Shown: positions 1-64,000 of the stretch, piece after piece
Position numbering within the stretch: the stretch's first letter is position 1
Layout of the letters: every line of letters starts with the position of its first letter
Source of the DNA: Acholeplasmatales bacterium
GTDB taxonomy: Bacteria > Bacillota_I > Bacilli_A > Acholeplasmatales > Anaeroplasmataceae
Reading direction: 5' to 3'
Length of the DNA stretch: 64,000 nt
NCBI GenBank assembly: GCA_017454375.1
Contig: JAFTDB010000022.1
Coordinates: 1 to 64,000 of the forward strand
The notes under the pieces: model-generated
The model's database searches: none
Told to the model about the DNA's origin: nothing
What the model saw: only the letters and a program-made list of their open reading frames with translations
Program-made: the position numbers and the translations under genes

Positions 1-85
1 CTGCCTTATTTTTACAGAAAAGGATCCACAGTGCAATTTATTATAACATCTATTTATTAGATGAAATAATCTATTAAGTTAGATA

Positions 86-148
86 GAAAGGAAAAGTAAT
101 CAATTAAGATATCAAACCTATCTAAATTGATTATACGTGATATTTATG
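86..148 (+). promoter_or_regulatory. Hairpin between a Shine-Dalgarno-like sequence and the start of the first gene
   Basis: Bases 97-111 and 119-133 form a 15-base inverted repeat with one mismatch and a 7-base loop. A purine-rich Shine-Dalgarno-like stretch (AAAGGAAAAG, about 86-95) lies just before it, and the possible starts (GTG 137, ATG 146) lie just after. If folded, the hairpin would bring the ribosome site close to the start codon. TTAGATA (79-85) can also pair with TATCTAA (119-125), giving an alternative fold. Regulation is an inference. Confidence 0.4.
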
Positions 149-775
149 GCGAATAAAAAGAAATTACAAAGAAATACCTTTATTTTTTCTTTTATAACTC
201 TAGCAAGCGTTATCTATAAAGCAGTATTAGGATTTATGACTATGTCTAATGTCTTAATCATTGCTTCAGTATCTACTTTAATGGTATTTATTTGTAAGAT
301 ATTATTTGTAAGAAACGTATTTAAAACTAGAGAGGCAAAGAAGAAAGCATATTTAAAAATGTTCTTTGCAGTATTTTTATATTCAGCTATCTTCATTTTA
401 TTTGTTGTATTAAAGATTAACGGTATAGATGCATCTAATAATAAGACATATGAAGGCTGGCTTGGAGGCCTACTTATTGGCTTCATGGTAATATCTGTAA
501 TATTATCATGCTTCGGATTAAAGGGAGCACTTGAAAAGACAGATTTAATGGTAATAGGATTAAAGGAAATGACATTTATAAGTGTTTTAGCCGATGTTGT
601 TATCATTGAAGGATTTGTATCACGTATCATTAAACAATATGTTGAAAAAGAACTTATTGTATTAGGATATGTAGATTCATATCTACCTCTAGGTATCGGC
701 ATTTTAATGATTGTTGTATCTATTATTATGCTTATTAGATTTTTTAAATATAGTGTTGAAAAGAAAGAAAAATAA
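146..775 (+). CDS. Hypothetical polytopic membrane protein
   Basis: This is a 209-residue, strongly hydrophobic protein with about six predicted membrane segments separated by short basic loops (for example KTREAKKKAY) and a basic tail. I recognise no family or catalytic motif. The ATG at 146 is preferred over the GTG at 137 because the next residues (MANKKK) make a typical inside-facing N-terminus. Neither start has a close, strong ribosome site, and a hairpin lies directly upstream. The lipoprotein gene begins one base after its stop, so the two are probably co-transcribed and may act together at the membrane. The function is unknown. Confidence 0.75.
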   Translation: MANKKKLQRNTFIFSFITLASVIYKAVLGFMTMSNVLIIASVSTLMVFICKILFVRNVFKTREAKKKAYLKMFFAVFLYSAIFILFVVLKINGIDASNNKTYEGWLGGLLIGFMVISVILSCFGLKGALEKTDLMVIGLKEMTFISVLADVVIIEGFVSRIIKQYVEKELIVLGYVDSYLPLGIGILMIVVSIIMLIRFFKYSVEKKEK

Positions 776-776
776 T

Positions 777-1649
777 ATGAAAAAGAAGTACCTATTATTA
801 CCTATACTTGCAATAGCAGTTTTATGCAGCTGTGGTGGAGGTGGAGGAGAAACTCTAACTAGACAAGCTACTCCAACAACTACAAAAGAGCCAACACCAA
901 CAACTGCAGCAACTATATCAGGTAGTACTACACCTACATCATCAACTGCTACTACAGCATATGAAGAGGTAAGTGTATCAAAAATTAAAGATTTATCATT
1001 AATACCAGGATTATTTGTTGATAGATTATATTCATATAAATCATACAAGGCAGTCACTTCAGGTAAGACTACTGCCTCAGTATTATTTATAAACACTGAT
1101 CAATCTATTGAGGTAACAAATATAAAAGGTGTTTATTCATATACAAAGAATGAATCACATTCTAGTTTAGTGAATACAGTTCATGAGGCATATTACCATA
1201 ATGATAAGGCATATTATCATGATAATGATGGAGAATATAAAGTATCTACAATTAATGAATATTTAGATATTTATGGTGTATATCCTTATGAAAAATCACT
1301 TGAAGGCTACAGCATTCAAGGTGATGCCGTAAAGAGTGTTGAGAAGGTAGAGGAAAAGGATGGTAATTATAAATTCAAAATTACATTTGATCCTAAAACC
1401 GCAACCAACAATGTTAAGATTCAAATGAAGCAATTTGGTGGTTTGGATGGCTATCCAGATTTTGAATCTATTGTGATAACTATCACTATCAAGGATGACT
1501 TTACACCAGTTTTAGTTGATCTTGAATCTAAATACAAGGCAACTAAATTTATGACTAGTGATTGTCATCAAACATATACTGTAACATATTCTAATATCGG
1601 AGAAGATATTACAATTCCTAATTTAGATGGGGCAAAGGCTAATATTTAG
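777..1649 (+). CDS. Putative lipoprotein of unknown function
   Basis: The 290-residue product starts MKKKYLLLPILAI and has a lipobox ending in LCSC (lipidated Cys about residue 19), followed by a run of five glycines and a Thr/Pro/Ser-rich linker to about residue 65. This suggests a surface-anchored domain held away from the membrane. The remaining 220 residues are rich in Tyr, Lys and Asp and show no motif I recognise. A longer reading from 711 is possible but would hide the signal peptide inside the protein, so ATG 777 is chosen. The gene follows the membrane protein directly and ends at a strong terminator. The linker resembles those of the lipoproteins at 26824 and 54531. Confidence 0.8.
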   Translation: MKKKYLLLPILAIAVLCSCGGGGGETLTRQATPTTTKEPTPTTAATISGSTTPTSSTATTAYEEVSVSKIKDLSLIPGLFVDRLYSYKSYKAVTSGKTTASVLFINTDQSIEVTNIKGVYSYTKNESHSSLVNTVHEAYYHNDKAYYHDNDGEYKVSTINEYLDIYGVYPYEKSLEGYSIQGDAVKSVEKVEEKDGNYKFKITFDPKTATNNVKIQMKQFGGLDGYPDFESIVITITIKDDFTPVLVDLESKYKATKFMTSDCHQTYTVTYSNIGEDITIPNLDGAKANI

Positions 1650-1655
1650 CCTAAT

Positions 1656-1683
1656 AAGGCACATTTTCGTGCCTTTTTCTTTT
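1656..1683 (+). terminator. Rho-independent terminator after the lipoprotein gene
   Basis: Stem AAGGCAC/GTGCCTT with a 6-base loop (ATTTTC) is followed by a T-rich run. It closes the first two-gene unit. Confidence 0.88.
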
Positions 1684-1692
1684 TAGCCCTTA

Positions 1693-1721
1693 TTTACTAG
1701 TTAATAATTATATGTTATAAT
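1693..1721 (+). promoter_or_regulatory. Sigma-A promoter for purL-folD
   Basis: TTTACT at 1693-1698 and TATAAT at 1716-1721 are separated by 17 bases. TGT directly before the -10 makes it an extended -10 promoter. No purine riboswitch or PurR-type box was recognised in the short leader. Confidence 0.75.
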
Positions 1722-1760
1722 TATTTAAATTGAAATTTCTTGGAAAAAGGAGTGAAAAAT

Positions 1761-4700
1761 ATGGATAACGTAAGAATATTTGTTGAAAGAAAAAAAGATT
1801 ACCGTACTGGTTGTAAGTCATTACAACGAGAAATAAACAGTAATCTTGATTTACAATTAAAAGAACTTAGAATCATTAACACTTATGACATTTCTCATAT
1901 AGATGATGAAGTTTTAGAAAAATCATTATATACAGTGTTTGCTGAAAAGGTAACTGATGATGTCTTCTTTGAATTAAATCTTGAAGGTAAAAAATATGTT
2001 GCTGCTGAATTTGTAGAGCCATATTATGATCAAAGATCTTTTGCAGCAAATTATTGTATTAGATTAATAGATGAAAAATTTGCTGGTGAAATTAAATCTA
2101 GCATGATTATTATTCTAGATGATGATATTTCAGATAAAGATTTTGAATTAGTTAAGAATTATTTATTAAAGATTACTGACTTTAGAGAAAAAGACTTAAC
2201 TAAATATTTTGAAAAACATACTAAGAGCGTTCAAGCTGTAAAAGAAGTAAAAGGGTTAATAGATTTAAAAGAGGATGATTTAGTTCCTTACCTAAAGGAG
2301 AACAAGCTAGCAATGAATCGTGATGATTTATTATGCGTAGTTAATTATTTTAAAGAACAAAAGAGAAACCCTAATGATGTAGAACTTAAAATAATCGATT
2401 CATATTGGTCAGACCATTGTCGTCATACAACATTTAGAACAAAGATCACCGATGTTCAAATTGATAGATCTTTCTTATCAGCAGAGCTAGAAGAAGCTTA
2501 TGATAACTATGTAAATGTTAGAAAAGATTTAAAGCGTGATAAAAAGGATATGACTTTAATGGATCTTGCTACTATAGGTAGTAAGTATCTAAGAAAGATT
2601 GGTAGACTAAAGGACATTGAAAAATCTGATGAGCATAATGCCCCATCAATTTATGTTAATGTCGATGTTGATGGTAAAAATGAGAAATGGTTATTACAAT
2701 TCAAAAATGAAACTCATAACCATCCAACAGAAATGCAACCATTCTGGGGTGGATACGGATGTATTGGTGGTGCACTAAGAGATACACTTGCATCACGTGC
2801 TTATCCATATCAGGTACTACGTGTCAGTGGTGCTGGTAATATTTATTCAAAATATAGCTCAACACTTGATGGTAAGATTTCACAAAAGATTTTATCAACA
2901 AAGGCAGTTGAGGGTTATTCAGCATATAGTAACCAAGCTGGTATTCCAACTACATTAGCTCACGAATTCTATCATGATGATTTCGTTGCTAAGAGAATGG
3001 AAGTAAGTGCTATTTTAGGTGCAATCAAGGCTGAGGATATTAAACGTGAAAGACCTGAATCAGGAGATTTAATTTTTATCCTTGGTGGTAAGACAGGTGC
3101 TGATGGTATCGGTGGTGCTACAGCTGCATCAGTAGAATTAAATAATTCAATCGTTCAAGCATCAAAGGATGTTCAAAAGGGTAATGCTATTGTTGCCAGA
3201 AACCTAATGAGATTATTTAGAAGAAAAGAATTCACTAAGCTTATTAAGCGTGCAATCGACTTGGGTGCTGGTGGACTTAGTGTTGCCTTAGGTGAATTAA
3301 GTGATGGCTGTGTAGTTGACCTAGATAAGCTTCCTGTTAAGGGTGATAAGCTAGGTGCTATGGAGCTAGCATTATCAGAGAGCCAAGAAAGATTAATCTT
3401 CGTTGTTGAGAAGAAGGATGTTGAAGAAATAACTGCCTATATCGATGAAGAAGATTTGTCTTCAAGTGAGATTGGTTATATCACTAACGACAATCATTTA
3501 ATTATGAAATATGAGGGGAAGGTTGTTGTAGACCTACTTCATTCATTTATTGAATCTGCAGGTGCTAAGCATAATGCTGAAGCCGTTATCGCTAAGGTTG
3601 AGGAAAAGAACCCATTCATCAGAGCTGATGAACCACTTGTTGATAGAGTATTCAATACATTATCAAGTGATAACGTAGTATGTCAAAAGAGCTTAGCTGA
3701 GATGTTTGATTCAACTATTGGAACATCTACAGTATTAATGCCTTTTGGCGGTAAATATCAAGAAACAGAAGCACAGGTATCAGTTCAACGCCTACCAATT
3801 TTAAATGGTAAGACTAAGACTGTATCTATTGCTACATATGGATATAACCCTGAAATCTCGAAATGGAGTCCATATCATGGTGCAATGTGTGCAATCATTG
3901 AATCTGTTGCTAAAATAGTGGCTTCAGGTGCTAAATACAATAATATTAGATTATCATTCCAAGAATATTATGAGAAGATGACTTCATCACTATCTTGGGG
4001 TAAACCATTCGCGGCACTTCTTGGTGCCCTAAAGGCTCAGCTAGAATTAGGCTTACCTTCAATTACTGGTAAGGATTCTATGAGTGGCTCATTTAACAAT
4101 TTAGCAGTTCCACCTACATTAATTAGCTTTGCCTTCACAACAGCAAAGGATGATGAAATCATCACACCAGAGTTTAAATCTCGTGGTCATAAGCTATATT
4201 TAGTTAGACACCAAGAGCTTAAAAACTTTACTCCAAATTTTGATGAGCTAAAGGATAATTTTGAATTCGTTAACCATAATATCAGAGCTGGTAAGATTGT
4301 CAGTGCATACGCAATCGGCTATGGTGGATTAGTTGAAGCATTAACTAAGATGAGCTTAGGTAACTCTGTAGGCTTCTACTGTAGAGTTGATGAAAAGGAA
4401 TTAAATAGATTCAATTATGGCTCTATTCTAATTGAGGTTGATGGTAAGCTTGAGGTTCCTGATGAGCTTAACCCTAACTTCGTACGTATTGGTCGTACAA
4501 GCCACTTCCAATTCGGTATGATTAATGACGTTAAGTTTACTCTACCTTCAATTAAGGAAGCTAATACTAAGAAGTTCTCTAAGGTATTCAAAAATAAGGA
4601 TGAAATTAAACAAAATGATGTTATGTCATTTAGACCATACAAGAAGAAGATTAGCCTTCTAAAGAACAAGGATGAGGTTATTGCCTATATCCCTATCTTC

Positions 4701-5471
4701 CCAGGCACTAACTGTGACTATGACACAATGCGTGCATTTGAAGATGCAGGCGCAAATGTTGTTAGCAAGGTATTTAGAAGTCAATCAAATAAAGAGTTCC
4801 TTAACTCTGCTAAGGAAATGGCAAAGCAAATTGATAGATCAGACATCCTAGTTTTAACTGGTGGCTTTAGTGCTGCTGATGAACCAGATGGCTCTGGTAA
4901 ATTTGTTGCCAACATCTTGAACTACAAGGATGTTAAGGAAGCAATTAATCGTCTAATTGAACGTAAGGGATTAATTCTTGGTATTTGTAATGGATTCCAA
5001 GCATTAATCAAATCAGGCTTATTACCATTTGAAACACTTGGTGATGTTAAAGAAGATTATCCAACATTAGTTGAAAATGATTTAGATAAGCATGTATCTC
5101 AAATAGTTTATACAAAGGTTATGACTAATGCATCACCATGGCTACATAGCTATAAGACTGGTGAGGTTATCGCTACACCTGTATCTCATAATGATGGTAA
5201 GTTTGTTTGTAGCAAGAAGATGATGCTTGACTTAATTAAGAATGGTCAAGTAGCATTCGCATATACTGACCTAAGCGGCAATATGGCTGTTGATGGTGAA
5301 TTCAACCCAAGCGGTAGCTCATATGCTGTTGAAGGTTTAATTTCTAAGGATGGTTTAATCCTTGGTAAGATGGGACACAATGAAAGAAATGTTGAAGGAT
5401 TATACAAAAATATTCCAGGCAATAAGTGTTCTAACATATTTGTTAACGCAGTAAATTATTTTAAGAAGTAG
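1761..5471 (+). CDS. purL: Phosphoribosylformylglycinamidine synthase, single-chain form
   Basis: This 1236-residue enzyme makes FGAM from FGAR, glutamine and ATP in de novo purine synthesis. It fuses the PurS-like, PurL synthetase and PurQ glutaminase parts in one chain, as in one clade of Firmicutes. Visible signals are the ATP-binding region with ETHNHPTEMQPFWGG, a second lobe with LSWGKPFAALLGALKAQ and TGKDSMSG, and a C-terminal class I amidotransferase with the nucleophile in LGICNGFQALI and the His of the triad near VSHNDGKF. The start is ATG 1761, with AAAGGAG eight bases upstream; an upstream TTG at 1740 is unlikely. folD follows within 12 bases and supplies one-carbon units linked to purine synthesis. 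Confidence 0.96.
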   Translation: MDNVRIFVERKKDYRTGCKSLQREINSNLDLQLKELRIINTYDISHIDDEVLEKSLYTVFAEKVTDDVFFELNLEGKKYVAAEFVEPYYDQRSFAANYCIRLIDEKFAGEIKSSMIIILDDDISDKDFELVKNYLLKITDFREKDLTKYFEKHTKSVQAVKEVKGLIDLKEDDLVPYLKENKLAMNRDDLLCVVNYFKEQKRNPNDVELKIIDSYWSDHCRHTTFRTKITDVQIDRSFLSAELEEAYDNYVNVRKDLKRDKKDMTLMDLATIGSKYLRKIGRLKDIEKSDEHNAPSIYVNVDVDGKNEKWLLQFKNETHNHPTEMQPFWGGYGCIGGALRDTLASRAYPYQVLRVSGAGNIYSKYSSTLDGKISQKILSTKAVEGYSAYSNQAGIPTTLAHEFYHDDFVAKRMEVSAILGAIKAEDIKRERPESGDLIFILGGKTGADGIGGATAASVELNNSIVQASKDVQKGNAIVARNLMRLFRRKEFTKLIKRAIDLGAGGLSVALGELSDGCVVDLDKLPVKGDKLGAMELALSESQERLIFVVEKKDVEEITAYIDEEDLSSSEIGYITNDNHLIMKYEGKVVVDLLHSFIESAGAKHNAEAVIAKVEEKNPFIRADEPLVDRVFNTLSSDNVVCQKSLAEMFDSTIGTSTVLMPFGGKYQETEAQVSVQRLPILNGKTKTVSIATYGYNPEISKWSPYHGAMCAIIESVAKIVASGAKYNNIRLSFQEYYEKMTSSLSWGKPFAALLGALKAQLELGLPSITGKDSMSGSFNNLAVPPTLISFAFTTAKDDEIITPEFKSRGHKLYLVRHQELKNFTPNFDELKDNFEFVNHNIRAGKIVSAYAIGYGGLVEALTKMSLGNSVGFYCRVDEKELNRFNYGSILIEVDGKLEVPDELNPNFVRIGRTSHFQFGMINDVKFTLPSIKEANTKKFSKVFKNKDEIKQNDVMSFRPYKKKISLLKNKDEVIAYIPIFPGTNCDYDTMRAFEDAGANVVSKVFRSQSNKEFLNSAKEMAKQIDRSDILVLTGGFSAADEPDGSGKFVANILNYKDVKEAINRLIERKGLILGICNGFQALIKSGLLPFETLGDVKEDYPTLVENDLDKHVSQIVYTKVMTNASPWLHSYKTGEVIATPVSHNDGKFVCSKKMMLDLIKNGQVAFAYTDLSGNMAVDGEFNPSGSSYAVEGLISKDGLILGKMGHNERNVEGLYKNIPGNKCSNIFVNAVNYFKK

Positions 5472-5482
5472 GAAAACATATA

Positions 5483-6337
5483 ATGGAAATTATTAGTGGA
5501 AAAGATTTAGCAAAAGAAAAAAGAGCCTACATGGCAGAACAAGTAGTTAAGATTAATGCTGAATATGGTCGTGTACCACATTTAGTAGTAATTTTAGTTG
5601 GTGATGATCCAGGTAGTGTTTCATATGTAAAGGGTAAGGCAAAGGCTTGTGATGAAATCGGAATCAAAAACACAACTGTGCTATATGACACAAGTGTGAG
5701 TGAAGAAGAGCTTCTTAACAAGATTGACGAGCTTAATAAGGATGATTTAGTTGATGGTATTTTAGTTCAACTTCCTTTGCCTAAGCACATTTCAAAGGAT
5801 AAGGTAATTGAAAAGATATTACCTGAAAAGGATGTTGATGGCTTCCATCCAAGAAATGTTGCTGCACTTTATTTAAAAAAGGAAGGAACAATTCCTTGTA
5901 CACCAAAGGGTATCATTGAGCTTTTGGATAGTGCTAATATTGAAATTGAAGGAAAACGTGCTGTCGTAATCGGCAGAAGTGATATCGTAGGTATGCCTGT
6001 GTCTAAATTGTTATTAGACCGCAATGCGACTGTCACTATTACGCATTCAAGAACTAAGGATTTAGCATCTGTAACTAAAGAGGCAGATATTTTGGTTGCT
6101 GCAATTGGTAAGGCAAACTTTGTTACTGCAAATATGGTTAAAGAAGGTGCTGTAGTCATCGATGTTGGTGTTAATAGAAACTTAGAAACTGGTAAGCTTT
6201 GTGGTGATGTATTCTTTGATGACGTTAAGGATAAGGTATCATATATTACAAAAGTTCCAGGTGGTGTTGGACCTATGACAATAACATGTCTAATGGAAAA
6301 TACTATCGAATGTTTTTTGAAGCGCGCAAAAAAATAG
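5483..6337 (+). CDS. folD: Bifunctional methylene-THF dehydrogenase / methenyl-THF cyclohydrolase
   Basis: The 284-residue product has the normal FolD length. It interconverts 5,10-methylene-, methenyl- and 10-formyl-tetrahydrofolate in the cytosol, giving the formyl donor for purine synthesis. Motifs seen are SYVKGKAKACDEIGI with the catalytic Lys, DGILVQLPLP, PEKDVDGFHP, the dinucleotide-binding GRSDIVGMPVSKLL, and PGGVGPMTITCLM near the C-terminus. It sits directly behind purL in what looks like a two-gene purine unit and is closed by a long hairpin terminator. Family assignment is firm; whether it prefers NADP or NAD cannot be read from the sequence. Confidence 0.96.
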   Translation: MEIISGKDLAKEKRAYMAEQVVKINAEYGRVPHLVVILVGDDPGSVSYVKGKAKACDEIGIKNTTVLYDTSVSEEELLNKIDELNKDDLVDGILVQLPLPKHISKDKVIEKILPEKDVDGFHPRNVAALYLKKEGTIPCTPKGIIELLDSANIEIEGKRAVVIGRSDIVGMPVSKLLLDRNATVTITHSRTKDLASVTKEADILVAAIGKANFVTANMVKEGAVVIDVGVNRNLETGKLCGDVFFDDVKDKVSYITKVPGGVGPMTITCLMENTIECFLKRAKK

Positions 6338-6346
6338 AATAATGCT

Positions 6347-6399
6347 AAAAGACTGTAAAAATTTCAAATTAAAATTTTGAAAAATTACAGTCTTTTTTC
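6347..6399 (+). terminator. Rho-independent terminator after folD
   Basis: Arms AAAAGACTGTAA (6347-6358) and TTACAGTCTTTT (6385-6396) enclose an AT-rich loop that may fold further. A T-run follows. It separates the purine unit from the NRPS block. Confidence 0.88.
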
Positions 6400-6432
6400 T
6401 TAATAGCATTACTATAAAAGGATGGTGGTTTT

Positions 6433-8160
6433 ATGGAGAATGTTAGAAATAACAAGAATATCAAAAAGAAATATCTCCAATTTTTCTTTTCCGTATTAGT
6501 ATCGGTTTTGATATTACAGATTACAACAATTGTTGACTCCATTATTGTTGGTACCTGCATAGGTACAAAGGAGATGTCAGGTGTTAAGGCATCTAATCCG
6601 ATAATTAGTATAGTCGCGGTTATCGCTACACTAATAAGTGTTGGAACAAGTATGGTGATTTCAATATCACTTGGTAAAAGAAATACTAAGAAAAGCGATT
6701 CAGCATTTACATTTGGATTTCTTCTATGTTTACTTGTTGGTGGATTAATAAGCCTACTTGGATGGTTCTTATCAGATAAGATAGTTACTTTATTTACAAG
6801 TAGCGCTGATGTTTTAGAGTTTGCTAAAACATATACCAAGATAGTTATTCTTGCAGCCCCTGCGATGATGTTATCAACCTATTTGGGTTACGCAATTAGA
6901 AGTGATGGCTTTGCTAAATTATCAATGACATTATTAATTGCTGGTGGCTTAATAAATATATCATTCGATTTAATATTTATATTAGGTGGTCATCTAGGAG
7001 TAACAGGTGCGGCAATCGCTACTGATATGAGTTATGTTGGTGGTGTACTAATTGCGGTAGTCTACCTATTTATGAAAAACCGTAATTTACATTTCACAAA
7101 TATATTCAAACGTGATAGTGGAATAAAAGAAATATTTACTGCCATTGTAAAGAATGGTGCTCCATCATCTTCAAGATTATTATTCGTTTCAATCTCAACA
7201 ATCATTGCAAATTATGTAATTGGTAAATATGTTGGCTATATGGGACTTGCGGTATTTGCTGTAGCATCCAATCTAAGCTTAATTGCTACGGCGGTGTTCC
7301 AATCATCCGGTGCTTCGATGATGCCAATCATGGGTGTGTTCTATGGTGAGAAGGATTATAAAGGAATCGAGCTTTTAGTTAGATATGTGATGTGCTTTTT
7401 ATTAGTCTTAGTCGTAATCATCATCATCTTGCTTGAAGCATTCGCTCCATTATACTTCCCATTATTTGGTATCATAGAGGTTATGGATGAATATGTAGTA
7501 TTCTTAAGATTATTCTCAATTGGTCTTGTATTCGCTGGAATCAATTACATTTTAATTTATTACTTTACAGCACTTCAAAAGATGACTGTTGGTGTATTGA
7601 TTCCACTTGTTGAACAAATCATATTATGTGTTCCACTTACATTTATGTTAATTCCTAACTACCAGCTTAACGGTCTAATTTGGATGTATCTAATCAGTGA
7701 AGGTGGCACAACATTAATTACATTTATTGTCCTATGTTTCATTAAGAAGAAAAAGAAGCTTGATAATATATTATTACTACCAAAGGCTAATAACGAATTG
7801 TTGTTGGACTTCACAGTACTTGCTAGTGATATAGAGGCAACAAAGATATCAGAGGATGTTGGTAGAATTCTTTTAGAAAATAATATAGATGAATTCAAAT
7901 CAAATCGTGTTGCTGTCATATTAGAAGAAATGATAGTCAATACGAACAATGCTGAAAAGCATAAAAAGAAGGTATTTATTGATATAAGAATAATTAAAAC
8001 AGCTGAATCAATCATTGTATCAATGCGTTCTAATGGTTATCCTTATAACCCTCTAATTGATACAGAGGATGAGATTTCTCAAAAGCTAATTAGCTCTTTA
8101 TCAATTAAATTGCGATATAACCAAATTATTGGATTTAATCAAACATTAATCGAGGTGTAG
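6433..8160 (+). CDS. MATE-family exporter fused to a C-terminal RsbW/GHKL-like ATPase domain
   Basis: Residues about 15-445 form the roughly 12 membrane segments of a MATE (MOP superfamily) efflux protein, seen in runs such as DSIIVGTCIGTKEMSG and AIATDMSYVGG. A plain MATE protein is about 450 residues; this one is 575. Residues about 456-575 resemble an anti-sigma-factor kinase fold: an N-box-like ILEEMIVNTNNAE near 495 and SNGYPYNPL near 532, matching ENNGVEFNPL in the sensor gene downstream. The glycine-rich ATP-lid motif (GGLGIRL there) is missing here, so the domain may bind a partner without acting as a kinase. The reading frame is unbroken and the NRPS ribosome site lies in its last codons, so the two are coupled. 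Likely role: export of the NRPS product under control of the STAS protein (inference). Confidence 0.88.
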   Translation: MENVRNNKNIKKKYLQFFFSVLVSVLILQITTIVDSIIVGTCIGTKEMSGVKASNPIISIVAVIATLISVGTSMVISISLGKRNTKKSDSAFTFGFLLCLLVGGLISLLGWFLSDKIVTLFTSSADVLEFAKTYTKIVILAAPAMMLSTYLGYAIRSDGFAKLSMTLLIAGGLINISFDLIFILGGHLGVTGAAIATDMSYVGGVLIAVVYLFMKNRNLHFTNIFKRDSGIKEIFTAIVKNGAPSSSRLLFVSISTIIANYVIGKYVGYMGLAVFAVASNLSLIATAVFQSSGASMMPIMGVFYGEKDYKGIELLVRYVMCFLLVLVVIIIILLEAFAPLYFPLFGIIEVMDEYVVFLRLFSIGLVFAGINYILIYYFTALQKMTVGVLIPLVEQIILCVPLTFMLIPNYQLNGLIWMYLISEGGTTLITFIVLCFIKKKKKLDNILLLPKANNELLLDFTVLASDIEATKISEDVGRILLENNIDEFKSNRVAVILEEMIVNTNNAEKHKKKVFIDIRIIKTAESIIVSMRSNGYPYNPLIDTEDEISQKLISSLSIKLRYNQIIGFNQTLIEV

Positions 8161-8164
8161 TATT

Positions 8165-11100
8165 ATGAAAAATGAGTATTTAGAAGTATTAGTTAAAAGA
8201 CTAGAAACTGAAGGTAAGAGAATTGCTATCAAGGATAAGGGAAAAGAAGTATCCTATGAAGAAATGTTTGAGCTTGCTAAAAAGACCGTTACTTATCTAG
8301 AAGGAAAAAAACTACAGCCTAAGGCGATGGTTCCTATCTATTTAGGATCTTGCTATGAATATATTTCATTAACTGTCGGTGTATGGCTAATGGGATATGC
8401 AGCAGTTCCAATGGGAACATCATTCCCTAAGGATAGAGTTGACTACATTCTATCTGAAATCAAATCTGATTTTGTACTTGGTGAAAAGGAACTTGCTGAA
8501 ATTAAAAAGTGTGAGCCATGTAAGAAATATTCAATTCCTGATAATGATGCACTTGCATTAATTATTTATACATCAGGTTCAACTGGTAACCCTAAGGGTA
8601 TCATGCATAATTTCAAGGGACTACTTAAGAAGGGTGATTTCACATATAAGCTAGAGGATAGCTTCTTAATGCTAGCACCATTTTATTTTGTTGCTTCCCT
8701 AACTATGTACAAGGTTTTAAGAGAAGGAGCTAAAGTAGTATTACCACCAGATGATGTAAGACTTGATATTCATAAGCTTGAGGATTACATCAAGGATGAA
8801 GAAATTGGTTATGTCTTCATACCACCTTCAGTACTTAAAAACTTTCATAATAAGTCTGATAAATTAAAGGTAGTTTATACAGGTAGCGAAAAGCTTGTTA
8901 ATGAAGAAAGTAAGGAAGGCTATAAGCTAATCAACTGTTATGGTATGACAGAGACATTAGGTACAGTATGTAACTTCTTAGTTGATAAAAAATATGATTC
9001 AACACCTGTTGGTAAGACTAAATATGAATATAAGCTTCTTGATGATGATGGTAAGGAAGTACCTAAGGGCTCTATTGGTGAGTTCTGTATCAAGGGCGAT
9101 TTTACTTTGGGCTATTTTAATGATCCAAAGAAAACAGAAGAGCTATTCCGTGGTGGGTATCTACACACTAACGATTTAATGAGAGAATTACCTGATGGAA
9201 ACCTAGTCTATGTTAATAGAAAGGACTGGATGGTAAAGATCAACGGCCAAAGAGTTGAGGTTGGTGAGGTTGAGGTTAGAATTCGTGACCTTGATGGTGT
9301 AGAGGACGCAATTGTAAAGGGCTTCGAAAATAGTGATGGTAATGCCTACCTATGTGCTTTCTACAAGGGTAGCTTAGAAGCTGATCAGATAAAAGAAAGC
9401 TTAAGAAAAGTATTACCACCTTATATGGTTCCACTATACTTTGTTAAGGTTAAAGAATTCTCATACCTACCTAATGGTAAGGTTAATAGAAAGGTGCTAC
9501 AGGCTCCAGACTTAGACAATCTAACAAGTGATTATGTTGCCCCTGTTGGAGAGCTAGAGGAAAGAATCTGTAAGGCATTTGAGGAAGTATTTGGATTAAA
9601 ACAAAGTGGACGTGATGATGATTTCTTCTTACTTGGTGGTGACTCAATTAAGGTAATGAAGCTATCAACAATCTTAAGCGATCTTAATTTATCAAGTAAG
9701 ACTGTTTATAAGGAAAGAACCCCTAAGAAGATTGCTGCGGCAATAAAGAAGGAAGCAAAGACTCATTTTGAGAATGCTAAAACATCTCCACTAAGCTATA
9801 CACAGCTTGGTATCTATACTGAATGTATGCTTAATAGAGGTAAGGCTATTTATAATAACCCAATCCTATTAAAGCTTGATAATAAGGTTGATCCTAAGAA
9901 ATTAGCTAAGGCATGTGAGGCTGCCGTAGAGGCTCACAAATATATTAAGGTTCATATCAAGGAAGATAATAATTCTAATCCATATATGGAACGTTATGAA
10001 TCTACATATAAACAAGAAGTTGAGAAAGTATCAAATAAGGATTTTGAAAATCTTAAATCTAATTTAGTTCAACCATTTGATATTACAACTGATGAATTAT
10101 TTAGAATAAGAATTATCAAAACTGAAGATGCATTATATTTATTCACTGATTTCCATCATATCATCTATGATGGTACATCAATGAAGATATTCACAGATGA
10201 TATCAATAATGCATATTTAGGAAAAAAACTAGAATGTGAAAAATATAGTATCTTAGATATCGCACTTAATGAAGCTGAGCTTCGTAAGGGTGATGATTAT
10301 GAAGAAAGTAAGAAATGGTATTTAGATACATTCAAATCAATTGAGCTAGATAGTAAACCAATTAAGGATAGAGACCTAGCTGATGTTAAATTTGAAACTA
10401 TTGATAGAGAACTTAAGGTTGATGCTGATGCACTAGTTGAATATTCAAAGAGATTAAATCTAACACTTAATGTTATCTCTATTGGTGCGTTTGCATATTT
10501 ACTATCAGTATTTAAGGATCAAAGAGAAGCATTATTCACAACTATCTATAATGGTAGAAGTGATTTGATTACTAATAGAACAGTCGCAATGATGGTAAAG
10601 ACATTACCAGTCTATGCTAGATATGATGAGAAGATGAGAATATCTGATTATTTAAATGATATTAGAAATCAACAAATGAATGCGATGAATAATGATATTT
10701 ATTCATTCCTAGAGGTTGCTAGTGAATGTGGTATTTCAAGTGATGTCTTATTCGCATACCAAGGTGAATATCTAGCAGTTAATGATATTTGTGGATACAA
10801 GTTTGAACGTATTCCTGTTGACTTTGAGGCTACAGGTTCAGCACTTGATTTCCAAGTATTCAAATATGGCGATAAGCTTAATGTTAAGCTTCAATATAAA
10901 GCTAATGAATATTCAGAAAAATTCATTAACCACTTCATCAATGCATATGAGGCAATATTGACTAACTTCATGAGTGAAGAAAGAGTAGCTAGTGTTGATG
11001 TATTATCAAAGGAAGAATTAGAATTATTAGATTCATTTAATAATAATGATGTTCCTTATGATGAAGAATTAACTATCCCTGCAATGTTTGAAAAATCTGC

Positions 11101-14100
11101 AAAAACAAATAAAGACAAGACTGCAGTAGTGTTTAAGGATGTTAATTTAACTTATAAGGAATTAGACGAATTAAGCTATAATCTTGCAACTATGATGGTT
11201 AAGAAGGGACTAAAGCGAGGAGATGTTGTATCAATCTTGATCGCACGTTCTGAGCTAATGCCTATTTGTGGACTTGCCGCAATGCGTGCATGTGTAACAT
11301 ATCAACCACTAGATTCTACATATCCTACTGAAAGATTAAATTTCATGATTAAGGATAGTAATGCTAAATTATTAATTACTACATCAGCTGAACGTGATCT
11401 AATTACTGAATATGATGGTGAAGTATTATTAATTGATAAGCTTACTGATATCAAGGGTGAGAATGTTAAATTAGAAAAGCCATCAAAGGATGATATCATG
11501 ATCCTTCTTTATACATCAGGCTCTACTGGTGTACCTAAGGGTGTTAAATTATCTCAAAAGAATATTTCAACATTCGTTGGCTGGTATCAAAGATATTTCA
11601 AATTAACTAATAAAGACACTGTTGGTGCTTATGCATCATTTGGCTTTGATGCCAATATGATGGATACATATCCAGCATTATCAACTGGCTCTAAGCTAGT
11701 AATACTTCCAGAAGAATATCGTCTAGATTTACAAAAGATGGATGAGTATTTTGAGTCTAATGGTGTAACACATCAATTCCTAACTACTCAGGTTGGTAGA
11801 CAATATGGTATCGATGGTAAGAATAAGCATCTAAGATATTTATCAATGGGTGGCGAAAGATTAATCATGTTCCCAATCAGTGATAAATATGAAACATATA
11901 ATGTATATGGTCCTACTGAATGTAGTATTCTATCTACTGCATATCAGGTTAAGCCTGATGATAAGAATGTACCAATTGGTCCAGTACTAGATAACTTCAA
12001 GGGCTATGTTGTGGGTGTTGATGGTAGACGTGTTCCTGTTGGAGCAATCGGTGAGTTATATTTAGCTGGTAACCAAGTAGGCTGTGGCTATTTAAATAGA
12101 CCAGAGAAAACTGCAGAAGTATTTATTGATAACCCATTTGATACAAATCCTAAATATAAGAATACTTACCGTACTGGTGATATCGTTAGATTCATGGAGG
12201 ATGGTAACATCGAATTTGTTGGTCGTCAGGATGGCCAGGTTAAGGTAAGAGGATTTAGAATTGAGCTATCTGAGGTTGAAGAGGTAATCAGAGGCTATGA
12301 TGGTGTTAAGGATGTTGCGGTAAAGGCATTTGATCATCCTAGTGGTGGTAAATATCTATGTGCTTATGTAGTATTATCTAAGGATATTGCATTTGATGAT
12401 ATCAAGAAATATATTCTAGGTATTAAACCTCCATACATGGTTCCTCAAACATTTGTTAAGCTAGACAGAATTCCATTAAATCAAAATGGTAAGGTAAATC
12501 GTAAGGCACTTGAAGAACCACAAATCGAAGTTAAGGAAGAAACTAATAGAACATTAAATGCACTTGAAGAAAAGCTAAAGGAAATTGCTTTAGGTGTACT
12601 TGGTGTTAAGGATGTATCTATATCTCAAAGCTTATTTGAATATGGATTAACTTCAATATTATCAATTAAGCTATTAACACAAATTTATAAAGAATTTGAT
12701 GTTGATATGTCACCAAAGGATTTAAATAATGATTTCACAATAATCAATATTGAAAATTACATTATCAATTATTGGCTATCAAATAAGGGAGCTGCAGAAG
12801 CACAGGTTCAAACTTATACATCTGCTCCACTTTCTAACCCACAAACTGGTGTTTATTTTGAATGCATTAAAAATCCAGAGGCTGTAACATATAACATTCC
12901 ATCAATTTTTAAGTTCAAGAAGAGCTTATCACTTGATGTATTAAAGACTACATTAAAGACTATTGCTAAAGAGCATAGAGAAATCAATGTTCACTTTGAA
13001 AATGTAAATGGTGATATCGTTCAGGTATACAATACATTTGAAATAGAACCAGAGGTAATTGATGTAGCAAGTGATGACATTTCAAAATACAAAGATGAAT
13101 TTATAAAACCATTTGATCTACATACAGGACCTCTTGCTAGATTTACAATTCTGAATGCTAAATCAAATATTTACTTGCTAGTTGATTTCCATCACCTAGT
13201 ATTTGATGGTGCATCAATGTCTATCTTCATTAATGATCTATCAAAGATTCTTGCTGGAGATAAGATTGAAAAAGAAGAGTATTCATATTTTGCATATGTT
13301 CATGATGAAAAAGCATTTGAGACTACACCTGATTACCAGAAGCGTCTTGATTACTTCAAGGAGATGTTTAATGAATTTGAATCATCTACAGAAGTAACTA
13401 ATGATATCAACCTTGGTGGTACAGAGCTTGCAACATACGCAGAACCATTTGATTTTGATAAGCTAGATAAATTCTCTAAGGATAACGGATTCACTCCTGC
13501 CCAGGTAATGCTTGCGGCCGTATATTACACAGTATCACGTTATGTTAATGATAAGAATGTATACTTATCAACTATTAGTAGTGGTAGAAGTAATCTAAAG
13601 CTATCTAATTTATTTGGTATGTTTGTTAATACAATACCTCTACATGTTAAGATTAGTGAAATGAAGGTGATGGATTTCATTAAGATGGCTCAAAAATCAT
13701 TTAATGGTGCCATTGAAAATGAATCATTCCCATTCGCTAAGATTAATGAGCTATATAGATTCAATCCAGCAATCGTATATGAATATCAATTAGGTATTAT
13801 TGATAAGCTAGATATTAAGGATTTAGAAGGTATTACATCACTTGAACAAGCATCTGCAAAATTCAAGGTATCTATTCATATTGAAAATGCGAATAATAAG
13901 CCTGCAATCGTAATGTATTATAATAAGGGATTATATACAGAAGATTTAATGACTAACTTCGCTAAATCAATTGAGATTGTCTTAAATAAATTAATGGATA
14001 ATCCTAATGAGAATATCCTACATATTAATTTATTAAATGATGAAAGAAGAAAAGAAATCGATAAGTTTGGTTGTATCGAACAAGGCCCATTATCATTTGA

Positions 14101-17017
14101 TCTATATCATCGTGGACTTGAGCTTCAAGCAAAGAAGAATGCAAATAAGCTAGCCTTAGTTGCAGAAGATAAGAAATTCACATTCGATGAATTAAATAAG
14201 GAAGCTAATAAGCTTGCTCATGCAATTATGAAGATGGGTATTAATAAGTCTCGTATTATCTTATTACTTCCTAGAACATCAAGATTAATTATTTCAATCT
14301 TTGGTGTTATGAAGTCTGGTAATGCATATATTCCTTGTGACCCTAATTATCCAAAGGAAAGAATCAACCTAATTATGGAGGATTCTGAATCTAAGCTAAT
14401 TATCACAACTAAGGAAATGGCTAAGGAATATGATAATGCTATAGATGTTGAAGAGCTACTTAAAAATAATGAGGTTAATAATCCTGATCTGGATATTTCT
14501 AGTGAAGATTTATGTTACCTAATTTATACATCAGGCTCAACAGGTAGACCTAAGGGTGTTATGTTATCACACCGTGGTGTATGTAACTACCATTCAGATG
14601 CTAAAGCAAATATCTATGTTCAAGCAATTAAGAGCTTGAATGCATTCCTAGCAGTTACAACTGTATCATTCGATATGTCTGTTAAGGAAATTGGTACACC
14701 TTTAACTAACGGTGTTACAATTGTCCTTGCTCCAGATAAAGCAACTAATGACCCAGTTGCATTAGCTGAATTAATTAAGACTAATAATGTTGATGGTATC
14801 AACGCAACTCCATCAAGATTAAAACAATATCTAGATGTTGATGTATTTGAAGAATGTGTTAAGAAATGTAAGTTCATCGCCAGTGGTGGTGAGAAGTATC
14901 CACTTCAATTACTTCAATATCTACAAGAGAATACTAAAGCAACTATTATGAACACTTATGGTCCAACAGAAATAAGTGTATCATGTAATATGAAGGATTT
15001 AACAAAGGCTAAATCAATTTCTGTTGGTAAGCCACTATATAACGTAATTGAATTTGTTGTCGATAGCGATGGCAATGAATTACCACGTGGAGTAGTTGGT
15101 GAATTATACATTGGTGGTAAGGGTGTAGGTAAGGGCTATAACAACCTACCTGATAAGACTAAGGCAGCCTTCATCAAGTATAAGGGAATTGATGTATATC
15201 GTTCTGGTGACTATGCTAGATGGAATAAAGATGGCGATGTAGAAATCCTTGGTAGAACTGATAACCAAATTAAGCTAAGAGGCTTAAGAATTGAGCTTGG
15301 TGAGATTGAGGGTGCACTTGCTAAAGCAACTGGTATTACAAACTCAGTTGTTAAGATTATGACAATCTCTAATGTTGAGCATCTATGTGCATACTTCACT
15401 GCTGATACCAAGATTAATGTTAATGATTTAAAGGATGAATTATCTAAGACATTAACTAAGTACATGGTACCAACTGCGTACTTACAACTTGCTAAGATGC
15501 CACTTACACCTAATGGTAAGATAGATGTTAAGAATCTACCAGAACCAGAGTTACTTGATGTTGGTGGACATGAAGCACCAAAAAATGATCTAGAAAAGAA
15601 ATTCTGTGATATCTTCAAAGAGATTTTGAATCTTGCCGATGTTGGTGCAACTGATTCATTCTTCGATATTGGTGGTACATCATTATCAGCAATTCGTGTT
15701 ACAGTTGGGGCAGCTAAGTTTGGCTATAAGCTAACATTCCCTGATGTATTTGCTAACCCAACACCAAGAGCGTTAGCTAAGCTTGTTGGTGGTGGAGAAG
15801 AGCCTACTGCATCAGATTTAGATAATGAAGTATATGATTATGATTACACTAAGATTGATGAGCTATTAAAGGGTAATAACCTAGCTAATTATCTACAAGG
15901 CGAAAGTATTAAGATGGGTAATGTATTATTAACAGGACCTACAGGATACTTAGGTATTCATATCCTACGTTATCTAATTGAGAATTATGATAGTAAGGTA
16001 TATTGCTTACTTCGTTCTAAGGGTGATGTAACAGCTGAGACTAGATTAAAGAGTCAATTATTCTATTATAATGAAAAGGATTATTCTGACCTATTCGGTA
16101 AGCGTATCTTCGTTATTGAAGGTGATGTTACAAAGGAATTAAAGGTCAAAGATGAATATCTAAAGAATATTAATACAATCATTAACTGTGCTGCCGTAGT
16201 TAAGCATTTCTCACAAGGCACAGAAATTGAAGATGTTAATATCGGTGGTGTTAGAAATCTACTTGATTTCGCAGAGAAGCACAAGCTTGCATTCATCCAA
16301 GTATCAACAGGCTCTACAATGAAGGCTCCACAGCGTGAAGGTGCTAAGCTTGTTGATAACGCAACAGAAGCAATGCTATTTATTGATCAATCATTAAATA
16401 ATAAATATGTTAGATCTAAATTCTTAGCTGAAAGATTAGTACTTGAGGCAGTAGCTGAGGGTAAGGTTATTGGTAAGATCATGAGAGTTGGTAACCTAGC
16501 TCCACGTGATACTGATGGTGAATTCCAAATCAACTTCAACACTAACTCAGCAATGGGTAGAATTAAAGCCTTCTACATGCTAGGCTGTGTTGGTTATGGA
16601 CAATTAAATCAAACAATTGAATTCTCACCAATCGATGATGTTGCCAAAGCTATCTTAAAGCTAATTGAAACACCAAAGGAATGTGTGGTATTTCATCCAT
16701 TCAATAACCATCGTGTTCTATATAACGATCTATTTGCTGTAATGAATAGTATTGATTTAACTATTAAAGCAGTTGAACCAGAGAAATTCGTTAAGATATT
16801 AGAGTTAGCTGAAAATGATCCAGAGAAGGCTAAGATCTTAACAAGTATGCTTGCATATAAGGGTAACAATGTTAAACCACCTCATACACCAGTTGCTGAC
16901 AACAACTACACAATGCAAGTTCTATATCGTAAAGGCTTTGCATTTACAAACACATCAACAGAGTACATTTCTAGATTCCTAGTAGCATTAAAGGGCTTAG
17001 GATTCTTTGAAGTATAG
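8165..17017 (+). CDS. Three-module non-ribosomal peptide synthetase with terminal thioester reductase
   Basis: The 2950-residue protein reads A-PCP-C-A-PCP-C-A-PCP-R. Adenylation cores (YTSGSTG) lie near residues 135, 1115 and 2121. Carrier-protein serines are S494 (LLGGDS), S1497 (EYGLTS) and S2506 (IGGTS). Condensation motifs HHxxxDG are intact at 664-670 and 1676-1682. The last domain (from about 2560) has the NAD(P)-binding GPTGYLG (2591-2597) and a YVRSK pair (Y2748, K2752), typical of reductive chain release. There is no thioesterase, epimerase or methylation domain and no starter condensation domain. A1 has Phe175 where amino-acid-activating domains have the Asp that binds the alpha-amino group, so it may load a carboxylic acid. 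Predicted product: an N-acyl dipeptide aldehyde or alcohol. No phosphopantetheinyl transferase gene lies in the window, so one must be elsewhere. Confidence 0.95.
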   Translation: MKNEYLEVLVKRLETEGKRIAIKDKGKEVSYEEMFELAKKTVTYLEGKKLQPKAMVPIYLGSCYEYISLTVGVWLMGYAAVPMGTSFPKDRVDYILSEIKSDFVLGEKELAEIKKCEPCKKYSIPDNDALALIIYTSGSTGNPKGIMHNFKGLLKKGDFTYKLEDSFLMLAPFYFVASLTMYKVLREGAKVVLPPDDVRLDIHKLEDYIKDEEIGYVFIPPSVLKNFHNKSDKLKVVYTGSEKLVNEESKEGYKLINCYGMTETLGTVCNFLVDKKYDSTPVGKTKYEYKLLDDDGKEVPKGSIGEFCIKGDFTLGYFNDPKKTEELFRGGYLHTNDLMRELPDGNLVYVNRKDWMVKINGQRVEVGEVEVRIRDLDGVEDAIVKGFENSDGNAYLCAFYKGSLEADQIKESLRKVLPPYMVPLYFVKVKEFSYLPNGKVNRKVLQAPDLDNLTSDYVAPVGELEERICKAFEEVFGLKQSGRDDDFFLLGGDSIKVMKLSTILSDLNLSSKTVYKERTPKKIAAAIKKEAKTHFENAKTSPLSYTQLGIYTECMLNRGKAIYNNPILLKLDNKVDPKKLAKACEAAVEAHKYIKVHIKEDNNSNPYMERYESTYKQEVEKVSNKDFENLKSNLVQPFDITTDELFRIRIIKTEDALYLFTDFHHIIYDGTSMKIFTDDINNAYLGKKLECEKYSILDIALNEAELRKGDDYEESKKWYLDTFKSIELDSKPIKDRDLADVKFETIDRELKVDADALVEYSKRLNLTLNVISIGAFAYLLSVFKDQREALFTTIYNGRSDLITNRTVAMMVKTLPVYARYDEKMRISDYLNDIRNQQMNAMNNDIYSFLEVASECGISSDVLFAYQGEYLAVNDICGYKFERIPVDFEATGSALDFQVFKYGDKLNVKLQYKANEYSEKFINHFINAYEAILTNFMSEERVASVDVLSKEELELLDSFNNNDVPYDEELTIPAMFEKSAKTNKDKTAVVFKDVNLTYKELDELSYNLATMMVKKGLKRGDVVSILIARSELMPICGLAAMRACVTYQPLDSTYPTERLNFMIKDSNAKLLITTSAERDLITEYDGEVLLIDKLTDIKGENVKLEKPSKDDIMILLYTSGSTGVPKGVKLSQKNISTFVGWYQRYFKLTNKDTVGAYASFGFDANMMDTYPALSTGSKLVILPEEYRLDLQKMDEYFESNGVTHQFLTTQVGRQYGIDGKNKHLRYLSMGGERLIMFPISDKYETYNVYGPTECSILSTAYQVKPDDKNVPIGPVLDNFKGYVVGVDGRRVPVGAIGELYLAGNQVGCGYLNRPEKTAEVFIDNPFDTNPKYKNTYRTGDIVRFMEDGNIEFVGRQDGQVKVRGFRIELSEVEEVIRGYDGVKDVAVKAFDHPSGGKYLCAYVVLSKDIAFDDIKKYILGIKPPYMVPQTFVKLDRIPLNQNGKVNRKALEEPQIEVKEETNRTLNALEEKLKEIALGVLGVKDVSISQSLFEYGLTSILSIKLLTQIYKEFDVDMSPKDLNNDFTIINIENYIINYWLSNKGAAEAQVQTYTSAPLSNPQTGVYFECIKNPEAVTYNIPSIFKFKKSLSLDVLKTTLKTIAKEHREINVHFENVNGDIVQVYNTFEIEPEVIDVASDDISKYKDEFIKPFDLHTGPLARFTILNAKSNIYLLVDFHHLVFDGASMSIFINDLSKILAGDKIEKEEYSYFAYVHDEKAFETTPDYQKRLDYFKEMFNEFESSTEVTNDINLGGTELATYAEPFDFDKLDKFSKDNGFTPAQVMLAAVYYTVSRYVNDKNVYLSTISSGRSNLKLSNLFGMFVNTIPLHVKISEMKVMDFIKMAQKSFNGAIENESFPFAKINELYRFNPAIVYEYQLGIIDKLDIKDLEGITSLEQASAKFKVSIHIENANNKPAIVMYYNKGLYTEDLMTNFAKSIEIVLNKLMDNPNENILHINLLNDERRKEIDKFGCIEQGPLSFDLYHRGLELQAKKNANKLALVAEDKKFTFDELNKEANKLAHAIMKMGINKSRIILLLPRTSRLIISIFGVMKSGNAYIPCDPNYPKERINLIMEDSESKLIITTKEMAKEYDNAIDVEELLKNNEVNNPDLDISSEDLCYLIYTSGSTGRPKGVMLSHRGVCNYHSDAKANIYVQAIKSLNAFLAVTTVSFDMSVKEIGTPLTNGVTIVLAPDKATNDPVALAELIKTNNVDGINATPSRLKQYLDVDVFEECVKKCKFIASGGEKYPLQLLQYLQENTKATIMNTYGPTEISVSCNMKDLTKAKSISVGKPLYNVIEFVVDSDGNELPRGVVGELYIGGKGVGKGYNNLPDKTKAAFIKYKGIDVYRSGDYARWNKDGDVEILGRTDNQIKLRGLRIELGEIEGALAKATGITNSVVKIMTISNVEHLCAYFTADTKINVNDLKDELSKTLTKYMVPTAYLQLAKMPLTPNGKIDVKNLPEPELLDVGGHEAPKNDLEKKFCDIFKEILNLADVGATDSFFDIGGTSLSAIRVTVGAAKFGYKLTFPDVFANPTPRALAKLVGGGEEPTASDLDNEVYDYDYTKIDELLKGNNLANYLQGESIKMGNVLLTGPTGYLGIHILRYLIENYDSKVYCLLRSKGDVTAETRLKSQLFYYNEKDYSDLFGKRIFVIEGDVTKELKVKDEYLKNINTIINCAAVVKHFSQGTEIEDVNIGGVRNLLDFAEKHKLAFIQVSTGSTMKAPQREGAKLVDNATEAMLFIDQSLNNKYVRSKFLAERLVLEAVAEGKVIGKIMRVGNLAPRDTDGEFQINFNTNSAMGRIKAFYMLGCVGYGQLNQTIEFSPIDDVAKAILKLIETPKECVVFHPFNNHRVLYNDLFAVMNSIDLTIKAVEPEKFVKILELAENDPEKAKILTSMLAYKGNNVKPPHTPVADNNYTMQVLYRKGFAFTNTSTEYISRFLVALKGLGFFEV

Positions 17018-17031
17018 AAAGGAAGATTAAT

Positions 17032-17328
17032 ATGGAAATAGTAGTAAAACATGGAAATGAATTAACTGTAGCTTTAAAGGGAAGATTAGATACTAATACT
17101 TCCCCTGAGCTAGAAAAATGCTTAAGAGAGGAACAGATTACTGAAGACTTAGTAGTTCTTGATTTTAAAGAGCTAGAGTACATTTCATCTGCTGGCTTAA
17201 GAGTATTACTAGCAACAAAGAAGGTATTGGATTCAAATGGCAAGAAATTTGAAATTCATAACATCAATGATGTTGTTAAGGAAGTATTTAACGTTACAGG
17301 ATTTGCAAATATTTTAACTATTAAATAG
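17032..17328 (+). CDS. STAS-domain protein, anti-anti-sigma-factor-like
   Basis: This 98-residue single-domain protein has the classic length of SpoIIAA/RsbV. The phospho-acceptor loop EYISSAGLRVLL is intact; by alignment with RsbV the acceptor should be Ser53. Such proteins bind an RsbW-type kinase when unphosphorylated and are reset by a PP2C phosphatase. Here both partner types are encoded next door: phosphatase and kinase in the following gene and a kinase-like domain on the MATE protein. It starts 14 bases after the NRPS stop with GAAAGGAAG as ribosome site. No sigma factor is nearby, so the switch may act on the exporter rather than on transcription (inference). Confidence 0.92.
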   Translation: MEIVVKHGNELTVALKGRLDTNTSPELEKCLREEQITEDLVVLDFKELEYISSAGLRVLLATKKVLDSNGKKFEIHNINDVVKEVFNVTGFANILTIK

Positions 17329-17343
17329 AAAAGAGTTGTTATT

Positions 17344-19530
17344 ATGCGTTTATATATACGCCATAAAATATTCCTCTTAGGCTTTGGATTAACACTCTTT
17401 TTAGTCATAGTTGCGTTTGTAGCGAGCTTCTTTACATATAAGAATCGTGTCGAGTCTAAATATGATGAATATTTAAAAACATCTATAGATGTTGCAGCTG
17501 ATTGGTTAAGTGATTTAAGGGCTAAGGTTGAATCATATTCTACATCAGAATCTAGAAGCGACGTAGTTAATTATGTTATTGATACATATGAAACGATAGT
17601 AGCGGATGATCCTAATTATCCAAAAAATACATCTTTAGAAGAATATTATAACTACTTTAATTCTAAGTATTCTGATTTATATCCTTCTGCATCAGGAGGA
17701 GCCATAATAGGAATGAGTAGAACCGGCCCAACCAACAGAGCCAATCATGCTAGCTTAAGATCTGATCTTGTATCAGCACTTAGTGTCGCAGATGGTGTAC
17801 TAGGTGAACTAGTCTATTATGATCAAACACGTAACCGTTACGTAGACATTGTTAATACAATGTTCAAATTTGAAGATGAGACGGCTACTGGTGATTTTCC
17901 AGGCTCATATAAGACTCTTACAGCTGAAGATGTGAAGATTATAGATTATATAACTTCAGGTGGCTATACACCACTTGGAGAAACCGTACGAATCTATAAT
18001 AGAAATTATGCGGACGGCTCTTATCTTACATACTATATAGATATAGTAGATGGAGATAAGTTTGTAGGTAGAATAATTATGAACTACGATAAGTTAGTTA
18101 TTCAAAGCACACTTCAGGAATTCGCAATTATTCTAGCATCAACACTTTTAGGTATTGGTGTACTACTTGTATTATTCTATTCATACTTTGCCCATCTAAT
18201 GGTTGTTAAGAATGTTAAAAAGCTAACAAAGACTTCTGATAAATTCAAGGATGATTTATTAAATAATAAATCGTTAGAAGTAATTAAAACAAACATTAAT
18301 ACACATGATGAAATAAGAATGTTATCAGATTCATTTGAAATGCTAGAGGATGAAATTATTTCTTATGCAAAAAGAATTGAAGAAGAAACTACAAGTAGAT
18401 TAAAGATGCAATCAGAGTTAGAGATTGCATCAGATATCCAGCTTGGGGCCCTACCTACAACTAATTTAAATGATGAGAATGTCTTGATTCGTGCATCAAT
18501 TAAATCAGCTAAAGAGGTCGGTGGTGATTTCTACGATTATTTCTATATTGATGATGATCACTTGGCAATCATTATAAGTGATGTATCTGGTAAGGGTGTT
18601 CCTGCAGCCTTGTTTATGATGAAGGCCAAAGAGCTTATTAAATCAAAGCTAATGAGCAATGAAGAATTAACAAAAGCTTGCTTCGATGTTAACAATGCCT
18701 TAATTGATAATAACAAGCAAGGATTGTTCATCACTGCCTTCATTGGTATATTGGATGTTAAGAGTAGAGTATTAAGATTTGTTAATGCTGGACATGAAAG
18801 ACCATTCATTATTGGTATTAAGGATGTTAAGCAACTAAAAGTTAATTCTAACTTCATCCTAGGTGGAGTAGAAAACTTTGAATACAATGCTGATGAGATT
18901 AAGCTTAATGAGAAGGATAAGCTATTCTTACATACAGATGGCTTAAATGAATCTATTAATTCTAACAAAGAAGAATTTGGCTATGATAGAATCTTAAAGG
19001 TTCTTGAGGAAGATAAGGATTTACAAATTAGTGATTGCCTAAATAATATGAAAGGTGAGCTTGCCACATTCGTAGGTGATGAAGAAGCATTTGATGATGT
19101 TACAATGATGATTGTAGAGCTTAAAACACCAAAGCTTCATTTCAAATTTGTGAATCGTGGATATGACATAATTGATATCGTTAATAATAGAATTAATGAT
19201 TATTATTCATATGTAGATTCAAAGGTATTATCTGAGGTTAATATCATCTTTGATGAGCTTTTAAATAATTATGTTTCTTATGAAGATAAAGAAAAGCTCG
19301 TTATTGAAATTGATATTGAGCTTAAAGATAATGTATTCATCTTTGATATAGAAAATAATGGTGTTGAATTCAACCCATTAGATACTCACGAGAAGAAGAT
19401 AAAAGAGTTTGATCCTGATATGCCACTTGGTGGACTAGGAATAAGACTAGTTCAAAAGCTATCTACAGATATTAAATATCAACGAAAAGATGATAAGAAT
19501 ATCTTAAAAATTAAGAAGGCAATTAAGTAA
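17344..19530 (+). CDS. Membrane sensor with HAMP, SpoIIE/RsbU-type PP2C phosphatase and RsbW-like kinase domains
   Basis: The 728-residue protein has a membrane segment at about 9-31, an extracytoplasmic sensor region to about 258, a second membrane segment at about 260-285, a HAMP-like linker, and a SpoIIE-type PP2C phosphatase from about 357. Phosphatase motifs are IQLGALP, VGGDFYDYF, SDVSGKGVPAALFM, VNAGHERPF, LHTDGLNES and FDDVTMM. From about 595 a GHKL kinase domain follows, with the N-box DELLNNY, ENNGVEFNPL and the ATP-lid GGLGIRLVQK all present. One chain can therefore, in principle, both phosphorylate and dephosphorylate the STAS partner according to an external signal. It closes the NRPS operon and is followed by a terminator. 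The ligand is unknown. Confidence 0.92.
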   Translation: MRLYIRHKIFLLGFGLTLFLVIVAFVASFFTYKNRVESKYDEYLKTSIDVAADWLSDLRAKVESYSTSESRSDVVNYVIDTYETIVADDPNYPKNTSLEEYYNYFNSKYSDLYPSASGGAIIGMSRTGPTNRANHASLRSDLVSALSVADGVLGELVYYDQTRNRYVDIVNTMFKFEDETATGDFPGSYKTLTAEDVKIIDYITSGGYTPLGETVRIYNRNYADGSYLTYYIDIVDGDKFVGRIIMNYDKLVIQSTLQEFAIILASTLLGIGVLLVLFYSYFAHLMVVKNVKKLTKTSDKFKDDLLNNKSLEVIKTNINTHDEIRMLSDSFEMLEDEIISYAKRIEEETTSRLKMQSELEIASDIQLGALPTTNLNDENVLIRASIKSAKEVGGDFYDYFYIDDDHLAIIISDVSGKGVPAALFMMKAKELIKSKLMSNEELTKACFDVNNALIDNNKQGLFITAFIGILDVKSRVLRFVNAGHERPFIIGIKDVKQLKVNSNFILGGVENFEYNADEIKLNEKDKLFLHTDGLNESINSNKEEFGYDRILKVLEEDKDLQISDCLNNMKGELATFVGDEEAFDDVTMMIVELKTPKLHFKFVNRGYDIIDIVNNRINDYYSYVDSKVLSEVNIIFDELLNNYVSYEDKEKLVIEIDIELKDNVFIFDIENNGVEFNPLDTHEKKIKEFDPDMPLGGLGIRLVQKLSTDIKYQRKDDKNILKIKKAIK

Positions 19531-19536
19531 AAAAAT

Positions 19537-19570
19537 AAGCAATCTTCCAGTTGGAGGATTGCTTTTATTT
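19537..19570 (+). terminator. Rho-independent terminator of the NRPS operon
   Basis: Arms AAGCAATCTTCC and GGAGGATTGCTT, with one G-T pair and a 4-base loop, are followed by a T-rich tail. Confidence 0.9.
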
Positions 19571-19669
19571 ACCCTACATTATAGTAATTGGCACACTATG
19601 CTAAAATATCGTGATTTATTGATTTGATTATATTTTATAAAATATCTAATTTATCCTTTAATAAACGCA

Positions 19670-19820
19670 TTGACACTATCAATGTAATGTGTGATTATTT
19701 TATGATTTATTATTCGATTTGATATAAAAATATATTTAATTTAGTTATATAAATTATAACAAAATAATTCACTATATAAATATAAAATCGGTATGATTAT
19801 TTTTCATACCGATTTTTGTT
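19670..19820 (+). ncRNA. Candidate small RNA with its own promoter and terminator
   Basis: The gene-free stretch 19571-19860 contains TTGACA (19670-19675), a 17-base spacer and GATTAT with an upstream TGT (extended -10, 19693-19698), predicting a start near 19705. A strong terminator stands at 19784-19820. The roughly 110-base product would be very AT-rich with no convincing ORF. The sequence around 19697-19745 loosely repeats that around 19608-19655. Existence as an RNA is an inference from signals only. Confidence 0.35.
19784..19820 (+). terminator. Rho-independent terminator in the gene-free region
   Basis: Arms AAAATCGGTATGA (19784-19796) and TCATACCGATTTT (19804-19816) pair perfectly over 13 bases with a 7-base loop and a T-run. 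No coding gene precedes it after the previous terminator, which implies a separate non-coding transcript. Confidence 0.82.
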
Positions 19821-19823
19821 ATT

Positions 19824-19851
19824 TTGTACAAATAGAAATGATGCCTATAAT
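19824..19851 (+). promoter_or_regulatory. Promoter for the leader peptide and VUT-SDR genes
   Basis: TATAAT at 19846-19851 is a perfect -10. TTGTAC at 19824-19829 is a weak -35 with 16-base spacing. The predicted start near 19858 falls just before the leader's AGGAGG, so the 5' end would be very short. Confidence 0.5.
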
Positions 19852-19871
19852 TAACAAGTGAGGAGGATAAA

Positions 19872-19907
19872 ATGATAAAAAAATATGTAATAAAATATTC
19901 TCCTTGA
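19872..19907 (+). CDS. Leader peptide of 11 residues
   Basis: A short ORF (MIKKYVIKYSP) has one of the best ribosome sites in the window, AGGAGG at 19861-19866, five bases before ATG. Its last codons and stop (TCT CCT TGA, 19899-19907) are complementary over 8 bases to CAAGGAGA at 20003-20010, the ribosome site of the next gene. Ribosomes finishing the leader would block that pairing and expose the downstream site. This layout suggests translational attenuation. The peptide has Lys and Tyr codons but no run of one amino acid. Translation is inferred, not shown. Confidence 0.5.
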   Translation: MIKKYVIKYSP

Positions 19908-19959
19908 TTAATCACTACATTAGTGATACAATGTGCTCGCTAATTTATTAGTGTTATAT

Positions 19960-20010
19960 AGCGAAGTTCGGCCTCTAAATCCTTCGCTTAAGAAATTAAA
20001 ACCAAGGAGA
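19960..20010 (+). promoter_or_regulatory. Possible preQ1-I-like riboswitch overlapping a ribosome binding site
   Basis: The element has P1 arms AGCGAA (19960-19965) and TTCGCT (19983-19988), a loop starting GTTC and ending ATCC, and an A-rich tail ending in AAGGAG. This resembles class I preQ1 elements, where loop C residues pair with the tail and hide the ribosome site. The downstream gene looks like a queuosine-precursor transporter, which fits. The tail is about five bases longer than in the examples I recall, so this is a tentative call. A hairpin (ATCACTA/TAGTGAT, 19911-19927) precedes it. Confidence 0.4.
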
Positions 20011-20018
20011 TTTTTTTT

Positions 20019-20786
20019 ATGCAAAAAAATATTGAAGCACATGATAACTTTTTTAAGAAGGAATTCAAGGTTACAGTGCTGCTTTTAAGATCAATTCCTT
20101 CAGTGGCAGTAGCTTTATTCGTATTATCAGTTATTATGATGAATCTACTAGCTAATAAGACAATATATCAAAAGGACTACCTAGCAATTGATGGTGGTAT
20201 CTTAGTTTCCTGGCTATCATTTATGTCAATGGACATTGTAACTAAGCACTTTGGGCCTAAGGCGTCTACAAGATTATCAATCTTCGCTATGCTAGTAAAC
20301 CTATTAACATGTCTAATTTTCTGGATTGTAAGCATTATTCCATCAAATGCTGATGACTACACAGCATTTAATTCTATAATTGGTGGTACATGGTTCATTC
20401 TACTAAGCTCAACTATAGCTTTCATATCATCAGCTATAATCAACAACATCTTAAATTATTCAATTGGTAAGATGTTTAAGAAAAACCCTGATGGTAGAGT
20501 AGCATTCATTACTAGAAGCTATGTATCTACATTTGTTGGTCAATTCTTTGATAACCTAATCTTCGCATTACTAACATTTATGGTATTTGCCCCAATTTTT
20601 TGGGATGGATTTAGCTGGACATTTGTACAATGCGTTACTTGTTCATTAATTGGTGCTGGATTAGAGCTTGTTATGGAGGTTGTCTTCTCACCATTTGGTT
20701 ACCGTGTAACTAGAAATTGGAAGAAGAACAATGTGGGCCACGAGTATTTTGAATATAATAACGAAACAAACGGAGAAAATAATTAA
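20019..20786 (+). CDS. VUT/YhhQ-family transporter, possibly for a queuosine precursor
   Basis: The 255-residue protein has about six membrane segments. The segment around LVSWLSFMSMDIVTKHFGPKA resembles the YhhQ pattern of a helix ending in DVxTExYG followed by Lys, and SYVSTFVGQFFDN resembles its conserved GQ..D motif. Members of this family (COG1738) import queuosine precursors or, less surely, other vitamins. Its leader carries an 11-codon ORF and a possible preQ1-like element. Its stop overlaps the start of the SDR gene by one base, so they are translated together. The substrate is an inference; a different small metabolite is possible. Confidence 0.7.
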   Translation: MQKNIEAHDNFFKKEFKVTVLLLRSIPSVAVALFVLSVIMMNLLANKTIYQKDYLAIDGGILVSWLSFMSMDIVTKHFGPKASTRLSIFAMLVNLLTCLIFWIVSIIPSNADDYTAFNSIIGGTWFILLSSTIAFISSAIINNILNYSIGKMFKKNPDGRVAFITRSYVSTFVGQFFDNLIFALLTFMVFAPIFWDGFSWTFVQCVTCSLIGAGLELVMEVVFSPFGYRVTRNWKKNNVGHEYFEYNNETNGENN

Positions 20787-21454
20787 TGAAAGTTTTAATT
20801 ACTGGTTCATCATCAGGAATTGGTAAGGCAGCAGCATTAAAGTTTTTAGCAAATAACCATGAGGTATACGGATTAGATTTAAAAGAGGCAACAATTGAAA
20901 ATCCTAATTACCACCATATTATTTGTGATATTTCAAACAAGAATTCATTACCAGAAATAGAGGGTATTGAAATATTATTTAATAATGCTGGTCTCCAAAA
21001 TTCAATTGATGATATTGATAATAACCTAAAAGGCACTATCTATGTAACTGAAAAGTATGCCTTCCAAGATAAAATTAAATCAGTATTATTCAATGCTTCG
21101 GCTTCAGCTGTATCAGGATTCGAATTTCCTGAATATGTAGCATCCAAAGCTGGCGTAGTTGGCTATATGAAGAATGTAGCAACTCGTCTTGTTAGATTCA
21201 AAGCTACAGCTAACTCTATTTCACTTGGTGGAGTAGATACAGAGCTTAATAAGGCTGTAATGGAAGATAAAAAGTTATGGAACCAAATAATGGATGTTAC
21301 ACCTCTTAAAAAATGGATGAGTGTAGAAGAAGTTAGTGAATGGGTATATTTCTTAACAGTAATTAATAAATCAATGAGTGGCCAAGATTTATTAATTGAT
21401 AATGGTGAATATAATTTAAATTCAACATTTGTTTGGCCAAATTATAGTATCTAA
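20786..21454 (+). CDS. Short-chain dehydrogenase/reductase
   Basis: This 222-residue NAD(P)-dependent oxidoreductase has the SDR cofactor motif TGSSSGIG at residues 6-13, the NNAG motif, a catalytic Ser in NASASAVSG and the YVASK pair. It is slightly shorter than typical FabG-like proteins (about 245), mainly because the region between the cofactor motif and NNAG is compact. The start overlaps the stop of the VUT transporter gene, implying a shared pathway, but I know of no established role for an SDR in queuosine salvage. The substrate is unknown. A terminator follows. Confidence 0.88.
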   Translation: MKVLITGSSSGIGKAAALKFLANNHEVYGLDLKEATIENPNYHHIICDISNKNSLPEIEGIEILFNNAGLQNSIDDIDNNLKGTIYVTEKYAFQDKIKSVLFNASASAVSGFEFPEYVASKAGVVGYMKNVATRLVRFKATANSISLGGVDTELNKAVMEDKKLWNQIMDVTPLKKWMSVEEVSEWVYFLTVINKSMSGQDLLIDNGEYNLNSTFVWPNYSI

Positions 21455-21459
21455 AAATT

Positions 21460-21482
21460 AGTCCCTGATGGGACTTTTTTTG
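21460..21482 (+). terminator. Rho-independent terminator after the SDR gene
   Basis: Stem AGTCCC/GGGACT with loop TGAT is followed by seven or more T. Confidence 0.9.
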
Positions 21483-21548
21483 TTGTAATTTTTCCAAAAA
21501 GTGTAATGTTACTTAACTTTTTTTATTTATAAAAAATAGTTAAAAGGA

Positions 21549-21577
21549 TTGTATGCGCTTTCAAATTAAGATATAAT
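21549..21577 (+). promoter_or_regulatory. Glycerol operon promoter with an overlapping cre site
   Basis: TTGTAT (21549-21554) and TATAAT (21572-21577) are spaced by 17 bases. Bases 21550-21563 (TGTATGCGCTTTCA) match the CcpA cre consensus TGWAARCGYTWNCA except at one position and cover the -35 and spacer. CcpA binding there would block RNA polymerase, giving catabolite repression of glycerol use. Confidence 0.7.
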
Positions 21578-21610
21578 CTTAATAAGCACTTAAAAAATGA
21601 GGTATAAAAA

Positions 21611-23044
21611 ATGTTTGATGCAATTATAATTGGAGCGGGTGTTGTAGGTACAGCAATCGCTAGAGAAATATCTAAATACAAGGGTAATTTCTTAGTTTTA
21701 GAAAGAAACAATGATGTTTCTTGCGGAACTACAAAGGCTAATTCTGGTATAGTACATGCTGGATTTGATGCTAAAGTAGGTAGTAAGAAGGCATACTTTA
21801 ATGTTCTTGGAGCTAAGATGTATCCAGATTTAGCTAAGGAATTAAATTTTCCTTATAAACAAAATGGCGCATTTGTTTTAGCTTTTGATGAAGATAAGGA
21901 TGGAGTACTTGATGATCTTTTAAATAGAGCTAAATTAAATGGTGTAGAGGGATGTGAAATCTTATCTGGTGATGAAATCAGAAAGATGGAACCAAATGTC
22001 AGCAAGGAAGTAACAAAAGGCTTATATGCTAAAACATCTGGTATAGTATCACCATATGAGATGTGTATTGCTTTAGCTGAAAATGCATATTCAAATGGTG
22101 TAGAATTTGAATTTGAAAAGGAAGTAAAGGATATCAATAAGGTTGATGACCACTTTGTAGTATTCACAAAAGATGGTAAGGAATATGAGACAAAGGTAGT
22201 TATCAATTCGGCTGGTTTACATGCTGATGAAATAAATAACATGCTATCAAGCATTAAATATCATATAACTCCTAGAAAGGGTGAATATGTACTTTTAGAT
22301 AAAGAATTTGCATTCTATACTAAAACTACATTATTCCAATTACCTACTAAGATGGGTAAGGGTATATTAGTTGCCCCAACAACTCATTCAAATATCTTAG
22401 TTGGTCCTACAGCTTATGATGTTAAGGATAAGGATCAAACATGGACAACATTTGAGGGTCTTGAAGAGGTATGGAATAAAGGAACACTTAGTGTACCTGG
22501 CTTATATAAGGGTGGAATTATCACTCAATTTAGTGGTAACCGTGCTCATGAGGATAAGGGTGATTTCGTAGTTGAATTCGCAAGTGATGTTGAAGGATTA
22601 TATAACCTTGTGGGTATTGAATCTCCAGGTTTAGCATCATCACCTGCTATCGCTAAATATGCAGTAGATGAAGTATCTAAGTACTTACATCTAGAGAAAA
22701 ACCCTAAATTCAATCCAAATAGAGAAGCTATTAAGAGAATTGCAAATATGAGTAGCGATGAATTAAAGGAAGCTATTAAGGAAAACCCACTTTATGGTCA
22801 TGTTATTTGTAGATGTGAGGTTGTAAGTGAGGCTGAAATTATTGAATCAATTCATCGTTTCCCTGGTGCTAGAGATCTTGATGGTGTAAAGAGAAGAACC
22901 AGAGCTGGTATGGGTAGATGCCAGATGGGATTCTGTACACCTAGAATTATGGAGATACTTGCACGTGAGCTTGGTGTTGATATTAAGAGTATCACAAAGA
23001 AGGGTAACAATTCTAAATTAATTGTTTCAGATATTAAGGAGTAG
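21611..23044 (+). CDS. FAD-dependent glycerol-3-phosphate dehydrogenase-like protein with C-terminal [2Fe-2S] domain
   Basis: The 477-residue flavoprotein opens with the FAD-binding IIGAGVVGTAIAREI and carries NSGIVHAGFD, typical of the DAO/GlpD-like fold. Residues about 395-465 add a BFD-like iron-sulfur domain with CRCE and CQMGFC cysteine pairs. It most likely oxidises glycerol-3-phosphate to dihydroxyacetone phosphate. Genes for a second FAD protein, a DUF1667 protein and glycerol kinase follow in the same direction, resembling the anaerobic GlpABC logic of a catalytic flavoprotein plus electron-transfer partners. The acceptor is unknown. A cre-regulated promoter precedes it. Confidence 0.88.
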   Translation: MFDAIIIGAGVVGTAIAREISKYKGNFLVLERNNDVSCGTTKANSGIVHAGFDAKVGSKKAYFNVLGAKMYPDLAKELNFPYKQNGAFVLAFDEDKDGVLDDLLNRAKLNGVEGCEILSGDEIRKMEPNVSKEVTKGLYAKTSGIVSPYEMCIALAENAYSNGVEFEFEKEVKDINKVDDHFVVFTKDGKEYETKVVINSAGLHADEINNMLSSIKYHITPRKGEYVLLDKEFAFYTKTTLFQLPTKMGKGILVAPTTHSNILVGPTAYDVKDKDQTWTTFEGLEEVWNKGTLSVPGLYKGGIITQFSGNRAHEDKGDFVVEFASDVEGLYNLVGIESPGLASSPAIAKYAVDEVSKYLHLEKNPKFNPNREAIKRIANMSSDELKEAIKENPLYGHVICRCEVVSEAEIIESIHRFPGARDLDGVKRRTRAGMGRCQMGFCTPRIMEILARELGVDIKSITKKGNNSKLIVSDIKE

Positions 23045-23048
23045 AATC

Positions 23049-24299
23049 ATGAACGTTAAGATATTGATTATTGGTGGTGGCCCTGCAGGACTTGCGGCTG
23101 CCATAGGGGCATATGATAAAGGTGAAAAGGACATTCTTATTTTGGAAAGAGAAGATAGACTTGGTGGTATATTAAACCAATGTATCCACAATGGCTTTGG
23201 TCTTCATACCTTCAAGGAGGAATTAACTGGTCCTGAATATGCTCAAAGATATATTGATGAAGTTAAGAAAAGAAATATTAAATATTTATTGAATACAACT
23301 GTTGTTAGACTTGAAGAGAACAAGCATGTTGTAGCCTTAAATGAGGAAGGCGTATTAGAGATTGATGCCGAGGCTGTAATACTTGCCTGTGGATGCCGTG
23401 AACGTCCTCGTGGAGCAATCAATATTGCAGGCTCTAGATGTAGCGGTATTTATAGTGCTGGTACAGCTCAAAAGCTTGTTAATATCGATGGTATGATGCC
23501 TGGTAAGGAAGTTGTAATTCTTGGTAGTGGTGATATCGGTTTAATCATGGCAAGAAGAATGACATTCGAGGGTGCTAAGGTAAAAGCTGTATTAGAGCTA
23601 ATGCCTTATTCATCAGGTTTAAATAGAAATATTGCTCAATGCTTAAATGACTTTAATATTCCACTTAGATTATCAACAACTGTAATTGAAATCTTAGGTG
23701 AGGAAAGAGTTGAAGGTGTTGTAGTTGCCAAGGTTGATGAAAAGCTAAGACCTATTATGTCAACAAAGGAAACTATCAAGTGTGATACATTGTTATTATC
23801 TGTAGGCTTGTTACCAGAAAACGAGCTTGCTAGAGGGGCTAATGTAGATATCTCTAAGGTAACTAGAGGTGCTAACGTTGATGATAATTTAATGTGTAGC
23901 ATCGATGGTGTGTTTGAATGTGGTAATGTATTACACGTTCATGATTTAGTAGATTTTGTATCACTTGAAGCTAAGAAGGCTGGAGAGAATGCATATAAAT
24001 ATGTTAATTCAGCTGAGCATAAGAAATATGAAAAGACAATTATTGAAGCCAAGGATGGCGTAAGATATGTGGTTCCAGAAATGATTTTAAAAAGTGATGA
24101 TACAGAACCATTATCATTAAAGCTAAGAGTTGGTAATGTTTATAAAAATAAATATCTAGAAGTAATCTGTGATGGAGAAGCAATTTATTCTAAGAAAAAA
24201 CAAATTCTTACTCCAGGTGAAATGCAAAATATTGAACTTGACGCAACTCAAGTTAAGAAATTAAGAAATGCTTCTAATATTGTGGTAAGTTTGAGGTAG
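23049..24299 (+). CDS. FAD/NAD(P)-dependent pyridine nucleotide-disulfide-type oxidoreductase
   Basis: This 416-residue protein has two dinucleotide-binding folds: IIGGGPAGLAAAIGAYDKG at the N-terminus for FAD and VILGSGDIGLIMARRM near residue 155 for NAD(P). LACGCRERPRGA and SIDGVFECGNVLHVHDL are typical of the HcnB/GlpA-linked oxidoreductase group. The true start is ATG 23049, preceded by AAGGAG; an upstream in-frame codon at 23022 lies inside the previous gene. It probably passes electrons between the glycerol-3-phosphate-oxidising subunit and NAD(P) or another carrier. The next gene begins five bases after its stop, consistent with a stable complex. Confidence 0.88.
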   Translation: MNVKILIIGGGPAGLAAAIGAYDKGEKDILILEREDRLGGILNQCIHNGFGLHTFKEELTGPEYAQRYIDEVKKRNIKYLLNTTVVRLEENKHVVALNEEGVLEIDAEAVILACGCRERPRGAINIAGSRCSGIYSAGTAQKLVNIDGMMPGKEVVILGSGDIGLIMARRMTFEGAKVKAVLELMPYSSGLNRNIAQCLNDFNIPLRLSTTVIEILGEERVEGVVVAKVDEKLRPIMSTKETIKCDTLLLSVGLLPENELARGANVDISKVTRGANVDDNLMCSIDGVFECGNVLHVHDLVDFVSLEAKKAGENAYKYVNSAEHKKYEKTIIEAKDGVRYVVPEMILKSDDTEPLSLKLRVGNVYKNKYLEVICDGEAIYSKKKQILTPGEMQNIELDATQVKKLRNASNIVVSLR

Positions 24300-24303
24300 T
24301 GCT

Positions 24304-24663
24304 ATGAGAGAGTTTGTATGTATATGCTGCCCAATGGGATGTCATCTAGTTGTAGATGATAGTGACAAAAATAATATTACAGTTACTGGTAATACATGCC
24401 CTAGAGGAAAAATGTATGGTATCAATGAGGTAACTGCCCCAAAAAGAATGGTAACATCAAGTATCAAGGTTAAAAATGGTAAGGATGATGTTGTATCAGT
24501 TAAAACAAGAGAAGCTATTCCTAAGGAATTAATCTTTGATGTTTTAAATGAACTAAAGGGATTAGAAGTTAATGCTCCAGTAAGTATTGGAGATGTAATT
24601 ATTAAGAATGTATTAAATACTGGCATTGATATAGTAGCTAGTAGAAATGTAGGTGTAAAGTAA
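24304..24663 (+). CDS. DUF1667 cysteine-rich small protein of the glycerol operon
   Basis: This 119-residue protein starts with the cysteine cluster CICCPMGC and has a further NTCPRG, a set able to hold an iron-sulfur cluster. The rest ([17 protein letters not shown] and a mixed alpha/beta tail) matches what I recall of DUF1667, a family regularly coded beside the two FAD oxidoreductases and glycerol kinase. Its likely role is electron transfer in the glycerol-3-phosphate dehydrogenase complex, but this is inferred from its neighbours. Its stop overlaps the glpK start (TAATG). Confidence 0.85.
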
Positions 24664-26162
24664 TGGCTGGAAAATATATCTTAGCTCTAGATCAAGGTAC
24701 AACATCTTCTAGAGCAATAGTATTCGACCACAGTGGTAATATATTAGGTATGGCTCAAGAGGAATTCGCACAGCTATATCCAAAACCAGGCTGGGTTGAG
24801 CATGAGCCAAAGGAAATTTTATCAAGTGAAATGGCATCTGTTTATTCAGCAGTAATCAGAGCTGGTGTATCAATGAAGGACATAAAGGCAGTTGGTATTA
24901 CTAACCAAAGAGAAACTACAATTCTTTGGAATAAGAAAACTGGCCAACCAGTATACAATGCCATCGTATGGCAATGTAGAAGAACAGATGAATATTGTAA
25001 GGAATTATTAAAAGATAAAAATCTAGATGAAATGATTTATTCTAAAACAGGTTTAAGAATTGATGCCTATTTCTGTGCAACAAAGATTAAATGGATTTTA
25101 GATAATGTTCCTGGTGTAAAGGAGCTAGCTAAAAATGATGAATTATGCTTTGGTACTGTAGATACATATCTTTTATGGCATTTAACTGGTGGTAAGGTAT
25201 TTGCTACAGACTATACAAATGCATCTAGAACATTGCTATTTAATATTCACGAGCTTAAATGGGATGATGATTTATTAAAGCTATTTGATATTCCAAAGAA
25301 TATCTTACCAGAGGTATTCCCATCATCACATTTATATGGATACACAGATGTAGATCAAATTGGTGCTTCAATTCCAATTTGTGGTATTGTTGGTGATCAA
25401 CAGGGTGCCCTATTTGGTCAGCTATGTGTTAATAAGGGTGACATCAAAAATACATTCGGTACAGGCTGCTTCATGCTAATGAACACTGGTAATGAAATTA
25501 TCAGAAGTAAGCATGGTCTAATCACAACCCTAGGTGCAACTATTGAAGGACAAAAGCCTGATTATGTACTAGAGGGTTCTGTATTCATCGGTGGTGCCGC
25601 AGTTAAGTGGCTAAGAGATGAATTAAGATTAGTTAAGACAGCTGAAGAAACTGAAAGATATTGTGAGAAAATAGATGATACTGATGGTGTATATGTTGTT
25701 CCAGCATTCACAGGACTTGGTGCTCCATATTGGGATGGCGAGGCAAGAGGCATGATTGTTGGTATAACAAGAGGTACCTCTAAGGAGCATATTATTCGTG
25801 CTACTATGGAAGGTATTGCATACCAAGTATATGATGTATTAAAGGCAATGGAAAATGATTTAGGAATCGACATCAAGACACTATGTGTTGATGGTGGTGC
25901 ATCTAAAAACAAATTCCTAATGCAATTTGAAGCTGATATCCTACATGCTTCAATTAAGTGCCCTAAGGTAGTAGAGGTTACTGCCCTAGGTGCTGCATAT
26001 CTTGCAGGCTTGAAGGTTGGATATTGGAAGGATTTTGAAGACATTAGAAAAAATAAGGAAATTGAACATGTCTTCCAACCAACTATGGATCATGAAACTA
26101 GAACTAAAAAGATTCATGGCTGGCATCAAGCGTTGAAGCTAACAATGATTCACGAGAAATAA
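24663..26162 (+). CDS. glpK: Glycerol kinase
   Basis: The 499-residue enzyme matches the usual length. It phosphorylates glycerol with ATP to sn-glycerol-3-phosphate. FGGY-family motifs are clear: [16 protein letters not shown] at the N-terminus, [47 protein letters not shown] and [15 protein letters not shown]. It shares one base with the preceding DUF1667 gene, completing a kinase plus oxidoreductase set that converts glycerol to dihydroxyacetone phosphate. No glycerol facilitator (glpF) gene is seen in the window. Expression is probably CcpA-controlled through the operon promoter. Confidence 0.97.
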
Positions 26163-26200
26163 AAAATGAAATTTATAAGGATTTGATGGAGGTGATAATT

Positions 26201-26806
26201 ATGAGCAGAAGAAAACTAAGAGTAATTTTAGCTACTATTAGTTTAGTTTTGTTTGCTCTATCCATCGTAACTTTCTTTATGTATGCATATGTTAATGCAG
26301 AGTTATACATGGATTATCACAAACGTGGGATTGTAATTGTTGATATTTATATGGCTGGATATGCTGGCTTGATGGGAATAATGTTTATTTATTCTATTGT
26401 AAAGCTTATTTTTGCTATTGCGATCAACAATGAAAAATATGCACGTCTAGTAGAAAAATTCAAATATGGACTTATTGTGTTATATATCATTTTATGGGTA
26501 GTTCTTATTGGTGCTGCTGGATTTATATCTACAGTATTATTCTTACCATTATCAACTATTTGCTTTGTTGTAGGTATAGCATTAATGATGGTTATATCGT
26601 TGGTGTTCTATATCGACGTCAAGGCTGCCAGAAAGGGTGATGCTCCTCTAAAGGGCTTAGACTCAGTTCATGTGTCTATGCCACAACAACCAAATAGAGG
26701 TAAAGCATCACAAGACGATTTGAAAGATGTTTATGATAAGTTATTAGCTCAAGGATTAATATCACAAGAGGAGTATAATCGTCGTATGAACAATCGAATC
26801 GTTTAA
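26201..26806 (+). CDS. Four-helix membrane protein with C-terminal SHOCT domain
   Basis: The 201-residue product has about four membrane segments to residue 145, then a cytoplasmic tail ending in DDLKDVYDKLLAQGLISQEEY, a typical SHOCT (short C-terminal) motif. ATG 26201 is chosen because GGAGGTG lies six bases upstream; TTG 26183 and ATG 26186 lie before that site. SHOCT proteins are common but their role is poorly known; oligomerisation has been proposed. It follows glpK by 38 bases without a visible terminator and precedes the giant lipoprotein by 17 bases, so it may be co-transcribed with either. Confidence 0.8.
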   Translation: MSRRKLRVILATISLVLFALSIVTFFMYAYVNAELYMDYHKRGIVIVDIYMAGYAGLMGIMFIYSIVKLIFAIAINNEKYARLVEKFKYGLIVLYIILWVVLIGAAGFISTVLFLPLSTICFVVGIALMMVISLVFYIDVKAARKGDAPLKGLDSVHVSMPQQPNRGKASQDDLKDVYDKLLAQGLISQEEYNRRMNNRIV

Positions 26807-26823
26807 AAAAGGAGGTAACCCCT

Positions 26824-29800
26824 ATGAAAAAAACGAAAATAATTTTAAGCATTATTTGCTTAGCTTTATTATTTACCACGTCGTGTGCGATAAGCTCAAC
26901 GATTTTCAATATTAAAAATGGAACGACTGAGCCAACAACGACAATAGTAGAGCCAACTACGACTTCTACTGAACCTGGAACTAGTACAAGTACTACTACA
27001 GGAACTGTGGAGCCAACAACTACTACAACAGTTGAACCAGCTACCACAACAACGGAGCCAGCCACAACTACGACCGAGACTCCAACAACTTCTACAAAGA
27101 CTAAGCTTGCAGCTCCAAGAATTGATCTTGAACCAACTACAATTTATGGAGCTAGTGGCGTAAGTGTAGTTAGATGGCATTCTGTTTCTCATGCTACATC
27201 ATATGTTATCTATGTAAATGAAGAAACAATAATGGTTCCAGGAACAGATAATGCAACATTAACAAAAATAATTACTGGTCTAGATGCTGGTACATACCAA
27301 ATTAAAATTAGGGCTATGGCAACTGGCTATGAATCTAGTGATTTTTCTAATGTCGAAACATTAACTGTTAGATCACAAACTACACCTACTACGACAACAA
27401 GTGGTGGTGGAGACAATCCTTCCGGACCTACAGTGACAGACGTTAGTGTGTATAAAAATGATACCGCCACAACTCCACTAAATATTTATGATTTAGATAA
27501 TGAACTTGATAATGTTATATTCAAAATTGATTATTCTAATGATACATTTGAATATGAATATTTAGATAAGTCAATGCTAGCTCTAGATGATTATAATAAG
27601 CTAGCTAACGCAGGCACATATACAATGACTGCGTATGTTGCTTCTAAAACAGTTGAAATAACATTAAAGGTTGAAAAGAGAAATGTTAAATTGGATGCAC
27701 CTGTTATTACAATAAATAACGGTGTTGTAAGCTGGGATGAAATCAATCATGCTACATCTTACACAATTTATCTAAACAATGATCATTTAGATTTAACAAC
27801 TAATTCATATACATTTGATGAGAATACTCCAGGTGATTATAGCAGCTATTCTGTTTATGTTGTTGCCAAGAGTAGTAAAGAAGGATTTTTGGATTCTGAT
27901 CCATCAAATTATGAAACCTATAATGTACCAGTGCTTGCGACACCTTCTATTAGATTAAATCCTACTACAATTTTAGTACAGACAGGTGCTGCCGCTTTGA
28001 CATGGCAAGGCATTGATCACGCAACAACTTTTGAAATATATTTGAATGATGAAAAGACAATCTATACTGCAACGGGTGGAAGTACTATTACTCATACTCA
28101 AGTGCTTACTAATTTAGCAGCAGGAACATATAACGTTAAGATTAGAGCAATAGGCACAGGCTATGAGCCTAGTGAATTCTCTAATGTTGAGGTATTAACA
28201 GTTGAAGCACAAAAATATACTGTTAGATTCTTATCTAATGGAACTGTTTTAAAAACCGAAGCAGTTGAAGATGGTCAAGCAGCAACTTCACCAAATAATC
28301 CAGCAAAATTCATTGGCACTGATTCAATGGTTAGTGAGTTTACAGGCTGGGATAAGGGATTTGATAACATCACATCCGACTTAGATGTTAATGCTGAATT
28401 TAAAAAATATAACGCAGTAGATGTTTCAGTTGTATTAAAAGATTCAACTTCAGCTGATGTATTTGTTACAAAGGATGATTTAGTTTCTACATACAACGTG
28501 AGAGTTGTAGATGAAGATGGTAGACTATGGGTCATTACACAAGCTATAGGCAAGATGTCTATAACAGGTCTTACTGCGAATGGAAAACATATAATAAATG
28601 GTGATTTTACATACACTGGTGGAACTGGAACTATTAAGACTCAACATTTTGAAACAGTTGGTATAACAGAATTAAATGATATTGAGTACTTTGTTGATGA
28701 AAATACTATTTCAAATACATCAATATCAGTAGACTTAGGTGAATATAGAGAAAAGGCCCCTGAAGGTTATGTACTAAAGGCTGTATACTTACTTAATGCA
28801 GATGATGATACATTAGTTGCTGAACATGAAGTAACTGATGACGAGAGTGTTGTATACTTTGATGATTTAACACCTGATACAGAATACAAAACATCATTCA
28901 TGTATGATAAGGCTACATCTGGTGGAAGTGCTAATCAAAAGCATCATAATTCACCATATCCTTATCGTGTAACTGAAGGATATGCATTCTACTTTGTAGG
29001 CTTCCTGATTAGAACAACTAATTCTAACCTACCACAAAGATGTGTAAGAATTATTTATAACGATCCTGTAAGAGGAGAAAAATTATTATATAGATATTAT
29101 GTAAGTGAAGGATCATCAGTATCATATACTGATTGGATGTATCATAACCCATTCTCATTTACATTACCTATTATTTATAATGATTATTATGCTGTAGGTG
29201 ACTACAGAGAACTTGAAAACATTACTGAAGATAAGAAAGTAGAAGTAATGTTATTACCAAAACGAGATGTAGATGCCGCAACACATACAATAGTATTTAT
29301 GGATTCAAAGACAAACTATATGCTTGGCGTTGAAACGGTAGCTAACCATGGTACGGTTACAGAACCTGCCCATTCAAATGATTCAGTTCCTGAGGATACA
29401 ACAGTAATGCATTATGAATTCGCTTGGGATGTCGCATGGCATTATGGCCTATATTATTTAATGATTGATCTTGATGATGTAACAAGCTCATGTGTTGTAA
29501 TGACAAGCTATAAATCATTTGAAAAGTATGTTGAACCAGAACTTGTACTTGATAACTCAATAGTTTATATAGGAAAGAGTTTCGTAAGAACAAATATTAA
29601 TTTCAATTCTTATAAAGCAATGATTCCTTATAGTGCAGATAGTGAAAAAATAACAATTTATCAATATCTAACTGAAGGATCATTTGAAACATATGTAGCA
29701 GATTATCCTACTGAGCATATTGAACCTGTTTCAGCAGGTGAAAACTCTAGATATAATGGATATCTATTTACAGGTTTATCTACAGGTAAATATACTCTTC

Positions 29801-30708
29801 ATATAGCTGTTAGATACAATATAAATGATGGTACTGGTGATCATATTAAGATATTTAGAACAACGTTCCCTGTATTAAATTCTTCTCATAAGTTTGTTAA
29901 TTTAACATTAAATAGTCCAAATTATCAAACAATTACTTATGAATTTACATCAGATGATTCTGATATTCGTATAATAAGAACTCCTGATTCTGATGAAAAG
30001 GATGAATATTTTGAAACAAGTGTAAGTAATTTATATTCAAGCAAGAAGAACGAAATAAATTATTTAAACACTAATACTACATATCGTTTTTATACGGCAA
30101 AAATATATAAGAGTTTAATTGTTAATGTACAAAAGGATAGTGAGACTACCGCAACGATTTTAACACATGAATTTAGAAAATGTGATATATCTGCTGACTA
30201 TGATACTTGTACAACAATGGATGGCGTAGAGCCTACAGGACTAACATTGAAGGTTAAAGCTTCTAAGTCTACAAGTGGTGGACATGTAACATATCATTAT
30301 GTTGGCTATTCAGGTAGTAAAGATGATCGTATTCAATTATATGTGGCGAATTATGACACACAAATTGATATTGGCCCAATTAGAATGGAATATTCTATAA
30401 GCAGCTCTGAATTTGACCCATATGGTAATCCTTATGGTGGATATAGAAGTATAGAATTTAGGTTTGATGCTGATTTAGGATACTACGTTCCTGAATCTGG
30501 GTGGAATACGTACCAAGATTTATTCGAACAACAATATCAAACTACAGATCCTGAAACACATCAACAATATTCGTATTATGTAGTAGTTCATTACATGCAT
30601 GTTAATTATTTCTATAATAATTATATTGGTGGAAATGTATATAATAAATTGTTGATGGATTATGAAGATTCAACTTCAAAAATAAAAATGGAAATAATAG
30701 TAGTTTAG
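26824..30708 (+). CDS. Large surface lipoprotein with Fn3-like and InlB B-type repeats
   Basis: The 1294-residue protein has a lipoprotein signal (lipobox TTSC, Cys21) and a Thr/Pro/Glu-rich linker (about 33-95) of repeated EPTTT-like units. Two very similar Fn3-like domains at about 96-180 and 371-460 share the pattern from PTTI through HATS/HATT to AGTY.VKIRA and FSNVE.LTV; a third related domain lies near 290-370. Residues about 464-530 (KYTVRFLSNG to FTGWDKGFDNIT) resemble an InlB B-repeat. The last 760 residues are Tyr-rich and unknown. A surface adhesin, sugar binder or structural role is possible; no catalytic motif was seen. It precedes an ABC-2 exporter pair by 17 bases. Confidence 0.88.
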   Translation: MKKTKIILSIICLALLFTTSCAISSTIFNIKNGTTEPTTTIVEPTTTSTEPGTSTSTTTGTVEPTTTTTVEPATTTTEPATTTTETPTTSTKTKLAAPRIDLEPTTIYGASGVSVVRWHSVSHATSYVIYVNEETIMVPGTDNATLTKIITGLDAGTYQIKIRAMATGYESSDFSNVETLTVRSQTTPTTTTSGGGDNPSGPTVTDVSVYKNDTATTPLNIYDLDNELDNVIFKIDYSNDTFEYEYLDKSMLALDDYNKLANAGTYTMTAYVASKTVEITLKVEKRNVKLDAPVITINNGVVSWDEINHATSYTIYLNNDHLDLTTNSYTFDENTPGDYSSYSVYVVAKSSKEGFLDSDPSNYETYNVPVLATPSIRLNPTTILVQTGAAALTWQGIDHATTFEIYLNDEKTIYTATGGSTITHTQVLTNLAAGTYNVKIRAIGTGYEPSEFSNVEVLTVEAQKYTVRFLSNGTVLKTEAVEDGQAATSPNNPAKFIGTDSMVSEFTGWDKGFDNITSDLDVNAEFKKYNAVDVSVVLKDSTSADVFVTKDDLVSTYNVRVVDEDGRLWVITQAIGKMSITGLTANGKHIINGDFTYTGGTGTIKTQHFETVGITELNDIEYFVDENTISNTSISVDLGEYREKAPEGYVLKAVYLLNADDDTLVAEHEVTDDESVVYFDDLTPDTEYKTSFMYDKATSGGSANQKHHNSPYPYRVTEGYAFYFVGFLIRTTNSNLPQRCVRIIYNDPVRGEKLLYRYYVSEGSSVSYTDWMYHNPFSFTLPIIYNDYYAVGDYRELENITEDKKVEVMLLPKRDVDAATHTIVFMDSKTNYMLGVETVANHGTVTEPAHSNDSVPEDTTVMHYEFAWDVAWHYGLYYLMIDLDDVTSSCVVMTSYKSFEKYVEPELVLDNSIVYIGKSFVRTNINFNSYKAMIPYSADSEKITIYQYLTEGSFETYVADYPTEHIEPVSAGENSRYNGYLFTGLSTGKYTLHIAVRYNINDGTGDHIKIFRTTFPVLNSSHKFVNLTLNSPNYQTITYEFTSDDSDIRIIRTPDSDEKDEYFETSVSNLYSSKKNEINYLNTNTTYRFYTAKIYKSLIVNVQKDSETTATILTHEFRKCDISADYDTCTTMDGVEPTGLTLKVKASKSTSGGHVTYHYVGYSGSKDDRIQLYVANYDTQIDIGPIRMEYSISSSEFDPYGNPYGGYRSIEFRFDADLGYYVPESGWNTYQDLFEQQYQTTDPETHQQYSYYVVVHYMHVNYFYNNYIGGNVYNKLLMDYEDSTSKIKMEIIVV

Positions 30709-30725
30709 TATAAAAGGAGAGAAAA

Positions 30726-31646
30726 ATGGAAGAAACAATACTTAAAACAAATGGGGTGTCTAAGCACTATGGCCAGCAAAAGGTCTTAGACAACGTTTCA
30801 CTTACGATTAATCGCGGTGATATTTATGGCTTTGTTGGCGAAAATGGTGCTGGTAAAACAACAATCATTAGAGTAATCACAGGCTTAATCAGTGCTGACA
30901 GTGGTGATTATGAATTATTTGGTATAAGCTCAAAGAATGAAAAAGAATTAAATAAGGTTAAGAGCAAAATCAGTGCGATTGTAGAATCACCATCAGTATA
31001 TGCAAATTTTAATGCGATGGACAATCTACTTTTAAATCAAGCTATCCTTGGTATCAAGGATGAAGCTAAGGCTAAAGTATTACTTGATTTAGTTGGCCTT
31101 GGTAATGTAGATATGCATAAGAAGGCTGGTAATTTCTCTTTGGGTATGCGTCAAAGATTAGGTATCGCAATGTGTCTATCTACAGATCCTGAATTTATAA
31201 TTCTAGATGAGCCTTTAAACGGCTTAGATCCTGAGGGTATAGTAGAAGTAAGAGAATTAATCTTAAAGCTAAATAAAGAGAAAAATATCACATTTATGAT
31301 ATCTTCTCATATCCTTACTGAGCTTAACTTAGTTGCTACAAGATTTGGTATCATTTCTCATGGTAAAATGATAACTGAAATCGATAGAGGTGATATTGAA
31401 GCTGCAATGACTAAGACAACTAAGATTAAGACTACAGATAATCAAAAGGCTTATGATTTAATTAAAGATGATTTTGAAAAGATTGAGCTTTCAGCTGATG
31501 AAATAATTGTATATGGTGATGTTAATGTAAATGATTTAGTATTAAAACTAAACTCTGTTGGTGTAGCAGTAGTTAACATTTCTACAAAGGAAGCATCAAT
31601 AGAAGACTTCTATCTTTCAACTATGGGAGGTAGTAACAATGCTTAA
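30726..31646 (+). CDS. ABC-2-type transporter ATP-binding protein
   Basis: This 306-residue ATPase has Walker A GENGAGKTT, the signature FSLGMRQRLGIAM and Walker B IILDEPLNGLDPEG, with a C-terminal 80-residue extension usual in the CcmA/BcrA-like exporter group. It overlaps the permease gene by eight bases, so the two form one transporter. Substrates in this family range from antimicrobial peptides to lipids; nothing here decides among them. Placement after the giant lipoprotein may be functional or only positional. Confidence 0.94.
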   Translation: MEETILKTNGVSKHYGQQKVLDNVSLTINRGDIYGFVGENGAGKTTIIRVITGLISADSGDYELFGISSKNEKELNKVKSKISAIVESPSVYANFNAMDNLLLNQAILGIKDEAKAKVLLDLVGLGNVDMHKKAGNFSLGMRQRLGIAMCLSTDPEFIILDEPLNGLDPEGIVEVRELILKLNKEKNITFMISSHILTELNLVATRFGIISHGKMITEIDRGDIEAAMTKTTKIKTTDNQKAYDLIKDDFEKIELSADEIIVYGDVNVNDLVLKLNSVGVAVVNISTKEASIEDFYLSTMGGSNNA

Positions 31647-32433
31647 GACTATTAAACTAGATTTAATTACAATTCTAAGAGATAAACTATTTATAGTGAT
31701 GGCATCAATTGTTCTTGGTATAGCACTATTGAATCCACTTATTTATAAGGGACTTGCTATCTGGGCAGCCAACATTGAAGGCCTTGGTGGACAGCTAATG
31801 GTTAATGCTAAAGCATTTGCCTTCCTATCATTTGCTATGAGTGGTGGTGCATCACTTGTTGTTATGGTATTCCTTCCTATTATTGTTTATAAACAATATA
31901 GTAATGGTATTGTAAGAAATAAGATAATCTATGGTAGAAGCAGAACAGAGATTTATTTCTCATTATTAATCTCAATGTTCGTAGTGGCATTTGCAGTATT
32001 ATTTATATCATCTATGGCTGCCTTTGCATTATCATTAACATTATTCCCATATAGTAGTGCAGAGGTTAATGTTGGTGATGAAATTGCTGGCTTCTTCGTA
32101 TCATTATTCTTTGAAATGCTTATAGTATTCTTTGAAGTATCTTTAACTGCAATGTTCGTTGTAGGATTAAAGAGCGTTGCACTTTCAATCGTAATTCCAG
32201 TTGCAGGTGCATCTATCTTCTCATTGCTTGGTTCTATAGTAGCAACTACAGCTCCAGGCTCAACATTGGAGCAAGTAGTTAGATATGTCGATGTTTATTA
32301 TCTAGCTGAGCATATCGCAATCACTAAATATGAATTAGGCACATTCATTGCCTTATTCATTACTCCAGTTTGTTATGCTGCATTATTTACAGTACTGGGC
32401 TGGATAATCTTCAAGAAGAAAGATATAAAATAA
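31639..32433 (+). CDS. ABC-2-type transporter permease
   Basis: The 264-residue protein has about six membrane segments: an N-terminal one after LDLITILRDKLF, a cluster over residues 50-130 around the conserved-looking IIYKQYSNGIVRNKIIYGRSR, and three near the C-terminus. Length and pattern fit an ABC-2/BcrB-like permease partner of the ATPase whose gene it overlaps. The ATP-binding protein and this permease would each be present as two copies in the working exporter. A strong terminator follows. Confidence 0.88.
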   Translation: MLKTIKLDLITILRDKLFIVMASIVLGIALLNPLIYKGLAIWAANIEGLGGQLMVNAKAFAFLSFAMSGGASLVVMVFLPIIVYKQYSNGIVRNKIIYGRSRTEIYFSLLISMFVVAFAVLFISSMAAFALSLTLFPYSSAEVNVGDEIAGFFVSLFFEMLIVFFEVSLTAMFVVGLKSVALSIVIPVAGASIFSLLGSIVATTAPGSTLEQVVRYVDVYYLAEHIAITKYELGTFIALFITPVCYAALFTVLGWIIFKKKDIK

Positions 32434-32438
32434 TTATT

Positions 32439-32460
32439 AGGGTCTTTGTAGACCCTTTTA
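32439..32460 (+). terminator. Rho-independent terminator after the ABC-2 genes
   Basis: Stem AGGGTCT/AGACCCT with loop TTGT is followed by a short T-run. Confidence 0.85.
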
Positions 32461-32494
32461 ATTTGCCTTCACATTATTTAACATTTTTGTTTTA

Positions 32495-32523
32495 TTGAAT
32501 ATAATTGATAAATTAAGTATAAT
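32495..32523 (+). promoter_or_regulatory. Promoter for tilS-hpt-ftsH
   Basis: TTGAAT (32495-32500), a 17-base spacer and TATAAT (32518-32523) predict a start near 32530, right at the AGGAG used by tilS. Confidence 0.75.
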
Positions 32524-32543
32524 TTATGCAGGAGATTTTTATT

Positions 32544-33839
32544 ATGTTAAAGAAGGTTAAGGATTTTTTAAAACTTAATAACATAAATATAGATAAGCCT
32601 GTAGTAGTTGCTGTAAGCGGTGGCGTTGATTCTACAGTTCTTTTAGATGTCTTATATAAGCTTGGATATCAGGTTATCCTAGCCCATGTAAATCATCATA
32701 AAAGAGTGGAATCTGAAGAAGAAGAAAAGGCTATGGAGGCTTGGGCTAAAAAGCTTAATATTCCATATGAGGTATTAGAATATCATTATGATCATACTGA
32801 TAATTTCCATAATGATTCTCATAATGCTAGATATAATTTCTTCAGAGATGTTTGTAAAAAATATAACACCAACATTATTTGTACAGCACATCATCTAGAT
32901 GATCAAATTGAGACCATCTTGATGAAGCTAATGGAAGGATCTAACCTATACGGATATGGGGGCATATCTGTAGTGAATGATGATGGTGAATTTCAAATCA
33001 TTAGACCACTTTTATGTGCAGCTAAGGATGAAATCTATGAATATGCAAAAAAAGAAAAAATCCTTTATTTCGAGGATTCTTCTAATCAAGAAGATTTATT
33101 CTTAAGAAATAGACTAAGACATAATGTTGTTCCTATCCTAAAGGAAGAATGTAGTGACTTGGCTATGAAGACTTTAGAATATTCTACTATTTTAAAGGAA
33201 TCATTTAATTTTATTAGAAAGCTCTCAATTAAGTATCTAAATGATAATGATAGTAAAATCGTTTATGATACTTTTAATGACTTAGATATTGCCTTAAAAA
33301 AGGATATTATTTGTTTAATGCTTGAGCAAAATGAAATCAGAAAAAACAATAATATCATCTACAATGTTTTAGATTTAGTATCCTCAAATAGTGGTAATAA
33401 GCAAATCGATTTAAATGATGATTATTTATTTGTAAGAAATTATGATAAGTCATATGTTACAAAAGCCACTAAAAAGGATGAATTAAAATATAAGCTTGAC
33501 TTAGATGATGTTTTAGAATTTGAAGAATATAAAATATATTTTTCAAAGATTAAACCAAATAATAGTGTAAAATATCTAAAGTTGTGCTATAATTGTTTAA
33601 AATTTCCGTTTTTTATTAGGAATAAAAAAGACGGGGATTATATTAAGTTAAAATCTGGAAACAAAAAAATTAGTCGAGTATTCATCGATAATAAGGTTCC
33701 AAATAACAGAAGAAATGAAGTTATGATTATCACTGATGGTGATGATAATGTTATTTGGGTTTATGACTACATTAAGTCAGATCTTATCTATGCGATGAAG
33801 GGACATGAGGATTTGTACTTAATCGTAGAGGAGAAATGA
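32544..33839 (+). CDS. tilS: tRNA(Ile)-lysidine synthase
   Basis: The 431-residue enzyme modifies C34 of the CAU-anticodon tRNA(Ile) with lysine and ATP, changing its codon meaning from Met to Ile; it is normally essential. The N-terminal PP-loop motif SGGVDS (residues 25-30), AHVNHHKR, TAHHLDDQIET and SNQEDLFLRNRLRHNVVP are characteristic. The C-terminal region is diverged but of normal length. ATG 32544 is preferred to ATG 32526 because AGGAG at 32530-32534 serves it. The order tilS-hpt-ftsH is conserved in Firmicutes. The gene ends in TGA, showing that TGA is a stop in this organism. Confidence 0.95.
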   Translation: MLKKVKDFLKLNNINIDKPVVVAVSGGVDSTVLLDVLYKLGYQVILAHVNHHKRVESEEEEKAMEAWAKKLNIPYEVLEYHYDHTDNFHNDSHNARYNFFRDVCKKYNTNIICTAHHLDDQIETILMKLMEGSNLYGYGGISVVNDDGEFQIIRPLLCAAKDEIYEYAKKEKILYFEDSSNQEDLFLRNRLRHNVVPILKEECSDLAMKTLEYSTILKESFNFIRKLSIKYLNDNDSKIVYDTFNDLDIALKKDIICLMLEQNEIRKNNNIIYNVLDLVSSNSGNKQIDLNDDYLFVRNYDKSYVTKATKKDELKYKLDLDDVLEFEEYKIYFSKIKPNNSVKYLKLCYNCLKFPFFIRNKKDGDYIKLKSGNKKISRVFIDNKVPNNRRNEVMIITDGDDNVIWVYDYIKSDLIYAMKGHEDLYLIVEEK

Positions 33840-33840
33840 A

Positions 33841-34365
33841 ATGAACAAAGACATAGAAGAAATTATTCTATCAGAAGAAGATCTTAATGCATTATGCAGA
33901 AGATTAGGTGAGCAAATCACCAAAGATTATGCTGGCAAAGAGCCACTATTTATCGGTTATATGAAGGGAGCACTTCCTTTTATGACTGAACTTTTAAAAA
34001 GAGTAGATTTAAAATGTACACTTGATTACTTAAGAATTAAATCTTATGAGGGTACAGAATCTACTGGTAAGATTAGAGTAATCGGTGACCTACCTGATGT
34101 TAAGGGTAAGGATGTCATCATTGTTGAGGATATTTTGGATACTGGTAATACCTTATCAGCATCAATGGAATTATTCAAAGAAGCTAATAGTGTAAAAATT
34201 GTTGTGCTTCTTGATAAATTTGAAGCAAGAAAGTTCCCAATTGAAGCCGATTATGTTGGATTAAAGATTCCAAAGAAGTTCGTGGTAGGATTTGGACTTG
34301 ATTATAATGAAAATTATAGAAATCTACCATACGTAGGAGTATTGAAAAAAGAAGTATATATGTAG
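33841..34365 (+). CDS. hpt: Hypoxanthine phosphoribosyltransferase
   Basis: This 174-residue purine salvage enzyme joins hypoxanthine (and usually guanine) to PRPP to form IMP or GMP. The PRPP loop VIIVEDILDTGNTLS and the upstream GYMKGALPFM are clear, as is the C-terminal VGFGLDYNENYRNLPYVG. It starts one base after the tilS stop, with GAGGAG inside the end of tilS as its ribosome site. The tilS-hpt-ftsH string is the standard arrangement in low-GC Gram-positives. Confidence 0.95.
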   Translation: MNKDIEEIILSEEDLNALCRRLGEQITKDYAGKEPLFIGYMKGALPFMTELLKRVDLKCTLDYLRIKSYEGTESTGKIRVIGDLPDVKGKDVIIVEDILDTGNTLSASMELFKEANSVKIVVLLDKFEARKFPIEADYVGLKIPKKFVVGFGLDYNENYRNLPYVGVLKKEVYM

Positions 34366-34374
34366 GAGGTTTTT

Positions 34375-36468
34375 ATGCAAGATAAAAACGATCAAGAGAG
34401 AAATAATCGTCCAAGACGTAGTTATAACTTTATTTTCATACTGTTAGTAACTGCATTAATTGTTGGACTTATTATTTTCTTAGTTAACACTTACAATAGC
34501 TCAAGAGTTAAGGTTGTTACATATAAGGAATTTGAGCAATATGTAGTAGATAACAAAATTGATACATCAAAGGCTGTAGAGGCTACACCTATTAATGATA
34601 ACTACGATTTATATTACATTAGTGGTACATTAACTGATGGTGTTACATTTAGAGTAGCAGTTACTACTGATAGATTAAATGCGATTATAATAACTAATCA
34701 AAACCTAAATGTTAAGATTATTCCAGCTACATCTAATTTCTGGTTATCATTCTTATTATCATTACTACCATATTTGATATTGATGATTCCGTTATTCTTC
34801 ATCTTTAGAAGCTTAATGAGAAACGGTGGTACTGGTGGCGCAATTGATTTTGCTAAATCTACTGCCAAGCTATCAAAAAAACAAACTGTAACATTTAAGG
34901 ATGTTGCTGGATGTGATGAAGAAAAGGAAGAGCTTGTTGAAATTATTGATTTCTTAAAGAACCCTAAAAAGTATAATGAAATTGGTGCGAGAATTCCAAA
35001 GGGTGTTATTCTTTTTGGCCCTCCAGGTACAGGTAAAACATTACTTGCTAAAGCCGTAGCTGGTGAAGCAGGAGTTGCATTCTATTCAATTTCTGGTTCT
35101 GATTTCGTTGAAATGTTCGTCGGCGTTGGTGCTGCTAGAGTTAGAGATATGTTCAAGACAGCAAAGGAAAATGCTCCTTGTATTATCTTCATGGATGAAA
35201 TTGATGCTGTAGGTAGACAACGTGGTGCTGGTATGGGTGGCGGACACGATGAACGTGAACAAACACTTAACCAATTACTAGTTGAAATGGATGGCTTCAA
35301 TGGTAATACTGGTATTATCATCATGGCGGCTACAAACCGTCCAGATGTACTTGACCCAGCATTATTAAGACCAGGTCGTTTTGACCGTCAAATTACTATT
35401 TCTAACCCAGACGTTAGAGGTAGAGAGGCTATTTTAAAGGTACATGCTAGAAATAAGCACATTGATCCAGCTGTTAAGTTTGATGAGATTGCATCTCGTA
35501 CACCAGGATTTAGTGGTGCTGATATTGAAAACCTATTAAATGAGGCAGCCTTACTTGCTGCAAGAGAAAATAGAAAGGTCATCAACGTTCAAGATATCGA
35601 TGAAGCCATCGATAGAGTAATGATGGGACCTGCTAAGAAGAGTAGAAAATACACTGATAAGGAAAGAAAACTTGTTGCATACCACGAAGCTGGCCATGCT
35701 GTAATTGGCTTAAAGCTTGAGGATGCATCAACTGTTCAAAAAATCACTATTGTTCCACGTGGACAAGCTGGTGGTTATAATCTAATGATGCCTAAGGAAG
35801 AAACATTCTTCCAAACTAAGACTCAGCTTTATGATACTATCACTGGTTTCTTAGGTGGTAGAGTTGCTGAAGAGTTAATGTTTGGTGATGTATCAACAGG
35901 TGCTCATAATGACTTCGAGCAAGCAACTAAGATTGCTAGAGCTATGGTTACTGAATATGGTATGTCTAATTTAGGACCTATCCAATATGAACAACCACAA
36001 GGAAGTGTATTCTTAGGTAGAGATTATCTAAAGGATAAGAATTTCTCAGATCAAGTTGCCTTAGAAATTGATAAGGAAGTTAGAAAGATTATTGAAGAAT
36101 GCTACGATAGAGCAAGAGAAGTTATTAGTTCTAATAAAGAGTTATTAACTAATATTGCTGAATATCTATTGAAGCTTGAAACAATCAATAAATCTGAAAT
36201 TGATGAAATTGCGGCTACAGGTCATATCGCTTGGTATGATAAGCTTCATGAAGCTAAGAAGCCTGAAGAACCAAAGGTAGAAGAAGCTCCAGTTGATGCT
36301 GAGTCTGTTCAAGCAGAACCTACAGAAGCAGTAGAGGCTAAAACTGAACCTGTTAAAGAAGAAAAGGCTGAAGCTACTGAGGATAAGCCAGCAGAAGAGG
36401 CTCCAAAGAAGCCTAGAGCTCCTCGTAAGAAAAAGACTGAAGAGCCTAAAGAAGAGGAAAATAAATAA
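34375..36468 (+). CDS. ftsH: ATP-dependent zinc metalloprotease FtsH with a long charged tail
   Basis: The 697-residue membrane protease has two N-terminal membrane segments (about 18-38 and 122-142), an AAA+ module with Walker A GPPGTGKT (215-222), Walker [10 protein letters not shown], the SRH region and the zinc site HEAGH (437-441). It degrades damaged membrane proteins and some cytosolic regulators. Beyond about residue 620 lies a Lys/Glu/Pro/Ala-rich tail of about 75 residues ending [18 protein letters not shown], longer than in most homologues and similar in style to the tail of ribosomal protein S2 in this window. The gene shares one base with rqcP. Confidence 0.97.
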
Positions 36469-36722
36469 TGCGTTTAGACAAATATCTAAAGGTATCAAGA
36501 TTAATTAAACGTAGAACAGTTGCTAAAGAAGTAGCTGAAAATGAAAGAATCTTACTTAATGGTTTAGTATCTAAGCCTTCTAAAGAAGTGAAGGTTGGAG
36601 ATATTATCACTATTGAATTTGGAACTAAAAGAGTCAATGTAAAGGTTAAATCTTTAGACGTTTCTGTAAAAAAAGAAGATGCAACCTCTATGTATGAATT
36701 CATAAGCGAAGAATCAAAATAG
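36468..36722 (+). CDS. rqcP: S4-domain RNA-binding protein RqcP (YabO/Hsp15-like)
   Basis: The 84-residue protein is almost entirely an S4 domain: [21 protein letters not shown] at the start, followed by [16 protein letters not shown]. It closely resembles B. subtilis YabO/RqcP, which binds stalled 50S subunits and supports C-terminal alanine tailing in ribosome quality control. The start overlaps the ftsH stop (TAATG), so translation is coupled to a protease gene, fitting a role in protein quality control. The alternative, the generic heat-shock protein Hsp15, belongs to the same superfamily. Confidence 0.88.
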
Positions 36723-36735
36723 GAGGTGCTATCCT

Positions 36736-37866
36736 ATGGAGAACACTGAAGTGCTTGATCAACCTCTTTCTAAAGAGGAGAAAAAGCAGGCAAAAAAAGC
36801 CAAAAGATATGAAAAAAAGAAGAAAAGATATATTTTCGACCACGACATTAAATATCGTGGTCCTTTGTCTTATAGATACCTACGTTTAATTGCGTGGATT
36901 TCAGTTGCGGTAGCTCAAGTTGTTGTCATGAACTCAATTTCAGCTAAGCTTCTTGCAGAACCATTAATCCCATCAGATGTTGTTGAGTATGGCTTAGAGT
37001 TTTTTACACCACTATCAGTACCACTATTCATGATTGCGACATTCTCTACTATTTTAAATGGTAATAAATCGCATAAGAATGTATTGATATTCTATGGTGC
37101 TGCGTATTTAGGTATGGCAGGTGCCATAATATTTGCATATTATCGTTATGCTGCGGGTATATTTAGAGCTATTGGTGAGGTTACTCCAGATGAGTTTGTA
37201 TCTAAACTTGGTAGCAAATTTGAGATAAATGTATTTGCAGATTTGCTTATGATGTCTCTATTCAACTTCTTTATTTCTTATAAACCTAAGAAATATTTTC
37301 AAGAAGAGAGTATATACATTTTTAGATCGTTTGCATTATTTCCACTTCTTGTAGCAGCTATGGCATATGTAATGAGAATATATGTTGATTTTGGTAAGAT
37401 AACAGTACCATTTGCAATCTATCCATTACTTCCTACTAAACCACCAGCAATCTATCTTTTATTCATCCTAATTGTCTTCTGGATGAAGCGTAGAGAACGT
37501 AACTTTAGAAAGTTTGGTGGAAAAGAAGAAGACTATCCAGCATTCTTGAATTCAAATAGAACTTCACTAAAATTTTCTATTTATGTCAGCGTTGTTATGT
37601 TGATTATATCAGTTATTGATATTGTTGCTGTAATAATATTGCTAGAAGCTTTACAGTTGGGATGGATAATGCTACTTAGCTTGGGTCAAAGTGCCGGTTT
37701 GATGTTTGCTATACCATTTATGATGCTATTCTCATTCACTAGAAAGTATGATGATTCATTAGACTTAATTGTAGTGTTATTTGGTGTAGGATTAATTGCG
37801 TTAACTTATGTTGAAATGGGCTATAGAATATATTACGCAATAATGCAAAATGGATTGTCACTTTAA
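36736..37866 (+). CDS. Hypothetical multi-pass membrane protein
   Basis: The 376-residue protein begins with a charged cytoplasmic stretch (EEKKQAKKAKRYEKKKKR), then has about eight membrane segments. A cytoplasmic loop near residues 245-270 reads FWMKRRERNFRKFGGKEEDY. I recognise no family. It has a strong AGGAGGTG ribosome site and lies 13 bases after rqcP, so it probably ends the tilS operon. The two charged stretches suggest docking to something in the cytoplasm, but this is only a guess. Confidence 0.78.
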   Translation: MENTEVLDQPLSKEEKKQAKKAKRYEKKKKRYIFDHDIKYRGPLSYRYLRLIAWISVAVAQVVVMNSISAKLLAEPLIPSDVVEYGLEFFTPLSVPLFMIATFSTILNGNKSHKNVLIFYGAAYLGMAGAIIFAYYRYAAGIFRAIGEVTPDEFVSKLGSKFEINVFADLLMMSLFNFFISYKPKKYFQEESIYIFRSFALFPLLVAAMAYVMRIYVDFGKITVPFAIYPLLPTKPPAIYLLFILIVFWMKRRERNFRKFGGKEEDYPAFLNSNRTSLKFSIYVSVVMLIISVIDIVAVIILLEALQLGWIMLLSLGQSAGLMFAIPFMMLFSFTRKYDDSLDLIVVLFGVGLIALTYVEMGYRIYYAIMQNGLSL

Positions 37867-37902
37867 CATATTCATAAAAATAACTTTAAATATCGAAATA
37901 TT

Positions 37903-37930
37903 GAGGCTAATTTTAGCCTCTTTATTTTTT
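37903..37930 (+). terminator. Rho-independent terminator of the tilS-ftsH operon
   Basis: Stem GAGGCT/AGCCTC with an AT-rich loop, extendable by two pairs, is followed by a T-rich run. Confidence 0.88.
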
Positions 37931-37949
37931 AAAAATAAAATGTTATAAT
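37921..37949 (+). promoter_or_regulatory. Extended -10 promoter for the EAL gene
   Basis: TATAAT at 37944-37949 is preceded by TGT. A weak -35 (TTTATT) falls in the T-run of the terminator, 17 bases upstream. Confidence 0.55.
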
Positions 37950-37970
37950 AAACAAAAGCGAGTTGATAAT

Positions 37971-39896
37971 ATGAGAGATATTTTCTACTTTGATGCAGCC
38001 GCTGAATTGGTTGTAGTTCTATTGTTATTCTCAATGTTCGTTAAAAAAATTTATAAGACACAATCCAGCAAGATATTTATTGGAATACTTATCTGCTGTT
38101 TTATTGCGGCCTTGTGTGAGATACCTACTTGCTACCCAGAAAAAATAGGTAGTGACTTAATGTGGGTATGTAACACAGGGTATTTCTTAGCTAGAAACAC
38201 CATGCCGGTAGCCTTTATTATTTATCTTTTCGCAATTACCGATTCATGGTCTACAGTAAGAAAAAGTAGTCTCTTGATGACACTTACGATTGTTCCTTAT
38301 GTAATAGCTTTAATCCTCATATTATCTAATTTTTCAACTCATGCAATATTTGAAATATTACCAGATGGTACTTATACACGTGGTAATTTACTTTGGATTC
38401 TATATGTAATTTCCGCAATTTACCTAGCTTATAGTACGACTTTCTTAGTAATTTGTCGTAAATTCTTTGGTAGATATCAGTTTGTAGCGCTATTTACTGT
38501 AACACCTATGTCAGTTATAGCAATAATTATTCAATTCTTTAATCCTGGTTATTATGTTGAATTATTCGTTTCAGCATTGTCATTCATTATGATTTGTTCA
38601 GCAATTGAAACAGCCGATCAGATTATGGATAGTAAGACAGGACTTATGTCCTTTTCTAAATTTATGAGTACTACTGAAAAAGCTTATATTTTGAAAAAGG
38701 ATCAGTATGTTGTTCTTTTAAAAATTAAGAACTATTCAGAAATATACAATAAGCTAAATTATGAAAACACTAAAAAATATGTTCATTACATGTGCTCTGA
38801 ATTTGATAGACGTTATCGTGATATAGATTCAAAATATAAAACATATTCCCTTGATGAAGGTGTTTATGCAGGTATATTCTCATCTTATGATAGTGCCCTA
38901 AGAGTTGGTGATAGAATAAGAAACGATTTTAGTGAATTGCTTAGAATTAAAATTGATTTCCGTCCTCAGGTATTTTTATGTGTTACTAATGTAACTAAAG
39001 ATTTTGAAAACATATCACTTTTCAATGCTTTCTTATCTAACATTCATACAAAATTTGATTCTGTTAATGAGATCATTGAAATGAGCAGAATGAAAAATGA
39101 TAAACGCTTCATAATTGAAAATAATATTGAAAATATTATTGATGACGGCTTAAAAAATAATGAATTTGAGGTTTATTATCAGCCTATCTTTGATACAAAG
39201 AGAAAAAAATTTACTTCTGCAGAAGCTTTAGTTAGATTAAATAGTACAAAGTATGGGTTTATTGTTCCAGATTTATTTATTAAGTACGCTGAAAAGAATG
39301 GCCGTATCACTCAAATTGATAATTATGTACTTGAAGAAGTATTAAAGTTTATATCATCAGATGAGTTTAAAGATTTAGGCCTTGAATATATCGAGGTTAA
39401 CCTATCATTTGTTGATTGTTCAGATCCTACTCTTCATCAAAGAGTAAAGGGGTTGCTTGAAAAGTATAATGTATCTCCAGAATTGATTAACCTTGAATTT
39501 ACCGAATCTATGGATGCAGACTATGAGATAGTAGATACGAATATCGAAAAGCTACGTGAAATTGGTATTCATTTCTCGCTTGATGATTATGGTACAGGCT
39601 ATTCTAATATCGATAGATTCTCTAAATTACCACTTAAGCTTGTTAAAATTGACAAGAGCTTAGTTGATCGTTTTGAAGAAGAGGATATGAGCTGTGTTAT
39701 TAAAAACACAATTAACATGATCAAGGATTTAAATCGTGAAATAGTTGTTGAAGGTACTGAGACTTTAAGCCAAGCAGAGCGCTTTATTCAGTATGGATGT
39801 GACCATATTCAAGGCTTTTATTATTCTAAACCTTTGGCTAAAGAAGGCTTTGTAAAGTTCCTTGTTGAGAATAATAATGCTAAGCCTGTGAGTTAA
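37971..39896 (+). CDS. Membrane-bound EAL-domain cyclic-di-GMP phosphodiesterase with degenerate GGDEF region
   Basis: Residues about 5-215 of this 641-residue protein form roughly seven membrane helices, a sensor layout. Residues about 220-370 have the length of a GGDEF domain but no GG(D/E)EF motif (YSLDEGVYAG lies near its place), so it is unlikely to make c-di-GMP. The C-terminal EAL domain (about 385-635) keeps the key motifs: SAEALVRL (E near 417), EVNLS, LEFTES, DDYGTG, KIDKSLV and EGTET, so it should cleave c-di-GMP to pGpG. It is a single-gene unit with its own promoter and terminator. No cyclase with an intact GGDEF motif is in the window. Confidence 0.93.
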   Translation: MRDIFYFDAAAELVVVLLLFSMFVKKIYKTQSSKIFIGILICCFIAALCEIPTCYPEKIGSDLMWVCNTGYFLARNTMPVAFIIYLFAITDSWSTVRKSSLLMTLTIVPYVIALILILSNFSTHAIFEILPDGTYTRGNLLWILYVISAIYLAYSTTFLVICRKFFGRYQFVALFTVTPMSVIAIIIQFFNPGYYVELFVSALSFIMICSAIETADQIMDSKTGLMSFSKFMSTTEKAYILKKDQYVVLLKIKNYSEIYNKLNYENTKKYVHYMCSEFDRRYRDIDSKYKTYSLDEGVYAGIFSSYDSALRVGDRIRNDFSELLRIKIDFRPQVFLCVTNVTKDFENISLFNAFLSNIHTKFDSVNEIIEMSRMKNDKRFIIENNIENIIDDGLKNNEFEVYYQPIFDTKRKKFTSAEALVRLNSTKYGFIVPDLFIKYAEKNGRITQIDNYVLEEVLKFISSDEFKDLGLEYIEVNLSFVDCSDPTLHQRVKGLLEKYNVSPELINLEFTESMDADYEIVDTNIEKLREIGIHFSLDDYGTGYSNIDRFSKLPLKLVKIDKSLVDRFEEEDMSCVIKNTINMIKDLNREIVVEGTETLSQAERFIQYGCDHIQGFYYSKPLAKEGFVKFLVENNNAKPVS

Positions 39897-39925
39897 ACGG
39901 ATATAATATCCGTTTTTCTTTTTAA
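39895..39925 (+). terminator. Rho-independent terminator after the EAL gene
   Basis: Arms AAACGGAT and ATCCGTTT with loop ATAAT are followed by a T-rich run. The stem overlaps the stop codon. Confidence 0.85.
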
Positions 39926-39933
39926 AATTTTTG

Positions 39934-39962
39934 TTGCAAATTAATATCATCTATGATATTAT
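39934..39962 (+). promoter_or_regulatory. Promoter for rpsB-tsf
   Basis: TTGCAA (39934-39939), a 17-base spacer and TATTAT (39957-39962) predict a start near 39969, leaving a leader of about 110 bases. Confidence 0.7.
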
Positions 39963-39979
39963 ACAAAAGGCACTAAAAT

Positions 39980-40047
39980 ACACATGTCACTGGAGTCGGC
40001 CGTCGTGTGCGAAATTCGTTGGAGGCGGATATTGAAAGTGGCAGAGG
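39980..40047 (+). promoter_or_regulatory. Structured 5' leader of rpsB, probable S2 autoregulatory RNA
   Basis: This leader is clearly richer in G and C than its surroundings. TGTCACT (39985-39991) can pair with AGTGGCA (40037-40043), and inside it CCGTC (40000-40004) with GGCGG (40024-40028), enclosing a small hairpin around CGAAATTCG. Structured leaders ahead of rpsB are known in several bacterial groups and bind S2 to limit its own synthesis. I cannot confirm that this one belongs to a described family. Confidence 0.55.
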
Positions 40048-40080
40048 TTGTAACAAAAATAAAATGGAGGAAAGAAAAAA

Positions 40081-41019
40081 ATGTCAGAAGCAGTAGTTTC
40101 TAAAAAACAACTATTAGAGTCTGGTGTTCATTTCGGACACGCAACTCGTAGATGGAATCCAAAGATGAAGAAATACATTTTCGCATCTAGAAATGGAATC
40201 TATATCATTGACTTACAAAAGACAGCAAGTCAAATCGAAATCGCATACCAAGAATTACTTAAGATCGTTCAAAACGAAGGTAGAGTATTATTCGTTGGTA
40301 CTAAAAAACAAGCTCAAGAAGCTGTAAAGGAAGAGGCTGAAAGATGCGGCCAATTCTATGTTAACCAAAGATGGTTAGGTGGTACTCTTACTAACTTCAA
40401 AACAATTAGAAAGAGAATCAAAAAATTACAAGACTTATACAAAATGGAAGAAGATGGCGAATTTGAAAAGCTTCCTAAGAAAGAAGTTATCAAATTATTA
40501 GCTGAAAGAGCTAAGCTAGAAAAATTCTTATGTGGTATCAAAGAGATGAAGAAGTTACCTGATGCATTATTCATCGTTGACCCTAGAAAAGAAAGAAATG
40601 CTATCTTAGAAGCAAGAAAGTTAAACATTCCAGTATTTGGTATCGTTGATACAAACTGCGATCCAGATGATGTTGATTTCGTTATCCCAGCAAACGATGA
40701 TGCAATCAGAGCTGTAAAACTTGTTACATGGGTTATGGCTAACGCAGTAATCGAAGCTAACGGTGGTGTAGTTGAGAAGTTCGATGATAGTGCCGAGAAC
40801 GTAAACTTAACTGAAGAAATCAATAAAGAAAAACCAGCTAAAGAAGAAAAAGCTGAAAAACCTGCTAGAGCTAAGAAAGCTCCTAAGGCTGAAGAAGCTA
40901 AAGAAGAAGCTCCTAAAGCTGAAGAAAAGGCAGAAAAGCCAGCTAGAAAACCTAGAGCTAAAAAGACAGAAACTGTAGAAGCACCTGCAAAAGAAGCAGA
41001 AGCTAAAACAGAAGAATAA
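40081..41019 (+). CDS. rpsB: 30S ribosomal protein S2 with extended charged C-terminus
   Basis: The first 240 residues are ordinary S2: [46 protein letters not shown] and [20 protein letters not shown]. Bacterial S2 is usually about 230-260 residues; this one is 312. The extra 65-70 residues are Lys/Glu/Ala/Pro-rich, with repeated EEKAEKPAR-like units and KPRAKKTE. Similar tails occur on S2 in some Mollicutes-like lineages and on FtsH in this window. It leads the rpsB-tsf unit, has a GGAGG ribosome site, and is probably controlled by the structured leader upstream. Confidence 0.97.
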
Positions 41020-41031
41020 TTGGAGGAAATC

Positions 41032-41937
41032 ATGGCTAATATAACTGCACAAATGATTAAAGAATTACGTGAGAGTACAGGCGCAGGTATGCTAGATTGC
41101 AAAAAGGCATTAGTTGAAACTGATGGCAATATGGATGCTGCTGTAACTTGGTTACGTGAACGTGGTATTGCAAAAGCTATTAAGAAAGGTTCAGCAGTAG
41201 CTGCTGAAGGCTTATGTTCTTATGCAATTAAAGGCAACAAAGCTGTATTATTTGAATTAAATAGCCAAACTGATTTCGTTGCTCAAAATGCTAAATTCAC
41301 TGATTTATTAAATACAGTTGGTGAAATTTTAGTTAATTCAAATGCAACTAATGATGAAGAAGCTTTAAAAGTTGAATCTAATGGTAAGACATTAGAGACT
41401 GTTATTCTTGAAGCTTCAGGAGTTATCGGCGAAAAGTTATCTTTACGTCGTGTTACAGTATTAACTAAGAATGATGATGAAATCTTCGGTGCTTACAAGC
41501 ATATGGGTGGTCACATCGTTGTTGTTGCTGTATTAAAAGGCTCTAACGAAGAAGTTGCAAAAGATGTTGCAATGCAAATTGCTGCATTAAATCCTAAGTA
41601 TGTATCAAGAAATGATATTCCTGCTTCAGTTGTTGAATCAGAAAGACAAGTCATTCTTGCTGCTGCATTAAATGAAAATAAAGAATCAGATAAACCAAAG
41701 CCTGAGAACATTGTTGCTGAAAGAATCGTTCCAGGTAGACTTGAAAAGTCATTAAAAGAAACTTGTTTATTATCTCAAGGCTTCGTAAAGAACCCTGATC
41801 AAACTGTAGAGGCTTACTTACAAGGTGCCAAAATGAGTGTTACAACATTCGTACGCCTTTTAGTTGGTGAAGGTATTGAAAAAGTTGAATCTGATTTTGC
41901 CGCTGAAGTTGCAGCTCAATCTGCTCAATTTAAGTAG
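41032..41937 (+). CDS. tsf: Elongation factor Ts
   Basis: The 301-residue guanine nucleotide exchange factor for EF-Tu shows the N-terminal ITAQMIKELRESTGAGMLDC and CKKALVET, the core NSQTDFVAQNAKF and the C-terminal LLSQGFVKNPDQTVE. ATG 41032 is taken as the start because GGAGG precedes it; the upstream in-frame codon at 41020 would put the ribosome site inside the gene. It follows rpsB by 12 bases, the near-universal order, and a terminator separates it from pyrH. Confidence 0.97.
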   Translation: MANITAQMIKELRESTGAGMLDCKKALVETDGNMDAAVTWLRERGIAKAIKKGSAVAAEGLCSYAIKGNKAVLFELNSQTDFVAQNAKFTDLLNTVGEILVNSNATNDEEALKVESNGKTLETVILEASGVIGEKLSLRRVTVLTKNDDEIFGAYKHMGGHIVVVAVLKGSNEEVAKDVAMQIAALNPKYVSRNDIPASVVESERQVILAAALNENKESDKPKPENIVAERIVPGRLEKSLKETCLLSQGFVKNPDQTVEAYLQGAKMSVTTFVRLLVGEGIEKVESDFAAEVAAQSAQFK

Positions 41938-41944
41938 TTATTAT

Positions 41945-41975
41945 AGGGGATATTTATGTCCCCTTATTTTTTAAA
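41945..41975 (+). terminator. Rho-independent terminator after tsf
   Basis: Stem AGGGGA/TCCCCT with an 8-base loop is followed by a T-run. pyrH starts only 18 bases on, so some read-through is likely. Confidence 0.8.
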
Positions 41976-41992
41976 AAAACGGAGGTGTTAGT

Positions 41993-42709
41993 ATGTTAAA
42001 AAGAGTATTATTAAAACTAAGTGGTGAAGCGCTAAAGGGAGATACAGCCTCAGGCATTGACCCAAAAACTGTCTTTGGTATCGCTAGTGAAATCAAAGAA
42101 ATCCATGATCTTGGAGTTGAGGTAGGCATTGTCGTTGGTGGTGGCAACATTTGGAGAGGTAAGACTGCTGAAGGTCTAGGAATGGATCGTGCTCAAGCAG
42201 ATTACATGGGAATGTTAGCTACAATTATGAACGGTCTTGCTATTCAAGATGCCTTAGAAAAAGCAGGTGTTCCAACACGTGTTATGACAGCTGTTCCTTG
42301 TAACAATGTTGCAGAACCATATATTCGTAGACGTGCTATTAGACACCTAGAAAAGGGTCGTGTATGTATCTTTGTTGGTGGTATTGGTAATCCATATTTC
42401 TCAACTGATACAGCTTGTGTACTTCGTGCAACAGAAATTGGTGCTGAAAAGGTATTAATGGCTAAGAATAAGGTTGAGGGTGTATATGATAAGGACCCTA
42501 GAACAAATAAGGATGCTAAGCTATTCAAAGAGATTTCATTCGCAGAAATATTAAAGAATAATTTACAAGTAATGGACTCAACAGCCGCATCACTATGTAA
42601 AGATAATAACGTTGAATTAGTTGTATTCAATATGAACACTAAGGGTAACATCAAACGTGTTGTTATGGGTGAAGATATTGGTACAAAGGTAACAGTAGGA
42701 GGAAAATAA
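41993..42709 (+). CDS. pyrH: UMP kinase
   Basis: This 238-residue amino-acid-kinase-fold enzyme phosphorylates UMP to UDP with ATP. Motifs seen are [12 protein letters not shown] at the N-terminus, [27 protein letters not shown] split over the nucleotide site, [13 protein letters not shown] and [12 protein letters not shown]. It has a strong GGAGGTG ribosome site and stands between tsf and frr in the standard bacterial order. Length and motifs are normal. Confidence 0.96.
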
Positions 42710-42710
42710 G

Positions 42711-43262
42711 ATGGAAGAATTAGAAATGACTTTGCTTGAAGGCGAAGAAAGAATGGATAAGACAATTGAGTCTTATGAAAGAGAATTATCAACAGTAAGA
42801 ACTGGTAGAGCTAATGCAAGCCTACTTGATACAATTATGATTGATTATTATGGTGTTCAAACACCAATTAAGCAATTATCTTCAATTACAGTTCCTGAAG
42901 CAAATCAGTTATATATTAAACCTTATGATAAATCATCAGTTAAGGCAATTGAAACTGCAATCTTTGCTTCAAATCTAGGACTTACTCCTCAAAATGATGG
43001 AGCAGGTATTAGATTAATCTTACCTAAGATGACTGAGGAAAGAAGAAAAGAATTAATCAAGGTCGTTGGTAAGATGGAAGAAAATGCTAAGGTAGCACTT
43101 AGAAATATCAGACGTGATTTAAATGATGAAATTAAGAAAGCATCACTTCCTGAAGACCAAGAAAAAGAAGAACTTGATAATGTTCAAAAGCTAATCGATG
43201 AAAAGACAAAACAAATCGAAGAAAGAACAGAAAAGAAAAATAAAGATCTAATGACTATCTAA
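42711..43262 (+). CDS. frr: Ribosome recycling factor
   Basis: The 183-residue protein splits the ribosome after termination together with EF-G. ELSTVRTGRANASLLD, the YYGVQTPIKQLS loop and LPKMTEERRKELIKVVGKM are conserved RRF segments, and the length is normal. It begins two bases after the pyrH stop, with AGGAGG at the end of pyrH as its ribosome site, so translation is coupled. A terminator follows, after which cdsA starts directly, with no uppS gene between as is usual in many bacteria. Confidence 0.96.
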   Translation: MEELEMTLLEGEERMDKTIESYERELSTVRTGRANASLLDTIMIDYYGVQTPIKQLSSITVPEANQLYIKPYDKSSVKAIETAIFASNLGLTPQNDGAGIRLILPKMTEERRKELIKVVGKMEENAKVALRNIRRDLNDEIKKASLPEDQEKEELDNVQKLIDEKTKQIEERTEKKNKDLMTI

Positions 43263-43270
43263 CATATATA

Positions 43271-43297
43271 AATCTAGCATTATGCTAGATTTTTTGT
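43271..43297 (+). terminator. Rho-independent terminator after frr
   Basis: Arms AATCTAGCA and TGCTAGATT with a 3-base loop are followed by a T-run. Confidence 0.85.
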
Positions 43298-43303
43298 TAT
43301 AAT
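43295..43303 (+). promoter_or_regulatory. Extended -10 promoter for cdsA-dxr-rseP
   Basis: TGT followed by TATAAT (43298-43303) lies directly after the frr terminator. No convincing -35 is seen because that position falls in the terminator stem. Confidence 0.5.
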
Positions 43304-43334
43304 TATGCTATATTTCGAAATTTGGTGATGAATA

Positions 43335-44294
43335 ATGAAACAAAGAATAATTACAGGAACATTATTAGTTGCAGTACTAGCTCCACTTTTATTGGTGCCA
43401 GCATGTAAGCCTATTTATGAAGTTCTAATGGTAGTTATGGGTATTGGCGCAATGTATGAGCTAATACATATGTACGATAAGGAAAAGAAAATACCACTTG
43501 TAATGCGTATTATTGCAATAGTAGTTATGCTTATTTTATACGCATCATTTGTTAATTACATTCCACAGTGTAGGGATACTCTGGTTGTGAAGGTGCTACA
43601 ACACATTATTATCAACCCTAACTCTGGTAAAACAATGGAAGAACTATCTCCAATGTTTGGCATTTTTATTGCGTTTATTATCTTTATGTCCTCACTTGTA
43701 ATGGTTAAAGATTTTACAGTGTCAGATTTAGGTAGATTATATATTGCGGTTATCTACGTCAGTGTTGCGGTTGCATCCATGACTGCAATGCGTCAATTTG
43801 GTGTACGTTTCATCGTATATCTAGCAGTAGTAATCTCACTTACTGATGTATTCGCCTTAGTATTTGGATTAACACTTGGTAAGCATAAGATGGCACCAAC
43901 CATTTCTCCTAAGAAATCTTGGGAGGGCGCAATTGGTGGTACACTTACAGCTACAGTAGTAGGATTCTTGATTTTATTCTTATATCCTAAGTTCTCAGGC
44001 ATTTTCCACCATGGCGTTGAAATGGAATTCTTCGATGGTGTATTTGGCTATGCTGACTTCACAACTGTAGGTAAGGTATTCTTCATTATTGTATTAACAG
44101 TATTCTTATCAGTATGTGGACAAATCGGTGATTTAATTGCTTCAAAGCTAAAGAGAGATTTTGGTGTAAAGGATTATTCAAATATCTTCCCAGGACATGG
44201 TGGTATTCTAGACAGATTCGATTCACTTATGTTCGCATCTGCCGTATTCTATGCATTCCTAGTCATGGAAATTCAATTATTCCCAATCATTTAA
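43335..44294 (+). CDS. cdsA: Phosphatidate cytidylyltransferase
   Basis: The 319-residue membrane enzyme makes CDP-diacylglycerol from phosphatidic acid and CTP, the entry to phospholipid synthesis. About eight membrane segments are seen. The CDS signature near the C-terminus, KRDFGVKDYSNIFPGHGGILDR, is intact, and ISPKKSWEGAIGG precedes it. It is somewhat longer than the common 260-290 residues because of extra hydrophobic sequence in the middle. It leads the cdsA-dxr-rseP string typical of Firmicutes. Confidence 0.95.
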   Translation: MKQRIITGTLLVAVLAPLLLVPACKPIYEVLMVVMGIGAMYELIHMYDKEKKIPLVMRIIAIVVMLILYASFVNYIPQCRDTLVVKVLQHIIINPNSGKTMEELSPMFGIFIAFIIFMSSLVMVKDFTVSDLGRLYIAVIYVSVAVASMTAMRQFGVRFIVYLAVVISLTDVFALVFGLTLGKHKMAPTISPKKSWEGAIGGTLTATVVGFLILFLYPKFSGIFHHGVEMEFFDGVFGYADFTTVGKVFFIIVLTVFLSVCGQIGDLIASKLKRDFGVKDYSNIFPGHGGILDRFDSLMFASAVFYAFLVMEIQLFPII

Positions 44295-44307
44295 TAGGTG
44301 ATTTAAA

Positions 44308-45450
44308 ATGAGATATGTTTATATTGCAGGTGCTTGTGGATCAATCGGTACACAAACACTTGATGTTATAAGAGAAAATCAAAATGAATTTAAGGTTGTT
44401 GGTTTAACACTTGGTAGAAACCTAGAGCTAGGTAAGAAGCTTTGTGAGGAATTCAAACCTGAAATAATTTCATTAAGAGAACGTGTTGATTTCAAATTAT
44501 CTTATAATCCTATAATTTGTTATGGGGATGAAGGATTAATTGAGGTTGCCAAATATCATAAATATGAAGACGAGCTTTTTGTCAATGCTTTGGTTGGTAT
44601 ATCTGGACTTGCTCCAACAGTAGCCGCTATCAAAACTAAAAAAGATTTAGCACTTGCTAATAAGGAAACCTTGGTTGTTGCTGGTGATATCATCAAGAAT
44701 TTGATTTTTGAATATGGAGTAAAACTTACTCCAATTGATTCTGAGCATTCAGCAATCCTAGAATGTCTTCATGGTGAAGATAAAAAAGAAATTAAGAATT
44801 TGATCATCACTGCTTCAGGTGGATCATTTAGAGATAAAAAAAGAGAAGAACTAGTTGGCGTTACAAAGGAGATGGCCCTAAATCATCCTAACTGGAGTAT
44901 GGGCAGCAAAATCACAATTGATAGTGCCACTATGATGAACAAGGGCTTTGAAGTTATCGAAGCTCATTATTTATTTGATATCCCTTATGAAAATATCAAA
45001 ACAATATTGCATAAGGAATCAATTATCCATTCCTTTGTTGAATACAAGGATGGTGTAATCAAGGCTGCCTTAGGTAGTGCTGATATGCATATACCTATTC
45101 AATATGCCTTGAAATATCCAAGACACGAGAAGTTAGATTGTGGTAAGGAATTCTCAATGATAGGTATGACACTTCATTTAGAAGAATTATCATTTGATCG
45201 TTATCCATGCTTAAAGTATGCATATGATGTAGCTTCAAAGGGCGGAATTTACTACGCAGTATTAAATGCGGCTAATGAGGCTGCAGTTCATTTATTCTTA
45301 AATGATAAAATTGAATTTTTACAAATAGAAGAAATAATTGCTTCATATATTTATGAGCCTAAATATGAAGCTATCGAATATAACCTAGATAATATTTTTA
45401 ATATTAGTAAGGATATTTATAACGAGATATTACGAAAGTTCGGTGATTAA
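44308..45450 (+). CDS. dxr: 1-deoxy-D-xylulose-5-phosphate reductoisomerase
   Basis: The 380-residue NADPH- and metal-dependent enzyme makes 2-C-methyl-D-erythritol 4-phosphate, so isoprenoids are made by the MEP pathway here. GACGSIGTQTLDVI binds NADPH; ALANKETLVVAGD, PIDSEHSAI, ITASGGSFRD and HPNWSMGSKITIDSATMMNK are the substrate and metal-site regions. Length is normal. It is coded 13 bases after cdsA and two bases before rseP, a conserved cluster. Such enzymes are inhibited by fosmidomycin as a family property. Confidence 0.97.
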   Translation: MRYVYIAGACGSIGTQTLDVIRENQNEFKVVGLTLGRNLELGKKLCEEFKPEIISLRERVDFKLSYNPIICYGDEGLIEVAKYHKYEDELFVNALVGISGLAPTVAAIKTKKDLALANKETLVVAGDIIKNLIFEYGVKLTPIDSEHSAILECLHGEDKKEIKNLIITASGGSFRDKKREELVGVTKEMALNHPNWSMGSKITIDSATMMNKGFEVIEAHYLFDIPYENIKTILHKESIIHSFVEYKDGVIKAALGSADMHIPIQYALKYPRHEKLDCGKEFSMIGMTLHLEELSFDRYPCLKYAYDVASKGGIYYAVLNAANEAAVHLFLNDKIEFLQIEEIIASYIYEPKYEAIEYNLDNIFNISKDIYNEILRKFGD

Positions 45451-45452
45451 TT

Positions 45453-47156
45453 ATGTTTTTAGCCATTACAGGTGCTTGGCTAGTAATATTATCAATAATT
45501 GCGTTTATATTAATCATTGGTGTTATTATTGTCGTACATGAGGCTGGCCATTTATTCTGGGCTAAGAAGGCTGGAATATTATGCCATGAATTCTCTATCG
45601 GTATGGGACCAATACTTTATAAGCATCAATTCAAGGAAACTTTATTTTGTATAAGAGCAATTCCAATTGGTGGTTATGTAGCAATGGCTGGTGAGCAGGC
45701 TACTGATGATTTGGTTAAGGTTGGAGATAATGTCGGTATCAACATCGAGGGTGATGAGGTAGTTGAAATCATCTTAGATGAAAAGAAAGAATGCATGATT
45801 AGAGGCGAGGTTGAATCTGTTAACCTAATTGGTAAGGATGATACTGAGCTTTACATAACATTAAAGGATGGAGTTAATTCAACATTCTATAAGGTTAGAA
45901 ATAATGCTAAATATGTATTTGAGCATAATAAGACATTACAAATAGAGCCATATGATCGTTCATTTGATGCTAAAAGTAAATGGATGAGATTCATCACTTT
46001 AGTTGGTGGTGCATTAAATAACTTCATTTTAGCATTAATCATTTATATTATTGTAGCATTTGCTTCAGGCGTACCTAATACATCATCAAGTGTAATTGGT
46101 AATGTTTCAGTAGAAGAAGAATATAATTATCCAGCAAGCAATAAGCTTCTTGCTGGAGATGAAATCAAATTAGTTAATGGTGTAACTATTACATCTTGGG
46201 ATGATTTTTCTAAAGCAACTAAGGATGCTTATAATAATAACCAAACAACATTAAATATTACAGTAAATAGAAATGGTGAAGAAAAAGCTTTTGAAATAGA
46301 AGCTTATACATATATCGTATCAGTTGGTATTTCAAATATCGGTGCTAAGGATTATAAGCTAGCTACTAAAACTGCAGGAACTAATACCTATACAGGATTA
46401 GAGGTTGGTGCTGTTAGCAAGGATAGATATCAGGATAAGAATTCTAATATCATCGCAACTGGTGATTTATTAACTAAGATATCTGTAACATATGATGATA
46501 CAGATAAAGCCAAAGGTAAGACTGATTTTGTAAACAGAGAAATAACTTCATGGGGAGAGCTTATGAAGATATTCAAAGGTATTACATCAGCTGCCAAGGT
46601 TCAATTTACATATTATCATTATGAAAATAATGATTATAAACTATTAACATCAGGTGTAATTGAAACTTACACTGATGAGGTATTATCTAATCAAAGAATT
46701 GATAAGATTCAAAATAAGATTGGTATATCACCAACTACTCGTTTTGATTTCTTTGGATCATTCGGTAATGCTTTTGCAAGCTTCTGGAATGATTTCACAT
46801 TAATATTTAGAACATTAAAGCTACTTATCGCACCTAGTGGTGTAAGACAGGTAGGCGTTAAGAATTTATCATCAGTTGTTGGTATCTTCGATATGGTTAA
46901 AAACTATATTGGGGCTGGCTTCCTAGCACTGTTAAGCTTTACAGCAATGATCTCAGTTAATATCGGTGTTGTAAATCTACTTCCAATTCCTGCACTTGAT
47001 GGTGGTAGAATCGTATTTTTATTAGTTGAGGCTATCACAAAGAAGAAGCCTTCTAAGAAGGTTGAGGCTACAATTAATAATGTATTCTTCATATTAATAT
47101 TAGCTTTATTTGTATATATAACTATTAATGATATAATGCGTATCGCAAGTAGGTGA
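45453..47156 (+). CDS. rseP: Site-2 intramembrane zinc metalloprotease RseP
   Basis: The 567-residue member of the M50 family cuts anti-sigma factors and remnant signal peptides within the membrane. The zinc motif VVHEAGHLF has HEAGH at residues 29-33 in the first membrane helix, and the third metal ligand is in LLPIPALDGGRI (about 508-519). Between the helices are a long loop (about 80-175) and one or two PDZ-like domains (about 205-290 and perhaps 310-410). B. subtilis RasP is about 420 residues, so the extra 140 residues are notable. It ends in TGA and is followed five bases later by a GH43 gene. Confidence 0.94.
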   Translation: MFLAITGAWLVILSIIAFILIIGVIIVVHEAGHLFWAKKAGILCHEFSIGMGPILYKHQFKETLFCIRAIPIGGYVAMAGEQATDDLVKVGDNVGINIEGDEVVEIILDEKKECMIRGEVESVNLIGKDDTELYITLKDGVNSTFYKVRNNAKYVFEHNKTLQIEPYDRSFDAKSKWMRFITLVGGALNNFILALIIYIIVAFASGVPNTSSSVIGNVSVEEEYNYPASNKLLAGDEIKLVNGVTITSWDDFSKATKDAYNNNQTTLNITVNRNGEEKAFEIEAYTYIVSVGISNIGAKDYKLATKTAGTNTYTGLEVGAVSKDRYQDKNSNIIATGDLLTKISVTYDDTDKAKGKTDFVNREITSWGELMKIFKGITSAAKVQFTYYHYENNDYKLLTSGVIETYTDEVLSNQRIDKIQNKIGISPTTRFDFFGSFGNAFASFWNDFTLIFRTLKLLIAPSGVRQVGVKNLSSVVGIFDMVKNYIGAGFLALLSFTAMISVNIGVVNLLPIPALDGGRIVFLLVEAITKKKPSKKVEATINNVFFILILALFVYITINDIMRIASR

Positions 47157-47160
47157 TTTA

Positions 47161-48627
47161 ATGAAATACACTAATCCGGTAATTTTATCTGATTATAGTG
47201 ATCCAGATGTAATAAGATATAATGATAATTATTATCTCGTCGCATCTTCATTTAATCACACACCAATCTTACCAATCTTAAAATCTAAAGATTTAGTTAA
47301 TTTTGAAATCTTAAGATATGTAGATGATGAAATCCCATTTAAAAGATTTGATCATGTATGTCATGGAGATGGTGTATGGGCACCATCAATAAGATATCAT
47401 GATGGATATTTCTATATCATTGTTCCGTATCCTGATGAAGGTATTTATATTTATAGAACTGATGATATAGAAAATGGTACATTTGAGCATTGGTGCTTAA
47501 TTGAGGGTAAAGGTATTATTGACCCATGCCCTATTTGGGATAATGGTAAATGTTATTTAGTTGTAGGATTTGCTAAAAGTAGAATTGGTTTTAATTCAGT
47601 ATTAGGTCTATATGAGGTATCAACTGATTTAAAACATAATCTTAGTGGAGATTATAAAATAATATTTGATGGTCATGACACCGCACCTACAATTGAAGGG
47701 CCTAAATTCTATAAAAGAAATGATTATTTCTATATATTAGCTCCAGCTGGAAGTGTTAAGACTGGCTGGCAGGTAGCACTTAGAAGTAAAAATGTTTATG
47801 GACCATATGAACAAAAAATTGTAATGCTACAGAATGATTCAAAAATTAATGGTCCACATCAGGGTGCTTTAGTAACACTTTCTGATGGTAATGATGTTTT
47901 CTATCATTTCCAGGATTTGAAATGCTATGGTAGAATTGTTCATCTTGAACCAGTTAAATGGATTAATGATTGGCCAATTATAGGTAATGTTAAGGATGAG
48001 CTACTTGGTGGTGCACCAGTAGATGAATGGGAATATTTTACAGAGCCTAATAAGGATTATAAAATACAAACATCTGATGATTTTAAATCTAATAAATTAT
48101 CATTAATATGGCAAACACCTGCCAATAAAAAGGATAATTTATACAAATTAGATAATGGTTTAATTTTGTATGCGAGTGGTAATAATGAATCTATTAATAA
48201 ATTAGATTTATTACCAAATGCATTCTTAACAAAATTAATTTATAAATCATTTGAGATTAAAACATTATGTCATTTTCATTTAAATGAAGGTGAGGATACT
48301 GGCTTATGCTATATGGGTAGTGATTATGCTAGTATAAATGTAATTAGAAAAAATAATAAAAATTATGTAAGAATCATCAAAGGTAATTTCAAAGATAATG
48401 GTAATGAAATAATTTTTGAAGAGGCTTATAATAAAGATGAAATAATATTTAATATGTTATATTTAGAACCAGATAAATATATATTTGGTATAAATGGTAA
48501 ATATTATGATTATGAATTTATTGCCACACCAGGTAGATGGATTGGCGGTAAATATGGCATATACACAAGAGGTAGAAGTGGATATGCCAAATATGACTAT
48601 TTTGATGTAGCGGAGGTGCAAGAATGA
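47161..48627 (+). CDS. GH43-family glycoside hydrolase, beta-xylosidase/arabinofuranosidase type
   Basis: The 488-residue enzyme opens with the GH43 pattern NPVILSDYSDPDVI, with the catalytic base Asp14; the general acid is probably the Glu in APTIEGPKF (about residue 176), and a third acidic residue lies in IIDPCPIWD near 120. The five-bladed propeller occupies about 1-290; residues about 300-485 look like the beta-sandwich accessory domain common in the xylosidase subfamilies. There is no signal peptide, so it acts on imported oligosaccharides. It is squeezed between rseP and an rRNA methyltransferase gene, an odd setting for a sugar enzyme; the other sugar genes start 1.4 kb downstream. 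Specificity (xylose or arabinose) cannot be read. Confidence 0.9.
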   Translation: MKYTNPVILSDYSDPDVIRYNDNYYLVASSFNHTPILPILKSKDLVNFEILRYVDDEIPFKRFDHVCHGDGVWAPSIRYHDGYFYIIVPYPDEGIYIYRTDDIENGTFEHWCLIEGKGIIDPCPIWDNGKCYLVVGFAKSRIGFNSVLGLYEVSTDLKHNLSGDYKIIFDGHDTAPTIEGPKFYKRNDYFYILAPAGSVKTGWQVALRSKNVYGPYEQKIVMLQNDSKINGPHQGALVTLSDGNDVFYHFQDLKCYGRIVHLEPVKWINDWPIIGNVKDELLGGAPVDEWEYFTEPNKDYKIQTSDDFKSNKLSLIWQTPANKKDNLYKLDNGLILYASGNNESINKLDLLPNAFLTKLIYKSFEIKTLCHFHLNEGEDTGLCYMGSDYASINVIRKNNKNYVRIIKGNFKDNGNEIIFEEAYNKDEIIFNMLYLEPDKYIFGINGKYYDYEFIATPGRWIGGKYGIYTRGRSGYAKYDYFDVAEVQE

Positions 48628-49967
48628 AAATAGGTGATGAATTTATTCTTGATATTAAAAGATTAGGAATAAATGGTGAAGGAATTGGTTATTATAACAA
48701 ACTAGCAATCTTTGTTAATAATGCACTTCCAAAGGAAGGACATAAGGTAAGAGTCACTAGAGTAGAAAATAAGATGGCTTTTGCTGAAAGCTTAGAGGTA
48801 TTACATAAATCTGATGATAGAGTAGAACCAAAGTGTGAATTCTGCAGTGAATGTGGTGGCTGTGGTGTAATGCATATCAAATATGATTCTATGTGTAATT
48901 TCAAAAGAGATATGGTAATTGAGGCTATATCTAGATATACAAAATTAAATCCACGTTCTTTTGAAATAAGAGAAACAGTTAAATCAGATAAAGAATTTAA
49001 TTATCGTAATAGATCTATCTTACCTGTATCTATGAATAAAGAACATAAGCTAGAATTATGTATGATTAAAAGTGGCACTAACCATAATGTCTTTATTAAA
49101 GATTGTTTAGTTCATGATGAACTAATCAATAAGATCAATAATAAGATTTTAAAATATGCTGATGAAATTGCAGTTAGCCCATATAATCCTAAAACTAAAA
49201 CTGGTATCTTAAGATTTGTATCAGTTAGAGTTAATTCTAAAAATGAAGCAATGGTGTGCTTCGTATGTTATGAAAAATCTGATTTAGTTAATAAATTAGC
49301 TAAGAAGGTTATTGGCATAGAAGAAGTTAAGAGTGTTTATATGAATTATAATCCATCACTTAAGCAAGGTAATATCTTCTCTGAAGATACTACACTTCTT
49401 GAGGGTGATGAATATTTAGAAATGTATTTAGATGATTATAAATATAAAGTATTACCTACTACATTCTTCCAATTAAACTCTAATCAAGCATCTAAGATGA
49501 ATTCAATCATCTTAAAGGCTTGTAAACTATCTAAAAAGGAAGTAGTAGTAGATGCATATTGTGGTGTTGGTTCAATATCATTATATTTATCTAAATTAGC
49601 TAAGAAGGTTATTGGTATTGAATATGATAAGAATGCCATTGAGCTTGCTAAAGAAAATGCTAAATTAAATAAGATTAACAATACTGAATTCTTACAAGGT
49701 GATTCTGCAAAGATCTTCAAGGATATGATTAAGGAAGTAGATGTTTTAGTTGTAGATCCACCTAGAACTGGTTTAACGGATGAATTTGTTAATAATATTT
49801 TAGAAAGAAACATAAAGAGAGTTGTTTATGTTTCTTGTAACCCAGCAACATTTGCTAAAAACTTAGATAAGCTAAGTAGCAAATATTCTGTAAGTTCAAT
49901 CACACCACTTGATATGTTCCCACAATGTCCAAATGTAGAGCTTATCGCAACTCTTAATTTAAAATAA
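48624..49967 (+). CDS. rlmD: 23S rRNA (uracil-5-)-methyltransferase, RlmD/RlmCD type
   Basis: The 447-residue SAM-dependent enzyme has an N-terminal TRAM domain (LGINGEGIGYYNKLAIFV), a four-cysteine iron-sulfur motif in CEFCSECGGCG, and a C-terminal methyltransferase with VVDAYCGVGSIS, VLVVDPPRTGL and the catalytic Cys in VYVSCNPATFAKNL. These fit the RumA/TrmA family; in low-GC Gram-positives one RlmCD enzyme often methylates two 23S uridines. Its start overlaps the GH43 stop by four bases (ATGA). The tRNA enzyme TrmA is a less likely alternative because it lacks TRAM and the cluster. Confidence 0.93.
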   Translation: MKIGDEFILDIKRLGINGEGIGYYNKLAIFVNNALPKEGHKVRVTRVENKMAFAESLEVLHKSDDRVEPKCEFCSECGGCGVMHIKYDSMCNFKRDMVIEAISRYTKLNPRSFEIRETVKSDKEFNYRNRSILPVSMNKEHKLELCMIKSGTNHNVFIKDCLVHDELINKINNKILKYADEIAVSPYNPKTKTGILRFVSVRVNSKNEAMVCFVCYEKSDLVNKLAKKVIGIEEVKSVYMNYNPSLKQGNIFSEDTTLLEGDEYLEMYLDDYKYKVLPTTFFQLNSNQASKMNSIILKACKLSKKEVVVDAYCGVGSISLYLSKLAKKVIGIEYDKNAIELAKENAKLNKINNTEFLQGDSAKIFKDMIKEVDVLVVDPPRTGLTDEFVNNILERNIKRVVYVSCNPATFAKNLDKLSSKYSVSSITPLDMFPQCPNVELIATLNLK

Positions 49968-49972
49968 TGAAA

Positions 49973-50018
49973 AAGCTGTAAAGCAAGTTATCAAACTAGA
50001 CTTTACAGCTTATTTTTT
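49973..50018. terminator. Bidirectional terminator between convergent genes
   Basis: Arms AAGCTGTAAAG (49973-49983) and CTTTACAGCTT (50001-50011) pair perfectly. A T-run follows on the + strand and an A-run lies on the other side, so it can stop both the + strand rlmD transcript and the - strand pectinesterase-acetyltransferase transcript. Confidence 0.85.
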
Positions 50019-50635
50019 TACCATAATTCTTTTTTATTATATATTGTGTCTTCCTCAGTGATTTCTCTTATTGCCTTACATGGATTGCCATATGCTAAGT
50101 AATTATCTGGGATATCATGTGTGACAACAGATCCAGCACCTATTACACAGCCATTTCCGATTGTTACACCTGGAAGTACTATTACATTACCACCAAACCA
50201 ACAATTATCACCAATCTTTATTGGTGCTCCGTATTCTCTATCGGTTACCTTTTTAAGCTCTTCATCATAATATTGATTTCTTTCCTGATATCTTAAGGGA
50301 TGAAGTGGAGTTAATAGGCTTACATTTGGGCCGAAGAAGCAATTGTCTCCAATTTCAACAGGACATACATCTAAGATTGTAAGTCCGTAGTTTGCATAAA
50401 AATTATCACCTATTTTAGTATGAACACCATAATCTACATATAGATTACCTGTAACATAAATATCTCCTTTATGCTGAGGAAATATTTTATCTAAAAGCTC
50501 TTGTCTTTTAGGATCAGTATCATATAATTTATTGAAATCTGTAACTAAATCATGCATCTTATGAGCCAGCTTATTGGCTTCTGAATCTGCAGGCCTATAT
50601 ATTTTACCTGCCAACATCTTTTCGTATTCTGTCAT
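50018..50635 (-). CDS. maa: Maltose/galactoside O-acetyltransferase family protein
   Basis: The 205-residue left-handed beta-helix acetyltransferase transfers acetyl from acetyl-CoA to a sugar hydroxyl. The N-terminal MTEYEKMLAGKIYRPAD is the Maa/LacA hallmark, followed by hexapeptide repeats (IGDNCFFGPNVSL, IGDNCWFGGNVIVLPGVTIGN). The catalytic His is in TPLHPLRYQERN. It is coded 11 bases after the pectinesterase gene on the - strand. Pectin is naturally acetylated, but this family adds acetyl groups, usually to spare sugars for detoxification, so its exact place in pectin use is unclear. Confidence 0.92.
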   Translation of the reverse strand: MTEYEKMLAGKIYRPADSEANKLAHKMHDLVTDFNKLYDTDPKRQELLDKIFPQHKGDIYVTGNLYVDYGVHTKIGDNFYANYGLTILDVCPVEIGDNCFFGPNVSLLTPLHPLRYQERNQYYDEELKKVTDREYGAPIKIGDNCWFGGNVIVLPGVTIGNGCVIGAGSVVTHDIPDNYLAYGNPCKAIREITEEDTIYNKKELW

Positions 50636-50646
50636 AAAATCACCAA

Positions 50647-51525
50647 CTATTTAAATAATTTTAATATTTTATCTTTTTCTATATCAGATAATTCTTTAAC
50701 AAATGGAGCCCTGTTGGCTCTATTTTTACTATATTCATAGAATCTAGCGTGCTCATGTCTATTAGCTCCAGGCCATTTTGAGAAGCCGTTAGGATTGATA
50801 TGAGTACCATAATTACAGTTTATGAAGGCAGCATATCCATAATCTCTCCAAGGTCTGCCTAAATATACATTGTTAGCACCCTTTGATATGATGTTGCATT
50901 CATTGAATACAAAACCAGTTTCTATTTCCTCATAATGGGCAGGGGCAGTTAGGTAGCCGTTGCCAATTGATATGATATCGCACTTATCAAATAGTACTGT
51001 GCCACATCCAAAGATGAAATCTACATCACCAGATATTTTGCAGTTTTTATATTTTTGATGAGATTGTAGACCTCTTAGCTGAGAAGGAAGAAGAAAACCA
51101 GTATATCTTTCTATTAAATCATGTGGTAATGGTCCACAAAATAATGTGTCTTGGGCACTTTCTATATTTAGGTTAACACCACTGAAGTTATCACCATCTA
51201 CGTATAAGGCCACTGCCTGGCCATATTTAGAAGAAGGAGTACTTGTGTTTCTAATAGTTAGATTCTTTATAGTAACATTATTGCCACTTACATATACTGT
51301 ATAGGTTCTAAAGGTATTACATTCATTGTGATCAGGCAAAATCTTATGGAAATAGTCCATATTTTCAATTATTGTATCTTCTCCCTCACCAATGATTGTA
51401 ATATTGTCATTATTTATGACAATTTTTTCTTTATAAATACCTTTTTTGATGTAAATTACATCATTTTCATTGGCGTTAGCGATTTGATTACTAATTGAGT
51501 TGTTATTTTCGACATAAATGTTCAT
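50647..51525 (-). CDS. Pectinesterase, apparently cytoplasmic
   Basis: This 292-residue right-handed beta-helix esterase (CE8) should remove methyl groups from galacturonate residues. Family motifs are GQAVALYV, AQDTLFC, the catalytic GDVDFIFGCG and YLGRPWRDYG. The second catalytic Asp is in VDFIFG and the substrate-site Arg is in LGRPWR. Most pectinesterases are secreted; this one starts MNIYVENNNS with no signal peptide, implying action on imported methylated oligogalacturonides. Its ribosome site is AAAGGAG on the - strand, and a promoter lies just upstream. The gene is divergent from the sugar ABC operon. Confidence 0.93.
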   Translation of the reverse strand: MNIYVENNNSISNQIANANENDVIYIKKGIYKEKIVINNDNITIIGEGEDTIIENMDYFHKILPDHNECNTFRTYTVYVSGNNVTIKNLTIRNTSTPSSKYGQAVALYVDGDNFSGVNLNIESAQDTLFCGPLPHDLIERYTGFLLPSQLRGLQSHQKYKNCKISGDVDFIFGCGTVLFDKCDIISIGNGYLTAPAHYEEIETGFVFNECNIISKGANNVYLGRPWRDYGYAAFINCNYGTHINPNGFSKWPGANRHEHARFYEYSKNRANRAPFVKELSDIEKDKILKLFK

Positions 51526-51549
51526 TTTATATCAACTCCTTTAATATAA

Positions 51550-51577
51550 ATTATATTAAATAGTCCTTAAAAATCAA
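51550..51577 (-). promoter_or_regulatory. Promoter for the pectinesterase-acetyltransferase unit
   Basis: Read on the - strand, TTGATT (51572-51577) and TATAAT (51550-51555) are spaced by 16 bases. No cre-like sequence was seen in this direction. Confidence 0.6.
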
Positions 51578-51689
51578 CAATTATCATAATTTTACATTAA
51601 TAATGGCAAATAAAAGAGTTACTTTTTCCTTGACTCTTAAAATTGTGTTAATTTTTCCTGAAAATGGGCCTAATATAAATTTATTTATA

Positions 51690-51739
51690 TTGACTGAAAA
51701 ATTGCATAATGTTAAAATTAACCTATGAAAGCGCTATTT
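51690..51739 (+). promoter_or_regulatory. Promoter of the sugar ABC operon with cre site at the transcription start
   Basis: TTGACT (51690-51695), 17 bases, and TAAAAT (51713-51718) with TGT before the -10 make one of the strongest promoters here. Bases 51726-51739 (TGAAAGCGCTATTT) match the CcpA cre consensus except at one position and start right at the predicted transcription start, where CcpA would block initiation or early elongation. Confidence 0.72.
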
Positions 51740-51787
51740 TTCGCTGTGTCTAGCCAAAAAATAACGTTGACTCATATAGGAGGCATT

Positions 51788-52576
51788 GTGAGAAGAAGTT
51801 TAAAAAGCTACATGGTAATAGATTTAACGATGCTAACTATAATTGGAGCCTTACTAGAGGGTTTATGTGCTAGATTTGGTGGTTTGGTATTTGCGAATAC
51901 AACACCCACTACATTCATATCACTTTTTATAGTCTTTCTAGCAGTCGTTAGATGGAATTTATGGGGTTTAATAACTATTCCATTCCTGGCTATTGCAACT
52001 ATGATTGGTGGAATGAATGGTGACATTGATACCCTAAAATCATTTTATAACTGGAGCTATACTGGCTGGCAAGCATATATATCAATCATATGTGGAATGC
52101 TAACAGTAGGGCTTGATGTAATAATATTCAAAAAGTTCAAAACAAAGAAAGTTGTTCATAATATATACGCACTTGTCGGTATCTGTATCGCAAACTTTGT
52201 GCTATATAACTTAGTTCAACTTTTAGTATTTAGATTATTAACCTCACATGGTGATTTGCTTCACCAGGGTTATGTAGAATATGTAGTCACAAATTCTAAA
52301 GGTACATTTACTCATAATTTGTGTACCTATGGTGAAGGTGGCTTCATAGCTAACCTATTCTCACTAGCTGCTATGGTGGTGGGAGGTCTTATTCTTAGGT
52401 CACAGGGAGTCATGACAAATGTTCATGATAAGCTTCTTGATGATAAATTAAACGCAGAATTAGATGAATTGGATCAAAATTTCAGAATCGAGGAGCCTGA
52501 AGATTCTGAAGATTCAGTTTTTACTGCAAAAAGCGAAGACTCAGGCACAGAGGATTCGCAAGAAAAATCGCTTTAA
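51788..52576 (+). CDS. Hypothetical membrane protein heading the sugar ABC operon
   Basis: The 262-residue product has about five membrane segments and an acidic, Glu/Asp/Ser-rich cytoplasmic tail (about 220-262). I recognise no family with confidence; the compact helices and MIGGMNGDIDT loop are faintly like ECF-type substrate-binding subunits. GTG 51788 is chosen because AGGAGG (51778-51783) lies just upstream; an in-frame ATG at 51725 lies on the cre site at the transcription start and has no ribosome site. It comes nine codons' worth of spacing or less before the first permease gene, so it is part of the transport operon. Confidence 0.72.
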   Translation: MRRSLKSYMVIDLTMLTIIGALLEGLCARFGGLVFANTTPTTFISLFIVFLAVVRWNLWGLITIPFLAIATMIGGMNGDIDTLKSFYNWSYTGWQAYISIICGMLTVGLDVIIFKKFKTKKVVHNIYALVGICIANFVLYNLVQLLVFRLLTSHGDLLHQGYVEYVVTNSKGTFTHNLCTYGEGGFIANLFSLAAMVVGGLILRSQGVMTNVHDKLLDDKLNAELDELDQNFRIEEPEDSEDSVFTAKSEDSGTEDSQEKSL

Positions 52577-52591
52577 AAGGAAGGTGTGTGT

Positions 52592-53614
52592 ATGCAAAAT
52601 ACTTTTAAATCTGATCAGCGTGTCATTGATGAAGTAGAACGTACCAAGTGGAAGAGAACCCTTCAGACACTTGTAAAAGACTGGCGTCTATACGTTTTGC
52701 TAATTCCAATGCTAGCGTTCTTGATTTGCTTTAAGTACATGCCGATTTACGGAATCCTTGATGGATTCAAATGGGGCTCTGCCGCAGACGCACTATACAA
52801 TTCACAATGGTGTGGTGTTGAGTGGATTGAGTACATCTTCGTAGGTGGTGGATCATTAGAATTCTGGAGAGCATTTAGAAATACATTCGTTAATAGTATG
52901 TATGGTCTAATCTTTGGCTTCCCTATTCCAATTTTCCTAGCTTTATTATTCAGCGAAATTAAAATTGCTGGTTATAGAAGCTTCCTACAAGTTGCTGCTT
53001 ATCTGCCTCACTTTGTTTCAGCTGTTGTAGTTGCAACAATTATCACATTGTGGTGTAACGGTGAAGTTGGTCAAAGTGCTCCAGGTATAATCTATAATGC
53101 TTTAAAAGCAATGGGAGCGTTGAACGGAGACACACGTTCCGTACTTGTACACCCTAAATTCTTTAGACCAATCTACCAGGTTTCAGGTATTTGGGAAGGT
53201 GCCGGTTATGGTTCAATTGTGTACTTTGCTGCTATCTTAGCTGTTTCCCCAACAAGCTATGAAGCTGCAAGAATCGATGGCGCTACAAAGACTCAACAAA
53301 TTCGTTATATTACATTGCCAGGAATGGCCCCAACATTAACAATTATGTTGATTATGCGTATCGGTCAGATTTTAAACGTAGGTTACGAAAAGATAATCCT
53401 ATTGATTGGCTCTACATCATCTGCTTGGGAAACCGGCGATGTTGTATCAACAGTGGTTTATCGTATGACTGGTAGAGGAGAAAGTGTACCTGGTGTTCAA
53501 ATTATCCAACAAATGGGTATAGTAGCAGACCTTTTCAACTCAATTATTGCGATGGTGTTAGTTCTAGGAGCTAACGCAATTAGTAGACGTGTATCATCTA
53601 CATCATTATTCTAG
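52592..53614 (+). CDS. Sugar ABC transporter permease, LplB/YteP type
   Basis: This 340-residue permease belongs to the CUT1 group that imports complex sugars such as oligogalacturonides. Six membrane segments are seen, plus the EAA loop EAARIDGATKTQQIRYITLP that docks the ATPase. YMPIYGILDGFKWG near the start and GYEKIILL near the end are typical of LplB-like proteins. ATG 52592 is chosen over GTG 52586 for its spacing from AAGGAAGG. Its partner permease follows in 15 bases. Confidence 0.93.
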   Translation: MQNTFKSDQRVIDEVERTKWKRTLQTLVKDWRLYVLLIPMLAFLICFKYMPIYGILDGFKWGSAADALYNSQWCGVEWIEYIFVGGGSLEFWRAFRNTFVNSMYGLIFGFPIPIFLALLFSEIKIAGYRSFLQVAAYLPHFVSAVVVATIITLWCNGEVGQSAPGIIYNALKAMGALNGDTRSVLVHPKFFRPIYQVSGIWEGAGYGSIVYFAAILAVSPTSYEAARIDGATKTQQIRYITLPGMAPTLTIMLIMRIGQILNVGYEKIILLIGSTSSAWETGDVVSTVVYRMTGRGESVPGVQIIQQMGIVADLFNSIIAMVLVLGANAISRRVSSTSLF

Positions 53615-53629
53615 TTTGGAGGATGAAAG

Positions 53630-54493
53630 ATGAAAAGACTCGACAGAACAGAAAAAATATTTAAGATAATGTCTTATGTATTGTTGACTATATTTGCACT
53701 TGCATGTCTATATCCTTTCATTTATGTTTTATCAGGCTCATTATCATCTAAGAGTGCTGTAGACACTGGCCAAGTTGTGCTTTGGCCTGTAGGCTTCAAT
53801 TTTGATACTTATATAACAGTTCTTTCTGATAATGATTTCTGGCTTGCTTACTGTAACACATTCTTCGTTACTATCTATGGTACTTTAGTATCAATGCTAG
53901 TTGCGATCTGTGGTGCATATGCATTATCAAAAACAAGATTAATGTTTGGACGTGGATTTAACTTCATGTTGGTATTTACAATGTGGTTTAGTGCTGGTAT
54001 GATTCCAACATACAGAAACTTCTTAAGATTTGGCGTTGATAACAAATACATGTTCATTATTGCGTTAGGCTTTAATGCATTCAACATTATCTTATTAAGA
54101 AATTATTTCAGTGGCGTTCCGACAGAAATAGAAGAAGCTGCCACAATTGATGGTGCGACAGAATTCCAAATTTTAACAAAGGTTTATGTGCCAATGTCAA
54201 AATCATCAATCATTACAGTAGCAATGTTTTATGCCGTTGCTAGATGGAATGGCTATATTTGGGCTCAAATGCTATTAACATCTAACACTGATACATTACT
54301 GACTGTTTATATCAAACAGAATATGGCTCAAATGGTAGAACGTTTGAACAATGGTACATGGGAACCACCATATTCAACTTATGCATTACAATACGCATTT
54401 ATTGTATGCTCAATTATTCCAGTTATCATTGTTTACCCAATGCTACAAAAATACTTTGCAGCTGGTGTTAACGTTGGTGGCGTAAAAGAATAA
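53630..54493 (+). CDS. Sugar ABC transporter permease, LplC/YtcP type
   Basis: The 287-residue second permease has six membrane segments and the EAA loop EEAATIDGATEFQILTKVYVP. YPFIYVLSGSLSSK near the N-terminus and NVGGVKE at the C-terminus are typical of LplC/YtcP. With the first permease it should form the heterodimeric channel; the ATPase is coded 4 kb downstream in the same operon, after the binding protein and two membrane proteins. Confidence 0.94.
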   Translation: MKRLDRTEKIFKIMSYVLLTIFALACLYPFIYVLSGSLSSKSAVDTGQVVLWPVGFNFDTYITVLSDNDFWLAYCNTFFVTIYGTLVSMLVAICGAYALSKTRLMFGRGFNFMLVFTMWFSAGMIPTYRNFLRFGVDNKYMFIIALGFNAFNIILLRNYFSGVPTEIEEAATIDGATEFQILTKVYVPMSKSSIITVAMFYAVARWNGYIWAQMLLTSNTDTLLTVYIKQNMAQMVERLNNGTWEPPYSTYALQYAFIVCSIIPVIIVYPMLQKYFAAGVNVGGVKE

Positions 54494-54530
54494 AAAACCG
54501 TAAACGAAAAAGAGGAGAAAAAAACAAATA

Positions 54531-56927
54531 ATGAAAAAGAAAGTATTTTTAACTGGCGTAGCTGCAGCAGCTGCAGTTGCTAGTTTAACTTTAGTTTCAT
54601 GTGGTGGTGGAAACACACCTACACAAACAACAACAGGTGGTACACCTACAACTACTGCACCTGCAGAGAATGCAGTAGACGTATTCTTAAACTATAAGAA
54701 TACTTCTGGTATTACATTCCAAAAAATTGGTGGTAACACAACTCATACTAACCCAATTGATAATATTACTTATAAGGCTAACGACTTATTACCAGTTTGG
54801 AAAACTTATCAAACAAATCTTAACTTAAAGTTAAGAGATGCATCTACATATAATGAAGGTGCTGATGATAATTCAACTTATAAGCATTTCAATGATGCTC
54901 CTACTGGTTGGGTTTCTTCAACTGATGCTTCACAAAAGATTGACTTATTCTATAACTCAACTGCAAACATCAATAAGATGGGTTCTGAAGGTAAAGCAGT
55001 TAACTTAAAAGACTACATTGACGCTAATAAGATGCCTAACTTCAAACAATATCTTACTGAACATCCAGAAATCAAAAAAGAAATTCAATATGGTGATAAT
55101 GGAGCAATCTATTTCACACCATATCTAGATGGTTACAATGCTATCGAAAGAATGATAGTAATGGATACTCATTCTGTTGAATTATTACTAGATGCTGATT
55201 TATCTACATTACCTGCAACATTAGGTCAACTTGCAGCAGGTACTACAGCAGCAGCTACATCTAAAGGCTTAAAGGGTGCTCCACAGTTCACACCATTCAT
55301 TGATGCAAACTATAACTACCCTGATGCTACAACAACTGTAAAGATTGATACAGGTGCACCAGCTGCAACTGATTTAGTTATTAAACAAACAGCTAACATC
55401 ATTAAACAACAAAATGAATCTTTAACTGCTGGTACAACAGGTAGAGCTTTAATTCAACAAATGCAAGAATATTTAGATGCTGCATTTGAAGGAAAGATTG
55501 GCGATGGCAAAACTTATGCTAAGCGTTCAGAAATCTTCACTTCTGGTAAAGCTGCATACAACACTGATGAATTAATCGCTTTAATGCGTGTATTCAAAGC
55601 TAACCCAGATGTATTATTCTATGATGTAACAGGTGACGCTGCATCTGCAGTTGAAAACTGTGTAGAAGTACAAGGCTGGTTCCCACGTGGAGAAGATAAC
55701 TCACGTATTCAAAACCTATTAATGTTCGCTGGTGAAATCTTCGGCGTTCAAGGTATGGGTGCTGAAAAGGATCACTTATATTTCACAGCTGATGGTAAGA
55801 TGCATGATGCTGAAACTACAGCAGCTTCTTATGATATGCTAGAAAATTTAAACGACTTATATCAAGAAGGCTTATTATTAAAAGACTTCTGGGCTGAAGG
55901 TGCTAAGGGTGGTAAGACTTATGTTAATAAGTATTTCGCTCATACAACTGATGGTCAATCATCATTCGGTCTATTAATGCATGATTATACTGCAACTCAA
56001 TCTGCACCTAACGATCTAGATGGTGGTTTAGGTACTAAACCAGCTAATCGTAAGAAGACTTCAACTGGTATTAACTTTGCTAACTACTCAGTTAAGGGTA
56101 TTCGTCCAGTATTATCACCATTAACATATTGGGCTTCTACATCTTCTTGGTCACAATCTCAAAGCTTATTTGCTGGTGAAAGCAATGTAGTTAATAAGAC
56201 TGGTAAGACATTAAATAGATATTATGAAGAAAACAGAGCTGTTAAGGGTAACTCTTGGTGTATCCCATCAACTTCTGATAACGTTGAAGGCGCAATTAAA
56301 TTAATGGATTACTTATTCTCTGAAGAAGGTAATAGAATTCATAACTTCGGTCCTTCTACATATTGGGATTTAGGCACAGTTCTTGATGAACAATGGCCAA
56401 TCTTAAAGACTGCCGTATTATCTGACTACTCAGAAACTGGTGGTGACATTTGGGATTACTTCCGTGGTGTAATTGGTTCAACTCAAGGTGTTGGTCACTA
56501 TCGTCCAACTGCATTAGATTATCAATCTACTAACAAGTGGGCTAAGGATGCTTATAATGCTCTTAACCATGCAGTATTATCTGGTGCACAATTATCTTCT
56601 AAGTGTGTTTCTGCAAATTATACTTGGACTTCAACAGTTCCAGTATCTTGCTATCCTACATTAGGTACATCAATCACTGATCTATATGCTCCAGTAACTA
56701 AGTTCTGGGCACAAGATAAGAGAAGTGCTTCAGCTAATGGTTGGGTTGTATTAGTTTCTGATGCTTCTAAGTTTGAAGGCGGTACAGTTGTAACTGACGG
56801 TACAAACTACAGCAAGTCTTTAGCAGAAGTTGAAGGTTTATTTGAAACTAAGAACCATAACTATCTATATGCTATGGCTAACTCAGTTGGTGCAACAATC
56901 ATCCCTGATGAGGCTAAGCAACAATAA
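54531..56927 (+). CDS. Sugar-binding lipoprotein of the ABC importer, unusually large
   Basis: The 798-residue protein has a lipoprotein signal ending LVSC (Cys24) and a short Gly/Thr-rich linker, then an extracellular solute-binding protein fold seen in blocks such as LLPVWKTYQTNLNL, GAIYFTPYLDGYNAI and YDMLENLNDLYQEGLLL. LplA/YtcQ-like binding proteins are about 500-560 residues, so about 240 residues are extra, partly at 200-300 and in the aromatic-rich C-terminal third. A larger pocket for branched or long pectic oligomers is one explanation (inference). A strong hairpin follows the gene. Confidence 0.9.
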   Translation: MKKKVFLTGVAAAAAVASLTLVSCGGGNTPTQTTTGGTPTTTAPAENAVDVFLNYKNTSGITFQKIGGNTTHTNPIDNITYKANDLLPVWKTYQTNLNLKLRDASTYNEGADDNSTYKHFNDAPTGWVSSTDASQKIDLFYNSTANINKMGSEGKAVNLKDYIDANKMPNFKQYLTEHPEIKKEIQYGDNGAIYFTPYLDGYNAIERMIVMDTHSVELLLDADLSTLPATLGQLAAGTTAAATSKGLKGAPQFTPFIDANYNYPDATTTVKIDTGAPAATDLVIKQTANIIKQQNESLTAGTTGRALIQQMQEYLDAAFEGKIGDGKTYAKRSEIFTSGKAAYNTDELIALMRVFKANPDVLFYDVTGDAASAVENCVEVQGWFPRGEDNSRIQNLLMFAGEIFGVQGMGAEKDHLYFTADGKMHDAETTAASYDMLENLNDLYQEGLLLKDFWAEGAKGGKTYVNKYFAHTTDGQSSFGLLMHDYTATQSAPNDLDGGLGTKPANRKKTSTGINFANYSVKGIRPVLSPLTYWASTSSWSQSQSLFAGESNVVNKTGKTLNRYYEENRAVKGNSWCIPSTSDNVEGAIKLMDYLFSEEGNRIHNFGPSTYWDLGTVLDEQWPILKTAVLSDYSETGGDIWDYFRGVIGSTQGVGHYRPTALDYQSTNKWAKDAYNALNHAVLSGAQLSSKCVSANYTWTSTVPVSCYPTLGTSITDLYAPVTKFWAQDKRSASANGWVVLVSDASKFEGGTVVTDGTNYSKSLAEVEGLFETKNHNYLYAMANSVGATIIPDEAKQQ

Positions 56928-56939
56928 TTTTATTTATTA

Positions 56940-56973
56940 GTTTTGGAGGCCGATAAGCTTCGGCTTCCAAAAC
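56940..56973 (+). promoter_or_regulatory. Intercistronic hairpin after the binding-protein gene
   Basis: GTTTTGGAGGCCGA and TCGGCTTCCAAAAC form a stem of about 14 pairs with a G-T pair and a short loop. It is not followed by a T-run, so it is more likely an mRNA-stabilising or processing element that raises the amount of binding protein over the genes after it. Confidence 0.6.
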
Positions 56974-56995
56974 ATACCTGTAAAGGAGGTTAAAA

Positions 56996-57844
56996 ATGAA
57001 AAACTTTTTATCCAAAAAAGCTAAATTAATATATTTGCTATGCGGAGTTTTCTCACTTTTAACATTAATATTAAGTTTAGGTTTCATGACTCAATATAGA
57101 TACTTAAGAGTAAACTATATGATTGAAACTAATAGAGCAACAGGCGAACAAAGAATCGTTATCGGCTCCACAGCAACATTAAACGGAGATGACCAAAGAC
57201 CTTTATTTGATTTTGTTAATCAATTAGGTTCTGGCATTTATGATGATCTTGAATCTTATAAGGCACATCCAGAGTTGGAAGAGTTCCAAACTCAATACAT
57301 GGATGGTACTGTATTAAAAGAAGAAGCTAAAATGCAAGTTTTAAACTATAAGAAGTCTTTAGATAATTACAATAATATGATTGTAATCTTCTCAGTTCTT
57401 TCTTTAGTTATGTTCGCATTAATGTTTGTGTTTGGAAATAATAGCCGAAGAATCTATTACAAGAGTAACTTGATTGCTGGTATTGTATTGCCAGGTGTAA
57501 TAGTCGTATTAAATTTAGTATTGATTATTTCATCTTTCAGTTTAATGAATGAGTTAGCTCAAAATTATACTTATTACAATTTGATATCAGTATTACAAAA
57601 CCCTGATAATAGAATTTACACACAATTAGCTGTTACTGCCGAAACAAATAGTAAGAATTTAGCAACATTAATGAATTCATTCGATTGTAATGCATTAACA
57701 TTTGTTCTTTATGATTTATTATTTGCTTTCGTTTTAGCTTATAACGTATTCTTAATTGTATTTGCTATATTAAAATACAAATGGACTGCACAAAGAAGAG
57801 CAGAAGTAATCGCAAACTCTAAGATTGTAGGTGAGTTGATCTAA
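56996..57844 (+). CDS. Hypothetical membrane protein of the ABC operon (first after the binding protein)
   Basis: This 282-residue protein has an N-terminal membrane segment (about 10-32), an outside domain of about 95 residues, then three further segments (about 128-148, 160-182, 240-262). I recognise no family. It has an AAAGGAGG ribosome site and shares one base with the next gene, so the two are translated together. Placement between the binding protein and the ATPase suggests a role in the importer, but no motif shows it. Confidence 0.75.
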   Translation: MKNFLSKKAKLIYLLCGVFSLLTLILSLGFMTQYRYLRVNYMIETNRATGEQRIVIGSTATLNGDDQRPLFDFVNQLGSGIYDDLESYKAHPELEEFQTQYMDGTVLKEEAKMQVLNYKKSLDNYNNMIVIFSVLSLVMFALMFVFGNNSRRIYYKSNLIAGIVLPGVIVVLNLVLIISSFSLMNELAQNYTYYNLISVLQNPDNRIYTQLAVTAETNSKNLATLMNSFDCNALTFVLYDLLFAFVLAYNVFLIVFAILKYKWTAQRRAEVIANSKIVGELI

Positions 57845-58410
57845 TGGAAAACGAATTATTGAAAAAAGATGAAAATCTTGAATGTGAAATGATGCGTTAT
57901 AGAAACAATGGATTATCTTACAAACTTGGATTTGGAGGTATTGCATGTTCTATATTTGCAGCCTTTATATGCCTTAATAGTTTTAACCCTAATAGCTTTT
58001 TAGTTATAGTTAAGATTTTAATGAATATTGCAATCCTACTATTTGGATTCTTATCAATTGAAAAGGCAAAGGCTTATTCTAAGCAAGGATCAATTGTTTT
58101 AATTGTTCTTGGTGGAATTAATATTGCTAGAATCTTCTGGGTTCCACTTCTTTTAATTATTAACTTTAATAAATGGAAGAACGCTGCTGCAGGAGATAAG
58201 GCACAATATGAAAGCATCCTTGGTAAAACTATTACTAATGACACAAATAATCTAATTAATTATCTTCCTCAAGATGGTAATTTTAGAGGATGGTTTGCTA
58301 TAATTCTATTAATTGCATCTGCTGCATTCTTTATTTCAGCTGGTGTAATTGGCCTTAAGAGAGCTATTAAGCTTGAAAACTATATGGAATCATTAAAGGA
58401 AAATAAATAG
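57844..58410 (+). CDS. Hypothetical membrane protein of the ABC operon (second)
   Basis: The 188-residue product has about four membrane segments: two near residues 28-75, one near 82-105, and one near 150-170, with a short polar loop between. GSIVLIVLGGINIARIFW is a typical helix. I recognise no family. It overlaps the previous gene by one base and is followed by the ATPase gene, whose GGAGGTG ribosome site starts at its stop codon. Confidence 0.75.
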   Translation: MENELLKKDENLECEMMRYRNNGLSYKLGFGGIACSIFAAFICLNSFNPNSFLVIVKILMNIAILLFGFLSIEKAKAYSKQGSIVLIVLGGINIARIFWVPLLLIINFNKWKNAAAGDKAQYESILGKTITNDTNNLINYLPQDGNFRGWFAIILLIASAAFFISAGVIGLKRAIKLENYMESLKENK

Positions 58411-58425
58411 GAGGTGGGAGAACAT

Positions 58426-59526
58426 ATGGCAAGTGATGTAGTATTAAAGAACGTCAACAAAATCTATCCAAATGGCTTCCACGCTGTTTATGATTTTAAT
58501 ATTGATATTGAAAAAGGCGAATTTATTGTTTTAGCTGGTCCTTCTGGATGTGGTAAATCTACTACATTAAGAATGATCGCTGGACTAGAAGAAATTTCAA
58601 ACGGTGATTTAATAATCAACGGTAAAAGATGTAATGATGTTGCTCCTAAAGATAGAGATATCGCAATGGTATTCCAAAACTATGCGCTATATGCACATAT
58701 GACTGTATACCATAACATGGCATTCTCATTAACAATAAGAAAGGTTGATCCTGCTGAAATTCACAAGCGTGTTATGCAAGCAGCAGAGATTCTTGGCCTT
58801 GTTCCATACTTAAATAGAAAACCTAAGCAATTATCTGGTGGTCAAAGGCAAAGAGTTGCCTGTGGTAGAGCAATCGTTCGTGACCCAGTCGTATTCTTAC
58901 TTGACGAACCGCTATCTAACTTGGATGCTAAATTAAGAGGATCAATGCGTAAAGAATTAATGCAACTTCATGATAGATTAAATGCTACATTTATCTATGT
59001 AACACACGATCAAATTGAAGCATTAACTTTAGCAACTAGAATTGTTGTTATGAAGGACGGCTATGTTCAACAAATAGCAACACCAAAAGAAATGTTTGAT
59101 AATCCAGAGAATTTATTCGTAGCTGGTTTCATTGGTACCCCTCCAATGAATTTCTTCGATGGTAAAGTCGATGAAAAATGCGAGAAGTTCATCCATGAAT
59201 CAGGTGCTGAATTCTATTTAACTTCTCATCAAAAAGAGATTTTAAAAGATTATGCTGGAAAAGCTGTTAAGATGGCAATCAGAGCAGAATATGTTGCTGT
59301 TGATGAAGCATCATTAAAAGCTAACCCTAAATCTCAATTTGATTTGAAGATGGATTATTTCGAATTCTTAGGTGCTTATACATTAGTATATGGTTATCTA
59401 GGAGAGCAATCATTGATTGCAAAAATTTATACAAGAAACCAAGAGTTTGAAGGTACTATTAGAACATGTTTCAATATGGAGAAAGCACATTTCTTCGACC
59501 TTGAAACTACTAGTAGAATAAGATAG
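58426..59526 (+). CDS. Sugar ABC transporter ATPase, MsmX/UgpC type
   Basis: The 366-residue ATPase powers CUT1 sugar importers. Walker A GPSGCGKSTT, the Q-loop region MVFQNYALYAHMT, signature LSGGQRQRVACGRA, Walker B VVFLLDEPLSNLDAKLR and switch His in YVTHDQIEA are all intact, followed by a TOBE regulatory domain (about 240-366). ATG 58426 is chosen because GGAGGTG precedes it; a GTG at 58414 lies within that site. MsmX often serves several importers and is encoded apart; here it is inside the operon, suggesting a dedicated role. Confidence 0.95.
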   Translation: MASDVVLKNVNKIYPNGFHAVYDFNIDIEKGEFIVLAGPSGCGKSTTLRMIAGLEEISNGDLIINGKRCNDVAPKDRDIAMVFQNYALYAHMTVYHNMAFSLTIRKVDPAEIHKRVMQAAEILGLVPYLNRKPKQLSGGQRQRVACGRAIVRDPVVFLLDEPLSNLDAKLRGSMRKELMQLHDRLNATFIYVTHDQIEALTLATRIVVMKDGYVQQIATPKEMFDNPENLFVAGFIGTPPMNFFDGKVDEKCEKFIHESGAEFYLTSHQKEILKDYAGKAVKMAIRAEYVAVDEASLKANPKSQFDLKMDYFEFLGAYTLVYGYLGEQSLIAKIYTRNQEFEGTIRTCFNMEKAHFFDLETTSRIR

Positions 59527-59536
59527 GAGGAGTATT

Positions 59537-60781
59537 ATGGAACAAAAAGAACAAAAAACTAATCCTTTCTTAAAAGGCTTAAAAGCTTTTGGACATTATA
59601 TTAAGTTTGTATTTGTTGATTTCTTCACATCATTCAAATACAACAACATGAAGTTACCTGCAATTTTAATTGCAATCCCAGGTATTTTCTTAGGATTTTT
59701 CCTGATTTTCCATATTCCAACTGTAAGAAACGTAATCGCTTCTTATACAAGACCTGTTGAAGGTACAGCTGGTAGTTACGTAATTGAAGTTGATGCTGAT
59801 GCTCCAGATCAAACTTATTACAAGATTAAAATGGATAATTTATCATATAACAATAAGTCATATAATTTAGTATTAATTAGAGATTATGTAGAAAAAGAAG
59901 GAACTAAGCTTCCTACTCCTGAAAACGTAAAGGCTACTTTAGATGGAGAAAAATTAACTGTTAACTGTGATACACCTACAGGTGAAGGCGCAGACAAAAT
60001 CGTTGATTATACTTTAACAATTTATGAATATATGAGTATGAACTATTATCCAGTTAAGGTTGTTAATAACTATGTATATGGTTCAGCAGTTGATGTATCT
60101 GAATTAGGTAAATTAACATATTTTGTTGATTTAAGAGCAAATGCTGCATCAAACGATGCAACATATGTTAATTCAGCTAAGTCTGCAAAGGCTTCATTTG
60201 ATGTTACAACAGATGGCAGCAAATATAATGCTACAAACTTCAAAAATGTTAAGTATGCTGGTGTATATCATGCTGTTTCAGGCTTAGATGATACATTAAC
60301 ATCATATAAGGTGGAACTTAAAGGTTCAGAAATAGCTATTACATATGCAAACAACGTTGAACAAGAAGCTTCATATGAAGTTAATGCAACAACACTTAAC
60401 CTAACTGCACGTGAAACTGTTCATATTTTACCATTTAACTATTCAGGTATGATTTTATTCGTATTAATGTTACTTGGTATTATTAACATTTTCTTCTCTC
60501 TTTCTGTATCTGGAAAGAAGAATTTAGGTTCAGTAGTAAAGGCAACTGTTACAACTGTTGGTATTCTTATTTGCTCAATCTTCTATATTGTTGCAATATT
60601 CGCGACTGAAGCAACGCTTAAAGATCCAACAAGTGGTTTAAATGTATCTGTTGAATCAATAATCAATCAAGATGCAATTATGTCTATACTATTTGTAATC
60701 ATATCAGTTGTTACATCTATTGCTGGTTGTGTACTAGGCTTTATCTTCTACGATAGAAATTACGAAAAGGTAACTTATTAA
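59537..60781 (+). CDS. Hypothetical membrane protein with large outside domain
   Basis: In this 414-residue protein a cytoplasmic start (MEQKEQKTNPFLKGLKAFG) and a membrane segment (about 48-68) precede an outside region of about 230 residues. That region carries a Fn3-like stretch around TPENVKATLDGEKLTVNCD, then three membrane segments near 305-325, 335-358 and 380-402 and a short tail. I recognise no family. It follows the ATPase by 10 bases with AGGAGGAG as ribosome site. A helper that presents sugars to the importer, or holds the complex together, is possible (inference). Confidence 0.75.
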   Translation: MEQKEQKTNPFLKGLKAFGHYIKFVFVDFFTSFKYNNMKLPAILIAIPGIFLGFFLIFHIPTVRNVIASYTRPVEGTAGSYVIEVDADAPDQTYYKIKMDNLSYNNKSYNLVLIRDYVEKEGTKLPTPENVKATLDGEKLTVNCDTPTGEGADKIVDYTLTIYEYMSMNYYPVKVVNNYVYGSAVDVSELGKLTYFVDLRANAASNDATYVNSAKSAKASFDVTTDGSKYNATNFKNVKYAGVYHAVSGLDDTLTSYKVELKGSEIAITYANNVEQEASYEVNATTLNLTARETVHILPFNYSGMILFVLMLLGIINIFFSLSVSGKKNLGSVVKATVTTVGILICSIFYIVAIFATEATLKDPTSGLNVSVESIINQDAIMSILFVIISVVTSIAGCVLGFIFYDRNYEKVTY

Positions 60782-60782
60782 T

Positions 60783-61367
60783 ATGAGAAAGAATAAGGAA
60801 AATAATGAAGAAATAATCAATCCTTATGAACTGGATAAATTTTCTAAAATCCCATCGTGGTTGATCATTATAGTCCTTAAGTATTGGGCAGCTGCGGCTG
60901 CCTCTTTCTTGTTATTCGGTTTACAAAGCCTAGGTATTATTGTGACAGGTTTAGCTAATGCTGATGAAGCAGCTCAAGCAGAATTAACTGTTAAAATATT
61001 AGTAATGCTTACTTTGTTTACTACCCTTCTAATGAATTATGCAGTACGTATAGTCGTTAGAATGTTGTATAACAGAAGAAACAATACATATAGATATAAT
61101 ATGGTTAACTGTAAAGGATTCTTATCATTTATTCTTTCATTCTTATATGCTGCAGTATGTACTACAATTATGTTCTTTATTACATACTGGCTAAGTAGTA
61201 TTCATATGGTATTTGATCCATTTGGTACAACTGGTGGTGTAGGTATTGAGCCTTTTACATATGGTCTATGGTATTTATTAATTGATACAGTTTTTGTCTT
61301 TATTAAGGATTTAATTGTTGAGATTAGACAAAGAGTAGTATATAAAAGACAAATTCAAGGAGTTTAA
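60783..61367 (+). CDS. Hypothetical four-helix membrane protein, possibly DUF624/YesL-like
   Basis: The 194-residue product has about four membrane segments and a basic ending (EIRQRVVYKRQ). The length, helix layout and place beside YtcP-type permeases recall DUF624/YesL proteins, which often accompany pectin- and rhamnogalacturonan-importer genes, but I see no decisive motif. It begins one base after the previous stop and two bases before the polygalacturonase gene. The function is unknown. Confidence 0.7.
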   Translation: MRKNKENNEEIINPYELDKFSKIPSWLIIIVLKYWAAAAASFLLFGLQSLGIIVTGLANADEAAQAELTVKILVMLTLFTTLLMNYAVRIVVRMLYNRRNNTYRYNMVNCKGFLSFILSFLYAAVCTTIMFFITYWLSSIHMVFDPFGTTGGVGIEPFTYGLWYLLIDTVFVFIKDLIVEIRQRVVYKRQIQGV

Positions 61368-61369
61368 TT

Positions 61370-62920
61370 ATGAAATTTAATTTTATCTTTGTAAGTGCTA
61401 GAAGCTTTACAATTGAATGCGAAAATAATGATATTGTTAATACTAAGAATTATTCACTTTATTTAAATGATGAATTAGTAGAAGATGATATCAACATGAA
61501 TGTATACTCTGTATACAATCTATGTCCAAATAAAACATATAAAGTTAAATTAGTATGTGACGGTACTGAATTTGTTCGTGAGCTTACTACTTTAGATGAA
61601 TATGTAACACTAAATGTTAAAAAGTTTGGTGCTAAGGGTGACGGTAAAACATTAGATACTAATGCCTTACAAGCTACAATACTTGCTTGTCCTAAGGCAG
61701 GTAGAGTATTTATTCCTAAGGGAGATTATTACACAGGACCACTATTTTTAAAAAGCAATATTACAATCGAGCTAGAGGAAGGTGCTAGATTAGTTGGGGA
61801 TATTGATAGGAATCATTATCCAGTATTACCTGGTATGGTATACACAACTGATGAGCAGGATGAATTCAATCTAGGCTCATGGGAGGGTAACCCTCTTGAT
61901 TGCTTTGCCAGCATTATCACTGGTGTTGAGGTTGAGAACGTTAAGATTATCGGCCGCGGTATTATTGATGGTAATGCTCAAAATGGTGATTGGTGGGACA
62001 ATGTAAGAGAAAGAAGAATCGCTTGGAGACCAAGAGGATTATTCTTAAATCATTGTTCAAACATTCAATTTCAAGGTGTAACATTTACTAATACTCCTTC
62101 ATGGAATCTACATCCATATTTTTCAAATGATTTAAAATTCATTGATATGAAGCTTATCAATCCAAAAGATTCTCCTAATACTGATGGATGTGATCCTGAA
62201 TCATGTGAGAATGTTGATATTATCGGTGTTTATTTCTCTGTTGGTGATGACTGTATTGCCATCAAATCTGGTAAGATTTTTATGGGTAGAAAATACAAGA
62301 AGCCATCAAAGAATTTCAACATTAGAAACTGTTCTATGAATTTTGGCCATGGTGCAATTGTACTTGGTAGCGAAATGAGTGGCGGTATCAAGAATATCAC
62401 AGTATCACAATGCTTATTCAATCAAACTGACCGTGGTCTAAGAATCAAGACTAGACGTGGTCGTGGTAAGGATGCAGTTATTGATGGTATAACATTTGAA
62501 AATATTAAGATGACTGATGTATTAACACCACTTGTAATCAATATGTTTTATTTCTGTGATCCAGATGGACATACTGAATATGTATATTCAAAAGAAAAAC
62601 TACCTATCGATGATAGAACACCTTATTTAGGCAAATTCGTATTTAAGGATATTGATTGTAAAAATGTCAATGTTGCTGCAGGAACATTCTATGGTCTTCC
62701 TGAACAACCAATTGGCTCAATTGATATCGAAAATGTGACATTCAATTATGCTGAAAACCCAGTTGAGGGTAGACCAGCTATGATGGATGGCTTAGAGCCT
62801 ATGAAGGGTAAGGGATTAATCTTCTCTTATGTTGATAAGGTAAAACTTAAAAATGTCGTATTTAACGGCTTAAAAGATGAAAAATATGAACTAAATGACG
62901 TTCATTCATTTGAAGATTAA
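61370..62920 (+). CDS. GH28 polygalacturonase, apparently cytoplasmic
   Basis: The 516-residue right-handed beta-helix enzyme should hydrolyse galacturonan oligomers. All four GH28 motifs are present: NTDGCD (near 269, catalytic Asp), GDDCIAIKSG (near 292, paired Asp), GHGAIVLGSE (near 324) and RIKTRRGRG (near 357). A small N-terminal Fn3-like domain (about 1-80) is common in exo-acting members. There is no signal peptide, so it probably releases galacturonate from imported oligomers together with the pectinesterase. It ends the ABC operon and is followed by a terminator. Confidence 0.94.
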   Translation: MKFNFIFVSARSFTIECENNDIVNTKNYSLYLNDELVEDDINMNVYSVYNLCPNKTYKVKLVCDGTEFVRELTTLDEYVTLNVKKFGAKGDGKTLDTNALQATILACPKAGRVFIPKGDYYTGPLFLKSNITIELEEGARLVGDIDRNHYPVLPGMVYTTDEQDEFNLGSWEGNPLDCFASIITGVEVENVKIIGRGIIDGNAQNGDWWDNVRERRIAWRPRGLFLNHCSNIQFQGVTFTNTPSWNLHPYFSNDLKFIDMKLINPKDSPNTDGCDPESCENVDIIGVYFSVGDDCIAIKSGKIFMGRKYKKPSKNFNIRNCSMNFGHGAIVLGSEMSGGIKNITVSQCLFNQTDRGLRIKTRRGRGKDAVIDGITFENIKMTDVLTPLVINMFYFCDPDGHTEYVYSKEKLPIDDRTPYLGKFVFKDIDCKNVNVAAGTFYGLPEQPIGSIDIENVTFNYAENPVEGRPAMMDGLEPMKGKGLIFSYVDKVKLKNVVFNGLKDEKYELNDVHSFED

Positions 62921-62949
62921 AGGCAAATATTTTTTGCCTTTTTCTTTTT
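62920..62949 (+). terminator. Rho-independent terminator of the sugar ABC operon
   Basis: Arms AAGGCAAA and TTTGCCTT with a 5-base loop are followed by a T-rich run. The stem begins at the last base of the GH28 stop codon. Confidence 0.85.
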
Positions 62950-62991
62950 GCCTAATTTTTTACGATATTAATTTTATTTAATAAAATTATG

Positions 62992-63000
62992 TGCTATAAT
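62992..63000 (+). promoter_or_regulatory. Extended -10 promoter for rpiB-upp
   Basis: TGC followed by TATAAT (62995-63000). The -35 (TTTTAT near 62972) is poor. Confidence 0.5.
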
Positions 63001-63023
63001 AACGTAGATAAGAAGGTGAACTA

Positions 63024-63470
63024 ATGAAAATTTCAATCGGATGTGACCATTCTGCATTAGAATTAAAGAATTTCTTAATTGAATATCTAAAAAAAGAAGG
63101 TCATGAGGTTACTGATAAAGGTACATATACTAAAGAAAGCTGTGACTATACAGATTACGGCTATTTAGTAGCAAAGGATGTACAACAAGGTAAGTGTGAT
63201 CGTGGTATTGTTATTTGTTATACTGGTATCGGTATATCAATGATTGCCAACAAGGTTAAGGGGGTTAGATGTGCTCTATGCGGTAGTAAGGATGCTGCAG
63301 AGCTAACAAGATTACACAATGATTCTAACTGCTTAGCATTATCAGCAAAATACACAGGTCATGATTTAGCAAAGGAAATTGTTGAGGTATGGTTAAAAAC
63401 ACCATTCTCATTTAATGAAAGACATCAAAGAAGAATAGATAAGATTGCGAAATATGAGGAGGAATTCTAA
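63024..63470 (+). CDS. rpiB: Ribose-5-phosphate isomerase B
   Basis: This 148-residue enzyme interconverts ribose-5-phosphate and ribulose-5-phosphate. ISIGCDHSALELKNFL at the N-terminus, VICYTGIGISMIANKVKG with the catalytic Cys, the SKDAAELTRLHNDSN stretch and RHQRRIDKI near the end are typical of the RpiB/LacAB family, and the length is normal. A LacA/LacB-type galactose-6-phosphate isomerase is the alternative, but those come in pairs. It precedes upp by three bases and feeds PRPP production used by the next enzyme. Confidence 0.95.
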   Translation: MKISIGCDHSALELKNFLIEYLKKEGHEVTDKGTYTKESCDYTDYGYLVAKDVQQGKCDRGIVICYTGIGISMIANKVKGVRCALCGSKDAAELTRLHNDSNCLALSAKYTGHDLAKEIVEVWLKTPFSFNERHQRRIDKIAKYEEEF

Positions 63471-63473
63471 AAA

Positions 63474-64000
63474 ATGTCTGTAACAGTTTTACATCATGCT
63501 TTAATTAATCACAAGCTAACTAATATTAGAAGAAAGGAAACTAACACTAGAGATTTCTATCAAAACGTAAATGAAATCGCTGGTCTTCTAGCTTATGAGG
63601 TTAGCAAGGACTTCCCACTAGTAGATGTTGAAATCGAAACACCTATTTGCAAAACAAAGCAACATGTACTTGGTTGTGAAGTAGTAATTGTACCAATTCT
63701 AAGAGCTGGTCTTGGAATGGTCGATGGAATTAGGAATCTAATCCCAACTGCTAAGGTAGGCTTCATTGGCTTATACAGAAATGAAGAAACATTAGAGCCA
63801 GTTGAGTATTATGCTAAATTCCCAGATAATATTAAAGACGAAAATACAATCGTATTAGTAGTTGACCCAATGCTTGCGACTGGAGGTAGTGCCGTTGCAG
63901 CTATCGATATGATTAAAAAGCGTGGTGCAAAGAAAATTAGATTCTGTTGCTTAGTCGCTGCGCCTATAGGTATTGAGACATTACAAAAGGCTCATCCAGA
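63474..64000 (+). CDS. upp: Uracil phosphoribosyltransferase, cut by the window end
   Basis: The gene runs off the window after 175 codons; the full protein is usually about 209 residues. It joins uracil and PRPP into UMP. Seen are the N-terminal [31 protein letters not shown], the PRPP loop [12 protein letters not shown] and the following [10 protein letters not shown]. The start is ATG 63474 with GAGGAGG at the end of rpiB as its ribosome site, so translation is coupled. The rpiB-upp pair is common in Firmicutes. Confidence 0.95.

What the first reader, a model, noticed from the sequence alone, without database searches (positions are those of the whole stretch)
6433..19530. NRPS operon with a built-in partner-switch module and exporter
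Four genes lie head to tail with gaps of 4 to 15 bases: MATE exporter with RsbW-like domain, three-module NRPS, STAS protein, and a membrane sensor that carries both PP2C phosphatase and RsbW-like kinase domains. In the known partner switches (SpoIIAA/AB/E, RsbV/W/U) the output is a sigma factor; none is encoded here. The only other kinase-like domain is part of the exporter. This suggests a circuit in which an external signal sets STAS phosphorylation, and STAS in turn gates export or synthesis of the peptide.
Basis: partly seen in the sequence, partly recalled or inferred. Interest (0 to 1): 0.85.

Follow-up and report, generated by a model that had tools for sequence, protein, structure and literature searches.

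The report
Peptide exporter wired to a phospho-switch
A gut bacterium carries, in one operon kept by at least 31 rumen and gut bacterial species, an enzyme that makes a small peptide, an exporter with a built-in regulatory domain, and a sensor-controlled phosphorylation switch that has no transcription factor to act on, so the switch most likely controls the exporter itself; this is inferred from sequence and not yet tested.

Summary
The MATE C-terminal domain escapes Pfam but models as an anti-sigma-factor (SpoIIAB/RsbW) fold. The same four-gene set is contiguous in 31 species-level genomes, mostly rumen or gut Bacillota; 43 of 46 MATE/RsbW-domain loci sit beside an NRPS. No sigma-factor gene belongs to the set. 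The window's genome has one STAS domain, no stand-alone RsbW and no SigB/SigF/SigG. The best reading is a sigma-free partner switch whose RsbW-like partner is built into the exporter. Binding, phosphorylation and gating are inferred. One correction: the two RsbW-like domains have decayed in complementary ways, so it is open which is the kinase. In most cassettes the exporter domain keeps the adenine-binding Asp and the sensor domain does not; in the window both are altered, the exporter's more. The gene kinds round an NRPS were reported in Methanobrevibacter ruminantium in 2010; the exporter fusion and the size of the conserved cassette were not found in the papers searched. Verdict: new variant of a known kind.

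The parts
6338..6408 (+). hairpin with T-run between folD and the MATE gene, probably the folD terminator
   Evidence: RNA fold -19.4 kcal/mol, z -5.85
6433..8160 (+). MATE-family exporter (575 aa) with C-terminal RsbW/SpoIIAB-like domain (about residues 455-575)
   Evidence: MatE 4e-38; C-terminal fold Z 14-15 to SpoIIAB/RsbW/UsfX
7735..8157 (+). stretch modelled as the exporter's RsbW-like domain: N-box Glu and Asn kept, G1 Asp changed to Ser, glycine-rich G2 box lost
8165..17017 (+). three-module NRPS, A-T-C-A-T-C-A-T with terminal thioester reductase (2950 aa)
   Evidence: Pfam: 3 AMP-binding, 2 Condensation, 3 PP-binding, 1 NAD_binding_4
17032..17328 (+). STAS-only protein (98 aa), RsbV/SpoIIAA-like; Ser53 is the putative phosphosite
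   Evidence: STAS 3.7e-16; TIGR00377 above cut-off; Ser53 invariant in 15 relatives
17344..19530 (+). membrane sensor (728 aa): N-terminal helix, Cache-like outer domain (weak match), second helix, SpoIIE-type PP2C (403-593), RsbW-like HATPase (624-725)
   Evidence: SpoIIE 2.8e-38, HATPase_c_2 7.4e-11; N-terminal model pLDDT 83, best PDB matches are Cache-type sensor domains at E about 0.01
19537..19564 (+). intrinsic-terminator-like hairpin ending the unit
   Evidence: 12 pairs; fold z -5.1

Best explanation
A sigma-factor-free partner switch that controls a reductase-released peptide at the exporter. The membrane sensor reads an outside signal through a Cache-like domain and, with its PP2C phosphatase domain, dephosphorylates Ser53 of the small STAS protein. 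An RsbW-like domain phosphorylates it (the sensor's in the window; possibly the exporter's in most relatives). Unphosphorylated STAS binds the RsbW-like domain fused to the MATE exporter, much as RsbV binds RsbW, and changes exporter activity; I think opening it is more likely than closing it (about 60:40). Shown here: gene set, domains, fold, conservation of the phosphosite and catalytic residues, conservation of the cassette, absence of a sigma/anti-sigma partner. Inferred: binding, phosphorylation, gating, its direction and the signal.
For: Own genome: one STAS, one HATPase_c_2 match over the cut-off (the sensor), and only RpoD, one ECF-type and one weak 178-aa sigma-like protein. NRPS, MATE/RsbW-domain, STAS and sensor are contiguous in 31 species-level genomes with gaps of -133 to +135 bases, most of them -17 to +15; 43 of 46 MATE/RsbW-domain loci adjoin an NRPS. 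Genomes where exporter and STAS are not adjacent still hold STAS (20 of 20 examined; G001 has exporter-NRPS, STAS and sensor in three places). In the genus, cassette-type STAS occurs in 7 of 8 genomes with the fused exporter and 2 of 19 without (Fisher p 0.0003). The window's STAS and sensor belong to the genus lineage while its exporter and NRPS belong to another, so the same switch has been paired with two different fused exporters. Fused exporters also sit near STAS proteins where no NRPS is seen (L170, L201). Ordinary MATEs lack the domain (no place in 119 plasmid records covers 80% of the protein; the best ones stop near residue 437).
Against: No binding or phosphorylation data. The window's exporter domain is the most decayed copy and could be a relic. 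G009 has NRPS-STAS-sensor, and G006 STAS-sensor with an NRPS end nearby, with no fused exporter found (assemblies 85% and 79% complete). Selenomonadaceae have fused exporter-NRPS with no STAS or sensor adjacent. Distance correlations do not show that STAS follows the exporter domain beyond the shared history of the cassette.
Confidence: 0.5

Rival explanations
1. The exporter's RsbW-like domain is the kinase, or a tether that holds STAS at the membrane, rather than the regulated output; the real output is peptide synthesis (the NRPS) or another protein.
For: In 45 of 48 exporters the domain keeps the adenine-binding Asp, with the catalytic Glu invariant and the Mg-binding Asn kept in 46, while 31 of 35 cassette sensors have lost that Asp. 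Two genus genomes keep STAS and sensor with an NRPS but no fused exporter found. STAS distances track the NRPS reductase closely (r 0.90 without the window).
Against: In the window the exporter domain has lost Asp and the glycine-rich loop, so it is unlikely to be the kinase there. No domain on the NRPS is known to bind STAS. Fused exporters also occur near STAS proteins with no NRPS seen (L170, L201).
Confidence: 0.25
2. A conventional transcriptional partner switch: STAS acts on a sigma factor or other transcription regulator encoded elsewhere and sets expression of the NRPS operon, as proposed for the methanogen cluster.
For: Classical RsbV/SpoIIAA systems do this; Leahy et al. 2010 proposed regulation of NRPS expression for similar genes. 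The genome has one ECF-type and one weak sigma-like protein.
Against: No stand-alone RsbW/SpoIIAB and no SigB/SigF/SigG in the genome; no sigma gene was seen to recur in the cassette in 31 genomes; similar genes occur in an archaeon, and archaea lack bacterial sigma factors (general knowledge).
Confidence: 0.13
3. Phosphorylation of STAS is driven by the sensor alone (SypE-like, both kinase and phosphatase) and the exporter domain is a vestigial remnant without a function.
For: SypE of Vibrio fischeri joins an RsbW-like kinase and PP2C in one protein acting on a STAS protein without a sigma factor; the window's exporter domain is degenerate.
Against: The exporter domain is kept at full length in every cassette, with an invariant Glu and near-invariant Asn; a remnant would be lost or truncated.
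Confidence: 0.08
4. The four genes are neighbours by chance or simple co-transcription without a functional circuit.
For: None beyond the general possibility.
Against: Conserved contiguity in 31 species-level genomes and co-occurrence even when dispersed.
Confidence: 0.02

Closest known systems
Methanobrevibacter ruminantium M1 NRPS cluster mru0066-0071 and mru0513-0516 (Leahy et al. 2010, PMC2812497)
   Same: NRPS with reductase end, MatE exporter, anti-sigma factor antagonist and serine phosphatases side by side; PPTase in a related set
   Different: Two serine phosphatases; two-module NRPS; whether its MatE carries the RsbW-like domain could not be tested here; read there as regulation of NRPS expression
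SypA/SypE of Vibrio fischeri (PMC12826045, PMC8256260)
   Same: STAS protein acted on by one protein joining PP2C phosphatase and RsbW-like kinase; no sigma factor known as the target
   Different: SypE is a response regulator with a REC domain; the window's sensor is a membrane protein with a Cache-like domain; target of SypA unknown, here the likely target is a fused exporter
SiaABCD of Pseudomonas aeruginosa
   Same: Sigma-free switch, SiaA-type phosphatase (sensor matches NCBIfam SiaA weakly), SiaB-type kinase fold (exporter domain Z 14 to 6kko)
   Different: Output is a diguanylate cyclase, four separate proteins
RsbU/RsbV/RsbW-SigB and SpoIIE/SpoIIAA/SpoIIAB-SigF
   Same: PP2C, STAS with phosphoserine position, RsbW-like domains
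   Different: No sigma factor; the RsbW-like domain is part of an exporter
AusA-type reductase-terminated NRPS (aureusimine)
   Same: Best NCBIfam match of the NRPS, reductase release
   Different: Three modules instead of two, below the AusA cut-off, product unknown

Membership tests
Sigma-factor partner switch (RsbUVW / SpoIIA-E) | STAS protein with the conserved phosphoserine | tested here: met
   STAS 3.7e-16; Ser53 invariant
Sigma-factor partner switch (RsbUVW / SpoIIA-E) | PP2C phosphatase of the SpoIIE/RsbU type | tested here: met
   PF07228 2.8e-38
Sigma-factor partner switch (RsbUVW / SpoIIA-E) | stand-alone RsbW/SpoIIAB anti-sigma kinase | tested here: not met
   only HATPase_c_2 match over the cut-off in the genome is the sensor
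Sigma-factor partner switch (RsbUVW / SpoIIA-E) | cognate SigB/SigF-type sigma factor | tested here: not met
   RpoD, one ECF-type and one weak 178-aa sigma-like protein only; assembly 92.5% complete
Sigma-free partner switch of the SypE/SypA kind | one protein with both PP2C and RsbW-like domains beside a STAS protein | tested here: met
Sigma-free partner switch of the SypE/SypA kind | RsbW-like domain with all ATP-binding motifs | tested here: inconclusive
   Glu, Asn and GGLG kept, G1 Asp is Asn in the window
Sigma-free partner switch of the SypE/SypA kind | STAS phosphorylation and dephosphorylation by that protein | not testable with these tools
   needs biochemistry
MATE exporter | two MatE halves, TIGR00797 above cut-off | tested here: met
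RsbW/SpoIIAB-like domain (exporter C-terminus) | anti-sigma-factor GHKL fold | tested here: met
   Z 14-15 over 103-121 residues, rmsd 1.9-2.9; relatives match PF13581 above cut-off
RsbW/SpoIIAB-like domain (exporter C-terminus) | complete ATP-binding motifs (N, G1, G2 boxes) | tested here: not met
   window copy: Asp to Ser, G2 lost
NRPS with reductase release | A, T, C domains and terminal thioester reductase | tested here: met
M. ruminantium-type NRPS cluster | NRPS + MatE + STAS + serine phosphatase neighbours | tested here: met
   window genes against the published description
M. ruminantium-type NRPS cluster | RsbW-like domain on its MatE | not testable with these tools
   genome could not be reached

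The most novel reading that the evidence does not exclude
A partner switch whose regulated output is a membrane exporter, with the anti-sigma-type domain built into the transporter, so that an outside signal opens or shuts secretion of a peptide after translation. The two half-decayed RsbW-like domains would share the kinase and reader roles between sensor and exporter, differently in different lineages.
Probability: 0.42. Interest if true: 0.82.

Novelty: new variant of a known kind. Interest (0 to 1): 0.64.

Why it matters
Partner switches are known almost entirely as controls of transcription, with a few sigma-free exceptions whose targets are a diguanylate cyclase or unknown. A switch wired into a small-molecule exporter would add direct control of secretion to that list, and would mean that many rumen and gut bacteria decide by an outside signal when to release a reductase-released peptide. 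It also makes the puzzle of the methanogen NRPS clusters (sigma-type regulators in an organism without sigma factors) directly testable, with a candidate target to look for.

Tried and rejected
Mirror-tree test for STAS following the exporter domain: a first run gave partial r 0.33-0.56, but one NRPS fragment (L150) was the wrong piece; after correction the signal vanished without the window, so it is dropped. A classical sigma switch was tested by searching the genome for STAS, HATPase_c_2 and Sigma70_r2 and is rejected as main reading. Chance neighbourhood rejected by the survey. The sensor N-terminal fold search gave only weak Cache-type matches (E about 0.01, low TM-scores), so 'Cache-like' is tentative. 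A-domain specificity was not pursued, so the product is unknown. No paper describing a MATE-HATPase fusion was found in searches of an open-access library only; subscription papers are not covered. The survey started from exporter sequences of NRPS loci, so the share of fused exporters next to an NRPS (43 of 46) is biased upward.
Full report
Observation. The four ORFs lie exactly where stated with gaps of 4, 14 and 15 bases. A strong hairpin separates them from folD upstream and another begins 7 bases after the sensor stop, so this is a self-contained four-gene unit. The NRPS has three adenylation, two condensation and three carrier domains and a terminal reductase, hence A-T-C-A-T-C-A-T-R, which predicts reductive release (knowledge of the family). 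The STAS protein is RsbV/SpoIIAA-like with Ser53 at the phosphosite (the position is counted against SpoIIAA from my own knowledge of its sequence). The sensor has PP2C and RsbW-like domains and an outer domain that is weakly Cache-like.

The exporter's extra domain. Pfam sees only MatE in the window's protein. Two lines show that the last 120 residues are nevertheless an RsbW-type domain. Relatives aligned end to end match HATPase_c_2 above the curated cut-off. A model of the window's own segment built from 44 relatives (pLDDT 84) matches SpoIIAB, RsbW and mycobacterial UsfX at Z 14-15, ahead of histidine kinases at about 8. Ordinary MATE proteins end before this domain: in 119 plasmid records with a MATE match no place covers 80% of the protein and the best ones stop near residue 437, and the MATE frames listed for the genus are mostly 430-505 residues long (a 653-aa one in G007 does not match the domain).

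No sigma partner. The genome (92.5% complete) holds one STAS domain and one HATPase_c_2 domain over the cut-off, both in this operon. Its sigma factors are RpoD, one ECF type and one weak 178-aa sigma-like protein. There is no SigB, SigF or SigG.

Conservation. A scan of one genome per species found 52 loci, of which 45 are exporter fusions. In 31 genomes including the window the exporter fusion, NRPS, STAS and sensor are contiguous, often overlapping by a few bases. Record titles name Acholeplasmatales, Erysipelotrichaceae, Bacillales, Clostridia and Christensenella, mostly rumen or gut metagenome assemblies. Many also have a phosphopantetheinyl transferase overlapping the NRPS start; in the window's genome a transferase lies elsewhere. 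The usual order is NRPS-exporter-STAS-sensor; the window's order, exporter first, is rare. In an even sample of 392 genomes of the phylum only three, the window's own included, had a strong match to the exporter domain, so the cassette is concentrated, not universal. Where exporter and STAS are not adjacent, STAS still occurs in the genome: 20 of 20 genomes examined have STAS, G001 has the parts in three places, and G469 has a separate STAS-sensor pair. In the genus, cassette-type STAS is in 7 of 8 genomes with the fused exporter and 2 of 19 without, p 0.0003; the two exceptions, G006 and G009, have an NRPS near STAS-sensor.

A re-paired module. In the exporter tree the window groups with G001 and a Clostridia MAG (L129), outside the main cassette clade; in the sensor tree it is the sister of G012 within its own genus, SH-aLRT 99, and its STAS is 61-71% identical to the cassette-type ones of the genus. 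So the same switch has been joined to two different fused exporter-NRPS pairs. I read this as evidence that what the switch needs is a fused exporter, though an NRPS came with it both times. Fused exporters near STAS proteins with no NRPS seen (L170, L201) point the same way.

Which domain is the kinase? Across 48 exporter domains the catalytic Glu is invariant, the Mg-binding Asn is kept in 46 and the adenine-binding Asp in 45, but the glycine-rich loop is degenerate. Across 37 sensor domains Glu and Asn are invariant and the glycine loop is kept in 36, but 31 of the 35 cassette-type sensors have lost the Asp (roles of these residues from knowledge of SpoIIAB). The losses are complementary. 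In most cassettes the exporter domain may therefore be the STAS kinase; in the window the exporter has lost both Asp and loop, while the sensor has a mild Asp-to-Asn change, so there the sensor is the better candidate.

What is known. Leahy et al. 2010 described two serine phosphatases, an anti-sigma factor antagonist and a MatE exporter round an NRPS in Methanobrevibacter ruminantium and proposed environment sensing, regulation of NRPS expression and export (PMC2812497). SypE/SypA shows a PP2C-plus-RsbW protein acting on a STAS protein without a known sigma target (PMC8256260, PMC12826045). Not found in the searched papers: an exporter with an RsbW-like domain, and the multi-species cassette. 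Hence new variant of a known kind.

Limits. Everything past domain content and conservation is inference. Most genomes are metagenome assemblies, absence of a gene can be a gap, and the locus survey was seeded with exporters from NRPS loci. A correlation test of STAS against the exporter domain was uninformative after an error was fixed.

Noticed in passing
L094:5781-9602, L095:6060-9920, L096:7543-11383, L097:6120-10085 (same genus): A second partner-switch set, head to tail: STAS, a RelA/SpoT-domain protein (364 aa), an HD_4-domain protein (188 aa) and a SpoIIE+HATPase protein; it looks like a split (p)ppGpp synthetase/hydrolase placed under a partner switch, again with no sigma factor in the set.
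   Followed up: partly
L101, L102, L103, L104, L028 (G007, G016, G014, G021, G020): spoIIAA-spoIIAB is followed directly by spoVAC- and spoVAD-like genes with no sigF between them.
   Followed up: partly
L196:9122-10888, L197:6658-8424, L198:5137-6900, L201:3427-5253, L202:6185-8044: MATE exporters with the RsbW-like domain but no NRPS nearby; in L201 a 417-aa STAS protein lies two genes downstream.
   Followed up: partly
L147, directly downstream of the cassette up to 17676: After a full cassette, a second set of two STAS proteins (97 and 384 aa) and a SpoIIE+HATPase protein of 620 aa.
   Followed up: no
L134:3587-5162, L136:11742-12410: Selenomonadaceae loci: fused exporter-NRPS followed by a PPTase, in L134 with a DUF362 protein between them, and without STAS or sensor alongside.
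   Followed up: partly

Follow-up and report, generated by a model that had tools for sequence, protein, structure and literature searches.

A MATE transporter with a degenerate RsbW-like tail in an NRPS operon: a candidate partner switch with a transport output

The window, which is the whole stretch of 64,000 nucleotides that was analysed, carries a gene for a MATE transporter with an RsbW-like C-terminal domain. The established targets of partner switches are sigma factors and a handful of enzymes, and this locus raises the question of what such a domain might do on an exporter. The initial annotation had suggested that the domain has lost the glycines of its ATP lid and may be a pseudokinase that senses free STAS protein and passes the signal to the transporter helices. 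Our best explanation is that unphosphorylated STAS protein binds to a nucleotide-free tail and gates the export of an NRPS product, with the transporter and not a sigma factor as the output. We give this reading a probability of about 0.5.

There are four genes in a tight operon on the forward strand, separated by intergenic gaps of only 4, 14 and 15 bases (Table 1). According to open frames and Pfam, they encode the MATE-GHKL fusion, an NRPS, a STAS protein and a membrane sensor phosphatase, and no sigma factor was found among the four (Pfam). The presence of the tail in an operon that joins an NRPS to the parts of a switch suggests that the switch acts on the exporter instead of on genes.

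Table 1. Features of the operon, with positions in the window
Feature	Positions	Strand	Basis
MATE transporter with C-terminal RsbW-like GHKL domain, 575 aa	6433..8160	+	open frame
Degenerate GHKL domain, residues 446-575 (stretch modelled)	7768..8157	+	AF2 model, Foldseek, VIA, sequence
N-box EEMIVN; E498, E499 (catalytic-base position) and N503 kept	7924..7941	+	alignment to SpoIIAB
G1 box RSNG (532-535); Ser533 in place of Asp, Gly535 kept	8026..8037	+	RDDG in most relatives
Site between Q550 and K551 from which the ATP-lid motif is deleted	8080..8085	+	relatives have Y-S-T-S-G-I
NRPS, 2950 aa	8165..17017	+	Pfam domains
STAS protein, 98 aa, LEYISSAGLRVL	17032..17328	+	PF01740 over cut-off, alignment
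Membrane sensor phosphatase, 728 aa	17344..19530	+	PF07228 2.8e-38, PF13581 7.4e-11
GHKL domain of phosphatase: ENNG at G1 box (670-673, no Asp), intact GGLG lid (696-699)	19351..19440	+	sequence
Terminator-like hairpin just 3' of operon	19537..19564	+	hairpin search

The first protein matches MatE (4.1e-38, Pfam) and scores 149.1 bits against TIGR00797, above the curated cut-off of 147.4, which places it in the MATE family. The NRPS has three modules, with three adenylation, two condensation and three carrier domains followed by a terminal thioester-reductase domain (Pfam). Because of this last domain, the product is probably released as an aldehyde. The best NCBIfam match is the aureusimine synthetase AusA, which is also an NRPS with a terminal reductase. 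However, the score of 1397 bits is under the cut-off of 2500 and the window enzyme is three-module, so it is not counted as an AusA member. The STAS gene is intact and Ser53 occupies the phosphorylation position in the alignment, as is characteristic of the STAS component of a partner switch; the partner that the initial annotation had supposed is thus encoded in the same operon. The phosphatase comprises an extracytoplasmic domain (residues about 36-258), a SpoIIE/PPM domain (403-593) of the kind used by partner switches, as judged by Pfam and motifs, and a C-terminal GHKL domain. A model of the extracytoplasmic sensor (pLDDT 82) has the sensor domain of chemoreceptor Tlp3 as its best Foldseek rows, with an E value of 0.0038 or worse and TM of about 0.3, and Pfam returned nothing consistent for this sensor across 17 rows. 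The hairpin that follows the operon comes from a search that is weak, with 6 terminator-like sites found against 4.3 expected in shuffles.

The sequence FIKKKKKLDN, located between the last transmembrane segment and the tail, suggests that the tail is cytoplasmic. A model of 130 residues was produced with AF2 from a 28-row alignment comprising the window sequence and 27 relatives. It has a pLDDT of 84.2 and a pTM of 0.80, and its elements are ordered as strand, helix, helix, two strands, helix and two strands. In Foldseek, the top 20 rows consist entirely of SpoIIAB, RsbW, the mycobacterial SigF anti-sigma factor (UsfX) and Rv1364c, with an E value of 2.3e-6 at rank 1. Likewise, VIA Z scores range from 13.0 to 14.3 against SpoIIAB, RsbW, UsfX and Rv1364c, with 12.9 for SiaB and 11.1 for LvrC, whereas the first histidine kinase reaches at most 7.7. 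The high-scoring anti-sigma-kinase chains include those from complexes with STAS proteins, namely SpoIIAB-SpoIIAA, RsbW-RsbV, UsfX-RsfB and SiaB-SiaC (12.9). The predicted structure of the tail alone therefore confirms an RsbW/SpoIIAB-type GHKL fold of the anti-sigma-kinase subclass, as the initial annotation had anticipated.

At the level of sequence, the profile of the tail aligns with SpoIIAB at an E value of 0.0034, gap-free over 76 positions. In this alignment, E499, N503 and S533 fall at the positions of the catalytic Glu, the Mg-binding Asn and the adenine-binding Asp, which we take to be the roles of these residues. The tail reads ILEEMIVN at the N-box and RSNGYPYNPL at residues 532-541. 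The Glu and Asn of an active RsbW kinase are consequently present, while the G1 Asp and the glycine lid are absent. The strings quoted in the initial annotation are there, including SQKLISSLSI where the downstream phosphatase has GGLGIRL, and so is the N-box-like segment (E498, E499 and N503). Its statement that the lid glycines are lost is correct, although it had missed the additional loss of the G1 Asp. Pfam finds no HATPase_c_2 domain in the window protein or the isolated tail at E values up to 1. This domain is recognised in the other 27 of the 28 alignment rows, with a value of 0.0052, below the cut-off, for the relative L033.

The initial annotation had also stressed the resemblance to ENNGVEFNPL of the downstream protein. 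Both strings exist, but in a phmmer comparison the window tail is closest to the tails of other MATE fusions, with 7.8e-15 for L079, while the best of the phosphatase domains reaches 9.2e-7. An origin of the tail as a copy of the GHKL domain of the downstream phosphatase was rejected, as a branch with support of 100/98 splits 40 MATE tails from 36 phosphatase and 2 RsbW domains in a tree that is unrooted and has flagged long branches.

There are 39 columns that are conserved in at least 90% of the 34 site-intact fusions, and the window tail retains 15 of these, including E498, E499, N503, D517, G535, P540, Y562, N569 and T571. The ATP site appears to be lost, while the docking face seems to be retained. 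One position of this face deserves caution. SpoIIAB Arg20 is presumably the counterpart of RsbW Arg23, and by way of the SpoIIAB alignment a near-invariant Ser (473) of the MATE-tail family lies at this position, which indicates that the interface differs in detail from that of RsbW-RsbV. Excerpts of the structural work on that complex report that RsbW Glu49 contacts RsbV Ser56 and that RsbW Arg23 also contacts RsbV (PMC7340262).

Scanning of the named genomes with site-intact relatives as queries yielded 34 loci, all of them on MAG contigs. They are labelled as Bacilli, Bacillales, Acholeplasmatales, Erysipelotrichaceae, Clostridia, Clostridiales or Christensenella, and several titles include the word rumen. 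An NRPS, in some loci cut by the contig end, adjoins the fusion on its upstream side in every case (33 by rule and L086 by gene listing). A STAS gene is located directly 3' of the fusion in 31 of the 34 loci, the exceptions being L081, L103 and L104. A GHKL phosphatase comes next in 27, and is missing from this place in the same three loci and in L080, L087, L102 and L108. In the genomes of L103 and L104, the STAS-phosphatase pair is present but unlinked to the NRPS and the fusion. The genome of L081 (G013) has its STAS gene elsewhere, and no phosphatase of the operon kind was found in it. The MATE tail is found twice in this genome, and the additional copy (L067:1495-1701, G013:C99) sits where a contig stops, next to an aminotransferase-like gene. 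The window differs from all 34 loci in that the MATE gene comes first, although the four parts are the same, and thus their linkage is more than an inherited order.

There are 40 distinct fusions after exclusion of L107, whose tail is the same as that of L074, and of L042, which is the same as L041 where aligned. The sequences L034-L039 and L073 correspond to the records L079, L078, L105, L080, L111, L081 and L096, and each was counted once. The base Glu is retained in 38 of the 40, the Asn in 37, the Asp in 38 and the Gly in 39. All four residues occur together, along with one lid glycine, in 34 fusions. The remaining six (the window, L033, L040, L041, L075 and L076) also lack the TxG(I/L) remnant of the lid. 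A full glycine lid, as read from the alignment, is found in none of the 40. The initial annotation had proposed that full-lid homologues would mark the window copy as merely decayed, and the outcome lies in between, given that none has such a lid and most keep the site residues with a single lid glycine. By these counts, the window clade stands at the far end of a trend of site wear and is not a lone decayed copy.

The only close relative of the window fusion is L033 (65% identity), which also reads RSNG and has the same lid deletion. The idea of a lone decayed copy was rejected because of this shared loss, and the lid loss is conserved to that extent, a point that the initial annotation had asked about. 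Between these two sequences, dN is 0.32 and dS is 1.84 for the tail, compared with 0.26 and 1.79 for the MATE part, where dS is near saturation. At second codon positions, the divergence is 0.162 in the tail and 0.164 in the MATE part. The similarity of these values suggests that the tail is constrained about as strongly as the transporter part, within the limit set by the near-saturated dS, and both site-deficient tails are probably still under purifying selection. In the MATE tree, which has long branches that meet, L040 groups with the site-intact fusions, while the window with L033, L041 with L075, and L076 lie apart. Besides G000 and G001, there are no further window-type copies among 55 genomes of the family, and none were found at 1e-36 among 392 genomes of the phylum, where at most three candidates were scored per genome. 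A total of 119 plasmid records match the MATE protein, none across more than 80% of its length.

Some degenerate fusions outside the window clade have different surroundings. In L075, which represents an independent case, the tail of the MATE protein has lost the N-box Asn and the glycine lid is missing. The genes that follow encode a PPM phosphatase that lacks a GHKL domain, a STAS protein and a separate RsbW with complete motifs, including the Asp and the GGLG lid. No NRPS is present in the 19-kb stretch. This appears to be the clearest example of a kinase and a non-kinase RsbW side by side, and it is the single such operon found. Only two of 395 genomes match at 1e-30, and these are G228 itself and an unfused MATE. 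In L076 (402-3172), the degenerate-tail MATE protein is followed by a 336-amino acid protein that, by eye, resembles a PAS plus adenylate-cyclase type. The degenerate-tail fusions of L041 (2263-3987) and L042 (15239-16963) have no STAS or phosphatase match in the 18-19 kb around them.

The initial annotation called the downstream protein a sensor kinase and used it as a reference for an intact site. It does carry a sensor, a GHKL domain and an intact lid, but it is a phosphatase, and its G1 box has no Asp. A set of 34 phosphatases was compiled, consisting of the window protein and 33 others found at 1e-15 as open reading frames of 600-800 amino acids in L078-L111 and L128-L132. Those of L128-L132 are not beside a fusion, the second copy in L085 is of another type, and that of L082 is cut by a contig end. 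All 34 have the GHKL Glu and Asn, and 33 show the three lid glycines, the other one being truncated where its contig stops. By contrast, the G1 Asp survives in no more than five; the residues found in its place are S (14 times), N (7), C (4), T (3) and V (1). This absence from 29 of the 34 makes the kinase of the switch uncertain and leaves its phosphorylation cycle unsecured.

The gaps in the two kinds of GHKL domain are complementary. MATE tails keep the Asp with a short lid, and phosphatases keep the lid, mostly without the Asp. The genome of L040 has the most degraded fusion tail, while the phosphatase found there (L132) keeps its Asp. In the window operon, the GHKL domain of the phosphatase has the Glu, the Asn and the lid without the G1 Asp. 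Such complementary wear of the two domains would mean that most of these operons have no single complete kinase left, as far as motifs can tell. The GHKL domain of the phosphatase, despite its missing Asp, is the only candidate kinase found in the window genome.

A mechanism that accommodates these observations would begin with the sensor phosphatase, which would read an outside signal and dephosphorylate the STAS protein, thereby setting its phosphorylation state. The MATE tail would then offer its N-box face as docking site to unphosphorylated STAS protein. Perhaps the docked protein opens or closes the exporter, whose cargo would most likely be the peptide that the operon's NRPS produces. 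The tail itself would descend from an RsbW/SpoIIAB-type switch kinase and, as a relic free of nucleotide, would now serve as a docking module. The RsbW-class fold, the kept N-box Glu, the conserved linkage of the locus, the L075 operon, the G001 genome and the constraint on the tail are all consistent with this docking. Against it stand the retention of just 15 of the 39 conserved columns, the Ser at the Arg23 position, the unlinked STAS genes of L081, L103, L104 and L033, and the loss of the Asp from the phosphatase.

There is an analogue for each step of this mechanism in other systems. The RsbU-RsbV-RsbW and SpoIIE-SpoIIAA-SpoIIAB switches also consist of a PPM phosphatase, a STAS protein with a Ser and an RsbW-fold domain, but in the window this domain is fused to a MATE protein and has no ATP site, and the genome showed no sigma factor of the SigB/SigF kind. 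According to excerpts of a study on Mycobacterium smegmatis, RsbW1 is without kinase activity and RsbW2 is the kinase (PMC7693655). This system therefore pairs a non-kinase RsbW with a separate STAS kinase, although its output is SigF and no transporter is involved. Direct control of a non-sigma target is represented by SiaABCD of Pseudomonas aeruginosa, in which SiaC activates an enzyme directly, as described in the available part of PMC8457831. It also combines a membrane PPM phosphatase (the NF038263 SiaA match is 3.3e-13, below the cut-off), a STAS-like protein and the kinase SiaB, whose domain has the same fold (Z 12.9). However, its target is a diguanylate cyclase bound via a stalk, whereas a transporter would be bound via a GHKL-fold tail in the window. 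Finally, the accessible text of PMC7367683 reports that the STAS protein MlaB binds the ATPase of an ABC transporter (MlaF), with a phosphorylation-type residue at the interface; that system differs in its use of an ABC ATPase and no GHKL domain, and no phosphatase or kinase is known there. The contacts of RsbW with RsbV (PMC7340262) complete this set. MATE exporters are found beside biosynthetic genes elsewhere, as with SolL, MbnM and GntT, to which the MATE part has weak NCBIfam matches. Those models stop with the MATE part (about 410-460 positions) and include no GHKL tail.

Although the parts are already known, their combination appears to be new. A search of the literature at the level of titles and the openings of abstracts, with few subscription journals covered, gave no paper on a MATE-RsbW fusion or on a MATE protein under a partner switch, which agrees with the view of the initial annotation that such gating would be unusual. 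In its excerpted text, a review of STAS-only proteins mentions transporters just for SLC26/SulP fusions (PMC8256260). We are slightly more tentative about the larger picture, in which a partner switch with a transport output keeps export in step with synthesis and its two GHKL domains wear complementarily. If true, a transporter as direct target would extend partner switches to the post-translational control of secretion, and would explain how gut bacteria could keep the export of a reactive peptide in line with its production. The tails with intact and lost ATP sites also form a natural series for asking what a GHKL domain does after ATP binding is gone.

Several other explanations have to be weighed against docking of the STAS protein on the tail. 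The strongest of them, though still an unlikely one, is that the tail and the phosphatase's GHKL domain form a heterodimeric scaffold that gathers sensor, STAS protein and exporter, such that the STAS protein is not the direct ligand of the tail. Dimerization of RsbW through beta1 and alpha1 is reported in excerpts of PMC7340262, and the available portion of PMC7693655 contains the proposal that RsbW3 of M. smegmatis works through a heterodimer with RsbW1. In addition, both kinds of GHKL domain co-occur in most loci and have complementary gaps. A MATE tail is nevertheless present in L075, where the phosphatase is without such a domain and a stand-alone RsbW is the kinase, and L080, L087 and L108 have a STAS gene but no adjoining phosphatase. 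Less probable still is a role of the tail as a membrane-tethered anti-sigma factor, from which the STAS protein would free a sigma factor so that the state of the exporter controls transcription of its own operon. The nearest structures (SpoIIAB, RsbW and UsfX) and the two small sigma-region-2 proteins of the genome are compatible with such a role. These two proteins are probably too short for the SigB/SigF type with region 3, however, and the operon itself encodes no sigma factor.

We give equally little credence to the idea that the tail is a functionless remnant that has decayed in the window clade. Although all four site residues survive in 34 of the 40 distinct fusions and the window copy is no longer recognised by Pfam, this idea has to contend with the confident predicted fold, the same loss in the 65% relative, and values of dN/dS and codon-position divergence that resemble those of the transporter part. 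Moreover, L040, L041, L075 and L076 have also lost parts of the site and retain the domain. A further rival, in which the tail anchors the NRPS or its carrier protein at the exporter and the STAS protein acts elsewhere, is just as improbable. An NRPS adjoins the fusion in all 34 loci and in the window, and L103 and L104 keep the NRPS and the fusion together with the STAS and phosphatase genes elsewhere. Yet L075 combines the fusion with PPM, STAS and RsbW and shows no NRPS within 19 kb, and the known use of this fold is pairing with STAS proteins.

Binding of the STAS protein to the tail is also compatible with the inventory of the genomes involved. There is one STAS match in the window genome, one HATPase_c_2 match over the cut-off, which is the phosphatase, and two PPM matches. 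Three sigma-region-2 proteins are present in this assembly, which is 92.5% complete; two of them are small (162 and 178 amino acids), and none of the three is of SigB/SigF-like length. With this completeness and a contamination of 7.3%, the fact that no further STAS or sigma genes turned up does not prove that none exist. In G001, the sole STAS gene found is a stand-alone orthologue, and a phosphatase at 49% is located on another contig. This genome keeps one of each part although they are unlinked, which fits a shared function.

STAS genes also occur in other settings within these genomes. In L136 (8276-11573, G573) and L120 (G572), a further NRPS-like gene and a gene for a carboxylesterase-like protein come right after a STAS gene, no MATE gene adjoins them, and this arrangement constitutes a second STAS-NRPS linkage. 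Fusions of a STAS domain to a phosphotransferase-like protein (about 380-394 amino acids) form another unusual STAS arrangement, found in L086 near position 1537 and, in frames of about 380-387 amino acids, in G572:C2, G573:C126 and G574:C2, in places near another SpoIIE phosphatase.
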